Assembly (NCBI GenBank): GCA_021848825.1
Contig: JAJZTQ010000004.1
Span: 46,037-93,861 of the forward strand
DNA from: Pseudomonadota bacterium
GTDB lineage: Bacteria > Pseudomonadota > Gammaproteobacteria > Burkholderiales > JABEVD01
Direction of reading: 5' to 3'
DNA: 47,825 bases
In this document: piece by piece, positions 1-47,825 of the stretch
Position numbering within the stretch: the stretch's first letter is position 1
How the letters are laid out: the number at the start of each line of letters is the position of its first letter
Position numbers and translations under genes: made by a program
The notes under the pieces: model-generated
The model's input: the letters and a program-made list of their open reading frames with translations, nothing else
What the model was told of the DNA's origin: nothing
The model's database searches: none

Positions 1-9
1 GGTGCAGCA

Positions 10-274
10 GGGTCAGGTCTTGACATTGACCATTTTTGCTATACTGCAGGCATGGCCAGACCTTTACGCCTGGAATATTCCGGCGCGATTCATCACGTCA
101 CCTCGCGAGGCAATGCGCAAGCTGCGATTTTTCTCGACGATGAAGACCGTGATTCATTTCTCAAGGTGCTCGGGGAGTGCATTGCACGTGCTGCTGGAGT
201 GCATTATTCTACAGCGAGCCGAGTGATGAAAGGCGAACGATGAAACGATGATGAATGATGTCAAGACTTGACCC
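10..274. mobile_element. Internally deleted REP-associated transposase (RAYT/IS200-like) element
   Basis: The segment is bounded by near-perfect 17-bp inverted repeats, GGGTCAGGTCTTGACAT at 10-26 and ATGTCAAGACTTGACCC at 258-274, with one mismatch. Between them lies only a transposase remnant of 63 codons. Such GGGTCAAGTCTTGACAT ends commonly flank REP-associated tyrosine transposase genes in betaproteobacteria. The size suggests a MITE-like deletion derivative that would have to be moved in trans by a full-length relative. Seen: the repeats and the remnant. Inferred: mobility. Confidence 0.6.
52..243 (+). pseudogene. REP-associated tyrosine transposase remnant (N- and C-terminus fused)
   Basis: The 63-residue reading frame begins with the typical N-terminus of Y1/RAYT transposases (MARPLRLEYSGAIHHVTSRG, followed by a FLDDEDRDSFLKVLGE stretch). 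It then jumps directly to a family-like C-terminal end, GVHYSTASRVMKGER. The family is normally about 200-320 residues, so the HUH motif and the catalytic tyrosine region are missing. The join falls near codons 43-48, around positions 180-195, and keeps the reading frame. The product cannot be an active transposase. It sits inside the inverted repeats at 10-26 and 258-274. Confidence 0.65.
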
Positions 275-300
275 TAAATACTCATGACCCTAAATACTCA
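269..300 (+). repeat. Perfect 16-bp tandem duplication at the element border
   Basis: TGACCCTAAATACTCA occurs twice without a gap (269-284 and 285-300). The first copy overlaps the right inverted repeat of the transposase element. The second abuts the truncated acetyltransferase frame and supplies an in-frame stop (TAA, 291-293) upstream of it. It looks like a duplication of the element's edge. Confidence 0.6.
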
Positions 301-335
301 GCGCCAAAGCCGATGATGCGCCGGAGATCGCCGAA

Positions 336-755
336 ATGGTCGGCGAACTGCTGGCTGAAATCATGAACGCGACAGGCGTCCGGGCATTCAACTTCGATCC
401 TGCCGAGACGACTTCCAGACTCGCTGACTTCATCGATCAGGAAAAGTATTTTGCCTATATCGCCCGCAGCGAGACAGGGCGGGCGGCCGGATTCATCGCC
501 CTCCATGAGAGTTACGCCCTTTATGCCGAGGGCGCGTTCGGCACGATACCGGAACTCTATGTACGTCCGGATTACCGCTCGAACCATTTGGGCTTTCGCC
601 TCGTCTCCCAGGCAAAAACCTTCGGCTTGTCCCGAGGCTGGCGCCGCCTGGAGGTGACCACCCCGCCGCTGCCCCAGTTCGAGCGAACGCTGGCTTTCTA
701 TGAGCGCGAGGGTTTCGGCATAACGGGGGGGCGCAAGCTGAAGATTTCGCTGTGA
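336..755 (+). CDS. GNAT-family N-acetyltransferase, 5'-truncated
   Basis: The product resembles small GNAT acetyltransferases that move an acetyl group from acetyl-CoA to an amine; the substrate is not evident. The stretch IPELYVRPDYRSNHLGFRLV matches the conserved GNAT beta-4/acetyl-CoA-binding region, and FYEREGFG near the end matches the C-terminal motif. Reading upstream of the first ATG in the same frame gives AKADDAPEIAEM, which is what the N-terminus of this family looks like. Coding similarity therefore begins at about 300-303, but the frame is then interrupted by repeat sequence with a TAA at 291. The natural start and promoter seem lost through the mobile element. The ATG at 336 may still give a 139-residue product lacking beta-1. 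GNAT assignment is solid; activity is doubtful. Confidence 0.6.
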   Translation: MVGELLAEIMNATGVRAFNFDPAETTSRLADFIDQEKYFAYIARSETGRAAGFIALHESYALYAEGAFGTIPELYVRPDYRSNHLGFRLVSQAKTFGLSRGWRRLEVTTPPLPQFERTLAFYEREGFGITGGRKLKISL

Positions 756-804
756 CGCTGCGCCAACCCATGGCGGTGACCAGCCTGCCCGCATGGAAGG
801 CGTT

Positions 805-1347
805 TCAAAATGAGGAACCCGGCGTCTTCAAGAATTCGAGTTCTTCCTTCGTCGACTCCCTTCCCAATATGACATTGCGGTGCGGATAGCGGCCGAACCG
901 GTCGACGATGGCCTTGTGCCTGAGTTCGAAATCGAGGTTCCGCTCCAACCTGGGCGAAGAGAACAGGGAAACCGCGATTTCGTGGATCTTCCGCGATTCG
1001 CTGTGCATGTAGGGCATGTAAAGAAAAGCGCGTCTGACAGCGTCGAGCTTCCTGTCGGCGCCGATTGCGACAGCACTCTGCGAAAGGGCCAGCGCGAGGG
1101 AATCGCAGGCGAAAGCTTCCGGGCGGTCACGCCAGATGTTTCGCGAAAACTGGTCGAGAACGATGATTTCGGCAAGCCTCCCCTCGGCCGTTTCCCGCCA
1201 TTCGTAAAGCTCGCAGCGGGAAGCGGCGGCATGCAGTTCGCCGAAGCGGGATTCGATTTGGCGGTCGAATTCCTCCGATTTCGCCCACCACTTTCCGGGT
1301 TCGATTTCCTCGAACCAGAACGCAAGCACTTCTTCGGGCCGGATCAT
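805..1347 (-). CDS. DUF924 family protein
   Basis: This 180-residue protein belongs to the DUF924 family of uncharacterised, soluble, alpha-helical (TPR-like) proteins. Family features seen are the N-terminal EEVLAFWFEE and PGKWWAKSEEFDRQI, the central LAEIIVLDQFSRNIWRD, and the FLYMPYMHSES and FGRYPHRN segments. The start is set at the ATG at 1347, because the longer upstream frame reads through the nitroreductase gene and has no family similarity. It begins 4 bases after the nitroreductase stop, so the two genes are probably co-transcribed. The biochemical role is unknown. Confidence 0.85.
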   Translation of the reverse strand: MIRPEEVLAFWFEEIEPGKWWAKSEEFDRQIESRFGELHAAASRCELYEWRETAEGRLAEIIVLDQFSRNIWRDRPEAFACDSLALALSQSAVAIGADRKLDAVRRAFLYMPYMHSESRKIHEIAVSLFSSPRLERNLDFELRHKAIVDRFGRYPHRNVILGRESTKEELEFLKTPGSSF

Positions 1348-1351
1348 GGCC

Positions 1352-1915
1352 TCAAAGCCAGGCGAGGACAGAAGGTTCCTTTCTCGGCGAGGCATCGGTC
1401 TCCCCGGCAGGCACGCCCACGACGATGGGGGCGATAACTTCGTAGTCGGAAGGGATGCCGATTTCCTTCCGCATCTCGCTGATTGCAGCAACTGAAGAAC
1501 CGATGACGCAGGTTCCGAGGCCGCTTGCGCAGGCGGCGAGCATCAGGTTCTCGGCAGCGAGCCAACAGTCCGCCTCGACGAAAGGGCCGTTCGGCCTGGC
1601 ACAGATCACGATCAACGTGCCGGCGCCGTGGAAGATGTCGAAATCCGAATGCCTGAATGCATCCGGGACAGGGTGCAGGCTCTCGATGAAAAGCGGCTTC
1701 GCCAGATCGGAAATGCGCTTAAGCAGATTCCTGTCCTGGATCACCACGAATTCCCATGGCTCCTCGTGCATCGCGGTGGGAGCCAGCGTCGCGGCTTGAA
1801 GCAAGGTCATGACGGCGCTCCGCTCGATCCCGTCATGCTTGTAGGCGCGAACGGATCTTCTGGTGCGAATCACGTCGAAGACGGTTTTGGGTCCTTCCCC
1901 TGAAAAAAGGCACAT
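1352..1915 (-). CDS. Nitroreductase family protein
   Basis: This 187-residue protein has the nitroreductase (FMN-dependent NAD(P)H oxidoreductase) fold. Seen are the N-terminal VFDVIRTRRSVRAY, where the RRSVR segment contacts the FMN phosphate, APTAMHEEPWEFVVI, and a central helix WLAAENLMLAACASGLGTCVIGS that is typical of the family. Such enzymes are homodimers reducing nitro compounds, quinones or related substrates; the native substrate is not evident. The ATG at 1915 is preceded by GGAG about 8 bases upstream. The DUF924 gene follows after 4 bases. The C-terminus has a short tail ending in LAWL. Confidence 0.88.
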   Translation of the reverse strand: MCLFSGEGPKTVFDVIRTRRSVRAYKHDGIERSAVMTLLQAATLAPTAMHEEPWEFVVIQDRNLLKRISDLAKPLFIESLHPVPDAFRHSDFDIFHGAGTLIVICARPNGPFVEADCWLAAENLMLAACASGLGTCVIGSSVAAISEMRKEIGIPSDYEVIAPIVVGVPAGETDASPRKEPSVLAWL

Positions 1916-2193
1916 GGCAATGCTCCGGGATTATCATTTTCAGGATAGTACATTTCATCTATATCAGAGTATGAAATTGGCTTCCAGCGGCAGGTGACAT
2001 GGAAAAGGCCCTTCGTCTTGTCCCCAGCCGAATTCCAGGCCGAAATGGCCTCTTGTGCGGGAAGAAGTTCCACCTTGCAGCCCTTTTTTCATTTCTTCAC
2101 CTTGGCGTTCATGCGGATCAGGATGTCGCGGTCGCAAGTCCTTGTCGCCACCGTGATGCGCTCGAAGGCGATTTCCTCCATGCATGGCTTCAT
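1870..2193 (-). pseudogene. Possible degenerate small gene with an in-frame TGA
   Basis: One minus-strand frame reads a plausible 34-residue start (from ATG at 2193: MKPCMEEIAFERITVATR...NAKVKK), then TGA at 2091-2089. It continues in the same frame as KKGCKVELLPAQEAISAWNS and GDKTKGLFHVTC. Both halves have protein-like composition and the local GC-rich codon usage, so they may be one gene broken by a stop. A GTG at 2073 could restart the second half. The frame runs 46 bases into the nitroreductase gene. I do not recognise the family. It may also be two chance ORFs. Confidence 0.3.
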
Positions 2194-2230
2194 GCTTCTG
2201 TATGGACCTGCCGCCGTCGGGCTGCATGCC

Positions 2231-2236
2231 TATAAT
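2231..2236 (+). promoter_or_regulatory. Candidate -10 box for the glycosylglycerate operon
   Basis: A perfect TATAAT lies 26 bases upstream of the chosen ATG at 2262 of the first operon gene. No convincing -35 hexamer is seen 16-18 bases upstream (the sequence there is CTGCCG), so it may need an activator or another sigma factor. Confidence 0.35.
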
Positions 2237-2261
2237 GAAATCAAACTCAATGGAGGCGACG

Positions 2262-2531
2262 ATGACAGAACGTGAAGAAAGGATCAGGGAGGCGGCCTAC
2301 AGCCGCTATGCCGACAGGGGATATGAGCATGGGCATGACCTCGAGGACTGGCTGGAGGCAGAGGCTGAAATGGAAAGCGAAATTGCCGAAACGGAACCGG
2401 GCATGCAGCAGGGCGGGACGCTCGGTCCGGCGGAGGACGAGGCGCTGAAGCGCATGATCAGGCGTCATCCGCAGAAGGAGATTCCGCTCGTCGAGGGAAT
2501 GGAGCCTGAAGACGCGCCCGAAAAGGAATGA
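2262..2531 (+). CDS. DUF2934 domain-containing protein
   Basis: This 89-residue acidic protein starts with EERIREAAYSRYADRGYEHG and HDLEDWLEAEAE, the signature of DUF2934, a short conserved region of unknown function found in many proteobacteria. The rest is charged and probably disordered. The ATG at 2262 is preferred over the ATG at 2250 because GGAGG at 2253-2257 is well spaced for it. Its stop overlaps the start of the next gene as ATGA (2528-2531), so it is translationally coupled to the HAD phosphatase and is the first gene of the operon. It has no obvious catalytic role; a regulatory or accessory role in the solute operon is only a guess. Confidence 0.8.
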   Translation: MTEREERIREAAYSRYADRGYEHGHDLEDWLEAEAEMESEIAETEPGMQQGGTLGPAEDEALKRMIRRHPQKEIPLVEGMEPEDAPEKE

Positions 2532-3301
2532 CGGCGAAAATCGTCTTCACCGATCTGGACGGGACTTTGCTCGATCCGGTCACGTGCCGCTTCGATTCGG
2601 CCATTCCTGCCCTGGAGATGATCAGGAAAAGAAAGATCCCTCTCGTCTTCTGCTCGAGCAAGACCCGCGCAGAGATCGTCGCGATCAGGAAGAAGATGGA
2701 AAACACGGCCCCCTTCATTTCGGAAAACGGCGGCGGAATCTACATTCCGGAGGGCTATTTCTCATTCGGCTTCGACTCCGATGTCCTGGATGGTTACAGG
2801 CTTATCGTTCTCGGAGAACCCTATGATCTGGTCAGGCGGCGCTTCGAGGAAATCAGGAGAAAAACGGGCATCAGGGTCAGGGGGTTTTCCGACATGAGCG
2901 ACGAGGAGGTGGCTCGGCTCACCGGCATTTCGAAGGAAGAGGCGCATCTTGCGAAACAGCGCGATTTCGACGAGCCTTTCGTTTTCGAGCAGGGTCCGGA
3001 CGAGCGATTCCTGAAGGCGCTTGAGGCTGCCGGGCTGAACTGGACAAGGGGCAGGCTTTTCCATGCGATGGGGAACCACGACAAGGGGCTTGCCGTGAAC
3101 CGCCTGAAATCCTTCTACGAGCGGGAATATGGCGAAATATCGAGCATCGCGCTTGGGGATGGCGAGAACGATGTTCCGATGCTTCGCGCAGTCGATTTTC
3201 CCGTCCTCTTGGGCGGCGCGGCTCCGTTCGAGGGGTCGATCGGGACGAGCAAGAGCGGCCCGGTCGGATGGAACGAAGCGGTGCTGAAGCTGATCGCGTG
3301 A
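2528..3301 (+). CDS. HAD-IIB phosphatase, mannosyl-3-phosphoglycerate phosphatase family
   Basis: The 257-residue protein has the HAD motifs of the Cof/MPGP group: [11 protein letters not shown] at residues about 6-16 (nucleophile Asp and general acid Asp), VFCSSKTRAEI (motif II), and MGNHDKG followed by ALGDGENDVPML (motif III Lys and the metal-binding Asp pair). The ISENGGGIYIPEGYF segment is typical of mannosyl-3-phosphoglycerate phosphatases. These enzymes remove the phosphate from glycosyl-3-phosphoglycerates to yield the free osmolyte. With GpgS and a second glycosyltransferase downstream, the substrate is probably glucosyl- or mannosylglucosyl-3-phosphoglycerate. It overlaps both neighbours (ATGA upstream, GTGA downstream). 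Family is firm; substrate is inference. Confidence 0.85.
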   Translation: MTAKIVFTDLDGTLLDPVTCRFDSAIPALEMIRKRKIPLVFCSSKTRAEIVAIRKKMENTAPFISENGGGIYIPEGYFSFGFDSDVLDGYRLIVLGEPYDLVRRRFEEIRRKTGIRVRGFSDMSDEEVARLTGISKEEAHLAKQRDFDEPFVFEQGPDERFLKALEAAGLNWTRGRLFHAMGNHDKGLAVNRLKSFYEREYGEISSIALGDGENDVPMLRAVDFPVLLGGAAPFEGSIGTSKSGPVGWNEAVLKLIA

Positions 3302-4551
3302 GCAGCATCGCCTTCAGGGCCGAAGTCGAAGCCCAGATCGAAGCGGTCGGGCATGCCGATATCGTCGTCGGCATACCGAGCTTCAACAACGCGAGAACCA
3401 TAGGGCGCGTCGTCAGGGCGGTTCAGGCCGGACTCGCGAAGTATTTTCCCGACGAGCGCGCGGTCATCGTGAATTCGGACGGCGGTTCGGCTGACGGCAC
3501 GATGGATGTGGTCCGCGCTTCCTCGATGGACGATTTCGGGGCCATTCTGATCCACCACCGGATTTCCCCCGTTTCGAAAATCAGCTTTCCATATTCGGGC
3601 ATTCCAGGAAAGGGAAGCGCCTTCAGGTCGATATTCGAAATCGCGAAAGTGCTCGGCGCAAAGGCCTGCGCAGTAGTCGACTCGGACTTGAGGAGCATTG
3701 CCCCGGAATGGATGGAATTGCTTCTGAAACCGGTCCTGGAATGGGATTTCGATTATGTCGCACCCCTCTATCATCGCCACAAGTTCGACGGCACCATCAC
3801 CAACAGCATCATTTATCCCCTGACACGCGCGCTTTACGGCAGGCGCGTCAGGCAGCCCATAGGCGGGGAATTCGGCTTCTCGGGGAGGATCGCGAAGCAT
3901 TATCTTGAAAAGGAGGTATGGGAATCGGATGTCGCCCGCTTCGGCATAGACATCTGGATGACGACGACTGCGATTGCCGACGGATTCAGGGTGGCGCAGT
4001 CGTTTCTAGGCGCCAAGATCCACGACCCGAAGGACCCCGGGGCGGATCTGGTTGAAATGCTTTATCAGGTCGTGGGCGCCACCTTCGAACTGATGGAAAC
4101 CTATGCGGAAATCTGGACGCCGATAAGAGAGTCTCGCGCCGTCGAAACTTTCGGCTTCGAGTATGCGGTGGGCCTGGAGCATGTCGCTGTCGACACGGGG
4201 AGAATGCTGGATGCCTTCAGGGCCGGGCTGGAGAATCTCGGGGAAATCTGGCGGGAAATTCTGGGCGAAGGCGATTTCAGGGAAGTCGAGAAGCTCGGCG
4301 AGACGGGCGTCTTTCCGGTCGAGCTCTGGGCACGCATCGTCTATGATTATGCCATAGCCTTCCACAAGAGGAAGCTGCCCAGGGAACACCTGATCAAGTC
4401 GCTCGCTCCGCTTTATCTCGGCAAAACCGCCATTTTCATCCGGACGATCGAGAAGATGGAAATGCCCGAGGTGGAGGACGAAATAGAAAAGCTCTGCGCT
4501 GCTTTCGAAAGCTCGAAGGATTACCTTGTCGCCAGCTGGAAACGATCTTGA
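3298..4551 (+). CDS. GT-A glycosyltransferase, candidate MggA-like (osmolyte glycosyltransferase)
   Basis: The 417-residue protein has a GT-A/family-2-like fold. Seen are DIVVGIPSFNNARTIGRVV near the N-terminus, VNSDGGSADGT, a donor-binding VVDSDL (DxD motif) near residue 140, and IGGEFGFSG. The C-terminal 200 residues are helical. It starts at GTG 3298, overlapping the phosphatase stop as GTGA, and ends 11 bases before the next start. It is not the GpgS itself, since that gene lies downstream with the clearer signature. By context it may add a second sugar to glucosyl-3-phosphoglycerate, as MggA does in Petrotoga mannosylglucosylglycerate synthesis, or act like a mannosylglycerate synthase. 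Sugar donor and acceptor are not provable from sequence. Confidence 0.75.
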   Translation: MSSIAFRAEVEAQIEAVGHADIVVGIPSFNNARTIGRVVRAVQAGLAKYFPDERAVIVNSDGGSADGTMDVVRASSMDDFGAILIHHRISPVSKISFPYSGIPGKGSAFRSIFEIAKVLGAKACAVVDSDLRSIAPEWMELLLKPVLEWDFDYVAPLYHRHKFDGTITNSIIYPLTRALYGRRVRQPIGGEFGFSGRIAKHYLEKEVWESDVARFGIDIWMTTTAIADGFRVAQSFLGAKIHDPKDPGADLVEMLYQVVGATFELMETYAEIWTPIRESRAVETFGFEYAVGLEHVAVDTGRMLDAFRAGLENLGEIWREILGEGDFREVEKLGETGVFPVELWARIVYDYAIAFHKRKLPREHLIKSLAPLYLGKTAIFIRTIEKMEMPEVEDEIEKLCAAFESSKDYLVASWKRS

Positions 4552-4562
4552 AGGAGGCCGCC

Positions 4563-5261
4563 ATGTCAGACTTTCTGAACCTGATACTCGAACCCATCCG
4601 TGAAATGTTCATGAAGTTCAGGGAATTCCTGCCGAATTTCCTGGCCATGCTGGTGATACTGTTCGTCGGTTTTCTCATCGCGGCGCTTCTGAGGCGGTTG
4701 CTGGTCAGATTCCTTTCCGCGATAGGGTTCGACAGCTGGTCGGACAGGATGGGGTTCACTTCGATGATGAGGAAAGGGGACCTTTGGGACAAGCCCTCAT
4801 CGATGCTGGGATCCTTCTTCTTCTGGATCATGGTCCTCATCACCCTGATGACAGGGCTCAATGCGCTGAAAATCCACGTGATAGAAAACATGGTCCTGCA
4901 GTTCTTCAATTATCTGCCGAGGGCGGCATCAGCCCTGCTGATCCTCGTCGCAGGATACCTGCTTTCCGCTTTCTTCAGCAGAACGCTGCTCATTGCTGCG
5001 GTCAACGCCGGCTACCGCTATGCGAAACCGGTAGCCCGCGCCGTGAAGGTATTGCTGCTGATCATGACCTTCGCAATGGTGATGGAACAGCTTCAGATTG
5101 CGCCCGGTATCGTTCTGGCCGCCTTCTCGATCGTATTCGGCGGGATAGTGGCGGCGCTCACGATTGCTTTCGGGGTGGGCGGAATCGACGTGGCCAGAAA
5201 GATGATCGAGAGCGAGGTCGCCGAAAGGAAGCCGGAAAGTACCGACGTCGAGCATATCTGA
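4563..5261 (+). CDS. Small mechanosensitive-channel-like membrane protein (conserved TM helix type)
   Basis: This 232-residue inner-membrane protein has about five hydrophobic segments: FLAMLVILFVGFLIAALL, SFFFWIMVLITLMTGL, AASALLILVAGYLLSAFF, VKVLLLIMTFAMVM, and a final Gly/Ala-rich one, AAFSIVFGGIVAALTIAFG. These segments look like the paired 'conserved TM helix' repeats of MscS-related proteins. The protein stops shortly after the pore-like helix, so the cytoplasmic beta domain of a full MscS is absent. AAGGAGG at 4551-4557 sets the ATG at 4563. It lies between two osmolyte-synthesis genes, which suggests a role in osmotic adjustment or solute release. Channel activity is inferred. Confidence 0.75.
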   Translation: MSDFLNLILEPIREMFMKFREFLPNFLAMLVILFVGFLIAALLRRLLVRFLSAIGFDSWSDRMGFTSMMRKGDLWDKPSSMLGSFFFWIMVLITLMTGLNALKIHVIENMVLQFFNYLPRAASALLILVAGYLLSAFFSRTLLIAAVNAGYRYAKPVARAVKVLLLIMTFAMVMEQLQIAPGIVLAAFSIVFGGIVAALTIAFGVGGIDVARKMIESEVAERKPESTDVEHI

Positions 5262-5272
5262 AAGGGCGAATC

Positions 5273-6478
5273 ATGACCGACTTCTATCAGACGGGAAGCA
5301 TCACGACACTTCACCAGATCGGCAAGACTTCCCTGGAAAGAATCGAGGCGGAGCTTCTGGCGTATTCGAAAGCGCGGCCCATCGCCCTCGTGCTCCCAGC
5401 GCTCTATTCCGAATTCGAAGGTCCTGCCATGCCCGGAATCGTTCACGAGCTCGCCAAGGTGAAGTATCTCAACCAGATCGTCCTGACGCTCGACCAGGCA
5501 TCTGAATCGGAAATGAAGAAGGCCAGGGAATTCATGTCTCCAGTGTCGGCAGAAATCAAGATCGTCCACAACAATGGCAGGCGCATCGCCGAGATCTACG
5601 AAATGCTTTCCCGCAACGGCGTGGATGCCGGGCAGAAGGGCAAGGGGCGATCCGCCTGGCTTGCATACGGTTATATCCTGGCAAGGGGAATGTCCGAAAT
5701 CATTGCCCTGCATGACTGCGACATCGTCACCTACAGCAGGGAAATGCTGGCAAGGCTCTGCTATCCCGTCGCCAACCCGAATATGGATTTCGTGTTCTGC
5801 AAAGGCTATTACAGCAGGGTGACGACCAAGATGGGCGGGCGAGTCACCCGCCTTCTCGTGACCCCTCTTGTCAGATCCATCCAGCAGCTGATCGGTCCGC
5901 ATCCGTTCCTGGTTTTTCTCGACAGCTTCCGCTATCCCTTGGCCGGAGAGTTCTGCATGGTCACGGATCTGGCGAGAGTGAACAGGATTCCGTGGGACTG
6001 GGGCCTTGAGGTGGGCTCGCTTGCCGAGGTGCACAGGAATTATTCGGCCAGGAGGGTTTGTCAGGTTGACATCGCCGCGACCTACGATCACAAGCACCAG
6101 GTGCTTTCGGCTGAAGATGTCGGCGGCGGATTGATGAAGATGGCGGTAGACATCTGCAAATCCGTGTTCAGAACGCTCGCCTCGGAAGGTGTCGTATTTT
6201 CAGATGGGTTCTTCAATTCCCTGCTTCTGGCCTATCTGCGTCAGGCTGAAGATACGCTGATGAAATACGAGGCGGATGCCGCAATGAACGGCCTCGAATT
6301 CGACCGCCACGAAGAGGCCAGGGCTGTCGAGGCCTTTACCAATGCCATAAGCGCGGCTTCCAGGGCATTTTCCGAAAACGCCCTGGGCAATCCCCTGATT
6401 CCAAACTGGAGCAGGGTGAGTGCTGCCATCCCCGCCATTTTCGAGATGCTCGAGGCCGCGGTGGATGCGGACAATTAG
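5273..6478 (+). CDS. gpgS: Glucosyl-3-phosphoglycerate synthase (GT81-like)
   Basis: The 401-residue protein resembles GpgS, which transfers glucose from NDP-glucose to D-3-phosphoglycerate as the first step of glucosylglycerate synthesis. Supporting features are IALVLPALYSEFEG at residues about 40-53, the KGRSAWLAYGY segment, the metal-binding ALHDCDIV, and the family-typical KGYYSRVTTKMGGRVTRLLV with FRYPLAGEF and WDWGLEVG. The ATG at 5273 overlaps no upstream gene and follows the membrane-protein stop by 11 bases. It is the last gene of the operon and converges on tolC, ending 3 bases before the tolC stop with no visible terminator hairpin. Assignment to the GpgS/MpgS superfamily is strong; sugar specificity is inferred. 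Confidence 0.8.
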   Translation: MTDFYQTGSITTLHQIGKTSLERIEAELLAYSKARPIALVLPALYSEFEGPAMPGIVHELAKVKYLNQIVLTLDQASESEMKKAREFMSPVSAEIKIVHNNGRRIAEIYEMLSRNGVDAGQKGKGRSAWLAYGYILARGMSEIIALHDCDIVTYSREMLARLCYPVANPNMDFVFCKGYYSRVTTKMGGRVTRLLVTPLVRSIQQLIGPHPFLVFLDSFRYPLAGEFCMVTDLARVNRIPWDWGLEVGSLAEVHRNYSARRVCQVDIAATYDHKHQVLSAEDVGGGLMKMAVDICKSVFRTLASEGVVFSDGFFNSLLLAYLRQAEDTLMKYEADAAMNGLEFDRHEEARAVEAFTNAISAASRAFSENALGNPLIPNWSRVSAAIPAIFEMLEAAVDADN

Positions 6479-6481
6479 GGC

Positions 6482-7813
6482 TCAGTGAAGCGCGCGGTTC
6501 ACGTCCTGGAGGTCCGAGGATTTCAGCGAGCCTGATGCGGCTTTCAGCTTCAGTTCGCTCAAGAGGTAGTCGTATCTCGCCTTGTAGAGATCGCGCTTGG
6601 CCGAATAGAACTGCTGCTGGGCGTTGAGCACATCGACAGCCGTTCTGACGCCGACCTGGCTGCCCAGTTCGGTCGACTCAAGAGAAGTCTTGCTCGACAC
6701 GAGCGCCTGCTCAAGGGCCTTCACCTGAGCCATGCCGTTTGCCACGCCGAGGAATGCCTGGCGGGCATTGAGTTCCGCATTCCTTCGCGCATTCTCCTCC
6801 TCGTCCTTGGACTTCTCCAGATTCGCGGCCGCTTCCCTGGTCTGGGCGCTGATGCCTCCTCCCTGATAGATCGGAAGATTGAACTGCAGCCCGATTGCGC
6901 TCGATTTCGTGTTGTATCCGAGATCGAGCAGAGGTCCGCCGCTTGCCGAATTTTCACCGTAGCTCGCCACCACGGAAAGCGTAGGATAATGCCCCGCCCG
7001 CTGCCGCTCGACTTCCTTCTCGGCGATCTTTTCCTGGATCTGGCTTCCGACCAGCTGCAGGTTGTTCTTGACCGAAGCATCGACCCATTTCTGCACATCG
7101 TCCGGAAACGGCGCCTTGGGCTCGAATCTGGGATTCACCTGTTCGAGTTCTCCCGGCATCTTTCCGATGAGGGTGGCAAGGGTTCTTTTCCTGATTTCGA
7201 GATCGCTCTGCGCTGCGATTTCCTGCGACGAGATCAGGTCGAATCTGGCCTGGGCATCGTTCGTGTCCGTGATGGTCGCCGTCCCGACCTCGAAATTCTG
7301 TTTTGCCTGCTGGAGCTGCTCCGAAATCGCCTTTTTCTGCGCCAGCACGAGCTCGACATTGTCCATCGCGAGCAATACGTCGAAATAGGCGCTCGCCGCC
7401 CTCAGGATCAGGTCCTGTTGCGCGGCCTGGAATTGCGCTTCCGCGGCTGCGACCTGGAGGTGCGCCTCGTCGAACTGTATCCAGCTCTGCATCTGGAATA
7501 CTGGCTGGGAAAGCGAAACGGTGTAGCCGTTCGAATTGTAGTTTCCGCTTCCCCCGATGGGGAATCCTGCCTGGACGGGCGTATTGAGCGCGGTCGTGAA
7601 GTGGTTGTAGGTGGTGTTTGCGCCCAGACCGATCGAGGGCAAAAGCAGCGCCCTTCCTTCAGGCAGCTTTTGCTGCGCGGCCTGAAGAGCGGCCTTGGCG
7701 GCCTGGAAAGCGGGATCCTGAATCTTTGCGTCGTTGTAGATGGCAAGGAGATCAGCCGCATGAACGGCGGGGCTGAGGGAAAGAAGAATCGCGAAAACCG
7801 GCCTGAGTGTCAT
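6482..7813 (-). CDS. tolC: TolC-family outer-membrane efflux/type I secretion protein
   Basis: This 443-residue protein starts with a signal peptide ending AVHAADLL, with likely cleavage after AHA. It follows the TolC plan of two repeats of long coiled-coil helices: Ala/Gln-rich segments at about 30-60, 115-220 and 330-400, and beta segments such as YTVSLSQPVFQ and IGLQFNLPIYQGG, the conserved 'LP.y.GG' hairpin. The trimer forms the outer-membrane exit duct for tripartite efflux pumps or type I secretion. The adjacent upstream gene on the same strand is pcm; this pcm-tolC order is common in betaproteobacteria. No pump genes lie in the window, so the partners are unknown. Confidence 0.9.
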   Translation of the reverse strand: MTLRPVFAILLSLSPAVHAADLLAIYNDAKIQDPAFQAAKAALQAAQQKLPEGRALLLPSIGLGANTTYNHFTTALNTPVQAGFPIGGSGNYNSNGYTVSLSQPVFQMQSWIQFDEAHLQVAAAEAQFQAAQQDLILRAASAYFDVLLAMDNVELVLAQKKAISEQLQQAKQNFEVGTATITDTNDAQARFDLISSQEIAAQSDLEIRKRTLATLIGKMPGELEQVNPRFEPKAPFPDDVQKWVDASVKNNLQLVGSQIQEKIAEKEVERQRAGHYPTLSVVASYGENSASGGPLLDLGYNTKSSAIGLQFNLPIYQGGGISAQTREAAANLEKSKDEEENARRNAELNARQAFLGVANGMAQVKALEQALVSSKTSLESTELGSQVGVRTAVDVLNAQQQFYSAKRDLYKARYDYLLSELKLKAASGSLKSSDLQDVNRALH

Positions 7814-7871
7814 GATTTGCTGCGCCAGGTAAATAAGACAATTCTAATATACTTTCCGCTCCTTGGCACCT

Positions 7872-8525
7872 TCAGAAAGCGAATTTCTGCGGCTTCGGAG
7901 CATTTTTGAGCGGCGCGACCCTGGTTTCGAAGAGGTCTTCGGTATGCCAGGCATCGTTTCCTATCCTCGTGACGAGCTTCGCCTTCATCACAGGATCTTC
8001 CCCGGCGATGGCGAAAAGCCTTCCTCCGAGATGGAGTTCCTTCTGGAATTCGGGGGCAAGGATGGGGGTGGAACCGGTCAGCACGATGACATCATAGGGG
8101 CCATGCTTTGCCCAGCCATGGGAACCATCGCCGATTTCCAGGGTGACATTGCTTATGTGGTGCTTCTTGAGATTTCTTTCCGCCATCGCGGAAAGTTCGG
8201 GAACGATATCGACGCTGTAGACATGCTGCCCGCCCATTGCCAGGAGCGCGGTCATGTAACCCGAGCCGCTCCCGATCTCCAGCACCCTGTCCGATTTCCT
8301 GAGATTCAGGTGCTGCAGGATCTTCGCCTCGAGTTTCGGGGAAAACATCGATTCCCCGTGACCGATCGGAATTTCCAGGTCGGCAAGGGCAAGGTTTCTG
8401 TAGGCTTCCGGAACATATTCCTCCCGCTTCACCTCGAAAAGAAGATCGAGAACGGCATTGTCGAGAACATCCCAGGGCCTGATCTGCTGCTCGACCATGT
8501 TGTAGCGCGCCTTTTCGAAATCCAT
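7872..8525 (-). CDS. pcm: Protein-L-isoaspartate O-methyltransferase family protein
   Basis: This 217-residue SAM-dependent methyltransferase has N-terminal MVEQQIRPWDVLDNAVLDLL, motif I VLEIGSGSGYMTALLA, and the acidic VYSVDIVPEL after it. The family repairs isoaspartyl residues. The short loop that normally reads like QTISQP reads GESMFSPK here, so the usual active-site serine position differs. This subgroup may have another function. AAGGGG spaced 6 bases from the ATG at 8525 decides the start; the in-frame ATG two codons earlier lacks a spaced RBS. It is divergent from thiC with 156 bases between and is followed by tolC. Confidence 0.85.
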   Translation of the reverse strand: MDFEKARYNMVEQQIRPWDVLDNAVLDLLFEVKREEYVPEAYRNLALADLEIPIGHGESMFSPKLEAKILQHLNLRKSDRVLEIGSGSGYMTALLAMGGQHVYSVDIVPELSAMAERNLKKHHISNVTLEIGDGSHGWAKHGPYDVIVLTGSTPILAPEFQKELHLGGRLFAIAGEDPVMKAKLVTRIGNDAWHTEDLFETRVAPLKNAPKPQKFAF

Positions 8526-8630
8526 CTTCATCCCCTTTGTGATTTTTCTGAAATATACAATATTCCAATGCCAGCAATCCAGTATAGCGCAGGAAGAAAG
8601 GTGCAAACCTTGCTTTTGTCCCGAAATTGA

Positions 8631-11358
<2,728 letters not shown>

Positions 11359-11362
<4 letters not shown>

Positions 11363-11805
11363 CCCTGTTCCCAGGGCAGCCCGGCATGGCGCCAGCCGTT
11401 GATTTTGCCGCGCTGCCCATGCTGATCCCTGTCGCCCTCGAATCCTTCGAGGACGTTGTAGCACTCCGTGTATCCGGCCTGGACCGCGATCGCTGCGGCA
11501 TTGTGGGAACGGTGTCCGGATCTGCAGATGAACATCACGAGCGCTTCCCTGTCCACCTGCTGGATCAGCTGGGTGAGAAAATGCGGATTGGGCTGCATCA
11601 CGGGATAGTGCATCCATTCTATTCCGATGCTTCCCGGGATCCTGCCGACCCAGTCGAGTTCAGCCCGGGTTCTGACATCGACGAGTTTCGCGCCGGGCGC
11701 GTCCGTCAAAATCCTGAAGGCCTCGATCGGGAGAAGCGCGCCTTCGTATGGAAGATCCTTCCCCCTTTTTCTCGCAGTTTCGAGAATTTCGCTGATATGG
11801 CCCAT
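11359..11805 (-). CDS. Rhodanese-like domain protein
   Basis: This 148-residue single-domain rhodanese has PIEAFRILTDAPGAKLVDVRTRAELDWVGRIPGS and the active-site loop MFICRSGHRSHNAA with the catalytic cysteine. Such proteins carry persulfide sulfur on that Cys, in the cytoplasm since no signal peptide is visible. The C-terminal HGQRGKINGWRHAGLPWEQG is common in betaproteobacterial copies. It converges with uppP, whose stop codon overlaps its own, and diverges from the CDF gene with a 37-base gap holding both start regions. Confidence 0.88.
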
Positions 11806-11842
11806 CTGTTAAAAAATCCTAAATGAAGATATTCTTGCTTCT

Positions 11843-13003
11843 ATGATAGACTCAAACCAGTCCCCTCAGGAAGCCGATTCGACGAGATACCAGGCAGCGC
11901 GCAAGAGCACGCTGATCAGCATTGCAGTCAATGTCGTTCTCACCATCCTGCAGGTCATCGTGGGATTTTTCGGCCATTCCCAGGGATTGATGGCTGACGG
12001 CCTGCACTCCTTTTCAGACCTGCTCTCCGATTTCCTCGTTCTGATCGCGAATCGCCATGGCGCGCAGGGCGCGGATGAAGACCATCCATACGGACATGCC
12101 AGGATAGAAACGGCAACCACATTGATCCTCGGCATCATGATGGGGGTGATGGGGCTGGCGCTTCTCTATGCTGCAGGTTCCAGGCTGCAGCATGCTCATC
12201 TGGTTCAGCAGGTCCAATTGATGACCTTGTGGGTTGCGCTCACCACGCTGGCTGCCAAGGAACTGCTTTTCCGCTACATGATCGCCGTTGCGAGGCGGGT
12301 CCGTTCCCAGATGCTCGTGGCGAATGCCTGGCATTCCCGATCGGATGCGGCTTCTTCGCTCGTCGTCGCCGTCGGCATCGCAGGCAATCTCGCCGGATAT
12401 ACCTTTTTCGACCTGATGGCGGCGGCCCTGGTCGCATTCATGATCGTCAGAATGGGCTGGCAGCTCGGCTATGAAGCATTCAGCGAGCTTGTCGATACGG
12501 GACTCTCGGAAGAGGATGTCGCGGAAATCCGGGCTACCCTCGAATCGACTCCGGGCGTGAAGGGGCTGCATGAATTGAGAACCAGGAAGATGGGCAACCA
12601 GGCGCTGGTGGACGCACACATCATGGTCGATCCGAGGATCAGCGTTTCTGAGGGGCATTTCATCGCGGAATCGGCGAGATCCCGCATCCTCGATCATCAT
12701 GATGTGCTGAATGTCATGATCCACGTCGATCCGGAAGACGATTTCCACCTGAAGCCGAGCGCGAATCTTCCGGACAGGGCCTATTTTCTTTCGCTCATAA
12801 ACGAAAGGCTGGGCGTGGAACCGGAAAGGACCGTTCTCCATTATCTCGACGGGCAGGTCGATGTCGAAATTTTCCTCCCAAGTGAATTTCCGGATGAAGC
12901 CAAGCTCGGGGCGAAAATAGCCGCGCTGCTCGCCGAGGATCCGAATTTTCATGCCATCCATGCGCACAAAACCGGTGCAAAAATGATTAGGAATGCACCA
13001 TAA
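11843..13003 (+). CDS. Cation diffusion facilitator (CDF) metal transporter
   Basis: The 386-residue protein has six predicted membrane helices in the first 210 residues and a cytoplasmic CDF domain after them. Metal-site motifs are ADGLHSFSDLLSD (HxxxD in TM2), HPYGHARIE, and NAWHSRSDAASS (HxxxD in TM5). This pattern fits FieF-like Zn/Fe/Cd/Mn exporters driven by proton antiport. The dimeric C-terminal domain (GVKGLHELRTRKMGNQALVD) is longer than usual, with about 80 extra residues after VMIHVDPEDD. The start at ATG 11843 has only a weak RBS. The last codons overlap a probable NtrC-binding site of glnA. Confidence 0.92.
   Translation: MIDSNQSPQEADSTRYQAARKSTLISIAVNVVLTILQVIVGFFGHSQGLMADGLHSFSDLLSDFLVLIANRHGAQGADEDHPYGHARIETATTLILGIMMGVMGLALLYAAGSRLQHAHLVQQVQLMTLWVALTTLAAKELLFRYMIAVARRVRSQMLVANAWHSRSDAASSLVVAVGIAGNLAGYTFFDLMAAALVAFMIVRMGWQLGYEAFSELVDTGLSEEDVAEIRATLESTPGVKGLHELRTRKMGNQALVDAHIMVDPRISVSEGHFIAESARSRILDHHDVLNVMIHVDPEDDFHLKPSANLPDRAYFLSLINERLGVEPERTVLHYLDGQVDVEIFLPSEFPDEAKLGAKIAALLAEDPNFHAIHAHKTGAKMIRNAP
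12963..12979. promoter_or_regulatory. Candidate NtrC enhancer site 1 for glnA
   Basis: CGCACAAAACCGGTGCA fits the NtrC palindrome TGCACY-N5-RGTGCA, with a perfect right half (GGTGCA) and 4/6 in the left. Its centre is about 128 bp upstream of the start predicted from the sigma-54 box. It lies inside the 3' end of the CDF coding region. Confidence 0.6.
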
Positions 13004-13010
13004 TCGGGCA
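12994..13010. promoter_or_regulatory. Candidate NtrC enhancer site 2 for glnA
   Basis: TGCACCATAATCGGGCA has a perfect left half (TGCACC) and 4/6 in the right half. It spans the stop codon of the CDF gene. Its centre is 31 bp from site 1, about three helical turns, and about 97 bp upstream of the predicted start. This is close to the paired strong sites of enterobacterial glnA. Confidence 0.6.
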
Positions 13011-13072
13011 AGGCCTTAATTTCCCTCAAGCCGGTGAACTTGTGGCACAATAGCCAATTGATATTTTGCCCT

Positions 13073-13088
13073 TGGCATGCATCATGCT
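13073..13088 (+). promoter_or_regulatory. Sigma-54 promoter of glnA
   Basis: TGGCATGCATCATGCT matches the -24/-12 consensus TGGCAC-N5-TTGCW, with GG and GC at the invariant 10-bp spacing. It lies 45 bases upstream of the glnA ATG, with two NtrC-like sites upstream and ntrBC downstream in the same locus. Transcription would start near 13099. Confidence 0.75.
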
Positions 13089-13133
13089 AGTGATCAATTT
13101 GTATTTCGTTTAAACATTTGTGGAGGAGAAAAA

Positions 13134-14543
13134 ATGGCTGTGGCCAAAGTTTTGAAAATGATCGAGGACAATGAAGTCAAATTCGTCGACCTGCGCTTCA
13201 CCGATACCCGCGGAAAGGAACAGCATGTCTCGATTCCTTCGCATATCGTGAGCGAATCCTGGTTCGAAAACGGCCATGCCTTCGACGGTTCTTCCATCGC
13301 GGGATGGAAGGGCATCCAGGCTTCCGACATGATCCTGATGCCCGAGGCTGAAACGGCGAACATCGATCCTTTCATGGAAGAATCGACCCTGATCCTGACC
13401 TGCGACGTCATCGAGCCTTCCGATGGAAAAGGCTATGACCGCGATCCCCGCTCTCTGGCAAAGCGCGGCGAAGCTTACCTCAAGTCGACCGGCATCGGCG
13501 ACACCGCCTATTTCGGCCCTGAACCCGAGTTCTTCATTTTCGACTCCGTGACCTGGCATGCCGACATGTCCGGCTGCGGCTACAAGATCGAATCGGAAGA
13601 AGCGGCATGGAGCTCCAGCGAGAAATTCGAGGCAGGCAACATCGGCCACCGTCCCGCAGTCAAGGGCGGCTATTTTCCCGTTCCCCCCGTCGATTCGCTC
13701 CAGGACATCCGCTCGGCCATGTGCCTCGCGCTCGAGGGAATGGGCGTGCCCGTTGAAGTCCATCACCATGAAGTCGCAACAGCAGGCCAGTGCGAAATCG
13801 GCACCAAGTTCGATACCCTGGTTCGCCGCGCAGATCAGACCCAGATCCTGAAATATGTCGTTCACAATGTCGCCCATTCCTATGGAAAAACAGCGACCTT
13901 CATGCCCAAGCCGATCGTCGGCGACAACGGTTCCGGCATGCATGTGCATCAGTCCATCTGGAAGGACGGCAAGAACCTGTTCGACGGGAACGGCTATGCC
14001 GGTCTTTCGGAACTCGCGCTCTACTACATCGGCGGGATCATCAAGCATGCCCGTGCGCTGAATGCGATCACCAATCCCGGAACCAATTCCTACAAGCGCC
14101 TTGTTCCAGGATTCGAAGCCCCGGTCATGCTGGCCTATTCCGCCCGCAACCGTTCGGCTTCCATCCGCATTCCCTATGTGACCAATCCGAAAGCCCGCAG
14201 GATCGAAGTGCGCTTCCCCGATCCCACCGCCAATCCCTATTTCGCCTTCACCGCGATGATGATGGCAGGGCTGGACGGCATCCAGAACAAGATCCATCCC
14301 GGCGATGCCATGGACAAGAACCTTTACGATCTGCCTCCCGAGGAAGCGAAGAACATCCCGACGGTCTGCTCTTCGCTCGACATGGCGCTCGATTACCTCG
14401 ACCGCGACCGCGAGTTCCTGACCCGCGGCGGCGTCTTCTCCGACGACATGATCGATGCCTACATCGAGCTCAAGATGGAAGAAGTCACCCGCTTCCGCAT
14501 GACGACGCATCCCGTCGAACTGGCGATGTACTACAGCCTCTGA
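13134..14543 (+). CDS. glnA: Glutamine synthetase type I (GSI-beta)
   Basis: This 469-residue enzyme makes glutamine from glutamate, ammonia and ATP. Seen are the N-terminal beta-grasp with [20 protein letters not shown], the metal/ATP site [14 protein letters not shown], the [17 protein letters not shown] loop, [10 protein letters not shown], and [18 protein letters not shown]. Near the C-terminus, [10 protein letters not shown] matches the adenylylation loop that GlnE modifies at Tyr. GGAGG precedes the ATG at 13134; earlier in-frame residues are promoter sequence. A sigma-54 box and two NtrC-like sites lie upstream. The gene is followed by a strong terminator, and ntrBC lies about 0.9 kb downstream. 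Confidence 0.98.
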
Positions 14544-14556
14544 TCGGCGCTTCCTG

Positions 14557-14587
14557 AAAAAAGGGTGGGGTTTCCCCACCCTTTTTT
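14557..14587 (+). terminator. Strong intrinsic terminator after glnA
   Basis: A perfect 14-bp stem, AAAAAAGGGTGGGG pairing with CCCCACCCTTTTTT, encloses a TTT loop and ends in a T-run. It starts 13 bases after the glnA stop. The A6/T6 base makes it potentially bidirectional, but no convergent gene exists. It should separate much of the glnA mRNA from the DUF4124-ntrBC operon. Confidence 0.9.
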
Positions 14588-14637
14588 GTTTTCCGGGGAA
14601 AAAGTGTACTATTGTGCAAACAGTCTGGAATATCGGA

Positions 14638-15024
14638 ATGAAATTGCTCATCGCATTTTTCGGGTTGATGGTGGCTTCGGCTCATGCCGAGATCTACAAG
14701 AGCATCGACGAGAACGGGCATGTCACCTATTCCAATATTCCAAGCAAGGGCGCGAAGCGTCTGGACGTCGGCCCTTCCCGCAGCGAGCCGAGCAGAGAAG
14801 GGGATCTGAAGGTCGACGGCCGCACCCAGAAAATGCGCGACAGGACGCGGCATAAAATACTGGAAGAAGAACTGAATGCGGAAAAGAGCCGCCTGGAAAA
14901 ATCCAGAAAGGAAGCCCTTGGCGAGAAATCCGATCCGATTGCGGCGAAGAAATCGAGGGAAGACGTGATCCTTCACGAAAAGAACATCGAGGCGCTAGAG
15001 AGGGAAATATCCAACCTGAAATGA
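14638..15024 (+). CDS. DUF4124 domain-containing protein (paralog 1)
   Basis: The 128-residue protein has a signal peptide (MKLLIAFFGLMVASAHA, with likely cleavage before EIYKS) and then the DUF4124 core EIYKSIDENGHVTYSNIPSKGAK. A charged coiled-coil-like tail rich in Lys and Glu follows. DUF4124 proteins are periplasmic and of unknown function. The ATG at 14638 is chosen because the signal peptide begins there. Its stop overlaps the start of the next, paralogous gene (ATGA, 15021-15024). It lies between the glnA terminator and ntrB, so it should be co-transcribed with ntrBC. Confidence 0.88.
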   Translation: MKLLIAFFGLMVASAHAEIYKSIDENGHVTYSNIPSKGAKRLDVGPSRSEPSREGDLKVDGRTQKMRDRTRHKILEEELNAEKSRLEKSRKEALGEKSDPIAAKKSREDVILHEKNIEALEREISNLK

Positions 15025-15464
15025 AGATTTTCTATCTACTCCTGTTTTTTGCAACGGCAGCACATGCCGACATATACAAGTCGATCGATTCGAACGGCAA
15101 CGTGACGTTCTCGGATCATCCCGTGAAGGGCGCGGAAAAGCTTTCCGCACCGCCAGCCCCTGTTCCCCGGAGAGCAGCGCCCGAGGAAGCTCCGGTGGAA
15201 GTTCCTTCTGAAACGCCGGCCCGGCCTTCCGAAAAACAAGATGCAACGGAAGTGGAAAGAAAGGCGCTTCAGGATCAGCTCGACGATGAAACCAGGCAGC
15301 TCGAAAATGCGAAAGCCGAGCTGAAGGCCGCCCAGGAGGTCATTTCTAGCACCGATCGCAACAGCCAGGCCGATATAGACAGGACAGCCGCGATCCAGGA
15401 CGAAATCGATAAACATGAGAAGGCAATCGAGGACCTCAGGAAGCGCATCTCGGACCTCAAATGA
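15021..15464 (+). CDS. DUF4124 domain-containing protein (paralog 2)
   Basis: The 147-residue protein repeats the layout of its neighbour: a signal peptide (MKIFYLLLFFATAAHA), the core DIYKSIDSNGNVTFSDHPVKGAEKL, a Pro/Ala-rich linker (PAPVPRRAAPEEAPVEVPSE), and a coiled coil ending IEDLRKRISDLK. Paralog 1 ends IEALEREISNLK, so the two arose by tandem duplication and then diverged in the linker. Starts and stops overlap as ATGA on both sides, coupling it to ntrB. It is predicted to be periplasmic; function is unknown. Confidence 0.88.
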   Translation: MKIFYLLLFFATAAHADIYKSIDSNGNVTFSDHPVKGAEKLSAPPAPVPRRAAPEEAPVEVPSETPARPSEKQDATEVERKALQDQLDDETRQLENAKAELKAAQEVISSTDRNSQADIDRTAAIQDEIDKHEKAIEDLRKRISDLK

Positions 15465-16504
15465 GCTCGTTCCCGGGACTGGATCTTCTGGCCACGGCAG
15501 TTCTTCTGCTGGACGAGGAACTCAATGTCACCTATGTCAACCTTTCCGCTGAAAATCTTTTCGAGCTGAGCCAGAAGCATATCGTCGGCCATCCGCTGCC
15601 TTCCCTTTTCGCCGATTCGGGTGAACTGCTGACGGCGATAGGGAAATCCGTTTCCGACAATGCCACCTACATCGAGCATGACCTCGTCGTCGTGACAACG
15701 AATCAGACCACGCTTCACCTCATGGCCAGCATGACCCCCATCGAATATCAGATGGCACGGATATTGCTTGAATTCCAGAAAATAGATCAGCAGCTGAAGA
15801 TTGCGCGGGAGGAGAGGCTGATGGATCAGAGCCAGGCCAATCGGGCGCTGATCAGGAATCTCGCGCACGAAATCAGGAATCCGCTGGGCGGCATAAGAGG
15901 CGCCGCGCAGCTGCTGGAGCGGGAACTCGGAGCGAAACATCTGCTCGAATATACGCAGGTGATCATGAAGGAGGCGGACAGGCTGAGGTCGCTTCTTGAC
16001 AGGCTTCTGACGCCCAACAGGCCGCCCCACTTCAGCGAAGTGAATGTGCACGAAGTGCTGGAACGGGTGAGAAGCCTGATTCTCGCGGAATTTCCGGAAG
16101 GGATAGCGGTCGTCAGGGAATACGACACCAGCCTTCCGGCCCTGATAGGAGACAAGGAACAATTGATACAGGCTGTCTTGAACATTGCCAGGAACGCGGC
16201 ACAGGCCATGCAGGGTAAGGGAAGGCTGACCCTGAGGACGAGAGTCGCCCGCCAGGTCACCATCGTGAAAAAGCGCTTCAAGCTCGCCTTGTCGATGCAG
16301 ATCATAGACAACGGGCCAGGCATTCCCGAGGCTATCATCGACAGGATATTCGATCCGCTGGTCTCGGGAAGGGAAGGCGGTCATGGCGTGGGGCTCACGC
16401 TTGCCCAGACCTTCGTCAGCCAGCATCACGGCATGATCGAATGCACGAGCAGTCCGGGAAAGACCTGCTTCAATATTTTGCTGCCATTCACCGAGAGTTA
16501 TTGA
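15461..16504 (+). CDS. ntrB: Nitrogen-regulation sensor kinase NtrB (GlnL)
   Basis: This 347-residue cytoplasmic histidine kinase/phosphatase phosphorylates NtrC under nitrogen limitation and answers to PII proteins. It has an N-terminal PAS domain (residues about 5-105), a DHp helix with ALIRNLAHEIRNPLGGIRGAAQLL (phospho-accepting His136), and an ATPase domain with the N box VLNIARNAAQAM, the G1 box DNGPGIP and the G2 box GREGGHGVGLTLAQ. No membrane segments are present. It overlaps paralog 2 upstream (ATGA) and ntrC downstream (TGATG). Confidence 0.96.
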   Translation: MSSFPGLDLLATAVLLLDEELNVTYVNLSAENLFELSQKHIVGHPLPSLFADSGELLTAIGKSVSDNATYIEHDLVVVTTNQTTLHLMASMTPIEYQMARILLEFQKIDQQLKIAREERLMDQSQANRALIRNLAHEIRNPLGGIRGAAQLLERELGAKHLLEYTQVIMKEADRLRSLLDRLLTPNRPPHFSEVNVHEVLERVRSLILAEFPEGIAVVREYDTSLPALIGDKEQLIQAVLNIARNAAQAMQGKGRLTLRTRVARQVTIVKKRFKLALSMQIIDNGPGIPEAIIDRIFDPLVSGREGGHGVGLTLAQTFVSQHHGMIECTSSPGKTCFNILLPFTESY

Positions 16505-17895
16505 TGACGAATCCTGTCTGGATAATCGACGACGATCCTTCGATACGCTGGGTATTCGAGAAGGCGCTGAGCCGGGAAGGAATAGATTTCAGGATTTTTT
16601 CTTCGGCAAGGGAAGCGCTGGAGGCTTCTTCCATGGAGAAGCCCCAGGTCGTCGTGAGCGACATCCAGATGCCCGGAGATTCAGGTCTCGACCTCTTGCA
16701 GACGCTCAGGCTTCGCTATCCGGAGCTCCCCGTCATCATCATGACAGCCTATTCCGACCTGGAAAGCGCGGTATCCGCATTCCAGGGGGGGGCGTTCGAA
16801 TATCTGCCCAAGCCGTTCGATGTGGACGACACGATCCAGCTGATCAGGCGTGCACTCGAGGAGAGCATCAAGGAGAGCGGTGCACCCGAAAAGAGCTTCA
16901 GCACGCCCGAGATCCTGGGAAAAGCAGCCGCGATGCAGGGCGTGTTCAGGGCAATCGGCAGGCTATCCCAGTCCCATGCCACGGTGCTGATCACAGGCGA
17001 ATCGGGGAGCGGAAAGGAACTCGTCGCCCATGCCCTTCACAGGCACAGCCCGAGGGCGAAGAAGCCTTTCGTCGCCATCAATACTGCGGCCATTCCGAAG
17101 GATCTTCTGGAATCCGAACTTTTCGGCCACGAAAAAGGGGCTTTCACCGGAGCCCAGGCGATGAGACGAGGCAGATTCGAGCAGGCGGAAGGAGGGACGC
17201 TCTTTCTCGACGAAATCGGCGACATGCCGCCGGACCTCCAGACCAGGCTTCTCAGGGTTTTGTCCGACGGCCATTTCTACCGGGTCGGAGGGCATCAGCC
17301 CATCAAGGCGAACATCAGGGTCATCGCGGCGACCCATCAGGATCTCGAAAACAGGGTGAAGCAGGGGCTTTTCAGGGAAGACCTTTTCCACAGGCTCAAT
17401 GTCATCAGGCTCAAGCTTCCGCCATTGAGAGAGCGGCGCGAGGACATCGAGCTCCTGGCCAAATTCTTCCTCCAGAAAAGCGCGAAGGATCTGGGTGTCG
17501 AGCCGAAAAAGCTTTCCGATGCGGCGATTTCCTACATCAGCTCGCTCGATTTTCCAGGCAACGTCAGGCAGCTCGAGAATCTCTGCCATTGGCTCACCGT
17601 GATGGCGCCTGGACAGAACATCGAAGTCAACGATCTGCCCAAGGAATTGCGGGACGAAGTGCCCTCTTCGGGGCCCGAGAGCTGGGTCGACGCGCTCTCG
17701 GCGGAAGCGGATTTCTGGATAGGAAGGGGGGAGACCGCAATCATGGAGAGACTGACCCCTCTTTTCGAGAAAACGCTCATCCTCAGGGCATTGCGCCATA
17801 CCGGCGGAAGAAGGATAGAAGCGGCGACCCTGCTCGGGCTCGGCAGGAATACGCTGACCAGGAAGATACAGGAACTCGGGCTGGAGGAAGCCTAG
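16504..17895 (+). CDS. ntrC: Nitrogen-regulation response regulator NtrC (GlnG)
   Basis: The 463-residue sigma-54 activator has a receiver domain with phospho-acceptor Asp53 (VVSDIQMPG) and an AAA+ domain with Walker [12 protein letters not shown], the sigma-54 contact loop KGAFTGA, and Walker [14 protein letters not shown]. The C-terminal Fis-type helix-turn-helix has [24 protein letters not shown]. All key parts for enhancer binding and open-complex formation are intact. The first base of its ATG overlaps the ntrB stop. The glnA promoter region of this window carries matching binding sites. A short hairpin directly follows the stop. Confidence 0.97.
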
Positions 17896-17911
17896 GGCGT
17901 GTTAACGCCCT
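17894..17911. terminator. Short hairpin between convergent ntrC and HDOD genes
   Basis: AGGGCG-TGTTAA-CGCCCT forms a 6-bp GC-rich stem right at the ntrC stop codon, 2 bases from the HDOD gene's stop. No T-run follows. A nearly identical hairpin lies at the end of kup (41337-41358). Confidence 0.45.
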
Positions 17912-17913
17912 GG

Positions 17914-18807
17914 TCATTCGACAGGCCATTCTCCCGGAAGAAGGGGGAACCAGGTCGCGGCAGGACGGTAGTTGTACCATTTCCATTCCCTGGCGGCGAA
18001 AAGGGCATTGCGGTTGATGTTGTGCATGACGGATTCCTCCCCGATGTTGAGGAACTCGTTTATCGCGGCATAGTCGTCTGGAAGCGCGGCATTGTGCAGG
18101 CCTAAAGCCGAATGGCGCGCCAGCGCCGTGGCGAGATTGACATTGATGACGCGGGGAAGATGGGCATGGTTCGTGTCCATCAGCGAGCGGAGCAGGGATG
18201 GCAGCTTCCAGACCGCGGCGAGAAGCATCTGGAGCTTCAACAGGTCGAATCCCAGAACGGCTCTCTGGGTGTCGCCGCTCCTCAGGGAAGCATCCCGCAT
18301 CATCCTTCGCCTGATTTCGATCAGTTCGTCAGGGGAATAGCACCAGAGCAGCATTTCGGCCATGTCGTGGAGAAGGGCGGCTATCGCCACTTCATCAGAC
18401 TCGATGTCGTGCCGCAATATCGACCAGTCCTGGGCATAGAGGGCGGCATGGCGGCTGCGGCTTATGACCGAAAGCATGCCGGAGAGCGCCAGGGGATTGT
18501 CCGAGAGAAGATCCTCGACCGTTTCGAAATCGGAGAAATGCTCGAAGAATGCCCCCGTTCCCATCATCATGATGGCGTGCGATATCGTCGTGATTTCGGC
18601 CGTCTGGGATTTCCTTCTCGATTCGATGAATCGCAGCACCTTGATGGTCATCAGGGGATCGTGCAGGATCACGGAGGAGATATCCTTCCCGGTGATCTTA
18701 TCCTCTATGCTCTTCAGGCGCGCTATTTCGTCGGCTGTTTTCTTCAGGATGGGCAGGTCGATCTGCGTCAGATGGACGATCCAGGCGTTGATGCTTTTTC
18801 CATTCAT
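17914..18807 (-). CDS. HDOD domain protein
   Basis: The 297-residue protein matches the HDOD family, HD-related helical domains thought to have signalling or scaffolding roles. Family features are LPILKKTADEIARLKS near the N-terminus, ISSVILHDPLMTIKVLRFIES, TTISHAIMMMGTGAFFE, and AIAALLHDMAEMLLWCYSPDEL (an HD-like pair is present here). Start ATG 18807 has a strong GGGAGGG upstream. It follows xth after 11 bases and is the last gene of the pyr/yqgE minus-strand run. No output domain is attached. The target is unknown; c-di-GMP or stress signalling are possibilities only. Confidence 0.8.
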   Translation of the reverse strand: MNGKSINAWIVHLTQIDLPILKKTADEIARLKSIEDKITGKDISSVILHDPLMTIKVLRFIESRRKSQTAEITTISHAIMMMGTGAFFEHFSDFETVEDLLSDNPLALSGMLSVISRSRHAALYAQDWSILRHDIESDEVAIAALLHDMAEMLLWCYSPDELIEIRRRMMRDASLRSGDTQRAVLGFDLLKLQMLLAAVWKLPSLLRSLMDTNHAHLPRVINVNLATALARHSALGLHNAALPDDYAAINEFLNIGEESVMHNINRNALFAAREWKWYNYRPAATWFPLLPGEWPVE

Positions 18808-18818
18808 TTTCCCTCCCT

Positions 18819-19586
18819 TCAGCTTTCCAGCGTGGCGATCACAGGGGTATGGTCGGAAGGCCGCTCGTTCTTTCTCGGGGCCAGGTCTATGCTGCATCCC
18901 TTGCATTTCGAGGAAAGCGCTTCGCTCAAAAGGACATGATCTATCCTGAGGCCCATGTTGCGCCTAAAAGCATTCATCCTGTAGTCCCACCAGGTGTAGG
19001 ATTTCTCCACCTGATCGAAAAGCCTGAAGCTGTCGGAGAATCCGAGAGCCAGGATCTTCCTGAAGGCTTCGCGCTCTTCATTGCTGACAAGCACGCTTCC
19101 TTCCCAGGCCTTTGGGTCGTGCACATCCCTGTCATCAGGGGCGATGTTGTAGTCGCCGAGAACGGCGATCTTGGGGTATCGTTCAAGCTCCGATTTCAGC
19201 CAGTTGCTGAATGCATCCAGCCATTTGAGCTTGTAGATGAATTTTTCGGAAGACAGCGATTCGCCGTTCGGGACATAGGCGCAGATGATCCTGATCCCTT
19301 CGACCGTGACGGCCAGTATGCGCTTTTGCTCGTCATCGAAACCCGGGATGCCGTCCTGCCTTTCCGCCATTTGCTTTCTGCTCAAAATGGCCACGCCGTT
19401 GTAGGTTTTCTGCCCGCTGTAGACCACATCGTATCCGGCCGAATGGATTGCTTCATGCGGAAAATTCTCGTCCAGAAGCTTTGTCTCCTGGAGGCAGAGC
19501 ACATCCGGTTCGCTCGATTGCAGCCATTCGATAACCTGGGGCAGCCGCACCTTCAGCGAATTGACGTTCCAGGTGGCGAGCTTCAC
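18819..19586 (-). CDS. xth: Exodeoxyribonuclease III (AP endonuclease)
   Basis: The 255-residue enzyme of base-excision repair cleaves at abasic sites and has 3'-5' exonuclease activity. Seen are KLATWNVNSLKVRLPQV (Asn), LCLQETKLLD (catalytic Glu), ICAYVPNGES (Tyr), LGDYNIAPDDRDVHDP (Asp/Asn), and the terminal RIDHVLLS and ERPSDHTPV (catalytic His). The GTG at 19586 is the start, as it begins exactly at the conserved N-terminus and overlaps the pyrC' stop as GTGA. The longer upstream frame lies inside pyrC'. Position in a pyrimidine operon suggests co-transcription rather than shared function. Confidence 0.95.
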   Translation of the reverse strand: MKLATWNVNSLKVRLPQVIEWLQSSEPDVLCLQETKLLDENFPHEAIHSAGYDVVYSGQKTYNGVAILSRKQMAERQDGIPGFDDEQKRILAVTVEGIRIICAYVPNGESLSSEKFIYKLKWLDAFSNWLKSELERYPKIAVLGDYNIAPDDRDVHDPKAWEGSVLVSNEEREAFRKILALGFSDSFRLFDQVEKSYTWWDYRMNAFRRNMGLRIDHVLLSEALSSKCKGCSIDLAPRKNERPSDHTPVIATLES

Positions 19587-20863
19587 GTGCCGGCCCTGTA
19601 GACGACATGCCCGCCGACCAGCGTGTATTTCACTTTCCCCTTCAGTTCGAGGCCGATGAAGGGCGTGTTCTTTCCCTGGCTCCTGAGCGATCTGGCGTCT
19701 ATCTTCCAGTAGCATTCCGGGTCGAAAATGCAGATATCGGCAGATGCGCCCTGGGAAAGATGCCCGCAATCGACGTTCAGTATCCGCGCGGGAAGGGAAG
19801 TGATCCTCGAAAGCGCGACGGCAACCGGAATGCCGGATTCATTCGCCCATTTGAGAACGAGGGGAAGAAGGAGTTCGAGTCCTGTTGCGCCCGCCTCGCT
19901 TTCAGCGAACGGAAGGAGCTTGGCGTCGTCGTCGACAGGGGTGTGATCAGAGCACACTGCGTCGATGATGCCTTCCTTCAATCCGAGCTTCAGGGCATCC
20001 CTGTCTCTCAGGCTCCTCAGGGGAGGAACAAGATGGCAGTTCGAATCGAAGAAGCCGATGTCCATTTCCGAAAGATGAATGTGATTCATGGATACGTCGC
20101 AGGTGACGGGCAATCCTTGCGCTTTCGCCTGCCTGATCATTTCCACGCCTTCTGCGCTCGATACCCTGCAGACATGGATTCTCGCGCCTGTTTCCCTGGC
20201 GAGAAGCAGGATTTTCGAAAGAGCGATGGTTTCGGCGCAGGTCGGAATGCCTGGAAGGCCAAGGCGCGTGGCGACTTCTCCTTCATGTGCGACGCCTATC
20301 CTGGAAAGGCTGGCATCCTGGGCCCTGAGCCATACCGAAAGGTCGAAAGTCGCGGCATACTGCATCGCCCGCATCATCACCAGCGAATCGGCGAAAGGAT
20401 TTTCGGCATGGCTGAATGCCACGCATCCCGCATCCTGAAGTTCGGCCATTTCCGTGAGGTTTTCGCCCTGAAGGCCCTGGGTCAGCGCACCTATCGGAAA
20501 GACATGGGCCTGATTCAGGCTCTTGGCCCTGTGTTTGAGCATTTCGACGAGACCCGGTTCGTCGAGAGGCGGATCGGTATCAGGCGGGCAGGCAAGCGAA
20601 GTGATTCCCCCGGCAATGGCTGCTTCCATTTCGGATTCGAGCGTCGCCCGGTATTCGTAACCCGGTTCACGGAGCCTTGCTGAAAGATCGACGAGCCCCG
20701 GGCAGACGATCATGCCGGCTGCATCGATTTCCTGGTTCGAATGGAAGTCTGCGGGCATTCTTCCTATGGCCACGATTTTTCCCGCGGCGATATAGAGGTC
20801 GGCTTTTTCGTCCATCCTGTTCGCCGGATCGATGATTCTTCCGTTCTTGATGTGGATCTTCAT
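19583..20863 (-). CDS. Dihydroorotase-like protein PyrC' (apparently non-catalytic)
   Basis: The 426-residue protein has the type I dihydroorotase fold and runs directly behind pyrB. The metal ligands are missing. The usual DxHxHLREPG reads DLSARLREPG. The later His region reads MNHIHLSEMD instead of a PHHL-type motif. The last site reads CSDHTPVDDD, keeping the Asp but not the HAPH. This is the pattern of Pseudomonas PyrC', an inactive partner needed to assemble the class A aspartate carbamoyltransferase dodecamer. An active dihydroorotase must be encoded elsewhere. It starts 2 bases after the pyrB stop and overlaps xth. Family sure; non-catalytic role inferred from lost residues. Confidence 0.9.
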   Translation of the reverse strand: MKIHIKNGRIIDPANRMDEKADLYIAAGKIVAIGRMPADFHSNQEIDAAGMIVCPGLVDLSARLREPGYEYRATLESEMEAAIAGGITSLACPPDTDPPLDEPGLVEMLKHRAKSLNQAHVFPIGALTQGLQGENLTEMAELQDAGCVAFSHAENPFADSLVMMRAMQYAATFDLSVWLRAQDASLSRIGVAHEGEVATRLGLPGIPTCAETIALSKILLLARETGARIHVCRVSSAEGVEMIRQAKAQGLPVTCDVSMNHIHLSEMDIGFFDSNCHLVPPLRSLRDRDALKLGLKEGIIDAVCSDHTPVDDDAKLLPFAESEAGATGLELLLPLVLKWANESGIPVAVALSRITSLPARILNVDCGHLSQGASADICIFDPECYWKIDARSLRSQGKNTPFIGLELKGKVKYTLVGGHVVYRAGT

Positions 20864-20865
20864 TT

Positions 20866-21816
20866 TCAGCTTCCGGCAAGTATGCTCATGACCGCCATGC
20901 GCACGGCGATGCCAAAAGTGACCTGTGGCAGGATCACCGATTGCGGTCCGTCCGCGACAGAGGAGTCGATTTCTATCCCCCTGTTCATCGGGCCAGGATG
21001 CATGACGATCGCGTCGGGCTTGGCGAGCGCGAGCTTTTCAGGGGTCAGTCCGTAATACTTGAAATATTCCTGCGCGCTGGGAAGCAGCGCACCCTGCATT
21101 CTTTCGTTCTGCAGCCTCAGCATGAGGAGCACGTCGACATCCTTCAGCCCTTTGGAAAGATCGTGATAGGGATGCACGCCGAGATGCTCGACCCCCTTGG
21201 GAAGAAGGGTCTTGGGGGCGATCACCCTGACTTCAGGAACGCCGAGCGTGGTCAGCGCATGGATCTGGGAACGGGCGACCCTCGAATGCATGATGTCGCC
21301 CACGATGGCGACCTTCAGCTCGTGGAAATGCTGCTTGAAATGCCTGATGGTATACATGTCGAGCAATGCCTGGGTCGGGTGGGCGTGCCTGCCGTCCCCG
21401 GCATTGACGACATGGATTTCAGGTGCGACATGGCTTGCGATCAAATGGGCTGCGCCGCTCTGGGCATGCCTGACGATGAACATGTCGGCATGCATCGCCG
21501 AAAGGTTGTTGACCGTGTCGAGAAGGGTTTCCCCCTTGCTCTGGGAAGAGGCGCCGATATTGAGGTTGATGACGTCTGCAGAAAGCCTTTTCGCAGCGAT
21601 TTCGAATGTCGTTCTGGTCCTCGTGCTGGGTTCGAAGAAAAGGTTGAATATCGCCTTTCCCCTCAGGAGCGGCACTTTCTTGACTTCCCTTTCGGTCACG
21701 CTGACGAAGGATTCGGCCGTGTCCAGGATATGGTGGAGCATCGATGCCGGCAGACCTTCTATGGTCAGGAGGTGCTGAAGCTCCCCATTCTTGTTGATCT
21801 GTCTGTTGTTCTGCAT
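20866..21816 (-). CDS. pyrB: Aspartate carbamoyltransferase catalytic chain
   Basis: The 316-residue enzyme makes carbamoyl-aspartate, the second step of pyrimidine synthesis. Motifs are [13 protein letters not shown] (carbamoyl-phosphate site), the [12 protein letters not shown] loop, [30 protein letters not shown], and [13 protein letters not shown]. An N-terminal extension of about 12 residues ([13 protein letters not shown]) is typical of class A ATCases that bind PyrC'. No pyrI is present. Its ATG shares one base with the pyrR stop. Confidence 0.97.
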
Positions 21817-22304
21817 TATTTGGGCCTCAACCTGAGCTCAAGCTCCCCTTTCTCGTTTTTCAGCAAATCGATCTGTTCCCTCAGATCGAGCCTGATTCCG
21901 GCGAAGCCGGCCTCTATCGGCAGCTCTCTTCCGCCCCTGTCGACGAGCACTGCAAGCCTGATGCTGGCCGGTCTGCCGTAATCGAAAAGCTCGTTGATCG
22001 CAGCCCTGACGGTTCTTCCCGTATAGAGCACATCGTCGACCAGCAGGATGTCGGCGCCGTCGACATCGAACGGGATGTCCGAGGGCTTCACTTCCGGATG
22101 GAGGCCGATGCGCTCGAAGTCGTCGCGGTAGAATGAAATGTCCAGTGTTCCGAGCGGGGTTGAAAGACCGAGCATGTCATGAAGTTCTTCTGCAAGCCAT
22201 GCCCCGCCCGTATGGATGCCGACGATGAAGACTTCTGCGGAAAGTGCAGGCCTGATTTCCTTTGCAAGCTTTTCGACTATTTCACGCGTTTGAGGTAATT
22301 CCAC
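21816..22304 (-). CDS. pyrR: PyrR-type phosphoribosyltransferase / pyr regulator
   Basis: The 162-residue protein has the type I phosphoribosyltransferase fold. The PRPP loop is [18 protein letters not shown], the N-terminal [16 protein letters not shown] is typical of PyrR, and the C-terminal arm carries [15 protein letters not shown]. PyrR can act as uracil phosphoribosyltransferase and, in some bacteria, as an RNA-binding attenuator. No attenuator-like structure was recognised ahead of pyrB in this window, so the regulatory role is open. It overlaps ruvX by 23 bases and shares a base with pyrB. Confidence 0.93.
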
Positions 22305-22716
22305 TTTTCTTCTCCTCCAGGTATGCCTGAAGCAGGCATTGTGCCGCTACCTGGTCGATGTGACTTTTCTGCCGCCTTCCCCTGATTCCCGCTTCCCCGA
22401 GCGCTTCGCTCGCTGCAAACGAAGTCAGCCGTTCGTCGACGAATTCGACTGGAAGCCCGTACCGGGCTTCCAGCCTTCTTGCAAAAAGCCTGGAAAGCCG
22501 GGTGAGTTCATGTTCTTCCCCGTCCATTGACAAGGGCAATCCTACCACGAGAAGAGAAGGTTTCCACTCTTCAACGAGGCGGTCTATGGCTTCGAAGCAT
22601 TCCGATTTCTTTTCCCATGCAATCGTCGAAAGCGGGTGGGCGAGTCCGACTTCCAGGCTCCCCAAGGCAACGCCTATCCTTCTCGTGCCGAAGTCGAACC
22701 CAAGCACATCACCCAT
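22282..22716 (-). CDS. ruvX: Putative pre-16S rRNA nuclease YqgF / RuvX
   Basis: The 144-residue RNase H-like protein has VLGFDFGTRRIGVALG (first catalytic Asp), LLVVGLPLSMDGEE, the FVDERLTSFAA strand, and the C-terminal HIDQVAAQCLLQAYLEE with the last Asp. The family matures 16S rRNA 5' ends and was once proposed as a Holliday-junction resolvase. It overlaps yqgE by 8 bases and pyrR by 23 bases, the usual conserved block in proteobacteria. Confidence 0.95.
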   Translation of the reverse strand: MGDVLGFDFGTRRIGVALGSLEVGLAHPLSTIAWEKKSECFEAIDRLVEEWKPSLLVVGLPLSMDGEEHELTRLSRLFARRLEARYGLPVEFVDERLTSFAASEALGEAGIRGRRQKSHIDQVAAQCLLQAYLEEKKSGITSNA

Positions 22717-23269
22717 GCCCGGCGGATTCGCTCAGGTTTGCCCAGGTCACGCCCAGCGTCCCCAGTGCTGCCGGAAGTCTTTCCTCGGCGGGTATCTCGA
22801 AGAGGATCTCGCTGGAAGCCCTTGTGCTCAGCCAGGCATTCTGGGAGAGCTCGTGTTCGAGCTGCCCGGGCGCCCATCCTGCGTAGCCGAGAGCGACGAG
22901 GATATGACTCGGGCCCGAGCCTTCCCCTATCGATTGGAGGATGTCGCGGGAAGTGGTGAGGCCCATGTCTTTCGCGACAGGGATGGTCGATTGCCATTCT
23001 CCTATCGGCCTGTGCAGAACGAAGCCCCTTTCCATTTCGACAGGGCCTCCGAAATAGACGGGGGCATTTTCGAAGGCCTCGCTGGTGGCGCTGATGCTGA
23101 TCTCTCCGAGCATCGATGCAAGGTTCATCGCGATTGGTTTGTTGACAACGAGGCCCAGCGCGCCCTGATCATGGTGTTCGCAGATATAGACAAGGCATTT
23201 CGAGAATACGGGATCGACCATGCCCGGCATGGCGATCAGGAAATGATCTGTAAGATCGAGGGAGCCCAT
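22709..23269 (-). CDS. YqgE/AlgH family protein
   Basis: The 186-residue protein matches UPF0301/YqgE. Seen are LTDHFLIAMPGMVDPVFSKCLVYICEHHDQGALGLVVNKP, VYFGGPVEMERGFVLH, and HILVALGYAGWAPGQLEHELSQNAWL. Its role is unknown; the Pseudomonas relative AlgH has been linked to alginate regulation. The ATG at 23269 is the first in-frame start before the conserved N-terminus. It is followed by ruvX with an 8-base overlap, as in many proteobacteria. Confidence 0.93.
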   Translation of the reverse strand: MGSLDLTDHFLIAMPGMVDPVFSKCLVYICEHHDQGALGLVVNKPIAMNLASMLGEISISATSEAFENAPVYFGGPVEMERGFVLHRPIGEWQSTIPVAKDMGLTTSRDILQSIGEGSGPSHILVALGYAGWAPGQLEHELSQNAWLSTRASSEILFEIPAEERLPAALGTLGVTWANLSESAGHG

Positions 23270-23328
23270 GACTATCCATTGTAGTCATGTAGAGCCAACT
23301 TAACCACTATTTCCTCCTGCTCCCCTTG

Positions 23329-24108
23329 TCAGCTTTCCCTGAGCCAGTTCCGCCATTCCATGAAAAGATCCGGATTTCTTGCCGCAATGGCCGAGCGGGT
23401 CCAGGGCTCGCTTTCCCAGAAATCGTCCTGATCGATAGGGCAGACGATTCCTCCGGCTTCCTCGAGTATCAGCGCGCCGGCAGCGTAATCCCACAATTTC
23501 TGTCCGCCATGAAGATAGAGGTCGACTCTTCCCGTTGCGGTATAGCACCATTCCAGGGAACAGGCTCCGAAATTCCGCTGGGACGAATAGGGCGGGGAGA
23601 GGACGAGGCGGCTCGCCAGATTCTTTTTCAGGCGCTTGAAATCGACCGCCGCGATGGACCCCCTCATCGTGCCGAAACCGCTCCTGAGAGGAAGCCTTTC
23701 GCCGTCGAGATAGGCCCCTTCCCCTTTGCCTGCCGTGAACATTTCCTTCGAAACCGGGTTGTAGACTGCCCCTGCCACGCTTCTTCCCCCTCTCATCAAT
23801 GCCACCGAAACAGCGAAAAAAGGGATGCCGTTGACGAAATTCGAGGTGCCGTCTATCGGATCGACGCACCAGATCTCCTCGGAAGCCCAGAGCATCTTCT
23901 GGGTCACGGCATCCATTTCCTCTCCTATCAGCGGAACGTCGCGGATCTTCCTGAGCTCCCGCTTCAGCGCCTCCTGGGTGGCGAGATCGGCTTCGGTGAA
24001 GAGGCTGCCGTCTTCCTTGCGCTGCCTTGTCACCTTCAGATAGCGGGGAAGAATCTCCTCTTCGGCAACCTTCCTGACAGTGGAGGAAAGCAGCGTCTGC
24101 AGTTTCAT
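23329..24108 (-). CDS. Inositol-monophosphatase family protein (SuhB/CysQ-like)
   Basis: The 259-residue protein has the Mg-dependent sugar-phosphatase motifs LIGEEMD (Glu), WCVDPIDGTSNFVNGIPFFAVS (the DPxDGTxNF signature), and KLWDYAAGALILEEAGG (WDxAAG). This class includes inositol monophosphatases, histidinol phosphatases and bisphosphate nucleotidases; the sequence does not settle which. ATG 24108 overlaps the preceding thioredoxin-like stop as ATGA and is preferred to the GTG at 24114. The two genes form a small minus-strand pair. Confidence 0.88.
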   Translation of the reverse strand: MKLQTLLSSTVRKVAEEEILPRYLKVTRQRKEDGSLFTEADLATQEALKRELRKIRDVPLIGEEMDAVTQKMLWASEEIWCVDPIDGTSNFVNGIPFFAVSVALMRGGRSVAGAVYNPVSKEMFTAGKGEGAYLDGERLPLRSGFGTMRGSIAAVDFKRLKKNLASRLVLSPPYSSQRNFGACSLEWCYTATGRVDLYLHGGQKLWDYAAGALILEEAGGIVCPIDQDDFWESEPWTRSAIAARNPDLFMEWRNWLRES

Positions 24109-24653
24109 TTCCACTTGATGGAACAGCCTATTCCCGGAATCTGCTCGGCAGGCCCTTGTCCGGTTTTTGCGACCTGGAGCATCGCGTTGTAGAGATCCCT
24201 TCCGGACTCGGGCGCTGTTTCCTTTCTCGACGCGTCGAACCTTCCCCTGTATTGCAGCTCGAGTTTCGAATTGAAGCCGAAAAAATCCGGGGTGCAGACT
24301 GCACCGTAGGCCTTTGCCACTTCCTGGGTTTCATCCAGCACGTAGGGAAAGGGGAACTGAAATTCTTCGGCCGCCTTCTTCATGTTTTCGAAGGAATCCT
24401 CGGGGTAATCCGTCGGGTCGTTGGACATGACGGCGATGGCATTGATGCCGTGCTCCATCAGCTCCCTGATATCCTTGACCAGGCGCTGCCTGATCGCCTG
24501 CACATAGGGGCAGTGATTGCAGATGAACATCACCAGAAGGCCGTTTCTTCCCCTGCAGGACGACAGGGTATGACGTTTTCCATCGACGCCCGGAAGATCG
24601 AAATCAGGCGGATTCCAGCCGAAATCGCAGACGGGGGTTTGAAGACTGACCAT
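24105..24653 (-). CDS. Thioredoxin-like / AhpC-TSA family protein
   Basis: The 182-residue protein has a thioredoxin fold with a CNHCPYV active-site motif (VMFICNHCPYVQAI) near residue 55. The N-terminal DFDLPGVDGKRHTLSS resembles peroxiredoxin-like TlpA/AhpC proteins, and a cis-proline region, AVCTPDFFGFNSKLELQYRGR, follows. No signal peptide is seen, so it is probably cytoplasmic. GGAG precedes the ATG at 24653, deciding the start. It is coupled to the phosphatase gene downstream. It probably acts as a thiol-disulfide or peroxide reductase; the substrate is unknown. Confidence 0.87.
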   Translation of the reverse strand: MVSLQTPVCDFGWNPPDFDLPGVDGKRHTLSSCRGRNGLLVMFICNHCPYVQAIRQRLVKDIRELMEHGINAIAVMSNDPTDYPEDSFENMKKAAEEFQFPFPYVLDETQEVAKAYGAVCTPDFFGFNSKLELQYRGRFDASRKETAPESGRDLYNAMLQVAKTGQGPAEQIPGIGCSIKWK

Positions 24654-24723
24654 GTTTTTCTCCAGGTTTGATTCTTTGCCAAAGGACAATATATTATCAT
24701 CACTTTAGCCATTTCCTCCCAAC

Positions 24724-25437
24724 ATGCCCCTTCCCCGATTTCATTGTCCCCGGGACATTCCTTCCAGCGGGCCGTTTGCCCTCGATGCCGATGTCAGGCG
24801 CCATGCCTTCAGGGTATTGAGGCTCACGAAGGGAGAAGAGGTTGTCCTTTTCGACGGGAAAGGCAGCGAGGCGAGATGCAGGATAATGGACGACTCCTCT
24901 GTCGAAATACTGCAGAAGAATTTCGTCGACAGGGAATCGAAAATGTCGATCAATCTTGTCCAGTCGCTCGTTTCGACCGAAAAACTGGATTGGGTGGTGC
25001 AGAAGGCCGTCGAACTGGGCGTCAAATCGGTCCAGATCGTCGAGACGAAAAGAAGCGTCGTGAAGCTCTCGAGAGACCGGGCGAAAAAGCGGGAAGCGCA
25101 CTGGCTGAGCGTTGCCGTTTCAGCCTGCGAGCAGTGCGGGCGAAACCATGTCCCTGAAATCTTCGGCATTGTCTCCCTGGCAGAATGGCTTTCCGCAAGA
25201 AGGCAGGGAAGCAAGTATCTGCTTTCCCCGAACGGCAGTTCGCTGAAGGAGCTCGAACATCCTTCAGGCGAGATTTTTCTTCTGGCGGGCCCGGAGGGGG
25301 GATTGACGGCCGAAGAGGAAGATCTTGCATCGAGGGCAGGCTTTCTGGCATTGAGCCTGGGCCCCAGGATTCTCAGAACGGAAACGGCGGGGCTTGCCGC
25401 AATATCGGCCTTCCAGGCGCTATGGGGAGATTTTTGA
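24724..25437 (+). CDS. rsmE: 16S rRNA m3U1498 methyltransferase RsmE
   Basis: The 237-residue SPOUT methyltransferase methylates U1498 of 16S rRNA. It has the N-terminal PUA-like part (ADVRRHAFRVLRLTKGEEVVLFDGKG), VQSLVSTEKLDWVVQKAVELGV, and the knot motifs EIFLLAGPEGGLTAEEEDLA and LSLGPRILRTETAGLAAIS. It is divergent from the thioredoxin-like gene with a 70-base gap. Its ATG at 24724 has no clear Shine-Dalgarno sequence. Confidence 0.95.
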   Translation: MPLPRFHCPRDIPSSGPFALDADVRRHAFRVLRLTKGEEVVLFDGKGSEARCRIMDDSSVEILQKNFVDRESKMSINLVQSLVSTEKLDWVVQKAVELGVKSVQIVETKRSVVKLSRDRAKKREAHWLSVAVSACEQCGRNHVPEIFGIVSLAEWLSARRQGSKYLLSPNGSSLKELEHPSGEIFLLAGPEGGLTAEEEDLASRAGFLALSLGPRILRTETAGLAAISAFQALWGDF

Positions 25438-25482
25438 ACATCTTGTCAATTATTCAGGAAGCCGCTATCTTTGCAGAAAAAG

Positions 25483-26676
25483 ATGGCGGGTCATATGCTG
25501 AAGAAGATCGGGGTGGAAAAGGTGCGCCAGGGGATGTATATCCAGGAAATATGCGCGAACTGGATGGATCATCCTTTCTGGAAATCGAAATTCCTGCTGG
25601 AAGATCCGAAGGACCTGAATGCCCTGAAGCAGAGCGGGGTGAAGGAAGTCTGGATAGACATCTCCAAGGGGCTCGACGTCGAAATCGTGAAAAGGGAGGA
25701 AGCCCAGGCTCCTGAGCCCAAGCCTGTTGCGCAGGCCGTCATTCAGGTTCCGATTCACGAGGAATTGGGGCGAGCGAGGGCCATCAGAAACAAGGCGAAA
25801 GAAGCCGTGACCTCGATGTTCCAGGAAGTGCGCATGGGCAAAGCGCTTCACCCGGGCGATGCGGCAGGGCTCGTCGACGACATCACGCTTTCCGTGACGC
25901 GCAATCCTTCCGCGCTCCTGAGCCTTGTTCGCCTCAAGAACAAGGACGATTACACTTATCTTCATTCCGTCGCCGTCTGCGCCCTCATGGTCGCATTGGG
26001 CAGGCAGCTGGGGCTGGAGGCAGATGCGCTGAAAAGCGCGGGGATTGCGGGGCTCTTCCACGATGTGGGCAAGATGATGATCCCGGAAGAAGTGCTCAAC
26101 AAGCCGGGAAAGCTCACCGATGAAGAATTCTCGGTCATCAGGACCCACCCCGAGCGAGGATGGGAGATCCTGAAAGCATCCAGGGAGGTCGACGATATCG
26201 CGCTCGACGTTTGCAGGCACCATCATGAGCGGGTGGACGGGAAAGGTTACCCGGACGGGCTTTCAGGCGACTTGCTGACCCTTTTCGCGAGAATGGGCGC
26301 GGTATGCGATGTCTACGACGCGATCACGTCCGTGCGATGCTACAAGGCAGGATGGGATCCGGCGGATGCCATCAGGAAGATGGCCCAATGGCAGGAAGGC
26401 CAGTTCGATGCCGCGGTTTTCAAGGCTTTCGTCAAGACGGTCGGCATCTATCCCGTGGGCACGCTTGTCAGGCTCAAATCCATGCGCCTTGCCATCGTCA
26501 CCGAGCAGACCGCCAGAAGCCTCCTGAAGCCCATCGTCAAGGTCATTTTCTCCATCAGAGCGAACGGGCCGCTTCAGCCTGAGCTCGTCGACCTTTCGAA
26601 GATTCACGACGAAATCTCGGGGGTGGAGGATCCCGAGAAATGGAAAATCGATCCCCTGGTTCTGGCTGGAATCTGA
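25483..26676 (+). CDS. DUF3391 + HD-GYP domain c-di-GMP phosphodiesterase
   Basis: The protein of about 397 residues has an N-terminal DUF3391 region (MLKKIGVEKVRQGMYIQEI) and an HD-GYP domain. In the latter, LFHDVGKMMIPEEVLNKPG and RHHHERVDGKGYPDGLSGD keep the HD metal pair and the HHE..D..GYP signature, and MGAVCDVYDAITSVR is also typical. It should hydrolyse c-di-GMP to GMP in the cytoplasm; no membrane segments are seen. Start choice is uncertain: TTG 25471, ATG 25483 or ATG 25495 are possible, and 25495 fits the usual family N-terminus. The argA -10 box lies just after its stop. Confidence 0.9.
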   Translation: MAGHMLKKIGVEKVRQGMYIQEICANWMDHPFWKSKFLLEDPKDLNALKQSGVKEVWIDISKGLDVEIVKREEAQAPEPKPVAQAVIQVPIHEELGRARAIRNKAKEAVTSMFQEVRMGKALHPGDAAGLVDDITLSVTRNPSALLSLVRLKNKDDYTYLHSVAVCALMVALGRQLGLEADALKSAGIAGLFHDVGKMMIPEEVLNKPGKLTDEEFSVIRTHPERGWEILKASREVDDIALDVCRHHHERVDGKGYPDGLSGDLLTLFARMGAVCDVYDAITSVRCYKAGWDPADAIRKMAQWQEGQFDAAVFKAFVKTVGIYPVGTLVRLKSMRLAIVTEQTARSLLKPIVKVIFSIRANGPLQPELVDLSKIHDEISGVEDPEKWKIDPLVLAGI

Positions 26677-26688
26677 CACCGGTTGCGG

Positions 26689-26694
26689 TATACT
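26689..26694 (+). promoter_or_regulatory. Candidate -10 box of argA
   Basis: TATACT lies 21 bases upstream of the argA ATG and 12 bases after the HD-GYP stop. The best -35 at 17-bp spacing is CTGGAA, which is weak. It suggests argA has its own promoter and does not depend on the upstream gene. Confidence 0.35.
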
Positions 26695-26715
26695 TTCCAA
26701 AAAACGGAAAGAATC

Positions 26716-28017
26716 ATGAAGGAATTCGTAAACTGGTTCAGGTATTCCGCCCCCTACATCAACGCCTTCAGGGGAAAAACCTTCGTCGTCGCCTTCGGCG
26801 GCGAAGTGGTCGCTGACGGCAAATTCCTGGAACTCACCCACGATATCAATCTCCTCGCTAGCCTGGGGGTGAAGATCGTGCTCGTCCACGGCGCGAGGCC
26901 CCAGATCGAATCGAGGATCAGGGATGCAGGGTTGGAGGACCGTTACGTGGAAGGGATGAGGGTAACCGATCTCGACGTGCTCCAGCATGTGAAGGATTCG
27001 ATAGGGCGGCTCAGGATGGAAATCGAGGCGCTGCTTTCCATGGGACTTCCCAATTCTCCCATGGCCAATGCCGACATCCGGGTGTCGAGCGGGAACTTCA
27101 TCATTGCAAAGCCGATGGGCGTGATCTCGGGAATCGACCTTATGTACACCGGGGCGGTGAGGAAAGTCGATTCGCAGGCGATCAGGAACAGGCTCGAATC
27201 GGGAGAGATCGTGCTGCTCTCCCCGCTCGGCTATTCACCCACAGGGGAAATCTTCAATCTCACCCTTGAGGAGATCGCGACCCATGTGGCGATTTCGCTG
27301 AAAGCCGACAAGCTGATCTTTCTCATGGATGAAAACGGCGTGAAGGACGAAAACGGCGTTCTCCTGAGGGAGCTTTCTCTTTCCCGGGCGCAGACCCAGC
27401 TCTCGAGGAAGGATCTTCCCGAGGATGTCAGGATCTATCTTCCCTGCGCGCTGAAGTGCTGCAGGGAAGGGGTGAACAGGGTTCATCTTCTCAGTCGTCA
27501 TGTGGACGGCGGGCTGCTGCTCGAACTTTTCACGCACGAAGGCATCGGCACCCTGGTCACCCAGGACATCCTGGAACATCTGAGGCAGGCGAAGATAGAG
27601 GATGTGGGCGGCATTCTCGCCCTCATCGAGCCGCTCGAGGCGGAAGGGGTGCTGGTCAGAAGGCAGCGGGAGAGGCTGGAGATGGAGATAGACCGCTTCT
27701 TCGTGCTCGAGCACGACAGGATGCTGATCGGCTGCGCAGCGCTCTATCCTTATGAGGAGGAAGGGGAGATCGCCTGCCTCGTCGTCCATCCGGAATTCCG
27801 CAACGCGGGCGTGGGCGAACGGCTTCTCGTCAGGATAGAGGAAAGGGCGAAAAATCTGGGTTTGAATAGAGTGTTTGTGCTCACTACCAGGACGGCGCAC
27901 TGGTTCATCGAGCATGGCTTCGTTGAAGCGGGAATAGAAACCCTGCCCGAGAAGAAGCAGACGCTCTACAACTACAAGCGGCGCTCCAAGGTATTCATGA
28001 AGCGGCTTTCTGCCTGA
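26716..28017 (+). CDS. argA: N-acetylglutamate synthase ArgA
   Basis: The 433-residue protein makes N-acetylglutamate from glutamate and acetyl-CoA, the first arginine step. The N-terminal amino-acid-kinase-like domain (residues about 1-280) has [14 protein letters not shown] and [16 protein letters not shown]. The C-terminal GNAT domain (about 290-433) has [38 protein letters not shown]. The family is usually allosterically inhibited by arginine. GGAAAG precedes ATG 26716, deciding against the longer frame. Its 3' end overlaps ttcA on the other strand by 23 bases. Confidence 0.95.
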
Positions 28018-28828
28018 GGAAGGGATTGTCTTCCGCCTTCTCCCTTTCCTTTTTCATGCCGATGGCCGAGAAATCGAAAAGGTCGGTGTCGAGCAGGTGG
28101 GAAGGGGAAATATTCTTCAGCGAGGTGAAGATGCTCTCCACCCTTCCCGGAAATTCATGACCCATTGAATCCAGCCATTCCTTCATGGCCTTGCGCTTCA
28201 TGTTTTCCTGCGAGCCGCATAGATTGCACGGAATGATAGGGAAATCCCTGTATCGGGCATAAGCCGCGATATCCTTTTCAAGGCAATAGGCGAGCGGCCT
28301 GATCAGCACATGCCTGCTGTCGTCCGAGAGCAGCTTAGGCGGCATGGCCTTGAGCTTTCCGCCATAGAAAAGGTTGAGGAAAAAGGTCTCGAGAATGTCG
28401 TCCCTGTGGTGCCCGAGCGCCACTTTCGTTGCGCCCAGCTCTTCCGCCGCCTTGTACAGCGCGCCCCGCCTCATTCTCGAGCAGAGCGAGCAGGTCTGGC
28501 TGCCCTCGGGGATCAGCCTTTTCACCACGCTGTAGGTGTCCTGCTCGATGATCCTGAAGGGGACGCCCAGCTTTTCAAGGTATTCTGGAAGGACATGTTC
28601 AGGGAACCCCGGTTGCTTCTGGTCCATGTTGACCGCGACGATGGAGAAATCGACGGGGGCGTGGGCCTGCAGGCTCATCAGGATGTCGAGCAGGGTATGG
28701 CTGTCCTTTCCGCCCGAAAGGCAGACCATCACATGGTCTCCTTCCTCTATCATGCCGTAATCCCATATAGCATCCCCGACGCTGTGCCTGAGGCGCTTCT
28801 GCAGCTTCTTTGCGCTTTGGGAAATCAC
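27995..28828 (-). CDS. ttcA: tRNA 2-thiocytidine(32) synthetase TtcA
   Basis: The 277-residue enzyme adds sulfur to C32 of some tRNAs. Seen are the PP-loop [18 protein letters not shown], the Fe-S cysteines in [14 protein letters not shown] and [12 protein letters not shown], and the [17 protein letters not shown] motif. The start is GTG 28828, which overlaps the SDR stop as GTGA. The stop side overlaps the argA 3' end by 23 bases on the opposite strand, so the two mRNAs would be complementary there. Confidence 0.95.
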
Positions 28829-29604
28829 AGGCTGACGCTCCTGCCGCCATCCACGGCGATCACCTCCCCCGTGATGTAAGGGGCGTCCGCGACAAGAAAG
28901 GCGACGGTTTTAGCGATGTCTTCTGGGTGCCCCACCCTTTTCAGGAGGGTCTGGTTGATGATCCTCTGCCGGGAGAGCGCATCCGCCCATATTTCGTCTT
29001 CAGGCCAGAGGATGGCGCCCGGCGCGACTGCATTGGCCCTCGCTTCCGGGCCGATTTCGCGCGCCAGGGATTTCGTCAGGGCGACGAGCCCTCCCTTGGC
29101 TGTCGAATAGACCAGGTAATTCTTCAGCGGCTTGTCTGCATGGATATCGACGATGTTGACGATAGAGCCGTGATGCTTCCTGATCTGCGGGGCTGCAGCC
29201 TGGGAAAGGAAAAGCGGCGCCTTGAGGTTGGTTCCCACCAGGTCGTCCCAGGAGCTTTCCGTGATTTCTCCGAGATTCGTCGGGAAGAAGCTGGATGCGT
29301 TGTTGATCAGCACATCCAGCCTGCCGAAACGGTTGACCGTTTCGGCAACGAGTTTGGGAAGGCCTGAAATGTTGAGCAGATCCGCCTGGACGAGCGATAC
29401 GGAATTCATCCTGGACTGGTTGAGTTCATCCTGGAGCGCACGCGCTTCACTTGCGGAAGAGCGGTAATGGATCATGAGATCCGCGCCTCTTTCGTGAAGT
29501 TTGCGGCATATCGCGGCACCCACGCGTTTTGCCCCTCCGGTGATCAGGACCACTTTGCCTTGCAAGGGAATCTCCACTAAACTTGATGTCCGACAATTTA
29601 CCAT
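28825..29604 (-). CDS. SDR-family pteridine-reductase-like protein
   Basis: The 259-residue short-chain dehydrogenase has the cofactor motif [29 protein letters not shown], the catalytic YSTAKGG (Tyr-x3-Lys), and [11 protein letters not shown]. The [19 protein letters not shown] stretch, in which Asp replaces the usual catalytic Ser, resembles bacterial pteridine reductase/FolM proteins. The ATG at 29604 is the longest start; a GTG at 29577 ([10 protein letters not shown]) is possible, since family similarity begins at about [10 protein letters not shown]. It is divergent from the methyltransferase gene, whose ATG is only 7 bases away, so the promoters must overlap coding DNA. Coupled to ttcA. 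Confidence 0.88.
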
Positions 29605-29611
29605 AGACTCG

Positions 29612-30739
29612 ATGCCGCAACTACCCGAGCCGGACAGCCTGGCCCTTGAGCACAGCGAACGCCTTTCCGCGCTGATAAGAGAAAAAATAGCCGAAAGAGG
29701 AGGATGGATCCCGTTTTCCGATTACATGAGGCTCGCGCTCTATGCGCCCGGGCTCGGCTATTACAGCGCAGGCGCGGTGAAGCTGGGAAGGGACGGGGAT
29801 TTCGTCACGGCGCCTGAAATATCGGCGCTCTTCGGAAAGACCCTTGCCCGTTTCGCCTCGGAATGGCTTTCATGCAATCCAGGAAAGGATATACTCGAAC
29901 TCGGCGCTGGATCGGGGAAGCTCGCCCGCGATTTCCTGGAAGAAGTCGAAAGCTTCGATGGAACCTACTACATCCTGGAAGTGAGCGCTGACCTCAGGGG
30001 GCGCCAGGAAGAGCGGCTGAAAGGGCTTCCGGTATCGTGGATCGAGGATCTTCCGGATGATTTCGAGGGGATCATCATCGCCAACGAGGTGCTCGACGCC
30101 GTTCCCTTCCATGTCGTCTGCTGGAAAGAGGAAGGCATCATGGAGCGTGGCGTTGCGGTCCATGACGGAAAATTCTCCTGGCATGATCGCCCGCTCGAAA
30201 AGGGGAAACTGCTCGATGCGGCAAGTCAGATCGATGCCGGCGCCGGCTATGTCAGCGAAATCCAGCTCGAAGCGCAGGCGCTCGCGAAAAGAATCGCCGG
30301 CAGCCTCAAAAAGGGCATCCTGCTTTTCATAGACTACGGGTTCGGCAGGCGGGAATACTATCATCCTGAACGCAACCGGGGCACCCTGATGTGCCATTAC
30401 CGGCACCACGCGCACGACGACCCTTTCCTTCTTCCGGGACTGCAGGACATCACCACCCATATCGATTTCAGCGCCATTGCAGAAGCCGGCACCGATTCAG
30501 GCCTCCAGCTTGCAGGCTATACCAATCAGGCGAACTTCCTGATCCACTGCGGCATCACCGAAATTCTAGGCAGATTTTCGCCTGAAAATCCGCTCGCCTA
30601 TCTTCCCCTGAGCAACGCGCTCCAGAGGCTGGTCAGCCCGGCCGAAATGGGGGAACTGTTCAAGGTCATGGCATTCTGCAATGACACCGTCATCAATTCT
30701 TCATGTTTTTCTTTAGGAGACAGGAGCAGATTATTGTAA
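29612..30739 (+). CDS. NDUFAF7-type SAM-dependent methyltransferase (DUF185)
   Basis: The 375-residue protein resembles the NDUFAF7/MidA family, protein arginine methyltransferases that in mitochondria act on a complex I subunit. Seen are GWIPFSDYMRLALYAPGLGYYSAG, DFVTAPEISALFGKTLA, motif I DILELGAGSGKLARDFL, the IIIANEVLDAVPFHVV acid motif, and LLFIDYGFGRREYYHPERNRGTLMCHYRHHAHDDPFLLPG near the C-terminal half. The bacterial role is unclear. The start is set at ATG 29612; the upstream frame is antisense to the SDR gene. Confidence 0.88.
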   Translation: MPQLPEPDSLALEHSERLSALIREKIAERGGWIPFSDYMRLALYAPGLGYYSAGAVKLGRDGDFVTAPEISALFGKTLARFASEWLSCNPGKDILELGAGSGKLARDFLEEVESFDGTYYILEVSADLRGRQEERLKGLPVSWIEDLPDDFEGIIIANEVLDAVPFHVVCWKEEGIMERGVAVHDGKFSWHDRPLEKGKLLDAASQIDAGAGYVSEIQLEAQALAKRIAGSLKKGILLFIDYGFGRREYYHPERNRGTLMCHYRHHAHDDPFLLPGLQDITTHIDFSAIAEAGTDSGLQLAGYTNQANFLIHCGITEILGRFSPENPLAYLPLSNALQRLVSPAEMGELFKVMAFCNDTVINSSCFSLGDRSRLL

Positions 30740-30807
30740 AATCTAATTAATTTATGGTTTAATCTCTGTGAGGCCTGAAAGCATCAGGGGAAAGACGGAC
30801 GGAATCG

Positions 30808-33177
30808 ATGGCTGATGCCGAGATCACAACCGACAAGCAATGCAGGGTAATCATGCTGAACGGTCAGGCGGAGAGCCTGACCGGCTGGCGCACGGGCGAA
30901 GCGGCGGGGAAGCCGCTTGCCGAAGTGTGCGGCATGATCGACCCCGCGACAGGCGAAAAAGTAGGCAACATCGTGGAGCGTGTGCTGAAAAAGGAACCCG
31001 TCCTGCTCGTCGACCGTGAAGGGAAGGAAGTTGCAGTGAAAGCCATGGTTCATCCGTTGAGGGACGCGCGCGGGGCCATCACCGGCGCGACGCTCACGAT
31101 CAACAGGGCTGCGGCGATCGAGCGCGATCGGTCCGGCTTCCTGGACAGGCTGGCGATCTGCATCTTCCAGGCGGACAGGGAAGGCCATCTGATTTCCGTC
31201 AGCAGGGCATGGGAAAGCATCACCGGTTTCAGGATTGAAGACTGCATCGGCAAATCAATAGGCAGCTACCTCCATCCGGCCGATGCCATGAAGCATTCGG
31301 AACATCTCTGGCGCCTCTTCAGGGAGAATCATTCGCGCTACGAAGTTCGCATCCTCGATGGGGAGGGGCGCGCGAAATGGGTCGAAATCCACCTCGAGGC
31401 GATACGCGATGAGGAGGGCTTCATCGCTGCAATGAACGGCGCCTTGAGCGATGCAGGCGAAAGGAAAAGGGCCGAGGAGCAGATGCGCCTCGCGGCTTCC
31501 ATTTTCGAGAACAATCTGGACGGCATCTTCATCGCCGACAGCCAGCAAAACATCGTCAGCGTCAATCCCGCATTTTCCACCATTTCCGGGTATTCCAGGG
31601 AGGAACTCGTAGGAATGCCGCAGAGCATTCTGAGATCCAGGCAGCACGACGAGGAATTCCAGCAGGCGATCCAGCAGTCGCTGCGCGAGAGCGGGCGGTG
31701 GCAGGGGGAAGTATGGAGCAGGAGGAAAAACGGCGAAACCTATCCTGAATTGCAGGCGATCAACGCGATCAAAGGGGAAGACGGAGAAATCACCCATTAC
31801 GTCGGCATTTCCCTGGACATCACCGAAAGGAAGCTCGCCGAGGAGCAGATCCACAGGCTGGCCTATTTCGACACCCTGACCGGCCTTCCCAATCGCCTGC
31901 TGCTCATGGACAGGCTGGAGATGCTGATCAACCAGTCCCTGAGAGAAGGAAAGCAGCTTGCCGTGCTCTATCTCGACCTCGATCATTTCAAGGAAGTGAA
32001 CGACAGCCTGGGTCATGCCGGAGGCGATGCGCTGCTGCAGTCCGTCGCGCACAGGCTGCATGCCTGCGTCAGGGAAGGGGATACCGTGGCGAGGCTGGGC
32101 GGGGATGAATTCGTGATCATCGTCACCAACATGGGCAGAAGCGAAATCGGGGAAGTGGCCAAGATCGCCGCCGTCGTTGCAGATAAAGTCAGATCCGCAT
32201 TGACCGTTCCATTCCATTTCGAGAACGAAGAGGTGCTGGTCACGCCGAGCATAGGCATCGCGCTTTACCCGTCGGACGCGGAAGACGCGGAAGAGCTGAT
32301 CAAGGGAGCGGATGCCGCGCTCCACCATGCCAAATCCATGGGCCGAAACAGCTACCAGTTCTATGCGGAGCAGATGAATGCGCTCACGGTAGAGCGGCTT
32401 TCCCTGCAGACGGAACTGAGAAGGGCGCTCGAGCGGAACGAGCTGGAAGTCCATTACCAGCCTCAGGTCGACATAGGCAGCGGCTTCGTCACCGGGATGG
32501 AAGCGCTGATGAGGTGGCGTCACCCTGTTCAGGGATGGATTTCTCCGGCAAAATTCATCCCTCTTGCGGAAGAGACGGGGCTGATCGTCGATTTGGGAGA
32601 ATGGCTGATGAAGACAGTCTGCGCCCAGATGAAGGTCTGGCAGATGGCCGGATTCCTGAACGAAACGCAGCGCATCTCGATCAATGTTTCGCCCAGGCAA
32701 TTCAGGCTCGGCGGCGATTTTGCAAACATGATAGAGAAAATCCTGGATGAAACCGCTCTTTCCGCAAGCAGGCTGGAACTTGAAATGACGGAAAGCATGC
32801 TGATGCACAATACCGAATCGACGCTCCAAACGCTCAACCGCCTGAAGCATCTCGGCGTCAAGCTTTCGCTGGATGATTTCGGGACGGGATATTCCTCCCT
32901 TTCCTATCTGAAGCGCTTTCCGCTGGACGTGTTGAAGATAGACCAGTCTTTCGTCCGGGACATCACCGATGACCCGAATGACGCGGCCATCGTCGCTGCA
33001 ATCATCGCGATGGCGCGAAGCCTGAAGCTGAAGGTCATCGCCGAAGGGGTGGAGACTTCCGATCAGTTGAGCCATCTCAAGGACCAGGGCTGCCATGGAT
33101 TCCAGGGCTATTATTTCAGCAAGCCGCTTCCTGGAGAACGGATGACGCAGCTTTTCCAGTCCAGCACCGTGCACTGA
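30808..33177 (+). CDS. PAS-GGDEF-EAL c-di-GMP signalling protein
   Basis: The 789-residue soluble protein has two or three PAS-type sensor regions (residues about 5-95, 105-220 and 225-345), then a GGDEF domain with intact RLGGDEFVII near residue 435. An EAL domain with intact GMEALMRWRHP, ELEMTESML, SLDDFGTGYSSLSYLKRFPLD, KIDQSFVRD and IAEGVETSDQ follows. Both catalytic signatures are preserved, so it could make and degrade c-di-GMP; which activity dominates cannot be told. The next gene starts 15 bases after its stop and is a possible c-di-GMP effector. No haem- or flavin-binding residues in the PAS domains were recognised. Confidence 0.93.
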   Translation: MADAEITTDKQCRVIMLNGQAESLTGWRTGEAAGKPLAEVCGMIDPATGEKVGNIVERVLKKEPVLLVDREGKEVAVKAMVHPLRDARGAITGATLTINRAAAIERDRSGFLDRLAICIFQADREGHLISVSRAWESITGFRIEDCIGKSIGSYLHPADAMKHSEHLWRLFRENHSRYEVRILDGEGRAKWVEIHLEAIRDEEGFIAAMNGALSDAGERKRAEEQMRLAASIFENNLDGIFIADSQQNIVSVNPAFSTISGYSREELVGMPQSILRSRQHDEEFQQAIQQSLRESGRWQGEVWSRRKNGETYPELQAINAIKGEDGEITHYVGISLDITERKLAEEQIHRLAYFDTLTGLPNRLLLMDRLEMLINQSLREGKQLAVLYLDLDHFKEVNDSLGHAGGDALLQSVAHRLHACVREGDTVARLGGDEFVIIVTNMGRSEIGEVAKIAAVVADKVRSALTVPFHFENEEVLVTPSIGIALYPSDAEDAEELIKGADAALHHAKSMGRNSYQFYAEQMNALTVERLSLQTELRRALERNELEVHYQPQVDIGSGFVTGMEALMRWRHPVQGWISPAKFIPLAEETGLIVDLGEWLMKTVCAQMKVWQMAGFLNETQRISINVSPRQFRLGGDFANMIEKILDETALSASRLELEMTESMLMHNTESTLQTLNRLKHLGVKLSLDDFGTGYSSLSYLKRFPLDVLKIDQSFVRDITDDPNDAAIVAAIIAMARSLKLKVIAEGVETSDQLSHLKDQGCHGFQGYYFSKPLPGERMTQLFQSSTVH

Positions 33178-33192
33178 AGCCCGGAAGTGGCG

Positions 33193-34761
33193 ATGCTGCA
33201 TCTGAATCTGCCAGAGATCGACAAGAAAAGGGAGCCCCCTTTCGCCGACCCCGCCTCGTGCGGGCGCTGGATATCGCAGTTCCAGCTGACGGATATCCGC
33301 ATTGCCCATGGCGCTCTTTCGGAAAAGCTCAGGGAGATGAACCGTTCCCCGTTGAGCCCGCTCGACCGTCTGAAGATAAGCGAGCAGCTGCGAGACACGG
33401 TTAACATCGTGCAGGGCGGGTATGCGAAGAAGATCGTCGGAAAGCCGCTTCCCTTCAACGAAATCGAATCTTCGGTACTGAACGAAACCCTTTCCTTGTG
33501 GGCGGAAATGGTCGTCTCGTACGGTCATTGCATGGAGGCCGGAGTCGCAGGGGATGCCGGCGTTTCGCGCCATCTTCCGCTGATCAGTCAGCGCTGTCTG
33601 CGCTATACCGCATTGCAGATCATCGAATACCTCTTTGCCCAGCATCAGGTCAGGCCATCCCTCTGGCTTCAGCTTCATCGCCTTTACTTTTTTTCGGAGG
33701 GAAAGGGCTTCTCCACATTGCCGGTTCTCGAAAGCCTCAAGCTGCTTCCGAAGCCTGCTTCCTGCGCCGAGCATTTCATCCGGGCTGTCCTGATTGCCCA
33801 GGCCGATCCCTACGAATTGAGCCGGATGCAGTTTCAGGTCGTCAACCGGTGGGCGGAAGAATGGGCGCCCCTGGTGAACATTTCAAGGGATATCCCCGCT
33901 ACCGCAAAGGATACGCCGCCCTTGACGATCGATCTGGTGAATTCGGAATGCGTGAGCCCGAATGCTTCCGGGCCTGCGGTTCGCTATCTGGATACGGCAG
34001 AGCTGGGGAAGAACCTGAGGATCAAGATCGCCCTGCTTCGGCAGGGGCAGGCTCCCTCCGGACTCGGCTTAGGCGACGATGTTTCAGTAGAATTCTGCCT
34101 CCCCCTGATGGAGAAGCTCCACCAATACTGGTGCGAAGGGAAGAAGCCTCGCGGATTCGAGAAGCGAACCATCAGCCACGAGACCGAACTCTGCTTCGGA
34201 CTCGAAGCCCTGCATGAAAAGCTGGGGGGCAGGGGCATCATTCCCGAGAAGGGAACGCTGAGCGCCAGGCAGCACGAGGAGATCAGGCTTTTCGGGCATG
34301 TGGTGACGAAGGAAGAAGAGGTTTTCCTCGAAACGGAGAAATGGGATATCCAGGACGAAAATGCAGCCGGATACACCCTGATCCGCTTGTCACGGGGTCA
34401 GCGGGTCAGCCCGGGGCATCTTGTCGGCATTCATTCCGGGAAAAGCTTCATCCCATGCGTGATAAGGTGGGTCATCGGAGGACTGGACGGAAGCGTCAAC
34501 ATGGGCCTCAGGCTGATAGAGGGAAGGCCGGAGCCTGTCGCCGTGCGCCCGACTGGAGTCAACGCACCATCGGCCAAGTACGGCGGAGCCATCCTGCTCC
34601 ATCTCAAGGAAAGGTCGAGCATCGTGATGCCCAAGGGATGGTACGCGAGGAACAGGATCGTCGAGATACTCGACAAGGACAAGCTTACGATGCAGTTCAG
34701 GCTGGAGGAGCTGGTCGGAAAGGGCGCGGATTACGAGCGGGCGACTTTCACCGAGCTTTGA
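33193..34761 (+). CDS. Probable c-di-GMP-linked protein with C-terminal PilZ-like region
   Basis: This 522-residue soluble protein starts MLHLNLPEIDKK and belongs to a betaproteobacterial family I know only as uncharacterised. The N-terminal 300 residues are mostly helical, with no enzyme motif. The C-terminal part has LIRLSRGQRVSPGHLVGIHSG, FIPCVIRWVIGG and GLRLIEGRPEPVAVRP, which resembles PilZ c-di-GMP binding proteins in strand pattern. It directly follows the PAS-GGDEF-EAL gene, which supports a c-di-GMP link. GGAAG before ATG 33193 decides that start over GTG 33187. Its 3' end overlaps trpD by 14 bases on the other strand. PilZ assignment is tentative. Confidence 0.6.
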   Translation: MLHLNLPEIDKKREPPFADPASCGRWISQFQLTDIRIAHGALSEKLREMNRSPLSPLDRLKISEQLRDTVNIVQGGYAKKIVGKPLPFNEIESSVLNETLSLWAEMVVSYGHCMEAGVAGDAGVSRHLPLISQRCLRYTALQIIEYLFAQHQVRPSLWLQLHRLYFFSEGKGFSTLPVLESLKLLPKPASCAEHFIRAVLIAQADPYELSRMQFQVVNRWAEEWAPLVNISRDIPATAKDTPPLTIDLVNSECVSPNASGPAVRYLDTAELGKNLRIKIALLRQGQAPSGLGLGDDVSVEFCLPLMEKLHQYWCEGKKPRGFEKRTISHETELCFGLEALHEKLGGRGIIPEKGTLSARQHEEIRLFGHVVTKEEEVFLETEKWDIQDENAAGYTLIRLSRGQRVSPGHLVGIHSGKSFIPCVIRWVIGGLDGSVNMGLRLIEGRPEPVAVRPTGVNAPSAKYGGAILLHLKERSSIVMPKGWYARNRIVEILDKDKLTMQFRLEELVGKGADYERATFTEL

Positions 34762-35776
34762 AGCTGTTCGTGAAGGAAACGAGCTCTTCGAGCTTTCTTT
34801 TGGCAGCGCCGCTCGAGATCTGGTATTTCGCGTTTTCTATCCCCTCTCCTATGCTTTTCGCGAATCCGGCGACGTATATGGATGCGCCTGCATTGAGGGT
34901 GACGATGTCGCGGGCCGGCCCGGCTTTCCCGTCGATGGCGTCCTGCAGCATCCGCTTCGATTCTTCGATGTCGCGCGCCCTGATGCTTTCGAGAGGCGAT
35001 CTCTCGATGCCGAAATCTTCAGGCTTCAGGACATATTCGAGGATCTTCCCATCCTTCAGTTCGGCGACAAGCGTTTCCTCGCCGATCGAGATTTCGTCCA
35101 GACCGTCCATGCCGTGGACCACGAGGACATGCCGGCTTCCAAGGAGTTTCAGCACTCGCGCGAATTTCGCCACGAGATCCTTCTGATAGACGCCTATCAC
35201 CTGGTTCTTCGCATTTGCAGGATTGGTCATGGGCCCCAGCAGATTGAAGATGGTCCTGACGCCGAGCTCGCGTCTCACCGGCGCGGCATATTTCATGGCG
35301 CTGTGGTGAGCGGGCGCGAACATGAATCCCAGCCCTGTTTCCATGATCGATTTCGCGACCTCATTGGGCGCGAGATTCACATTCACGCCGAGATGCTCGA
35401 GGACGTCCGCGCTTCCGCAGGTGCTCGAAACCGATCTTCCGCCATGCTTTGCGACTTTCGCCCCTGCTGACGCCGCGACGATTGCAGAGGCTGTCGAAAT
35501 GTTGAAGGTATGCGTGCCGTCTCCTCCCGTTCCGCAGGTGTCGATGAGATGCACGTCTTCAGGCACTTCGACTTTCGCGGAGAGTTCCCTCATCACCCTT
35601 GCCGCTGCGGCGATTTCCTCGACCGTTTCCCCCTTCGATCTCAGCGCGATCACGATCCCGGCGATCTGCACGGGGGTCAGCTCTCCCGACATGACCTGGT
35701 TCATGACGGATGTCATTTCCTCGGAAGACAGGTCTTTCTTCTCGATCAGGGCATTCATTGCAGCCTGGGGGGTCAT
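34748..35776 (-). CDS. trpD: Anthranilate phosphoribosyltransferase
   Basis: The 342-residue enzyme joins anthranilate and PRPP, the second tryptophan step. Seen are the PRPP motif [61 protein letters not shown], and [12 protein letters not shown]. The start overlaps the trpG stop (ATGA). trpC, usually next, does not follow here: downstream on the other strand is the PilZ-like gene, whose 3' end overlaps by 14 bases. Confidence 0.97.
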
Positions 35777-36336
35777 TTATGCTCCAGGAAATTCTTCAGC
35801 ATTTCGTGACCGTATTCCGTGAGGATGGATTCGGGATGGAACTGAACGCCTTCCACGGCAAGCGTCCTGTGCTTCACCCCCATGATTTCGCCGTCTTCGG
35901 TCCAGGCGGTGATCTCCAGGCATTCGGGAATGGTTTCACGCTCGATCACCAGGGAATGGTAACGCGTTGCGATGAACGGATTGGGGATGCCGGTGAAGAC
36001 GCCGCGGTCGACATGGTGGATGAGCGAAGTCTTGCCGTGCATCAGTTCCCTGGCATGGATGATCTTGCCTCCGAATGCCTGGCCTATGCTCTGGTGTCCC
36101 AGGCATACCCCGAGTATCGGGATCTTTCCTGCAAATTCCCGGATCAGCGGAACCGAGATGCCGGCCTCATTTGGCGTGCAGGGGCCGGGAGAAACGACGA
36201 TGTAATCGTATTTCCTGTCGATATAGTCGAGCGTTATTTCGTCGTTACGCTTCACGTCGACTTCCTGCCCCAGTTCCCCGAAATACTGAACGAGGTTGTA
36301 GGTGAAGGAGTCGTAATTGTCGATCATCAAGAGCAT
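35773..36336 (-). CDS. trpG: Anthranilate synthase component II (glutamine amidotransferase)
   Basis: The 187-residue class I glutamine amidotransferase supplies ammonia to TrpE and could also serve PabB. Seen are [36 protein letters not shown], the nucleophile Cys in [15 protein letters not shown], and the His/Glu pair in VQFHPESI. It is coupled to trpD by ATGA. trpE, its partner, is 1.7 kb upstream, separated by accessory genes, so trpG may need its own promoter within 36337-36446. Confidence 0.96.
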
Positions 36337-36403
36337 GGTTCGGCCCGAATCACTGAATCCGTCATTTTCTCACAGATTCGCCGAAGGCAGAAACGGCCGT
36401 CAA

Positions 36404-36420
36404 CTGCCCTCTTGAGGCAG
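36404..36420. repeat. Small hairpin in the trpG upstream gap
   Basis: CTGCC-CTCTTGA-GGCAG forms a 5-bp stem with a 7-base loop between the possible toxin remnant and trpG. It may be a weak terminator or chance; there is no T-run on either strand. Confidence 0.25.
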
Positions 36421-36446
36421 GGGGCGCTTCTCCGGTCGCCAAGCCT

Positions 36447-36587
36447 TCAGGAAGTCTTCGGAGGTTTGCCCGAGATGAAATAGCGCTCGTCCGCCGTGAC
36501 GAGCATGCCGCCGGATTCCGGGGCGCCGGCATGATAGAGCATGTCGAAAGCTTCGTCTTTCAGAACCCGGATTCGGGTGGCATTCAC
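36447..36587 (-). CDS. Short ORF, possible PIN-domain remnant
   Basis: A 46-codon frame begins at GTG 36587, overlapping the vapC stop (GTGA), and ends at TGA 36447. Its middle part, AFDMLYHAGAPESGGMLVTADERY, looks like the C-terminal third of some PIN-domain toxins (a 'LVTAD.RY' strand and acidic residue). The N-terminal two thirds of such a protein are absent. It may be debris of a second toxin gene, or a chance frame coupled to vapC. Confidence 0.3.
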   Translation of the reverse strand: MNATRIRVLKDEAFDMLYHAGAPESGGMLVTADERYFISGKPPKTS

Positions 36588-36979
36588 GGTAGTGCTGAAC
36601 GGAGGCCGAGGTGAGTCACGAAGGGGTCGAAGTCCCTGTCGCTGTACAAGAGCGGCAGATCGTTCTCGATGCAGCGTGTTGCGATTACGGTATCCACTGT
36701 TTTGCGCACGGCGATTCCGAGCAATCGCAGTTTGCGGAAATTCTCGGCAGCCCGGATCGCGATATGCTGTCCGACCATATCCACGATCGTAAGGGAGGTC
36801 AGAAGTCTTTTCGCCTGGTTGAAGTCGGCGTCGCTGCGGAATCCTTGCACGACTTCTACAAGGATCAGGTCACCTATCGCGACAGGCTCGATTCCCAGGA
36901 ATTTGTCCAGCGCCTCCGACTCGGGGGTGGCGGTTCCCCTGAAGTAGTCGATCCATACGCTGGAGTCGACCAGGATCAC
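36584..36979 (-). CDS. vapC: VapC-type PIN-domain toxin
   Basis: The 131-residue protein is a PIN-domain RNase of the VapC type, usually cleaving tRNA or rRNA. Acidic metal ligands are placed as expected: Asp5 in MILVDSSVWIDYF, Glu in LILVEVVQGF, and the Asp cluster VDTVIATRCIE...LLYSDRDFDPF. It is coupled to vapB by ATGA (36976-36979). It is part of the accessory block inserted between trpE and trpG, as is usual for toxin-antitoxin pairs in variable DNA. Confidence 0.93.
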   Translation of the reverse strand: MILVDSSVWIDYFRGTATPESEALDKFLGIEPVAIGDLILVEVVQGFRSDADFNQAKRLLTSLTIVDMVGQHIAIRAAENFRKLRLLGIAVRKTVDTVIATRCIENDLPLLYSDRDFDPFVTHLGLRSALP

Positions 36980-37170
36980 TCGTCGCGCCTCATCGCTTCC
37001 AGATCGCCCTGCCAGTTGAGCCTGCCCCGAAATGCCCGGATTTCCTCCTGCTGCTTGAGCCGCAAAAGAGTGCGAAGCCCCAGTTCGACGACTTCCTTTT
37101 TGGTCTTGAGTCCTGTTGCCCTAAGGGTATTTTCCATCAGCTTGTCGTCGATGTTAATATTGGTGCGCAA
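36976..37170 (-). CDS. vapB: VapB-type antitoxin (ribbon-helix-helix)
   Basis: The 64-residue protein has the typical RTNINIDDKLMENTLRATGLKTKKEVVELGLRTLL N-terminal DNA-binding part of VapB antitoxins, then a C-terminal toxin-binding tail (RLNWQGDLEAMRRDE). TTG 37170 is the best start: it gives the family-typical N-terminus and has AAAGGA about 8 bases upstream. The earlier TTG at 37191 would put the start inside the operator repeat. It should bind its own promoter together with VapC. Confidence 0.88.
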   Translation of the reverse strand: MRTNINIDDKLMENTLRATGLKTKKEVVELGLRTLLRLKQQEEIRAFRGRLNWQGDLEAMRRDE

Positions 37171-37172
37171 GG

Positions 37173-37200
37173 TGTGTATCCTTTCATTCAACGATACACA
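37173..37200. promoter_or_regulatory. Operator inverted repeat of vapBC
   Basis: A perfect 8-bp inverted repeat, TGTGTATC at 37173-37180 and GATACACA at 37193-37200, is separated by 12 bases. The half-site centres are 20 bp apart, two helical turns, suited to a VapBC complex. One half touches the -10 box and the other lies just ahead of the vapB start. Confidence 0.65.
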
Positions 37201-37228
37201 TCATAGAACAGAGAAGCAGTTCAGGCAA
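37200..37228 (-). promoter_or_regulatory. Sigma-70 promoter of vapBC
   Basis: On the minus strand TTGCCT (37228-37223) and TATGAT (37205-37200) are separated by exactly 17 bases. It reads toward vapB and overlaps the operator repeat at its -10 end, as expected for an autoregulated toxin-antitoxin operon. Confidence 0.6.
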
Positions 37229-37232
37229 TAAT

Positions 37233-37266
37233 GCTGATTTTCAGAATCGAGACCTGACAGCGCCAT
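37233..37266 (-). repeat. Diverged duplicate of the trpE 3' end
   Basis: These 34 bases match trpE positions 38063-38096 in the same orientation with 5 mismatches. Read on the minus strand they encode [10 protein letters not shown], against [10 protein letters not shown] at the end of TrpE. Most differences are silent, but the stop TAG has become CAG. A TAG interrupts the frame 2-3 codons upstream, so only the tail remains. The two copies bracket about 0.8 kb carrying the VOC gene. Confidence 0.65.
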
Positions 37267-37554
37267 ATCCGACGAGCGCTACATCGTCGGAGTTCCGGAG
37301 ATCCCGGGCTGGTGTTCCGACGCATTTGCTTCCAAATTCAGGATGCCATGAATATTGATTTTCCTTTTAATTTAGAACATTATGAAAATTTATCCGGATT
37401 GGGTATCATCATGACGCATTTGCAGAGCGAGGGGTCGCGGAGCGAGACTACACGGCGTTAGTCGCTCCCCTCTCTGGGAGTGACTGAGGGAACGCGGAGC
37501 CTGATCTTTCTTTATCGAAACCGGAGCCCTGCATGATCTGGCTGCGAAGCCGGG
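37267..37554. other. Non-coding accessory stretch between the trpE-tail copy and the VOC gene
   Basis: Together with the 37171-37266 promoter and repeat region this is the longest gap without a gene. It includes an AT-rich patch (37340-37400), unlike the surrounding DNA, and the GC-rich hairpin at 37429-37472. No convincing gene is seen. The composition change suggests transferred or decayed DNA. Confidence 0.5.
37429..37472. repeat. Bulged GC-rich hairpin in accessory DNA
   Basis: GGAGCGAGACTA (37439-37450) can pair with TAGTCGCTCC (37459-37468) apart from a 2-base bulge, and flanking GAGGGG can extend the stem with CCCCTC. The stem-loop lies about 80 bases beyond the VOC gene's stop. It could be a terminator-like or REP-like element. 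Confidence 0.4.
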
Positions 37555-37926
37555 TCATTTCATCGAATGCAGCCCGATCATGTTGCCCTCGGTATCCGTC
37601 CCCAGGGCGATGAAGCCATATTCGCCGATGGAGAACTTCTCCTTGTATATCTTTCCGCCGGATTTGCCGACAAGGTCAGCCTCGACGGCACAGTCATCGC
37701 AGGAGAAATAGACGATGGTGCTGTTCCCGCCGGAGCTGACGCCCTGCATTTTGACGAGCGACCCTGCCGAGCCGTAACGCTCCATGTCTCCAGGAAAGCC
37801 CCACATCTCTATGTCCGGGCTGTTCAATTTCTCAAGCGTGACCTTGAACACCGTTTCGTAGAAGCGCTTGGCGCGAGCCATGTCCTGTACATAGATTTCG
37901 AACCAGCAGCCGGGATTTCTTTTCAT
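37555..37926 (-). CDS. VOC-family (glyoxalase/dioxygenase fold) protein
   Basis: The 123-residue protein has the vicinal-oxygen-chelate fold. Seen are the N-terminal CWFEIYVQDMARAKRFYETVF, a central VYFSCDD, and the C-terminal GEYGFIALGTDTEGNMIGLHS. This subgroup is common and of unknown substrate; some relatives are detoxification or antibiotic-resistance proteins, but nothing here proves that. A strong GGAGG spaced 4-5 bases from ATG 37926 fixes the start; the longer frame upstream has no similarity. It lies between the two copies of the trpE 3' end, so it seems to be an insertion in the trp operon. Confidence 0.88.
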   Translation of the reverse strand: MKRNPGCWFEIYVQDMARAKRFYETVFKVTLEKLNSPDIEMWGFPGDMERYGSAGSLVKMQGVSSGGNSTIVYFSCDDCAVEADLVGKSGGKIYKEKFSIGEYGFIALGTDTEGNMIGLHSMK

Positions 37927-38063
37927 GTCACCTCCCTTCCGGTTTGTAAAATCAGAGTATAGCCGGCCCTGCCGAATCATGCGGCTGAACGGAAACGGAG
38001 GCGCGTCAGGCGCTCGCGCAATAAAGGAATGGCTCTTGGAAGCCCGGTTGCGTGCGAAGGCGG

Positions 38064-39539
38064 CTAATTTTCCGAATCGAGGCCTGAGAGCGTCATTTCT
38101 GCGGCGCGAAGCACGGCTCTCGCCTTGTTCCTCGTTTCCATCCATTCGTTTTCAGGAATGGAGTCGGCGACGATTCCGGCTGCAGCCTGGACGTTGAGCT
38201 TCCCGTCCTTGATCACGGCAGTCCTGATCGCGATGGCGAGATCCATGTTGCCGTTGAATCCGATGTAGCCCACCGCACCCGCATAGATGCCGCGCTTCGT
38301 AGGCTCGAGTTCGTCTATGATCTCCATTGAGCGGACTTTAGGCGTACCCGTCACCGTTCCCGCGGGGAAGGTCGCGCGCAACAGCTCGATCGCGCTCATG
38401 CCTTCCTTGATCTTTCCTTCGACGTTCGAGACGATGTGCATCACGTGAGAATAGCGCTCGACGACCATCTTTTCCGTCACCTTCACGGTCCCGGTTCTGG
38501 CGACCCGGCCTATGTCGTTTCTGCCGAGATCGATCAGCATCAGATGCTCAGCCCGCTCCTTGGGGTCGGACAAGAGATCCTGCTCGAATTCCCTGTCCTG
38601 CTCGAGTGTGGCGCCTCTCGGCCTTGTTCCTGCGATCGGCCTCACCGTGATCTTGTCGCCCTCCTGCCTGACCAGTATTTCAGGGGAAGCGCCGACGATC
38701 TGGAAATCCTCGAGGTCGAAATAGAACATGTAGGGGGAAGGATTGATCGCGCGCAAGGCCCTGTACAGATTGACGGGAGGCGCATCGAACGGCAGGGTGA
38801 TGCGCTGCGAGATCTGGACCTGCATGATGTCGCCTTCGACGATGTAGTGCTTGGATTTCGCCACGGCATCCAGGAATGCCTTTTCCCCGATTTCGGAAAC
38901 GGGTTCGGGGCGAGAATCCTTGGGGCTGTATTCGGGAACCCTGGCCTGCGATCGCAGGTTCCGCTTCAATGCATCGAGCCTCTGCTTCGCCTTTCGATAG
39001 GCCGATTCGTCTTCCGCATCGGCATAGACGATCAGATAGAGCTTCCCCGAAAGATTGTCGAAAACGGCGAGCTCTTCCGAGAGCATCAGGAGGATGTCGG
39101 GCGTGCCCAACGTATCCTTTTTCGCAGCCCCGGAGAGCCTGGGCTCTATGTACCTGACGGTGTCGTACCCGAAATAGCCGACCAGCCCGCCGAAAAACCT
39201 GAGTGGGAAGGAAATGGGGGCTGCCCTGAACCGCTTCTGGAAAGCCTCGACATATTGAAGCGGATCTTCCGATTCCCCTTCCTCCGAAATTTTTCCGTCG
39301 ACAAAAACCCGGTAGCGCTTTCCGAAGAACTTCAGCACGCATTTCGCGGGAAGGCCGATGATCGAATAGCGACCGAATCGCTCCCCGCCCACGACGGATT
39401 CGAGGAGGTAGGAATAGGGGGTATTGGCGAGCTTCAGATAGACTGAAAGCGGCGTGTCGAGATCTGCGAACGTCTCGAGGACCAGGGGAATCCTGTTGTA
39501 TCCTTCCCCTTTCAGCCTGTCGAATTCGGCTTCAGTCAT
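38064..39539 (-). CDS. trpE: Anthranilate synthase component I
   Basis: The 491-residue enzyme converts chorismate to anthranilate with TrpG. Seen are [20 protein letters not shown], where LLES is the usual tryptophan feedback site, [49 protein letters not shown], and the C-terminal [24 protein letters not shown]. It overlaps gph by 8 bases. Its 3' end (GLDSEN then TAG) is duplicated 0.8 kb downstream, and trpG no longer directly follows. Confidence 0.97.
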
Positions 39540-40218
39540 TTTTCTCTATTAGCCTGGATGCATCGAGCAGGCTTTCCACCAGCGCATCCGTGTCGAGCTC
39601 CCTGACGTCGTTTCCCTCGTTGTAGCCGTACGGCACGCAGAACACCGAGCAGCCTGCGGCTCTCGCCGCCTGGACGTCGTTCACCGAGTCGCCTATCAGC
39701 AGCATTTCGGAAGGTTCGATGCCGAAATGCCGGCATGCATGAAGAAGCGGCATGGGATCCGGCTTCTTTTTCGGGAGGCTGTCCCCGGAGAGCACGATAT
39801 CGAAGTAATCGTGAAGCCCTGTGTCCCTGAGAAGCGGGATGGTGAAGCGCTCGGCCTTGTTGGTGATGCAGGCGAGATGGAATCCCGACGACTTCATCGC
39901 CTCCAGCCCCTCGACGACGCCCGGGTAGGGCCTCGATTCATTGGATACCACGGCGTCATAATGCCTGTCGAAGATCTCCATCACGGAATCCATGTCATCC
40001 GGCTCCCTGGACGTCGAGGCGATGTAGGACTTCCTCATCAGGTTGATCACGCCCTTGCCGATGAAGGTCTTGACGACTTCGGGGTCGACTTCGGCCTCCC
40101 CGAGTTCGCGCAAGGTGAGGTTTGCAGCCGTGGCGAGATCCCCCGCGGTGTCGAGAAGGGTGCCGTCGAGATCGATCATCACTGCCTTCACGGCAAGGCG
40201 GGCTTTCTCCAGCATCAT
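39532..40218 (-). CDS. gph: Phosphoglycolate phosphatase
   Basis: The 228-residue HAD-IA phosphatase has [22 protein letters not shown] (nucleophile and acid Asp), [15 protein letters not shown] (motif II), [12 protein letters not shown] (motif III Lys), and [18 protein letters not shown]. It removes phosphate from 2-phosphoglycolate. Its neighbours rpe (ATGA overlap upstream) and trpE (8-base overlap) form the classic proteobacterial block. ATG 40218 directly follows the rpe end. Confidence 0.93.
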
Positions 40219-40880
40219 GCTTTTGCGAGCTCCGCGCGCATCTGCGAGATCGTCGCCCTGTAGTCGGGGGTATTGTAGATCGCAGAACCTGCCACGAAGG
40301 TGTCCGCGCCCGCCCTCGCGACTTCCTGGATGTTGTCCACCTTCACGCCGCCGTCGATTTCGAGCATGATGTCGAGTCCCTTCTCGTCTATCATCCTGCG
40401 AACCGTCCTGATCTTGTTGAGCGCCTCAGGGATGAATTTCTGTCCGCCGAATCCCGGATTGACCGACATGATCAGCACAAGATCGAGCTTTTCGATCACA
40501 TGATCGAGATAGTTCAAGGGCGTGGCAGGATTGAAAACGAGTCCTGCCTTGCATCCCTGGTCCTTGATCAGGCCTATCGTCCTGTCGATATGCTCGGATG
40601 CTTCTGGATGGAACGAAATGATGTTTGCACCCGCCTTCGCGAAATCGGGAATGATCCTGTCCACGGGTTTTACCATGAGGTGGACGTCTATCGGTGCCTT
40701 GGTCAGGGGACGGATTGCTTCGCAAACGAGTGGACCGATCGTCAGGTTAGGTACATAATGATTGTCCATGACATCGAAATGAATGATGTCTGCGCCTGCG
40801 TCGATGACGTTGACGACTTCCTCCCCCAGCTTCGCAAAGTTGGCTGAGAGGATGCTTGGCGCGATCAGGTAATTGGGCAT
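40215..40880 (-). CDS. rpe: Ribulose-phosphate 3-epimerase
   Basis: The 221-residue TIM-barrel enzyme interconverts ribulose-5-P and xylulose-5-P. Seen are [17 protein letters not shown], the metal ligands in [19 protein letters not shown] and [18 protein letters not shown], and [11 protein letters not shown]. It is the first gene of the rpe-gph-trpE operon and diverges from apaG across a short gap (40881-40959). Confidence 0.97.
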
Positions 40881-40959
40881 CGATATTCCTCGGCAAAAGA
40901 GGCTATTCTACATGAAACCCTTGTCCAACTAGAAGCTGAAGATCAATGTGAAAATAGAG

Positions 40960-41340
40960 ATGGCTCTGAAAGATTACGACGTAAAAATCGACACATCCGT
41001 GCACTACATCCCCGAGGAGTCCGACGAGGAGCGCGGGCATTATGTTTTCGCCTATACCATCACCATCACCAACGACGCGCCTGTGGACATACAGCTGGTC
41101 AGCCGTCACTGGGTCATCACCGATGCAAACCAGCAGATGCAGGAAGTCAGGGGGCTGGGCGTGGTGGGCGAACAGCCGCTCCTGAAACCGGGCGAGAGCT
41201 TCAGGTATACCAGCGGAACGGCGATCGCCACCCCTGTGGGAACGATGCACGGGGAATACCAGATGGTTGCAGAAAGCGGCGAGCATTTCGATGTTTCCAT
41301 CCCCGAGTTCGTGCTCAGCATGCCCCGGGTATTGCACTAA
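40960..41340 (+). CDS. apaG: ApaG (Co2+/Mg2+ efflux-associated) protein
   Basis: The 126-residue beta-sandwich protein has YDVKIDTSVHYIPEESDEERGHYVFAYTITITNDA, SRHWVITDANQQMQEVRGLGVVGEQP, and PGESFRYTSGTAIATPVGTMHGEYQMV, all typical of ApaG. The family is linked to Co/Mg resistance, but the mechanism is unknown. I chose ATG 40960 because it gives the usual length of about 125 residues; GTG 40948 is also possible. It converges on kup with a short hairpin between. Confidence 0.94.
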   Translation: MALKDYDVKIDTSVHYIPEESDEERGHYVFAYTITITNDAPVDIQLVSRHWVITDANQQMQEVRGLGVVGEQPLLKPGESFRYTSGTAIATPVGTMHGEYQMVAESGEHFDVSIPEFVLSMPRVLH

Positions 41341-41354
41341 GGCGTTGACACGCC
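41341..41354. terminator. Short hairpin between convergent apaG and kup
   Basis: GGCGT-TGAC-ACGCC forms a 5-bp stem exactly filling the gap between the apaG stop and the kup stop. Read on the minus strand after the kup stop it is nearly the same as the hairpin after ntrC (17892-17912). No T-run is present. Confidence 0.45.
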
Positions 41355-43226
41355 CTAGAGCACGATCTGGGCGCCGATTTCCACCACCCTGTTGGGGGGA
41401 ATCCTGAAGAAGGGAACCGCGCTTCCGGCGTTTCGGAACATGGCCACGAAGAGCTTTTCCCGCCAAAGGGCCATTTTCTGACCCGCCTTCGGAATCAGCA
41501 TCTCCCTCGAAAGGAAGAAGGAAGTATCCATGGGCTCCAACTTCAAAATGTCCTGGGCGAAGAGCGCTCTGGGAAGGTTGGGCTCATCCTTGAAGCCGTA
41601 GCGCACGATCATGCGGTGAAATTCGTTCTTCATCGGCGTGTGCTCGATTCTTTCCTCAGCGGGCACATGAGGGATTTCAAGCACTTTCACGGTGAGTATC
41701 ACCACCCGCTCATGCAGCACCTTGTTGTGTTTCAGGTTGTGAAGCAGCGCATGGGGCACGCCTTCGGGATTGGCGGTCAGGAAAATCGCCGTTCCCGGCA
41801 CCCTGACGACGGAGTCGGGCGAGATCGACTCGACGAATGGCAGCAGTTCTATCGAATCCCGCTTCATGCGTTCGGCGAGCAGGACCCTTCCGCGCTTCCA
41901 TGTCGTCATCAGCGTGAAGATGACCGAAGCCATCGCAAGCGGAAACCATCCCCCTTCCTCGATCTTGATCAGGTTGGCGAAGAAGAACGAAAGATCGACG
42001 GCTATCAGGGCCGATATCAGCAGCGCTCCTCTCAACAGCCCCCATCCCCAGAGCCTTCTAACGACAATGAAGGCAAGAACGGTCGTCACGGTCATGGTCC
42101 CGGTGACCGCGATGCCGTATGCGGAAGCGAGATTGGCGGAGGATCTGAATCCAAGGACTAGCGCCGCCACCGAAAGAAGCAGCGCCCAGTTGATCCCAGG
42201 GACATAGATCTGACCTATTTCCTCCTCCGAAGTGTGCTGGGTTTCCATTCTGGGCGCATAGCCCAGCCTGATTGCCTGGTTGGTCATGGAGAATGCCCCC
42301 GATATGACAGCCTGGGAGGCGATCACCGTGGCGACGGTGGAAAGGATGACCAGCGGATAGAGCAGCCAGTTGGGAGCAAGCAGAAAGAAAGGATTCTGGA
42401 TCGCCTTGGGGTTTACCATCAGCAGGGCGCCCTGGCCGAAGTAATTGAGCACAAGGGCCGGAAGGACGAAGCCGAACCAGACGAGCTGAACGGGTTTTCT
42501 CCCGAAATGCCCCATGTCCGCATAAAGGGCTTCCGCGCCTGTCAGCGCGAGAACGACCCCGCCCAGTGAAAGGAAGCCGAGCCAGGGGTTCGCTGCCAGG
42601 AAACGGAACCCGTGAGCGGGATTGAGCGCTTCGAGCACGCGCGGTGCGGAAAGAATGCTGGAAATGCCGAATAGCGCGAGCGTGACGAACCATATGCACA
42701 TGACCGGGCCGAAGAATGCGCCGACGCTTGCCGTTCCCCTGCGCTGGAACAGGAATAGTCCGAAAAGAATGATGAGCGTCAGGGGAATGACGTAGACCTT
42801 GAAAAGCGGGCTTGCGACCTGCAATCCTTCGACTGCGGAGAGAACTGAAATGGCCGGGGTGATGACCCCGTCGCCGTAAAAGAGCGCCGTGCCGAAAAGC
42901 CCCAATATCAGGATGACGGCTCGCCTCTTCTCGTCACGTCCGAGCTTTCCCAGGACCAGCGCGAGAAGCGCCATGATGCCGCCTTCCCCCTCGTTGTCGG
43001 CATGCATGATGAATACGACATACTTGAAGGAAACCACGATCATCAGCGACCAGAAGATCAGGGAGAGAATGCCGAGGATGTTCTCATGGTTCAGCGGAAC
43101 GGGATGCGCGCCGGCAGTGAAGATCGTGTTCAGCGTATAGAGAGGGCTTGTTCCGATGTCGCCATACACGACTCCCAGGGCTGCGAGGGATAGTGTTGCT
43201 AGACTGGACTTGCCGCTCTGTTCCAA
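41355..43226 (-). CDS. kup: Low-affinity potassium transporter Kup
   Basis: The 623-residue inner-membrane K+/H+ symporter has about 12 membrane helices in the first 450 residues and a cytoplasmic C-terminal domain. Seen are LAALGVVYGDIGTSPLYTL at the start, DNEGEGGIMALLAL, GDGVITPAISVLSAVEGL, and GAEALYADMGHFGRKP. TTG 43226 is the best start: GGAG lies about 7 bases upstream and the length equals that of E. coli Kup. The TTG at 43253 lacks an RBS. It could take up K+ during osmotic stress. Confidence 0.95.
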   Translation of the reverse strand: MEQSGKSSLATLSLAALGVVYGDIGTSPLYTLNTIFTAGAHPVPLNHENILGILSLIFWSLMIVVSFKYVVFIMHADNEGEGGIMALLALVLGKLGRDEKRRAVILILGLFGTALFYGDGVITPAISVLSAVEGLQVASPLFKVYVIPLTLIILFGLFLFQRRGTASVGAFFGPVMCIWFVTLALFGISSILSAPRVLEALNPAHGFRFLAANPWLGFLSLGGVVLALTGAEALYADMGHFGRKPVQLVWFGFVLPALVLNYFGQGALLMVNPKAIQNPFFLLAPNWLLYPLVILSTVATVIASQAVISGAFSMTNQAIRLGYAPRMETQHTSEEEIGQIYVPGINWALLLSVAALVLGFRSSANLASAYGIAVTGTMTVTTVLAFIVVRRLWGWGLLRGALLISALIAVDLSFFFANLIKIEEGGWFPLAMASVIFTLMTTWKRGRVLLAERMKRDSIELLPFVESISPDSVVRVPGTAIFLTANPEGVPHALLHNLKHNKVLHERVVILTVKVLEIPHVPAEERIEHTPMKNEFHRMIVRYGFKDEPNLPRALFAQDILKLEPMDTSFFLSREMLIPKAGQKMALWREKLFVAMFRNAGSAVPFFRIPPNRVVEIGAQIVL

Positions 43227-43295
43227 GTTCTTCTCCGGCTGATGAGGGTGCAAGGATAGCCCATCGACTATTCCAGATCAACCTGTTGTGCAAAA

Positions 43296-44579
43296 TCAGT
43301 ATTCAAGATGCACGCGCGCGCCATAGATGTCGACAGGGCCTCTGTCCCGATTGTAGGCAGGATTCACTGCATGCTGGTAATCGAATGTGACGAAGACATG
43401 CTGGTTTGCCTGCAGGGAATAGTAGGTCTCCAGAATCTTCTCCTGGCCGTAATTGAGCCTTCCGTCACCTATCAGGATGCCCATTCCGCCCGCAGCGAAA
43501 TAGGCTCGGGCTGCATCTGACAATCCGTTGACTGCGGCAGCCAGTCCGAAAGTGTCTCCGCTTCTTCCCCATCTGTCTCCCTTCAGGGCGATGCCGCCGG
43601 AGACAGAACGGTTTATTTCGGTGAAATCGAAGGCCTGTTCTGAACCTTGATTGTAGCTTGCGCGCAGGAATGCGCCGAGGTCCGCAGCCAATTCCTGTTC
43701 GAGGTTCAATGCGAAACCGGGGCTCGAACTCCCCCGCCTGACGAGCGCTGTGTCTGGGATGCCGCCTGCCGCGAGCGCATCGTCATAGCTTCCCATCACC
43801 GCATGGTTGTCGAATCCGAGAAGCTTCAGCTTTCCGGGATGACCCATCAACTGATGGCGTTCTTCGAATTCCGCGACGAATTCGTGCTGGGCGAAAGTCG
43901 GGTCGAGCTTCGTGCTGTTCGACGTCTTCGACATGTCGAAGAAACCGCTTCTCAATGTCCACCATGACCGGGTCCATTCCAGCGACATGCCGTAGGTATA
44001 TCCCCAGGCGTCTGCCGCATAATCGAACGCGCCCGATTCGATGACGGACCAGTTGAGGAAATCCATTCTCGGGTCGTGAGCGTAGCTGTTGTTGTCGAAT
44101 ATGTCGACAACAGAGAATTTGCCGACAGTCAGAACGACATTGTCCGCAGTCCGGCTTGCCGAGAACTGGTTTTCGCCCGATTCCACTTTCTGCTCTTCTC
44201 CGTCGAGATCGAAGGTCTTTCTGTAGAAGAATCTCGGCAGGCGCTGATAGGGTGGATTCGCGCCGACCTTGTACGCTTCGCCGCTGGGGTAGCCGGCCAT
44301 GCCTAGCGTGTTGCTTAGGCCGAAACCCTGATCAATTTCAGGGTTGATCCATATTTCGCTGCTCCCCGAAAGGCGCAGACCTGCATAGAGCGTGATGTCC
44401 GAAGTCTCATTGCTGCTTTGGTTCGGGTTCAGGCTGTTCTGGCCTGAATAGGGGGCAGTAAATGCAGGATGCCATTGGCTGACGTTGGTGAACTGGAAAT
44501 GGGTGCTCCAGTCTTCAGCATCTTCACCCCATGCCTGACCGAAACCTGCAAGGAAAAGCAGTGCGAGCCACCTTTTCAT
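43296..44579 (-). CDS. OprB-type outer-membrane porin
   Basis: The 427-residue protein has a signal peptide (MKRWLALLFLAGFGQAWG, with likely cleavage before EDAED) and alternating beta-strand pattern ending in a C-terminal aromatic residue (RVHLEY), as in outer-membrane barrels. Motifs such as WSTHFQFTNVSQWHPAF, YAGLRLSGSSEIWINPEID, FSVVDIFDNNSYAHDPRMDFLNWS and RGPVDIYGARVHLEY match the carbohydrate-selective porin OprB family. Its ATG shares one base with the mgtA stop, so it is translationally coupled to it. The pairing hints that the porin may admit cations. The family assignment is good; solute specificity is unknown. Confidence 0.85.
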   Translation of the reverse strand: MKRWLALLFLAGFGQAWGEDAEDWSTHFQFTNVSQWHPAFTAPYSGQNSLNPNQSSNETSDITLYAGLRLSGSSEIWINPEIDQGFGLSNTLGMAGYPSGEAYKVGANPPYQRLPRFFYRKTFDLDGEEQKVESGENQFSASRTADNVVLTVGKFSVVDIFDNNSYAHDPRMDFLNWSVIESGAFDYAADAWGYTYGMSLEWTRSWWTLRSGFFDMSKTSNSTKLDPTFAQHEFVAEFEERHQLMGHPGKLKLLGFDNHAVMGSYDDALAAGGIPDTALVRRGSSSPGFALNLEQELAADLGAFLRASYNQGSEQAFDFTEINRSVSGGIALKGDRWGRSGDTFGLAAAVNGLSDAARAYFAAGGMGILIGDGRLNYGQEKILETYYSLQANQHVFVTFDYQHAVNPAYNRDRGPVDIYGARVHLEY

Positions 44580-47299
44580 CAATGCAATCCGAATTTCCTG
44601 ATGATCAGCGACTTCGCCCATTGCGTCAGCACCAGATAGCCCGTCAGTATCGCCAATAGTGCAAACCAGTATTTTCCCGGCAAGGGCACGAGGTTCAGGG
44701 AAGATGCGAAGGGTGAATAGGGAAGCCAGAGCCCCACGGCGCTGACGATCAGCGTGGTCACGGTGAGCGGCAGGCTTGCCCAGCTCTGGATGAAGGGAAG
44801 CTTTCCCGTTCTCAGGATATGGATGATGAGGGTCTGGGAAAGCAGCGACTCGACAAACCAGCCGCTCTGGAACAGCGAGGCGTTGTCCCATGCATTGAAA
44901 ACGTAGAGCATGGTGAAATAGGTTGCATAATCGAAAATGGAGCTGATCGGCCCGATGAAGATCATGAATTTCGTGATGTCTCCCAGATCCCATTTCCTCG
45001 GCTTCGAAAGATAGCTCTCGTCGACATTGTCGGTCGGGATGGCTGTCTGGGAAAAATCGTAGAGCAGGTTGTTGGTGAGGATCTGGATCGGGGCCATCGG
45101 CAGGAAAGGCAGGAATGCAGATGCGCCCAGCACGCTGAACATGTTGCCGAAATTCGAGCTCGCACCCATCCTGATGTACTTGATGATGTTGCCGAAAACC
45201 TTTCTTCCTTCCAGGACGCCCTCTTCGAGCACCATCAGGCTCTTCTCGAGCAGGATGATGTCGGCAGATTCCTTTGCAATGTCGACAGCGGTGTCGACGG
45301 AAACACCGACGTCGGCAGCCTTGAGCGCCGGACCGTCGTTGATGCCGTCCCCCATGAATCCGACGACATGCCCCTTCCTCTGAAGCGCCTTGATGACCCT
45401 TGCCTTCTGCATCGGGGAAAGCTTGGCGAATACGGTGGCCGTTTCAGCCACGGTTTCGAGTTCCTCGTTCGACATCGGCTCGACTTCGCTGCCGAGGACG
45501 ACATGTTCGACTGCAAGGCCGACTTCCCTGCAGATCTTGCGCGTCACCGCATCGTTGTCGCCTGTCAAAATCTTGACTGCCACGCCATGCCTGTTGAGAG
45601 CTGCGATCGCCTCCGTCGCGCTGTCCTTCGGCGGATCGAGGAAGGCGATATAGCCGAGCAAAGTGAGGGCTGACTCGTCTTTCACCGAATAGGTTGCCTG
45701 GTCCGGCGGCACTTCCTTGTAGGCCACGGCGATCACCCTGAATCCGTCCTCGTTGAGCGCCCTTGTCACCTCGATCAGGCGTTCCGAATGGGTCTTTTCG
45801 AGATCGAATGTTTCGCCGTTGATCTCGCCCTTGCTGCAGATGCTGAAGATCTCCTCGACGGCGCCTTTGCAGATCAGAACATGCTGTCTCTCGCTCGCCT
45901 GTTCCACGACGACAGACATCCTTCTCCTGACGAAATCGAAAGGAATTTCATCTATCTTCCTGTAGTCGCTCTCGACCTTCAGGCTGCTTTTCAGCTCGAT
46001 GTAGTTGAGAACGGCGACATCGAGAAGGCTTTTCAGTCCGGTCTGATAGTAGCTGTTGAGATAGGCGTATTCGAGCACGTCTTCGCATTCGTCTCCGTTG
46101 ATGTCGACATGCTTTTCCAGGATGATCCTGTCCTGGGTCAATGTTCCGGTCTTGTCGGTGCACAGCACGTCCATCGCGCCGAAATTCTGTATCGAATTCA
46201 GCCGCTTGACGATCACTTTTTTCCTGGACATGGCGATTGCGCCCTTGCCGAGGTTCACCGTGATGATCATCGGCAGCATTTCGGGGGTGAGTCCGACTGC
46301 GACCGAAGTGGCGAAAAGGAAGGCTTCCATCCAGTTGCCTTTGGTGAAGCCGTTGATCAGGAAAACGGTGGGAACCATCACCGCCATGAAGCCTATCATC
46401 ACCCAGGTGAATTTGTTAACGCCCTTGTCGAAGCTGGTGAGCACGCGCGTCCCCGCCATGGTGCTGGTGAGCGCGCCGAAATAGGTGTTGATCCCCGTCT
46501 GCACGATGATGCCGGTTGCCGTTCCGCTCACCACGTTCGTTCCCATGAAGCAGACATTGGAGAGCTCGATCGGATTCTTGCAATCCTTGTCCGCCGTTCC
46601 GGCGAATTTTTCGACAGGAAGCGATTCCCCTGTCAGGGAGGATTGGCTCACGAAAAGATCCTTTGCCGTGAGCAGCCTGACGTCCGCCGGAATCATGTCT
46701 CCTGCGGAGAGCTGGACGATGTCCCCCGGAACGAGGGTTTCGATCGGCACTTCCCTGTTTTGCGACTTCGAAGGGGAGAGCCTGATGTGGAAGGCTTCCG
46801 TAATTTCCGGGGGAACCCCTTCGCGCCTGTCCTTTCTCCTGACAGTCGCGGTGGTGCTGACCATGGCGCGAAGCTTTTCTGCCGCGTTGTTGGATCGGTG
46901 TTCCTGAAGGAATGAAACGCCGACGGAGAGCAGCACCATGATGGAGATGATGACGGTCGAATCGATGTCCTTCATGAAGAAGGAGATTGCGGCGAGCACG
47001 AGCAGGAGCAGGTTGAGCGGATTCTTGAAGCGTTCGAAGAGCTCCATCGGAATGCTCTTGTGCTTTTCGTGCACGACCGAATTCGGGCCGTATTGCTCGA
47101 ACCGTTCTTCCGCCTCCCTGTCGAGGAGCCCTTCCCCCGTGCTGGAGAGATTCTGGAGGAGGGTCGCCGTGTCCATGACAGCCGCCTCCATCATCTTCCT
47201 GGAAACCTGGCCGACGAGCTGGGCGGAGGCAGGCTGCACAGCCGTGAGCCTCGAGAAGAAATCGGTCAGCTTGTCCGTCTTGATGTGTTCGAATTTCAT
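44579..47299 (-). CDS. mgtA: Magnesium-translocating P-type ATPase (MgtA-type)
   Basis: The 906-residue inner-membrane pump has an N-terminal regulatory part, the TGES actuator loop in SSLTGESLPVEKF, the phosphorylation site DVLCTDKTGTLTQD, KILTGDNDAVTRKI, and GFMGDGINDGPALKAADVGVSVD. It has about ten membrane helices. It closely fits P3B/MgtA-type ATPases, which import Mg2+. The ATG at 47299 is preferred because GGA lies a few bases upstream and MKFEHIKTD begins the family similarity; the frame upstream is not conserved. The upstream region 47300-47488 holds no recognised Mg riboswitch. Confidence 0.93.
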   Translation of the reverse strand: MKFEHIKTDKLTDFFSRLTAVQPASAQLVGQVSRKMMEAAVMDTATLLQNLSSTGEGLLDREAEERFEQYGPNSVVHEKHKSIPMELFERFKNPLNLLLLVLAAISFFMKDIDSTVIISIMVLLSVGVSFLQEHRSNNAAEKLRAMVSTTATVRRKDRREGVPPEITEAFHIRLSPSKSQNREVPIETLVPGDIVQLSAGDMIPADVRLLTAKDLFVSQSSLTGESLPVEKFAGTADKDCKNPIELSNVCFMGTNVVSGTATGIIVQTGINTYFGALTSTMAGTRVLTSFDKGVNKFTWVMIGFMAVMVPTVFLINGFTKGNWMEAFLFATSVAVGLTPEMLPMIITVNLGKGAIAMSRKKVIVKRLNSIQNFGAMDVLCTDKTGTLTQDRIILEKHVDINGDECEDVLEYAYLNSYYQTGLKSLLDVAVLNYIELKSSLKVESDYRKIDEIPFDFVRRRMSVVVEQASERQHVLICKGAVEEIFSICSKGEINGETFDLEKTHSERLIEVTRALNEDGFRVIAVAYKEVPPDQATYSVKDESALTLLGYIAFLDPPKDSATEAIAALNRHGVAVKILTGDNDAVTRKICREVGLAVEHVVLGSEVEPMSNEELETVAETATVFAKLSPMQKARVIKALQRKGHVVGFMGDGINDGPALKAADVGVSVDTAVDIAKESADIILLEKSLMVLEEGVLEGRKVFGNIIKYIRMGASSNFGNMFSVLGASAFLPFLPMAPIQILTNNLLYDFSQTAIPTDNVDESYLSKPRKWDLGDITKFMIFIGPISSIFDYATYFTMLYVFNAWDNASLFQSGWFVESLLSQTLIIHILRTGKLPFIQSWASLPLTVTTLIVSAVGLWLPYSPFASSLNLVPLPGKYWFALLAILTGYLVLTQWAKSLIIRKFGLH

Positions 47300-47488
47300 T
47301 CCAATCCCTGTCCGTTCCGTAAACGCGAGAGACTGGAGAACTCCTGCCTCTGCTTCCGCTGTCCCCAGCAGAGCCAAAGCAGGGCTTTGGAAGGCTACCG
47401 CCGGTGAGTCGAGTTTACTGCAGAATTGTTACAGCAGTGATGACTTTCCAATGCGGGCACCTGATCATGATTTGACGGGCGAATTTTA

Positions 47489-47509
47489 ACGCCTGTCGCG
47501 GACAGGCGT
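47489..47509. terminator. Hairpin between the window-end gene and mgtA
   Basis: ACGCCTGTC-GCG-GACAGGCGT forms a perfect 9-bp stem with a 3-base loop. On the minus strand it follows the Lys/Ala/Pro-rich gene's stop by 14 bases and is followed by AAAATTCG (TTTTAA on the plus strand). It should terminate that gene and insulate mgtA. Confidence 0.7.
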
Positions 47510-47522
47510 CAATGAAGCCGGC

Positions 47523-47825
47523 TCAGGATTTTTCAGATCCGAGCGGCCTGCCTGTCTTGATTTTCTCTATCTGCGAAATCACCTCCTTGAGCTTCTGTTT
47601 GTCGAGCGAAGCAAGCGCATGGAGCCCTGCCCTGAGGATCTCGCTTTTCTTCGCATTGATGCCGAGGGCGAGGCATGCTTTCTTGAGTTCCGAGATCTTC
47701 TGGTAATCGGTCTCGGGGAAGGTGAAGCTGTCCCTGATCACCTTCGATGATTTTTTCGCCTTCTTTTCCGGTTCTGGCTTGGCTGCAGCCCTGGCTGCAG
47801 GTTTGGCTGCGGCAGGTTTGGCTGC
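47523..47825 (-). CDS. Lys/Ala/Pro-rich (histone H1-like) protein, 5' end outside window
   Basis: The 100 visible residues begin with repeats of AAKPAAAKPAARAAAKPEPEKK, as in histone H1-like bacterial proteins. They then carry a conserved tail, VIRDSFTFPETDYQKISELK...INAKKSEILRAGLHALASL...IKTGRPLGSEKS. The tail looks like a short helical, ribbon-helix-helix-like DNA-binding module. I read the frame through to the end of the window, with no stop, so the start lies beyond it. The GTG at 47741 would drop the basic N-terminus. It is probably a nucleoid-associated protein; that is inferred from composition. Confidence 0.75.
   Translation of the reverse strand, partial: AAKPAAAKPAARAAAKPEPEKKAKKSSKVIRDSFTFPETDYQKISELKKACLALGINAKKSEILRAGLHALASLDKQKLKEVISQIEKIKTGRPLGSEKS

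Follow-up and report, generated by a model that had tools for sequence, protein, structure and literature searches.

The locus

The window (the whole stretch of DNA that was analysed, 47,825 nucleotides) contains five open reading frames on the + strand between positions 2262 and 6478; an ORF check confirmed them at the positions given by the original prediction. Between adjacent frames there is either a 4-base overlap or an 11-base gap; this spacing is operon-like, and the cassette genes thus appear to be arranged as in an operon. A promoter scan found no site on the + strand, and the number of sites from the promoter and terminator scans was about that obtained with shuffled sequences. The features are:

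2262..2531, + strand: DUF2934 gene (PF11154, 43.6 bits); a tolC neighbour, judged to be no working part
2528..3301, + strand: HAD-IIB phosphatase of the GpgP/MpgP type (P0002)
3298..4551, + strand: GT-A glycosyltransferase with a predicted mannosylglycerate synthase (GT78) fold (P0003); putative second sugar-transfer role
4563..5261, + strand: membrane protein of 232 aa; MscS transmembrane repeats present, MscS beta domain absent (P0004)
5273..6478, + strand: GpgS-type glucosyl-3-phosphoglycerate synthase, GT81-like (P0005)
6482..7813, - strand: TolC-like outer-membrane protein gene, named by eye; right-hand border of the insertion, outside the unit

The unit is the four genes from 2528 to 6478, encoding the MPGP-family phosphatase, the GT-A glycosyltransferase (GT), the membrane protein and the GpgS-type synthase. 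The DUF2934 gene, which overlaps the start of the cassette by 4 bases and had been placed inside the operon, was rejected as a cassette part and is instead a resident neighbour: of the 7 congener loci fetched, 3 have it immediately next to tolC, and it has no match in any of the 80 GT loci closest to the window's GT among the matches listed. The cassette sits here exactly between DUF2934 and tolC. Each of the 8 congeners that have neither GT nor GpgS carries a relative of the TolC-like gene, 74-83% identical along its full length or the greater part of it, and the neighbours of this gene are conserved in the congener loci fetched. Most simply, the cassette was gained as one unit between these two genes. 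No compositional sign of transfer was seen, the cassette genes having 54.8-58.0% GC against 56.6% for the window. A transposase remnant suspected by eye at the start of the window found no confirmation in Pfam.

Synthase and phosphatase

The synthase matched NF040724 with 342.7 bits over residues 3-400 of 401 (cut-off 700) and PRK13915 with 62.6 bits (cut-off 262); by its profile scores it is a full-length GpgS match but not an equivalog by NCBI's rule. It carries the motifs of the solved GpgS and MpgS enzymes, GGRVT at 188 and a D-x-D motif (DCD) at 148. The phosphatase scored 227.1 bits against the subfamily model TIGR01486, above its cut-off of 164.75, and 229.5 bits against TIGR02461, the mannosyl-3-phosphoglycerate phosphatase equivalog, below its cut-off of 244.35. 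It has the HAD motifs DLDGT and GDGxND and matched the solved MPGP 3ztw at E 3e-48. The scores against NF040724 and TIGR02461, both below the curated cut-offs, count against the reading preferred below.

Glucosylglycerate (GG) is known to be made in two steps by a GpgS together with such a phosphatase. Given the strong homology, GpgS would couple NDP-glucose to 3-phosphoglycerate and the phosphatase would then strip the phosphate to give GG; that the cassette encodes a pathway of the glucosylglycerate type is very probable. The PLxGE loop was tried as a guide to the donor sugar, but was dropped. PMC2581804 proposes that a serine in this loop excludes mannose; in the same alignments the loop is PLAGE in both the Rubrobacter MpgS and the window's synthase and PLGGE in the M. 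hassiacum GpgS chains and 3ckj, so that the solved enzymes follow no simple rule.

Fold and residues of the glycosyltransferase

The GT's own profile matches are weak and all below the cut-offs: 48 bits for PRK13915, 20.2 for Glycos_transf_2 and 20.7 for Pfam MGS_GT (gathering score 27), the last of which matches 27/71 members of the GT family at E <=0.01. In 14 control genomes PF21969 was matched in none and NF040724 in 3. An AF2 model of the GT (pLDDT 87.1) aligned from residue 22 to 412 with 2bo7_A (GT78) at Z 34.1 and rmsd 3.3 over 352 residues, with 16% identity; the corresponding match to GpgS reached Z 20.3 over 224 residues. Judged from this model, the GT has the full-length fold of mannosylglycerate synthase (MGS), its closest solved fold.

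It also shares catalytic and glycerate-anchoring residues with the Rhodothermus marinus MGS (GT78; 2bo7, 2y4m). Residues K105, D128, D130, R160, D164, T168 and H242 are invariant in the 71 aligned family members, and MGS residues K76, D100, D102, I138, T139 and D192 (the number of D102 obtained by counting along the alignment) have the identical letter in the GT, likewise invariant in 71/71; roles for K76, D100, I138, T139 and D192 are given in PMC2581804. The residues by which both MGS and GpgS anchor the carboxylate of glycerate are kept in the GT as I167 and T168. The family differs from the Rhodothermus enzyme in having R-H-K and T166 where MGS has R-A-S and M, and its loci, among those examined, nearly always also contain GpgS and the membrane protein.

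The features shared with MGS favour the main alternative to the reading preferred below, namely that the GT makes a glycosylglycerate in one step, in the manner of Persephonella Ggs or Rhodothermus MGS, by joining an NDP-sugar to D-glycerate to give GG or mannosylglycerate. The full-length MGS fold and the six shared MGS residues are as it would predict, the DGTIT motif of the GT resembles DAMIT of MGS and not GGRVT, and the retention of I167 and T168, which would suit glycerate as the acceptor, speaks against a second-sugar role. The pocket is not specific proof, since a distant haloarchaeal relative with different neighbouring genes retains R160 and T168 as well: a plasmid search for relatives returned 5 records, and around the best of these, from Halorussus salilacus (29% over 94%), no GpgS is annotated.

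The same residues bear on the proposal, made in the original prediction, that the GT is of the MggA type and mannosylates glucosyl-3-phosphoglycerate before dephosphorylation, which would be a special case of the preferred reading. The GpgS-GT gene pairing fits it, and the basic residues R160-H161 (invariant in 71/71) and K162 (70/71) could bind the phosphate. The arginine of GGRVT, however, which takes part in phosphate binding and is common to the window's synthase and the solved GpgS/MpgS chains matched, is replaced by T166 in all 71 aligned members of the GT family; this is mildly against use of glucosyl-3-phosphoglycerate. A long acceptor loop was also considered as a difference between the GT and GpgS; it holds against the mycobacterial enzymes, but the loop of the window's synthase is only about 2 residues longer than that of the GT, and therefore only the GGRVT arginine is used as an argument.

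Supply of GDP-mannose was considered as a further discriminator. GMP_PMI, the usual route, is present in the window's own genome (589 bits), which fits an MggA role; with matches above the cut-off in 13/19 genomes (own included), some match in 17/19 and none in 2/19, it was not decisive, and the lack of any match in those two speaks against mannose there. Overall, we consider the MggA reading unlikely.

The membrane protein

PF05552, a conserved transmembrane-helix domain, is matched by the window's protein with 59 bits and by 68/68 aligned members of its family, whereas no Pfam match to the MscS beta domain was found in these 68 at E 0.01. The protein has five long helices and its chain ends soon after the helix at 181-222 of 232; family members are 226-239 aa long, except for one cut by a contig end. 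Foldseek gave no match at E 0.001, and the C-terminal half matched MscS with Z of about 10 over 118-119 residues, below the caution level for helical proteins. The protein thus shares transmembrane repeats and a weak C-terminal-half fold match with MscS-family channels, but is short, has no beta domain and is genetically tied to a glycosyltransferase. The ‘release’ function originally proposed for this gene is unsupported, the beta domain being absent.

Among the matches listed, the membrane gene is adjacent to the GT gene on the same strand in 79/80 of the closest GT loci. That it is exclusive to the GT was rejected, as near-full-length relatives (98-185 bits) occur in 4 of the 60 genomes searched (G054, G066, G320 and G391), in none of which a GT was detected. 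In G054 the contig with GpgS starts inside a transmembrane gene, and its GT may lie off the contig.

Distribution and gene association

One genome scan gave at least 462 related stretches. The GT family is widespread, in Nitrospirota, Gallionellales and others, and the system is not special in a betaproteobacterium, where its occurrence had been thought noteworthy. Among the matches listed, 78 of the 80 closest GT loci belong to genomes in which GpgS was found: at the same locus in 54, in the genome in 17 more (all 18 genomes asked had it, one of them, L010, being already linked) and in 7/9 in a further search, where the L047 GpgS is a fragment of 136 residues at the end of a contig. None was found in two GT genomes, L016 and L073. 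The L016 contig stops inside the membrane gene, exactly where GpgS follows in its sisters.

The converse does not hold. GpgS was present in 50/398 genomes of the phylum sample, with a strong GT only in the window's own genome; a profile recheck of the other 49 and G054 gave matches in 2/50, of 21-23 bits, and none of the 49 had more than a weak GT match. The dependence thus runs one way, of the GT on GpgS.

The one-step reading would give the cassette two ways, side by side, of making a single solute, and such redundant routes would be expected to be lost separately, yet GpgS is retained in nearly all the GT genomes. There is a precedent in its favour. The Persephonella marina operon ggs-gpgS-gpgP, reportedly described by Fernandes in 2007, provides two routes to GG; by gene type it has the same trio, with one more glycosyltransferase beside GpgS and an MPGP-family phosphatase, and its fit to the cassette appears at least as good as that of Petrotoga. 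In Petrotoga mobilis a GpgS-MggA-(MggB) pathway to mannosylglucosylglycerate reportedly operates, likewise with GpgS, a second glycosyltransferase and a phosphatase step; the cassette differs in the missing GGRVT arginine of its GT, in its membrane partner and in that the second sugar is here a putative one. On balance the one-step synthase is a possible but rather doubtful account of the GT.

A second contrast concerns GG phosphorylase. In 17/19 GT-less neighbourhoods examined, from 19 of the 49 genomes, a GG phosphorylase lies near GpgS, and all 17 carry the published (T/S)ETN motif; these loci look like plain glucosylglycerate makers. Clusters of GpgS, GpgP, GG phosphorylase and kinase are described for other bacteria in PMC7178133. 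They share with the cassette a GpgS beside an MPGP-family phosphatase, and have the phosphorylase without the GT-membrane pair where the cassette is the reverse. The 80 closest GT loci among those listed showed no GG phosphorylase near the GT, three distant GH13 matches there being without the motif, and none was found near GpgS in the 20 GT-bearing genomes examined of 24. The contrast applies to neighbourhoods, some on short contigs, and is taxonomically confounded, setting genomes of the window's class and phylum against mostly Nitrospirota and Gallionellales.

Glycerate 2-kinase-like genes are present in 24/80 of the closest GT loci, sharing a single frame with the phosphatase in 12; they suit a pathway with a role for free glycerate and so weigh against a second-sugar role. 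It is improbable that the GT is a metabolic sink replacing the phosphorylase (GG + NDP to NDP-glucose + glycerate, pulled by the kinase; cf. sucrose synthase), a purely inferential reading that would explain the dependence on GpgS, the missing phosphorylase and the kinase genes, but the thermodynamics of which are by our own estimate unfavourable unless glycerate is very low, which meets no kinase in the window's own cassette and which shares the taxonomic confounding.

Discussion

The explanation we prefer, tentatively and at a little under an even chance, is that the cassette at 2528-6478 makes a glucosylglycerate-derived compatible solute, with GG from the first two steps receiving a second hexose from the GT78-fold enzyme to give a diglycosylglycerate. 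Taken alone, transfer of a second sugar by the GT is held with the same reserve: this third step, suggested by phyletic dependence and fold, would be weaker than the first two. Candidate products are mannosylglucosylglycerate and glucosylglucosylglycerate. The profiles of the synthase and phosphatase, the dependence of the GT on GpgS, the phosphorylase contrast, the fold and catalytic residues and the GMP_PMI match all speak for this second-sugar pathway. Of the osmolyte originally proposed, the glucosylglycerate-type pathway (GpgS with the MPGP-family phosphatase) stands, with a second glycosyltransferase tied to GpgS; mannosylglucosylglycerate as the product is possible.

The membrane protein at 4563-5261 may work with the GT as anchor, regulator or solute pore. 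A bolder and quite unlikely proposal is that the GT and its MscS-like partner without a beta domain act as a single unit, where membrane tension gates the synthesis or breakdown of a glycerate-based osmolyte; if true, an osmolyte enzyme under mechanical control would occur across Nitrospira, iron oxidisers and several other phyla, and would make an osmolyte of which the papers searched gave no record there.

The four-gene cassette looks like a transferable kit for making a sugar-acid protectant against salt stress. Its chemistry is of a known type; the unusual point is the GT's near-constant, stripped-down MscS-like partner. Should the preferred reading hold, an osmolyte system derived from glucosylglycerate is present in Nitrospira, Gallionellales and other environmental bacteria; no description of it was found in the open-licence PMC papers searched. 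Presence of GG phosphorylase or of the GT-membrane pair would, if valid beyond the examined loci, offer a simple annotation rule for GpgS clusters. The GT78-fold enzymes, a large and uniform family linked both to GpgS and to a stripped MscS-like protein, further raise a testable question: is osmolyte chemistry physically coupled to a membrane sensor?

Genes of the cassette

Five genes had been placed here by the original prediction, and five open frames, all on the forward strand, are found within 2262-6478:

2262-2531, + strand, P0001: DUF2934 protein, by profile
2528-3301, + strand, P0002: HAD-IIB phosphatase, mannosyl-3-phosphoglycerate phosphatase (MPGP) family
3298-4551, + strand, P0003: GT-A glycosyltransferase (GT); single-sequence profile matches all below cut-offs
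4563-5261, + strand, P0004: membrane protein with the MscS TM-helix domain PF05552 as its only domain
5273-6478, + strand, P0005: GpgS-type (glucosyl-3-phosphoglycerate synthase) protein; full-length match to NF040724

The predicted phosphatase and synthase are both upheld. P0002 matches TIGR01486 at 227 bits, above cut-off, and a solved MPGP at E 3e-48, with TIGR02461 slightly below cut-off; P0005 matches the GpgS model NF040724 at 343 bits over its full length, far over noise though below the curated cut-off of 700, and its acceptor motif is GGRVT, as in solved enzymes of the GpgS and mannosyl-3-phosphoglycerate synthase (MpgS) types.

Borders and origin of the cassette

No GT or GpgS match was found in any of the 8 congeners (82-99% complete), and all 8 possess the tolC-like gene that in the window (6482-7813, - strand) follows P0005. 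The region of this gene was fetched from 7 of them; pcm and thiC are kept as its neighbours, and in three (L162, L163, L164) a DUF2934 gene ends less than 20 bases from the tolC end, with no DUF2934 match near tolC in the other four. In the window, the four genes at 2528-6478 sit exactly between the DUF2934 gene and the tolC-like gene. A genome-collection scan with a two-sequence GT alignment gave at least 462 related stretches, the best 80 loci of which were kept and studied, and none of these 80 has a DUF2934 match. The place of DUF2934 beside tolC in congeners, together with its absence from the GT loci, therefore argues that it is a resident gene, rather than the operon member it had been taken for, and that the four genes at 2528-6478 appear to be an inserted cassette; repeated loss would be the less simple alternative. 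Base composition gives no sign of insertion (cassette genes 54.8-58.0% GC, window 56.6%). A masked stretch lies shortly upstream of the window start (genome G000, contig C8, locus L009).

In a quick tree the window GT groups among Gallionellales, Sulfuricella and Rhodoferax, inside a wider Nitrospirota-dominated set; SH-aLRT is 95 for the 18-row set, and the branch of the window row is long (0.42). The closest relative among the matches listed is that of Sulfuricella sp. T08 (75%), for which loci L008 and L010 are identical sequence.

Fold and pocket of the GT

Single-sequence profiles gave P0003 48 bits to PRK13915, 20.7 to MGS_GT and 20.2 to Glycos_transf_2, each below cut-off, so there is no good match at this level; its modelled fold is that of mannosylglycerate synthase (MGS, GT78). 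Compared with solved structures, the model built from a 71-member alignment (pLDDT 87.1, pTM 0.88) aligns best, with a wide lead, to Rhodothermus MGS (Z 34.1, 352 residues, 3.3 Å); the match spans almost all of the chain and takes in the helical domain at the C-terminus. With GpgS enzymes it is largely the catalytic region that aligns (Z about 20, 224 residues). A PDB-sequence profile search with the GT family also ranked MGS top (E 6e-5). MGS residues K76, D100, I138, T139 and D192 (PMC2581804) map to P0003 K105, D128, I167, T168 and D218, invariant in 71/71 members; by counting along the alignment, MGS D102, R131, D135 and H217 correspond to the invariant D130, R160, D164 and H242.

The acceptor motif is GGRVT in the matched solved GpgS/MpgS chains and in P0005, DGTIT in P0003 and DAMIT in MGS. 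The arginine of GGRVT has a role in phosphate binding. P0003, with DGTIT in place of GGRVT, is therefore unlikely to be another GpgS. Two features call for caution here: R-H is found in all family members, with a K next to it in 70/71, and could hold a phosphate; and R and T are also kept in a distant Halorussus relative with a different gene context.

Distribution of the GT and its dependence on GpgS

By record title the best 80 GT loci are mainly from Nitrospirota and Betaproteobacteria (mostly Gallionellales), with further loci from Thermodesulfobacteriota, Myxococcota, Acidobacteriota, KSB1 and Zixibacteria. The fetched locus itself contains GpgS in 54 of the 80 and the phosphatase in 53. 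Where GpgS was missing from the locus, whole-genome searches recovered it in 17/17 (a set that also contained L010) and then in 7/9, one of the seven (L047) being a 136-residue fragment at a contig end; in total, genomes of 78/80 loci have it. It was not found in the genomes of L016 and L073 (Zixibacteria), and the L016 contig stops within the membrane gene, at the point where sister loci have GpgS.

GpgS occurs in 50 of the 398 genomes of a phylum sample. A GT search of a sample with equal genome number and identical handles gave a strong match only in the window's own genome, with three others at 20-22 bits; when the 49 other GpgS genomes and G054 were searched with a more sensitive profile, two weak matches (21-23 bits) came up. 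In G054, which belongs to the same order, a GpgS of 78% identity stands right at the end of a contig whose start lies inside a membrane-protein gene. With GpgS in 78/80 GT genomes and the GT almost absent from the other GpgS genomes of the sample, the dependence is one-sided: the GT on GpgS, not GpgS on the GT.

In the 19 of 49 GT-less GpgS neighbourhoods examined, the phosphatase adjoins GpgS in every case; 17 of them also have a GH13 phosphorylase-like gene, always with the (T/S)ETN motif that marks glucosylglycerate phosphorylase (PMC7178133). Such neighbourhoods resemble ordinary glucosylglycerate clusters. The 80 best GT loci (3.6-17 kb) gave no close phosphorylase near the GT, and the three distant GH13 matches there (92-167 bits) lack the motif; none was found at E 1e-4 around GpgS in 20 stretches (9 shorter than 9 kb) drawn from the 24 GT-bearing genomes with GpgS outside the first locus. 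The contrast of 17/19 with 0/20 (Fisher p 3e-9) is a pattern rather than an independent test, because the groups also differ in taxonomy. By eye, some GpgS loci of GT-bearing genomes (L170-L189) lie near trehalose or other alpha-glucan enzyme-like genes; one such gene, L171:418-1749, has relatives in 6/20 stretches.

Other genes near the GT

Glycerate 2-kinase-like genes occur in 24/80 GT loci, in 12 of them in one open frame with the phosphatase. This phosphatase-MOFRL-type kinase-like fusion (L010:2770-4962 of Sulfuricella sp. T08 and 11 more loci; 717-756 aa, stop to stop) is missing from the window's cassette; the Sulfuricella kinase-like part has DUF4147 and MOFRL and scores 227 bits to the glycerate 2-kinase model (cut-off 550). 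At L041:6818-7981 a 388-aa protein, matching nothing in Pfam or NCBIfam and with relatives in five loci, lies between phosphatase and GT. Distant GT relatives (28-29%) on plasmids of Halorussus salilacus (L157:7986-9131) and Streptomyces (L190:5974-7032) lie near SAM methyltransferase or SAM synthetase genes, with no annotated GpgS in the surrounding stretches, and are possibly another use of the GT fold.

The membrane protein

A P0004-like gene lies 3' of the GT on the same strand in 79/80 best loci, from a 10-base overlap to a 323-base gap by matched ranges; in the 80th, L028, the sequence stops 32 bases past the GT. Members are 226-239 aa long in 78/79 cases, the one outlier being truncated where its contig stops. 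PF05552 is matched by all 68 aligned members, the MscS beta domain by none. Five long helices are modelled for P0004 (pLDDT 88.2, pTM 0.67); its C-terminal half weakly resembles the MscS transmembrane part, at a Z of about 10, which is under the caution level set for helical folds. Relatives at 98-185 bits occur in four genomes without a detected GT (G054, G066, G320, G391), so P0004 is a stripped MscS-like companion of the GT that is not private to it. It may yet release the solute, but MscS design as known lends that idea no support, P0004 being without the beta domain.

The pathway

The titles and abstract starts of the open-licence PMC papers searched describe neither this cassette nor an osmolyte of its type from Nitrospira or Gallionellales. 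A 2025 marine Gallionella study discusses ectoine and trehalose, and "glycerate" and "mechanosensitive" are absent from its main text (PMC12607638).

The dependence of the GT on GpgS and the apparent replacement of the phosphorylase favour a GT that works on top of glucosylglycerate, and addition of a second sugar is our tentative first choice. Ranked behind it, as its main rival, is a one-step enzyme with D-glycerate as acceptor, like Persephonella Ggs; the MGS-like pocket of P0003 favours this, and the Persephonella operon reportedly holds the same trio of gene types. A reversible sink acting on glucosylglycerate would also fit the phyletic dependence on GpgS and the apparent replacement of the phosphorylase but is less likely than a second sugar.

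If a second sugar is added, the mannosylglucosylglycerate originally proposed remains one of two candidate products, the other being glucosylglucosylglycerate, reportedly found in Persephonella marina. GMP_PMI is present in the window's own genome and over cut-off in 13/19 genomes, with no match in two. Mannosylglucosylglycerate is reported in a mesophile, Rhodopirellula baltica (PMC3694870). What can safely be stated is that the cassette encodes a glucosylglycerate-type pathway.
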